The translations under genes were made by a program, and so were the position numbers. From NCBI GenBank assembly GCA_026984415.1, contig JALSSE010000002.1:1-5839 (forward strand): 5,839 bases of DNA, read 5' to 3'. The notes beneath the pieces are model-generated. The model did no database searches and was not told where the DNA came from. It was given only the letters and a program-made list of their open reading frames with translations. Positions 1 through 5,839 of this stretch are shown here, one piece after another (the stretch's first letter is position 1; the number at the start of each line of letters is the position of its first letter). The stretch is from Hydrogenothermaceae bacterium (GTDB lineage: Bacteria; Aquificota; Aquificae; Hydrogenothermales; Hydrogenothermaceae).

Positions 1-562
1 AGATGTTGTTCCAGATGAAGTTTTAGATTTAATAGCAACTTATACAGTAGAAAAGCCAGAAATATGGGTAGAGTATGGATTACAGACAGCAAACCCAAAA
101 ACTTTAAGGGATATAAACAGAGCCCATGGAGTTGCAGATTTTGTTGATGCAGTTTTAAGAACAAAAAAAAGACCTAACGTAAAAATATGTGCCCATATGA
201 TAGTTGGTTTACCAGGTGATGAGTATGAAGATTATATAGAAACTGTAAAGCTCATTTCTTCTCTGCCTGTAGATGGGATAAAAATCCACCCTTTACACAT
301 AGTCAAACACACAACAATGGAAAAACAGTTCCATAGAGGAGAAATCAAAACTTTATCTATGGAAGAATACGCAAAAATAGTTGCAGAGTTAGTTGAATAT
401 CTTCCTGAAGATATGATTGTACATAGATTAACTGGAGAAGCTCCAGATGAGGAGCTTATAGCACCTGAATGGTGTTCTCCAAGGTTTAAACAAAATGTAC
501 TCTCTGAAATTGACAAACAGATAGAAAAGAGAAAAAACAGATTTAACTTAATTTCTATTTAA
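1..562 (+). CDS. TIGR01212/YhcC-family radical SAM protein, C-terminal part (5' end outside window)
   Basis: The reading frame is open from base 2 to the TAA at 560-562, giving 186 visible residues; the start lies left of the window. The sequence resembles the TIGR01212 (E. coli YhcC / B. subtilis YtqA) group of radical SAM proteins. It has a WVEYGLQTANPKTL block followed by INRAHG near the visible N-terminus, then the CAHMIVGLPGDEYEDY block around residues 63-78. The C-terminus carries HRLTGEAPDEELIAPEW and a basic tail. The CxxxCxxC motif that binds the 4Fe-4S cluster should be upstream and cannot be checked here. Family members presumably use S-adenosylmethionine to start radical chemistry, but their physiological substrate is not firmly settled. 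An internal ATG at 197 is not a real start, because strong homology-like sequence extends upstream of it. The stop overlaps that of the convergent gene by four bases. Confidence 0.85.
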   Translation, partial: DVVPDEVLDLIATYTVEKPEIWVEYGLQTANPKTLRDINRAHGVADFVDAVLRTKKRPNVKICAHMIVGLPGDEYEDYIETVKLISSLPVDGIKIHPLHIVKHTTMEKQFHRGEIKTLSMEEYAKIVAELVEYLPEDMIVHRLTGEAPDEELIAPEWCSPRFKQNVLSEIDKQIEKRKNRFNLISI

Positions 563-996
563 ACTTTTAATGCTTCTAAAACCAGATTGTCTAATTCTTC
601 TGCTTTCTGTACATCACCAACATGAACAAAAGGTATTTTTCCTGTTATAGTTCCGCCAGGAAAAAGATTATCGTATACATTTTCCACTTTTATCTCAATT
701 ACTGAAACTGGAAAAGGTATTGTAGGTATTTCATCCTGAATTATGTTCGCCACTCCAGATATACTAACAGCTGTATCTTTATCAAAGACTTCAATAGATA
801 CATTTGGATTTTTCTTTATATTTTTTGTTGTTTTTGCGTCAGAACTTACTGCCATTCTTAAAGTTTCTTCATCAATAGCAATTAACCAGCTTATAAAAGT
901 TGAATACGGTTTATTATCATCAACAGTAGCAACTACACAGGGGGTTAATTCTTCCATAGATTTAACAAGGTTTTCAGGTAATTTTATATTAGACAT
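559..996 (-). CDS. Pyridoxamine 5'-phosphate oxidase-like, FMN-binding split-barrel protein
   Basis: This 145-residue protein has the look of a small PNPOx-like split-barrel flavoprotein. The strand CVVATVDDNKPYSTF (residues 20-34) is followed by an acidic turn, then a strand-helix region (46-71) with LRMAVSSDAKTTKNIKKNPN and SIEVF. This is the usual layout in which a basic/Thr patch before a helix and the NP turn contact the FMN phosphate. About 145 residues is normal for the stand-alone family. The substrate cannot be told from sequence, and true PdxH activity is unlikely because members this short and divergent are generally of unknown function. The start is supported by GGAGG at 1004-1008, seven bases before the ATG. 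It lies 63 bp downstream of speH in the same direction with no terminator visible between them, so co-transcription is plausible. Its stop overlaps the convergent radical SAM gene. Confidence 0.75.
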   Translation of the reverse strand: MSNIKLPENLVKSMEELTPCVVATVDDNKPYSTFISWLIAIDEETLRMAVSSDAKTTKNIKKNPNVSIEVFDKDTAVSISGVANIIQDEIPTIPFPVSVIEIKVENVYDNLFPGGTITGKIPFVHVGDVQKAEELDNLVLEALKV

Positions 997-1059
997 ACTA
1001 ATTCCTCCAGTTTTATAAATTTTAAAAGTTAATTAATAATACTATATTTTTAATATATT

Positions 1060-1467
1060 TTATAAAGATACTGGAGACAATTCTATTTTTTCAATATTTG
1101 TATTTTCAGAATTAACAGGTACAGTTCCCCTTTCTGCTATCTTTTCATCAACACGTTTTGGTTTTAACTGTTTTAAAATATACTCCATTGCTTTAAATGT
1201 TTTTTCTTTTCCACCGCATGTGTAAACATCGATAGCAGCGTACCCATGTTCTGGCCATGTATGAATTGATATGTGTGATTCTTCTAATAGAATAACTCCA
1301 GTTGCTCCGTGGGGTGAAAATTGGTGAAAGTGTGATGATAATTTACTTAGGTTGGCGTATTTAACAGCTCCCTCCAAAAGGGCTTTTACATCTTCTACGT
1401 GGTCTAATTTGTCGAACTCAACTCCGTAAAGGTCTGCTAGGATATGCAATCCGAGGGTTTTTTCCAT
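1060..1467 (-). CDS. speH: S-adenosylmethionine decarboxylase proenzyme, class 1B (SpeH type)
   Basis: This enzyme decarboxylates S-adenosylmethionine to supply the aminopropyl donor for spermidine and longer polyamines. The 135-residue proenzyme matches the short bacterial/archaeal class, of which Thermotoga maritima is the well-studied example. The self-cleavage site is visible in LLEESHISIHTWPEHGYAAID: cleavage between Glu63 and Ser64 would turn Ser64 into the catalytic pyruvoyl group. His69 and Cys84 (VYTCGG) fall at the expected spacing for the processing histidine and the catalytic proton donor. The N-terminal GLHILADLYGV and SPHGATGV blocks are also typical. The start has an SD (GGAGG, 1475-1479) seven bases upstream. 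No speE (aminopropyltransferase) is in the window. The SD and first 31 bases lie inside an out-of-frame upstream ORF, which suggests translational control. The C-terminal tail after about residue 115 looks poorly conserved. Confidence 0.95.
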   Translation of the reverse strand: MEKTLGLHILADLYGVEFDKLDHVEDVKALLEGAVKYANLSKLSSHFHQFSPHGATGVILLEESHISIHTWPEHGYAAIDVYTCGGKEKTFKAMEYILKQLKPKRVDEKIAERGTVPVNSENTNIEKIELSPVSL

Positions 1468-1532
1468 TTTCTGTCCTCCATGAAATTATTTTTTACAAAA
1501 AAAGTACGTGGCGTCGGGCTATCTGTGCCCAT
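1437..1532 (-). CDS. Candidate 31-codon upstream ORF (leader peptide) overlapping the speH start
   Basis: On the minus strand an ATG at 1532-1530 is preceded by AGGAGG (about 1542-1547) nine bases away, a ribosome site at least as good as that of speH. The ORF begins MGTDSPTPRTFF, runs 31 codons and stops at TAG 1439-1437. It is in a different frame from speH and passes over the speH SD and first ten codons. The first nine or ten codons are strikingly GC-rich for this genome (18 of 29 bases in 1504-1532) and use codons such as CCG, ACG and AGC. The remaining codons are AT-rich and, near the end, dictated by speH. Ribosomes translating it would compete with speH initiation, so a polyamine- or SAM-responsive leader is a reasonable inference. 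It could instead be only a structured RNA element. It resembles no bacterial leader peptide I can name. Confidence 0.5.
   Translation of the reverse strand: MGTDSPTPRTFFVKNNFMEDRKWKKPSDCIS
1515..1531 (-). promoter_or_regulatory. Small GC hairpin at the upstream ORF start (speH leader)
   Basis: The transcript reads U-GGGC-ACAGAUA-GCCC-G: four G-C pairs (1527-1530 with 1516-1519) closed by a possible U-G pair, with a seven-base loop. It starts at the last bases of the uORF AUG, so it could modulate initiation there. It is followed by GACGCCACGUAC and a run of seven U. The T-run is 11 bases past the stem, so it is not a classical terminator. Such GC pairing in an otherwise about 25% GC leader points to a functional RNA structure, but the stem is short. 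Confidence 0.35.
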
Positions 1533-1540
1533 GGTAAAAA

Positions 1541-1547
1541 ACCTCCT
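1541..1547 (-). promoter_or_regulatory. Ribosome binding site of the speH upstream ORF
   Basis: Minus-strand AGGAGGT sits nine bases (counted from GGAGG) before the upstream ORF's ATG. It is a near-perfect match to the 16S anti-SD and is separate from the second GGAGG at 1475-1479 that serves speH. Two strong SDs in a leader of under 100 bases is the main evidence that the small ORF is translated. Confidence 0.6.
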
Positions 1548-1563
1548 GCAAATTTTTTTGAAA

Positions 1564-1578
1564 AGTTATATTATAACT
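1564..1578. repeat. 15-bp perfect palindrome over the speH -10 element
   Basis: AGTTATA-T-TATAACT is a perfect inverted repeat centred on 1571 and contains the proposed speH -10. It could be an operator through which a repressor blocks promoter opening, or an AT-rich coincidence. A looser inverted repeat (1584-1594 with 1601-1612, one extra base) lies over the -35 side. Confidence 0.3.
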
Positions 1579-1599
1579 CTAAAATTAATCTAATTACAA
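1570..1599 (-). promoter_or_regulatory. Putative sigma-70-type promoter of the speH transcript
   Basis: The minus strand has TTGTAA (1594-1599, 4/6 to the -35 consensus), an 18-base spacer and a perfect TATAAT (1570-1575). Transcription would start near 1563, about 30 bases before the upstream ORF and about 95 before speH. The -10 lies inside a perfect palindrome at 1564-1578. AT-rich DNA throws up such matches by chance, but the exact -10 and good placement make this the best candidate here. Confidence 0.5.
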
Positions 1600-1686
1600 T
1601 ATTAGAATTAATAAAATTTTAACAAACAGTTTATAAAAAATAGGTTATAAAATTTTTATTTCAATAAAAACTAACAGGGTTTTTAG

Positions 1687-2130
1687 ATGGAGTTTTATAA
1701 AGAGATTTTAATAAATTCTGTTGAAGATTTAAAGAGTTTTGCAGAAAATTTAACAGACTGCTTAAAAGGAAATGAAGTAATACTTTTAATTGGTAATTTA
1801 TCAGCTGGAAAAACAACCTTTACAAAATTTTTAGTTTCAGCACTGGGAATTGAAGATGAAACAGAAATTACTTCTCCAACTTTTGCAGTTATGAATGAGT
1901 ATGAAACATTAAAAGGGACTGTATATCATATAGACCTTTACAGGGTAAAAAAGTTTGATATTACAGATATTTTAGGCTATGGAATTATCCTGATAGAATG
2001 GGCTGATGAAAAGGATTTTTTAAATTTAGAAGTTCCAGTTATAAAAATAGAGTTTGAAATATTAGAAGATGAAAAAAGAAGATTAAAAATTTATATAAAA
2101 AATGCAGATTACATAAAAAAATGTATATAA
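1687..2130 (+). CDS. tsaE: tRNA threonylcarbamoyladenosine biosynthesis ATPase TsaE
   Basis: TsaE (YjeE) is the cytoplasmic P-loop ATPase that works with TsaB and TsaD to make N6-threonylcarbamoyladenosine at A37 of ANN-decoding tRNAs. The 147 residues match the usual length. Visible motifs are Walker A GNLSAGKTT (36-44), the TSPTF switch motif (62-66), HIDLYR (81-86) and IEWAD (103-107), all in family order. The Walker A is slightly off the common GDLGAGKTT form (Asn37, Ser39) but keeps Gly41-Lys42-Thr43. The C-terminal end is lysine-rich. The start at 1687 has a modest SD (AGGG, 1676-1679). The gene is divergent from speH, and its stop is two bases from the stop of the convergent methyltransferase gene, with no terminator between them. 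I found no convincing -35/-10 pair for it. It is very AT-rich, like comF. Confidence 0.93.
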   Translation: MEFYKEILINSVEDLKSFAENLTDCLKGNEVILLIGNLSAGKTTFTKFLVSALGIEDETEITSPTFAVMNEYETLKGTVYHIDLYRVKKFDITDILGYGIILIEWADEKDFLNLEVPVIKIEFEILEDEKRRLKIYIKNADYIKKCI

Positions 2131-2132
2131 GC

Positions 2133-2762
2133 TTACTTCCTCGCCCTTATAACTACAAATGAACCTTCACCATAACCTTCCTTTACAGGTTCAATTAAGT
2201 TTATATCTTCTAATTTATGAAAAATAGTCTGTACAATCTTAAAATCTTTGAATCCCACTTTTTTCAAGTAATCTAAAAGTTCTTGTGTTGATATAAATTT
2301 GGCTTCCCTATAAAAAGGATTTTTTTCTTTTATTTTCTGGTAATACTCTCCAAGGGGACTGTTTTTATCAATAAAACCAATTATTACATATCCTCCTTTT
2401 TTTAAAACCCTGTAAGCTTCTTTTAAACTTTTTAGTACATCATCAACAAAACAAATTGTTGTAACAATCAAAACAAGGTCAAAAGTTTCATCTTTAAAAG
2501 GTAATTTTTCAGCAACTCCATTTACAACATGTATTCCTCTACTTCTTGCTATTTCAGCCATTTTTTCTGAAGGTTCAACTCCATATTTAATTCCTAAAGG
2601 GGCAGAAAATCTTCCTGTACCTACGCCTACTTCTAACCCTTTTTCAAACTCTGGAAGTACTGTTTTTATTGCATTTAATTCAGATAAATAAGCGTATTTA
2701 TGCTTTTCAAACCATTCTTCATATCTTTTTGTGTACTTTTCAAAGGGCTGTATCTTTGCCAT
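2133..2762 (-). CDS. Class I SAM-dependent methyltransferase (Methyltransf_11/UbiE-like), substrate unknown
   Basis: This is a 209-residue Rossmann-fold methyltransferase from the chosen start. Motif I, LEVGVGTGRFS, binds S-adenosylmethionine (residues about 43-53). The acidic residue of the second strand is in GVEPSEKM. GVAEKLPFKDETFDLVLIV matches the Methyltransf_11 pattern, and RVLKKGGYVIIGFID is the post-motif III strand. The C-terminal region (FISTQELLDYLKKVGFKDFKI and beyond) is the usual cap seen in UbiE/BioC-like proteins. Nothing in sequence or context names the substrate. The start at 2762 is chosen because GGAG (2769-2772) lies six bases upstream. The longer form from ATG 2774 has no SD and would place that GGAG inside the coding region. 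It is divergent from comF (29 bp apart) and convergent with tsaE (2 bp apart). Confidence 0.85.
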   Translation of the reverse strand: MAKIQPFEKYTKRYEEWFEKHKYAYLSELNAIKTVLPEFEKGLEVGVGTGRFSAPLGIKYGVEPSEKMAEIARSRGIHVVNGVAEKLPFKDETFDLVLIVTTICFVDDVLKSLKEAYRVLKKGGYVIIGFIDKNSPLGEYYQKIKEKNPFYREAKFISTQELLDYLKKVGFKDFKIVQTIFHKLEDINLIEPVKEGYGEGSFVVIRARK

Positions 2763-2784
2763 TTCATTCTCCATTTGTTATATT
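2756..2784 (+). promoter_or_regulatory. Putative comF promoter, placed for a leaderless mRNA
   Basis: TTGCCA (2756-2761, 5/6), a 17-base spacer and TATATT (2779-2784, 5/6) would start transcription at about 2792, which is the A of the comF ATG. The -35 lies within the first codons of the divergent methyltransferase gene. The match explains why comF has no SD. Confidence 0.45.
2769..2772 (-). promoter_or_regulatory. SD that decides the methyltransferase start
   Basis: Minus-strand GGAG is six bases before ATG 2762-2760. The competing ATG at 2774-2772 overlaps this SD and is preceded only by AT-rich sequence with no purine-rich SD, so the shorter 209-residue form is preferred. Confidence 0.55.
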
Positions 2785-2790
2785 TAACAA
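2775..2790. repeat. Inverted repeat in the comF/methyltransferase divergent gap
   Basis: TTGTTA-TATT-TAACAA is a perfect 6-bp-arm inverted repeat filling most of the 29-bp gap. It covers the proposed comF -10 and ends one base before the comF ATG. It could be an operator acting on both genes. Chance occurrence in AT-rich DNA is possible. Confidence 0.3.
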
Positions 2791-2791
2791 T

Positions 2792-3451
2792 ATGCTAAAT
2801 TTAATTTTTCCAGCTTTTTGTGAAAATTGCAAAGAATTGTTTATCTTTAAACAACAAAACCTTTTTTGTGAAAACTGTGTAAAAAATATAAAACATGTAA
2901 AAACAGTTTATTGTAAAAGCTGTGGTGCAGGAACATTAAGCTGTGAAAGATGTTTAAATAAAAAATTTTATAAAGATATAAAGGTTTTTACCTCTTATTC
3001 AGGGTGTATGAAAAAATTAATAACAAGTTATAAATTTGATAAATACAAAAGCCTTTCAAAAAACATTGCAGATATATTTAAAGAAGATTTTTTAAATTAC
3101 ATTGAAGAAAAAGAAATTGATTTAATTATTCCTGTTCCATTACATAAAGAAACTATGAAAGAGAGGGGATTTGACCATTTAAAAGAAATTCTAATTCATT
3201 TAGTTCCACAGTATATGATAAGCAGTGATTTAATAAAAATTAAAAACACAAAATTTCAGATGGAACTATCTAAAGACGAAAGAAGTATTAACTTAGAAAA
3301 TGCATTTCACCTAAAAAATAGAATTAACAGTGGAAATGTTTTAGTTTTTGATGACGTGCTTACTACAGGTTCTACAATAATGGAAGTGTTTGATGTTTTA
3401 TCAAAAGAAAATATTAAAAATATATATAGCTATATAATAACAAAATCATGA
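2792..3451 (+). CDS. comF: ComF family phosphoribosyltransferase-fold protein
   Basis: ComF proteins combine an N-terminal zinc-finger region with a type I phosphoribosyltransferase-like domain and are linked to natural transformation, acting in the cytoplasm after DNA uptake. The 219-residue product begins MLNLIFPAFCENC, the classic ComF N-terminus. Cysteine pairs lie at 10/13, 26/29, 41/44 and 51/54, consistent with zinc binding. YKFDKYKSL (80-88), IPVPLHKETMKERGFDH (113-129) and the PRPP-loop VLVFDDVLTTGST (183-195) follow in family order. The start at 2792 is chosen on this N-terminus. The frame is open upstream to ATG 2669, but that part overlaps the methyltransferase gene and does not look like ComF. 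There is no SD, and the promoter position suggests a leaderless transcript. UGD follows 39 bp downstream and may be co-transcribed. No other competence gene is in the window. Confidence 0.9.
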   Translation: MLNLIFPAFCENCKELFIFKQQNLFCENCVKNIKHVKTVYCKSCGAGTLSCERCLNKKFYKDIKVFTSYSGCMKKLITSYKFDKYKSLSKNIADIFKEDFLNYIEEKEIDLIIPVPLHKETMKERGFDHLKEILIHLVPQYMISSDLIKIKNTKFQMELSKDERSINLENAFHLKNRINSGNVLVFDDVLTTGSTIMEVFDVLSKENIKNIYSYIITKS

Positions 3452-3490
3452 TAAAATAATATGTATAAAAACAGTATAAAGGAGTGAAGG

Positions 3491-4816
3491 ATGAAAATAA
3501 CTGTAATTGGTGCAGGTTATGTTGGATTGGTAACTGCTGCCTGTTTTTCTGAGCTTGGAAATGACGTTATGTGCGTTGAAAAAATCAGCTCAAAGTTAGA
3601 AAAGCTCAGGAAAGGAGAATCACCTATTTACGAACCTGGATTAGATGAGATGCTGAAGAAAAACATATCAGAAGGCAGAATTCACTTTACAGATGATATT
3701 AAAGAAGGTGTTGCCTTTTCTGACGTTATTTTTATATGTGTTGGAACACCACAAAGTGAAACAGGAAAAGCAGATTTATCACAGGTTGAAGAAGCTTCAA
3801 GACAGATTGCAGAAAATATGGACAGGTATAAACTTGTAATTGAAAAATCAACAGTACCTGTAAATACACACCAGTGGGTTAAAAGGACAATTGAAAGGTA
3901 TATTAAAGAAGATATAGATTTTGACGTTGCATCAAATCCAGAATTTTTAAGGGAAGGTTCTGCTATATATGATTTTATGCATCCTGACAGAATTGTAGTA
4001 GGGGTTGAAACAGAAAGAGCTAAAAAAATATTTGAAGAATTATACAGACCATTTACAGAACAGGGTTATCCATTAATTATAACTAATACAGCAGCTGCAG
4101 AGCTTATAAAACACGCTTCAAACTCTTTCCTTGCAATGAAAATATCTTACATAAACATGATTGCCGATTTATGCGAAAAAGTCGGTGCAGATGTTGAAGA
4201 AGTTGCTGATGGAATGGGTTTTGATAAAAGGATAGGAAGGGCTTTCCTAAATGCAGGAATTGGTTATGGAGGTAGTTGCTTTCCAAAAGATGTAAAAGCT
4301 TTTATAAAAATAGCTGAAGATAATGGAGTTGATTTTGGACTTCTAAAGGAAACAGAAAAAATAAACTCTGAAAGAAGAATAAAATTCGTTGAAAAATTAG
4401 AAGAAATAATATGGATAAGTAAAGACAAAAACATAGCCGTTTGGGGACTTGCATTTAAACCAAATACAGACGATATAAGGGAAACACCAGCCCTTGACAT
4501 AGTCAAAAAATTAAAAGAAGAAGGGGCAAATTTAAGACTCCACGACCCTAAAGCAGAAGAAAACTTTAAACAGGTTGTTCCAGAAATAGAAAATGTTGTT
4601 TATGTTGAGGATAAATACGATGCTTTAAAAGATGCAGATGCACTGCTAATAATAACAGACTGGGACGAATACAAGGAAGCAGATTTAGATAAAATAAAAG
4701 AACTTATGAGATTGCCAATTGTTCTTGACGGTAGAAATATTTATGAACCTGATGTAATGAAAGAAAAAGGATTTGAGTATTACAGTATTGGAAGACCAGA
4801 AATAAAAAAATGTTAA
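3491..4816 (+). CDS. ugd: UDP-glucose 6-dehydrogenase
   Basis: This enzyme oxidises UDP-glucose twice with NAD+ to UDP-glucuronate, a precursor for capsule, lipopolysaccharide or other surface sugars. The 441 residues match the family. The N-terminal Rossmann fold starts MKITVIGAGYVGLVTA with GAGYVG at 7-12. EKSTVPV (118-124) and NPEFLREG (149-156) line the active site. ELIKHASNSFLAMKIS (204-219) carries the conserved Lys207 and Asn211. GYGGSCFPKD (258-267) holds the catalytic Cys263 and conserved Asp267. The C-terminal UDP-binding domain shows GLAFKPNTDDIRETP (319-333). The whole pattern favours UGD over UDP-ManNAc dehydrogenase. The start has GGAG at 3481-3484, six bases upstream. No clear promoter was found in the 39-bp gap to comF, so it may be read from comF. 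No glycosyltransferase or other sugar gene is adjacent here. Confidence 0.94.
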   Translation: MKITVIGAGYVGLVTAACFSELGNDVMCVEKISSKLEKLRKGESPIYEPGLDEMLKKNISEGRIHFTDDIKEGVAFSDVIFICVGTPQSETGKADLSQVEEASRQIAENMDRYKLVIEKSTVPVNTHQWVKRTIERYIKEDIDFDVASNPEFLREGSAIYDFMHPDRIVVGVETERAKKIFEELYRPFTEQGYPLIITNTAAAELIKHASNSFLAMKISYINMIADLCEKVGADVEEVADGMGFDKRIGRAFLNAGIGYGGSCFPKDVKAFIKIAEDNGVDFGLLKETEKINSERRIKFVEKLEEIIWISKDKNIAVWGLAFKPNTDDIRETPALDIVKKLKEEGANLRLHDPKAEENFKQVVPEIENVVYVEDKYDALKDADALLIITDWDEYKEADLDKIKELMRLPIVLDGRNIYEPDVMKEKGFEYYSIGRPEIKKC

Positions 4817-4821
4817 TTAAT

Positions 4822-4848
4822 AAAAAAGCCCTCTCTTTTTGAGAGGGC
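4822..4848 (-). terminator. Intrinsic terminator facing left
   Basis: An 8-bp perfect stem GCCCTCTC/GAGAGGGC (4828-4835 with 4841-4848) with a five-base loop is followed on the minus strand by six T (4822-4827). On the plus strand the hairpin is followed by AAAATCATGG with no U-run, so it is a poor plus-strand terminator even though it sits 11 bp after the UGD stop. It would end leftward transcription from the cytochrome gene, 160 bp upstream, or from a small RNA between them. Confidence 0.85.
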
Positions 4849-4925
4849 AAAATCATGGAGGTTAGGTTAGTAGGGTTTCGGCAGCCCTTCTAAAATCAAT
4901 TTATAAAACTATCACTTTAATTTGC
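4822..4925 (-). ncRNA. Candidate small RNA ending at the leftward terminator
   Basis: The gap 4817-5007 has no credible gene. It holds a strong minus-strand terminator at its left end and a GC-richer island at 4855-4890, unlike the AT-rich flanks. A possible promoter (TTGCAA 4954-4959, 16-base spacer, TATATT 4932-4937) would give an RNA of about 104 bases starting near 4925. The transcript would carry a C-rich CUAACCUAACCUCC stretch that could pair with Shine-Dalgarno sequences. Alternatively this is just the 3' UTR of the cytochrome mRNA. A second option is a plus-strand element: AGGGTT/AGCCCT (4872-4877 with 4883-4888) folds better on that strand because one pair is G-U there and A-C on the other. 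Confidence 0.25.
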
Positions 4926-4931
4926 TCCATA

Positions 4932-4959
4932 AATATAAACAAAATTTAAAATTTTGCAA
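4932..4959 (-). promoter_or_regulatory. Possible promoter of the candidate small RNA
   Basis: Minus-strand TTGCAA (4/6) and TATATT (5/6) are separated by 16 bases. The surrounding DNA is so AT-rich that such matches are expected by chance, so this counts only together with the terminator at the other end. Confidence 0.2.
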
Positions 4960-5007
4960 GTAGTTTTAAAATTTACCTATAATTTACAATTTTTCTTTAT
5001 TTTTCAA

Positions 5008-5839
5008 TCATTTAATTAAATAATTATTTCTGTAAAAATCAAGTAAAGTTTTAAATACAAAAATCAGTTCTTTCTCTTTTAATCCTGTTCCTATTTTCTT
5101 TATTTCTTTTAAATCCTCTAAAGAATTACCTTCTCCATGGTTAACACCAAATGCAGTATCAAAAACATCCCTACCTCTTACAAACATCTGGGTTAAAACA
5201 ACCTGCAAATATTTTCCATCCAATCCATACGCCCTCTCTTTAGAAGGTAAAAATAACTTTTGCTTAATAGAATTGTTTAAATTTAAATAACCTATGTATT
5301 CGGGGTTTGTAAGGATATTATTAGTTGAAGTTATTTTTAAACGTTCCTTTGCCTCTGTAAACATAAGTTCTTCACTTCCTTTTACACATTTTTCAGTCCC
5401 ATCATTTAATTTAATAAACCTTTCATAACCTAAAATTCTACAAACACCTTCAAAATTACTTCTAAAGTGGTCTATTCCATCTGCCATTGCAAAATAAAAC
5501 TGGTACTCTCCGTAATCCTCTGGATTGTACTTTTTAGCTATCGGTTTTAAAAATTCAGAAGCAGATGTATCTTCTATCTCTTTTAACTTTTCAGCCCAGT
5601 ATTTTATATCGTACACATCATTTGAATAACTATAATCTGTATCTTTCCATCCTGTAGATTTTGGCAGTTTCCTCCAGAAAGAAAAAGTATTATCAACTGT
5701 TCCACTGATAGCTCCATGACAGGACATACAGAAAGCCATTTCCTCTTCTGATTGAGGTCTTAAATATCCATTTTTATCTTCAATCCAACCACCCATAAGC
5801 CATGTTTCAGGGTCATTAGGCATTAGTCCTTTATCGTAA
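5008..5839 (-). CDS. c-type cytochrome-like protein, N-terminus outside window
   Basis: The frame is open from the right edge of the window to TGA 5010-5008, with about 276 visible residues. An ATG at 5823 is in frame, but codons continue upstream (YDKGL before it) and there is no SD there, so the true start and any signal peptide lie outside. One haem c attachment motif is clear: CMSCH, in MAFCMSCHGA about 40 residues into the visible part. The protein should therefore be exported and carry covalent haem. The remaining roughly 235 residues contain no second CxxCH. They are rich in charged and aromatic residues, with a few Met and His that could be the distal ligand. I do not recognise the family. 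More haem motifs may lie upstream. No redox partner gene is visible. Leftward transcription would end at the terminator 4822-4848. Confidence 0.7.
   Translation of the reverse strand, partial: YDKGLMPNDPETWLMGGWIEDKNGYLRPQSEEEMAFCMSCHGAISGTVDNTFSFWRKLPKSTGWKDTDYSYSNDVYDIKYWAEKLKEIEDTSASEFLKPIAKKYNPEDYGEYQFYFAMADGIDHFRSNFEGVCRILGYERFIKLNDGTEKCVKGSEELMFTEAKERLKITSTNNILTNPEYIGYLNLNNSIKQKLFLPSKERAYGLDGKYLQVVLTQMFVRGRDVFDTAFGVNHGEGNSLEDLKEIKKIGTGLKEKELIFVFKTLLDFYRNNYLIK

Follow-up and report, generated by a model that had tools for sequence, protein, structure and literature searches.

A conserved upstream open reading frame overlapping the speH start in Aquificales is a probable regulator of S-adenosylmethionine decarboxylase synthesis

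Introduction

The closest described systems are small upstream open reading frames (uORFs) on genes of polyamine metabolism. In enterobacteria, the uORF of speF, the ornithine decarboxylase gene, has been described as SpeFL or orf34. Excerpts of the published accounts report that SpeFL senses L-ornithine and undergoes arrest with inhibited RF1 release (PMC8429421), and that translation of orf34 is required for speF production, acting via Rho and RNA structure (PMC6386406). Like the locus studied here, this is a bacterial uORF on a polyamine-synthesis gene (PMC8429421, PMC6386406, excerpts). However, the gene in the present study is speH, encoding S-adenosylmethionine (AdoMet) decarboxylase, rather than speF, and the uORF overlaps its start out of frame. 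The Aquificales peptide bears no evident likeness to SpeFL.

MdtU, the uORF of Escherichia coli mdtJI, which encodes a spermidine exporter, is needed for the spermidine response and is best conserved at its C-terminus; its stop lies 106 nt before mdtJ, and spermidine induces the exporter (PMC7815308, excerpts). It is thus, like the Aquificales uORF, a bacterial uORF conserved best at the C-terminus (PMC7815308). The Aquificales uORF, in contrast, overlaps the speH start and presumably represses synthesis. In mammals, the MAGDIS uORF lies on the mRNA of AMD1, which has the same enzyme activity, and ribosome pausing at its stop at high spermidine is said, in excerpts of the papers, to block the main start (PMC4505036, PMC13025110). 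MAGDIS is eukaryotic, has six codons and lies near the 5' end, whereas the Aquificales uORF has a 31-nt out-of-frame overlap and bacterial Shine-Dalgarno sequences (SDs). TnaC and similar ligand-dependent small peptides regulate downstream genes by arrest at termination, as outlined in excerpts of PMC8429421; in the Aquificales uORF, arrest is inferred. TnaC differs from the Aquificales uORF in sensing tryptophan. It is not known to overlap the main start.

To our knowledge, no speH or speD leader peptide has been described in bacteria. None was named among the matches listed for bacterial speH or speD uORFs in the open-access literature, which lacks most subscription journals. A paper on AdoMet decarboxylase homologues (PMC10407285) does not mention a uORF, and none of the terms sought occurred in the main text of a paper on Aquificales non-coding RNAs (PMC4227106) or in the uORF4u paper (PMC10219788). 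A leader or arrest peptide is a known kind of regulator; the new element is its out-of-frame overlap on a bacterial AdoMet decarboxylase gene.

Results

Architecture of the speH leader

The window is the whole stretch of DNA analysed, 5,839 nt from a Hydrogenothermaceae bacterium (GCA_026984415.1, contig JALSSE010000002.1). The relevant features, all on the minus strand, are as follows.

1060..1467, minus strand: speH, S-adenosylmethionine decarboxylase proenzyme, 135 aa (TIGR03330, PF02675 and PDB 2iii alignment)
1467-1465, minus strand: speH start ATG (sequence)
1475..1479, minus strand: speH SD GGAGG, 7-nt spacer, inside the uORF, where it codes part of the MED residues (sequence)
1437..1532, minus strand: uORF of 31 codons, MGTDSPTPRTFFVKNNFMEDRKWKKPSDCIS, stop TAG (sequence; frame and stop the same in 101 of 102 Aquificales loci)
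1532-1530, minus strand: uORF start ATG (sequence)
1439-1437, minus strand: uORF stop TAG (sequence)
1542..1547, minus strand: uORF SD AGGAGG, 9-nt spacer (sequence)
1437..1464, minus strand: dual-coded stretch, speH codons 2-10 and uORF WKKPSDCIS-stop (synonymous diversity)
1516..1530, minus strand: small GC hairpin GGGC...GCCC, from the G of the uORF ATG (sequence)
1570..1575, minus strand: TATAAT, a likely -10 box (sequence)

The SpeH protein matched TIGR03330 at 141.4 bits (cut-off 75.65) as well as PF02675, and the speH start is supported because the alignment with PDB 2iii begins at Met1. The uORF is read in the +1 frame relative to speH. It spans the speH SD and start, and its TAG sits 31 nt inside the gene, giving an overlap of 31 nt. 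The predicted anti-SD duplex was stronger for the uORF SD (-11.5 kcal/mol) than for the speH SD (-9.3 kcal/mol). The two SDs, the frame shift and the overlap with the speH start, all pointed out in an earlier note on this DNA, were thus confirmed on the minus strand. The position of the TATAAT suggests that the transcript in the window starts about 30 nt ahead of the uORF.

Elsewhere in the window, at positions 4822-4848, an A run is followed on its right by an inverted repeat without mismatches, GCCCTCTC-TTTTT-GAGAGGGC (4828-4848); on the minus strand this reads as a hairpin followed by a T run. From its sequence, it probably terminates the minus-strand gene at 5008-5838. Two sub-threshold Rfam matches at 4822-4848 are probably due to chance.

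Conservation of the uORF across Aquificales

We collected speH loci from a SpeH scan that gave 80 loci (L001-L080), 44 of them outside Aquificota (L037-L080), and from a phylum-wide search of 136 Aquificota genomes, in which 128 had a match and 89 regions were taken. The counted set held 128 loci, two of them from one genome (G020), and 123 loci once duplicates were removed: 39 Hydrogenothermaceae-like (window included), 57 Aquificaceae-like, 6 of a third group and 21 Desulfurobacteriaceae-like. The first three groups make up the 102 distinct Aquificales loci. Hydrogenothermaceae-like loci were those with at least 80% identity to the window, and the other groups were sorted by hand, so that the '-like' names are working labels. 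Partial or paralog-only matches (G047, G112, G095, G119 and G123), and also G100 (= L024), stood outside the counted set. Many Hydrogenothermaceae genomes encode a further, distant SpeH-like protein (about 30% identity), for example at L087 (G001:C251:9226-9579) and L088 (G003:C2:8576-8926), and match counts point to one in Desulfurobacteriaceae too. This protein is possibly one of the changed-function decarboxylases of the family described in PMC10407285.

An in-frame ATG 29-119 nt upstream of speH, together with a TAG at +31, was present in 101 of the 102 Aquificales loci. The TAG at +31 ended the frame in 39/39 Hydrogenothermaceae-like, 57/57 Aquificaceae-like and 5/6 third-group loci, and loci L001-L028 (24 of the Hydrogenothermaceae type, two Aquifex and two 'Aquificales') had the same frame with an upstream ATG and this stop. 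A strong SD (core of 5 or more) preceded the uORF ATG in 39/39, 54/57 and 0/6 loci of the three groups, respectively (93/102 overall); the third-group SDs were weak. When we scanned for an SD followed by ATG upstream of speH in any frame, the uORF frame accounted for 38 of 39 sites in the Hydrogenothermaceae-like loci, 54 of 55 in the Aquificaceae-like loci (three loci had no site) and 92 of 95 in total. The offset of the uORF start shifted about 22 times on the speH tree, with the +1 frame imposed when starts were picked. Predicted SD strength was higher for the uORF than for speH in 37/39 Hydrogenothermaceae-like and 43/56 Aquificaceae-like loci, while the reverse held in 5/5 third-group loci. 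A -10-like hexamer lay before the uORF in 39/39 Hydrogenothermaceae-like loci and in all 56 usable Aquificaceae-like loci (one was cut by a contig end); none of the types sought was found in the 6 third-group loci.

We built a profile, A1, from 39 uORF peptides. It gave 99 strong matches (E below 1e-9) in 98 of the 136 Aquificota genomes, every one at a speH start, and 14 weak matches, of which 8 overlapped a speH start; any match at all was found in 107/136 genomes. The conservation of the ATG, frame, SD and overlap in relatives, which the earlier note had proposed to examine, was therefore borne out for the ATG, frame and stop and, in most loci, for a strong SD, and the C-terminal end of the peptide is kept in relatives too. 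The uORF is a short, SD-equipped ORF that overlaps one specific gene and is retained among relatives, as a leader peptide is.

The C-terminus of the peptide is conserved

The 101 uORFs encode 85 distinct peptides of 19-49 aa with variable N-termini. Five residues (E-13, W-9, P-6, S-5 and D-4) were invariant in 101/101 peptides, and four more were nearly so: K-10 in 100, C-3 in 98, I-2 in 95 and S-1 in 93. The common ending is KWxxPSDC[IT][SL]-stop, or [KR]WxxPSDC[IT][SL] when written more broadly, with PSDSIL in three peptides. Outside the group of the window, the N-termini read MRHV, MSCF, MKQL, MVWL and so on.

The earlier note had suggested a functional uORF on a bacterial AdoMet decarboxylase gene and had remarked that the peptide start MGTDS loosely recalls MAGDIS. 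The first suggestion is strongly supported by the conservation of the ATG, frame, stop and C-terminus. The likeness to MAGDIS did not hold: N-termini differ among groups, and the C-terminus is what persists. Kinship with MAGDIS was accordingly rejected, the peptides ending in PSDC[IT][SL] or PSDSIL.

The nucleotides that form the speH SD and ATGG account in part for the conservation of E, K and W. Other residues are held while SpeH itself varies: the uORF W is fixed where SpeH residue 2 is E, A or V, the P where residue 4 is T or A, and the S where residue 5 is L or I. In L180, a CTC to ATC change turns a SpeH Leu into Ile, and the uORF still reads Pro there through a synonymous codon. The residues held under SpeH changes, together with the L180 case, are not forced by the speH SD and ATGG nucleotides.

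Selection on the dual-coded stretch

We compared the ratio of synonymous diversity to expectation along speH. In the 39 Hydrogenothermaceae-like loci, it was 0.024 over codons 2-9 and 0.818 from codon 11 on, and no other run of 8 informative codons in the gene fell below 0.612. The corresponding values in the 57 Aquificaceae-like loci were 0.252 and 0.874; the remaining diversity came mostly from Lys3, where AAA/AAG just exchanges K and R in the uORF. On the speH tree of 102 loci, codons 5, 6, 8 and 9 changed 1-2 times, as against about 24 synonymous changes at codon 11. Codon 10 changed about 25 times, always among TTA, CTA and ATA save for ATT in L145. The uORF stop is made from this codon (NTA) plus the next G. 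In the Aquificaceae-like loci, NTA makes up 10% of Leu codons elsewhere in speH, whereas position 10 has NTA without exception, for Leu in 52 loci and for Ile in 5. These results showed that the constraint stops at the uORF stop. Codons with little synonymous change also occur outside the overlap: Asp12 (codon 12), beyond the uORF, changed 3 times on the tree and is invariant in Aquificaceae-like loci, and the Lys89 codon is invariant in Hydrogenothermaceae-like loci. L145 is the sole Aquificales locus without the frame; its upstream ORF is now short and ends before the speH SD, and in its speH the GGA and CTG of codons 6 and 7 and the NTA of codon 10 have all been lost.

In the part of the uORF outside speH, pN/pS over 41 disjoint pairs, the version we prefer, was 0.48 (95% 0.37-0.63) in the uORF frame; the shifted frames gave 0.82 and 0.99. 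With 62 overlapping pairs, the values were 0.46 versus 0.91 and 1.10. The Aquificaceae-like pairs gave 0.39 versus 0.75 and 1.52. Hydrogenothermaceae-like pairs alone gave 0.64 versus 0.87 and 0.55 and lacked a frame-specific signal, so the signal comes mainly from the Aquificaceae-like pairs. The peptide sequence is thus under selection, and the uORF architecture, its conservation and its purifying selection were all directly evident.

Desulfurobacteriaceae-like loci and other phyla

Among the 21 Desulfurobacteriaceae-like loci, an ATG uORF with a strong SD was present in 2, and in 13 the frame had no start that we found; in L188, L189, L190, L201 and L204, an SD-preceded TTG reads through to TAG at +31. 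Codons 2-9 of speH showed partial constraint (0.467 versus 0.853). Since most of these loci have no ATG uORF, some of this constraint may stem from something else; it may reflect either a related device (TTG starts or a tiny TTG frame) or, in part, the RNA level. Five of the 21 loci (L086, L191, L198, L203 and L205) carry the tiny frame, SD-preceded and reading TTG-S-V-I-stop, roughly 38 to 23 nt ahead of speH; in L205 it comes under an alternative, longer start. Between loci, only synonymous differences occur in its Val (GTT/GTC) and Ile (ATT/ATC) codons, and this MSVI-stop frame is possibly another speH uORF, of MAGDIS-like size.

Outside Aquificota, a rough scan of L037-L080 that allowed GTG/TTG and 4-base SD cores, and in which 6 of the 44 loci had no nearby start, found an SD-preceded out-of-frame ORF in 16/38 loci, mostly archaeal and all in the +2 frame except L071. 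These ORFs had no conserved end. Since a looser scan finds such ORFs in other phyla, an overlapping out-of-frame ORF alone proves little, and it is the conservation in Aquificales that carries weight. Profile A1 had no match in 28 non-Aquificota genomes (28 of the 44 loci), a set that holds no positive control. In six Thermococcales loci (L054, L057, L065, L066, L069 and L072), an ATG with an SD stands 19-34 nt upstream of the AdoMet decarboxylase start that we assumed, and its +2 frame enters the gene and ends at a variable position; the main start picked by the script is uncertain.

Discussion

We propose, with a probability of roughly 0.6, that the uORF is a translated cis-acting element that controls speH initiation, its C-terminus most likely slowing or arresting the ribosome. 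Translation, arrest and a repressive direction of control are what we infer from the sequence comparisons. Ribosomes recruited by the strong upstream SD would translate the short peptide and cross the speH SD and start; since the uORF SD is mostly predicted to be stronger than that of speH, they should often cover the speH start. The conserved C-terminus would most likely slow or arrest them near or at the TAG, 29-31 nt into speH. The P site of a ribosome held there, on the last sense codon, would lie about 25 nt from the speH AUG. The size of the ribosome footprint precludes two ribosomes about 25 nt apart, so a ribosome held at the TAG or at PSD would keep a second one from initiating and speH would be off. 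Relief of the arrest, or skipping of the upstream start, would allow speH to be made. Such a switch would resemble the control of this enzyme in animals and plants.

As for the ligand, we can only guess: the simplest signal would be spermidine or a longer polyamine as the end product, or else the substrate or product of SpeH. Characteristic polyamines are present in thermophilic Aquificales. The analogy with SpeFL, MdtU and MAGDIS suggests that a polyamine may be the signal, and polyamine feedback on speH via the uORF is plausible on these grounds. In its full form, our proposal is that a polyamine-sensing arrest uORF on AdoMet decarboxylase evolved in Aquificales independently of eukaryotes, that its PSDCIS-stop peptide holds the ribosome about 25 nt past the speH start at high polyamines (direct occlusion), and that the first ten speH codons carry the sensor in their second frame. 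We put this detailed version forward tentatively, at somewhat short of even odds.

A translated uORF could also act as a constitutive brake, lowering speH initiation through traffic alone with no sensing peptide. The strong uORF SD and the overlap would suffice for this, but it leaves the invariant peptide end and the stop position, kept across about 25 codon-10 changes, without explanation. That the final codons and the place of the stop are conserved argues for a termination step whose slowing or arrest is regulated, in preference to traffic alone, and we consider the constitutive brake unlikely.

The conservation might instead reflect RNA structure, either an anti-SD-like CCCUC in codons 4-5 that would pair with the SDs or the GGGC/GCCC hairpin, with the ORF incidental. 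CCCTC is near-universal in Aquificales (39/39 Hydrogenothermaceae-like, 56/57 Aquificaceae-like and 6/6 third-group loci; also 15/21 Desulfurobacteriaceae-like) and is kept in L145 despite the loss of the uORF, and the minimum free energy fold of the window pairs the uORF SD with the speH start. However, that fold has a z of only -0.72, the extra pairing of the uORF SD spacer with the speH start is small (median z -0.45 and -0.55), and an Rfam search of the leader gave no match at E up to 1. The constraint, moreover, reaches codon 10 in a pattern dictated by the uORF frame, and L180 has CCATC yet keeps the peptide. The hairpin, GGGC(4-10 nt)GCCC, occurs in 38/39 Hydrogenothermaceae-like loci but in 0/57 Aquificaceae-like and 0/6 third-group loci. 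Its first base is the final G of the uORF ATG in 35 loci and lies 2 nt past that codon in 3, while L099 carries GGCC/GGCC in its place. Of 41 genomes of the family, 34 each contain the combined SD, start and hairpin pattern a single time, and the other 7 lack it. The hairpin may tune uORF initiation, but it is not the common core of the system. We give an RNA element with an incidental ORF little credence. An RNA switch was rejected, given the lack of an Rfam match in the leader, the unremarkable fold energy and the scant excess of duplex between the SD spacer and the speH start.

Translational coupling would make the uORF an activator: ribosomes terminating at TAG +31 would travel some 30 nt backward by diffusion and initiate again at speH, as in the RNA-phage lysis gene, which offers a precedent for restart by backward diffusion. 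The stop fixed 29-31 nt into speH in 101/102 loci fits such a mechanism. Yet reinitiation about 30 nt backward is rare, speH has a good SD of its own with 7-nt spacing in the window, and coupling does not require a conserved peptide, all of which makes it quite improbable. A programmed -1 frameshift from the uORF into speH, yielding an extended SpeH, is more remote still and was rejected: GAAAAAA at speH codons 2-4 of Hydrogenothermaceae-like loci could slip, but it is missing from Aquificaceae-like loci, where codon 2 is GCA or GTC in 55/57 and two with GAA (L153 and L180) read GAAAAGG and GAAAAAG, and the uORF N-terminus is not conserved.

The arresting uORF that we favour is a thermophilic arrest-peptide candidate that could easily be studied in cell-free translation. 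If the proposal is true, a regulator would be dual-coded within an enzyme gene across a whole order, and the same enzyme would have come under uORF control in bacteria and in eukaryotes through separate evolution.
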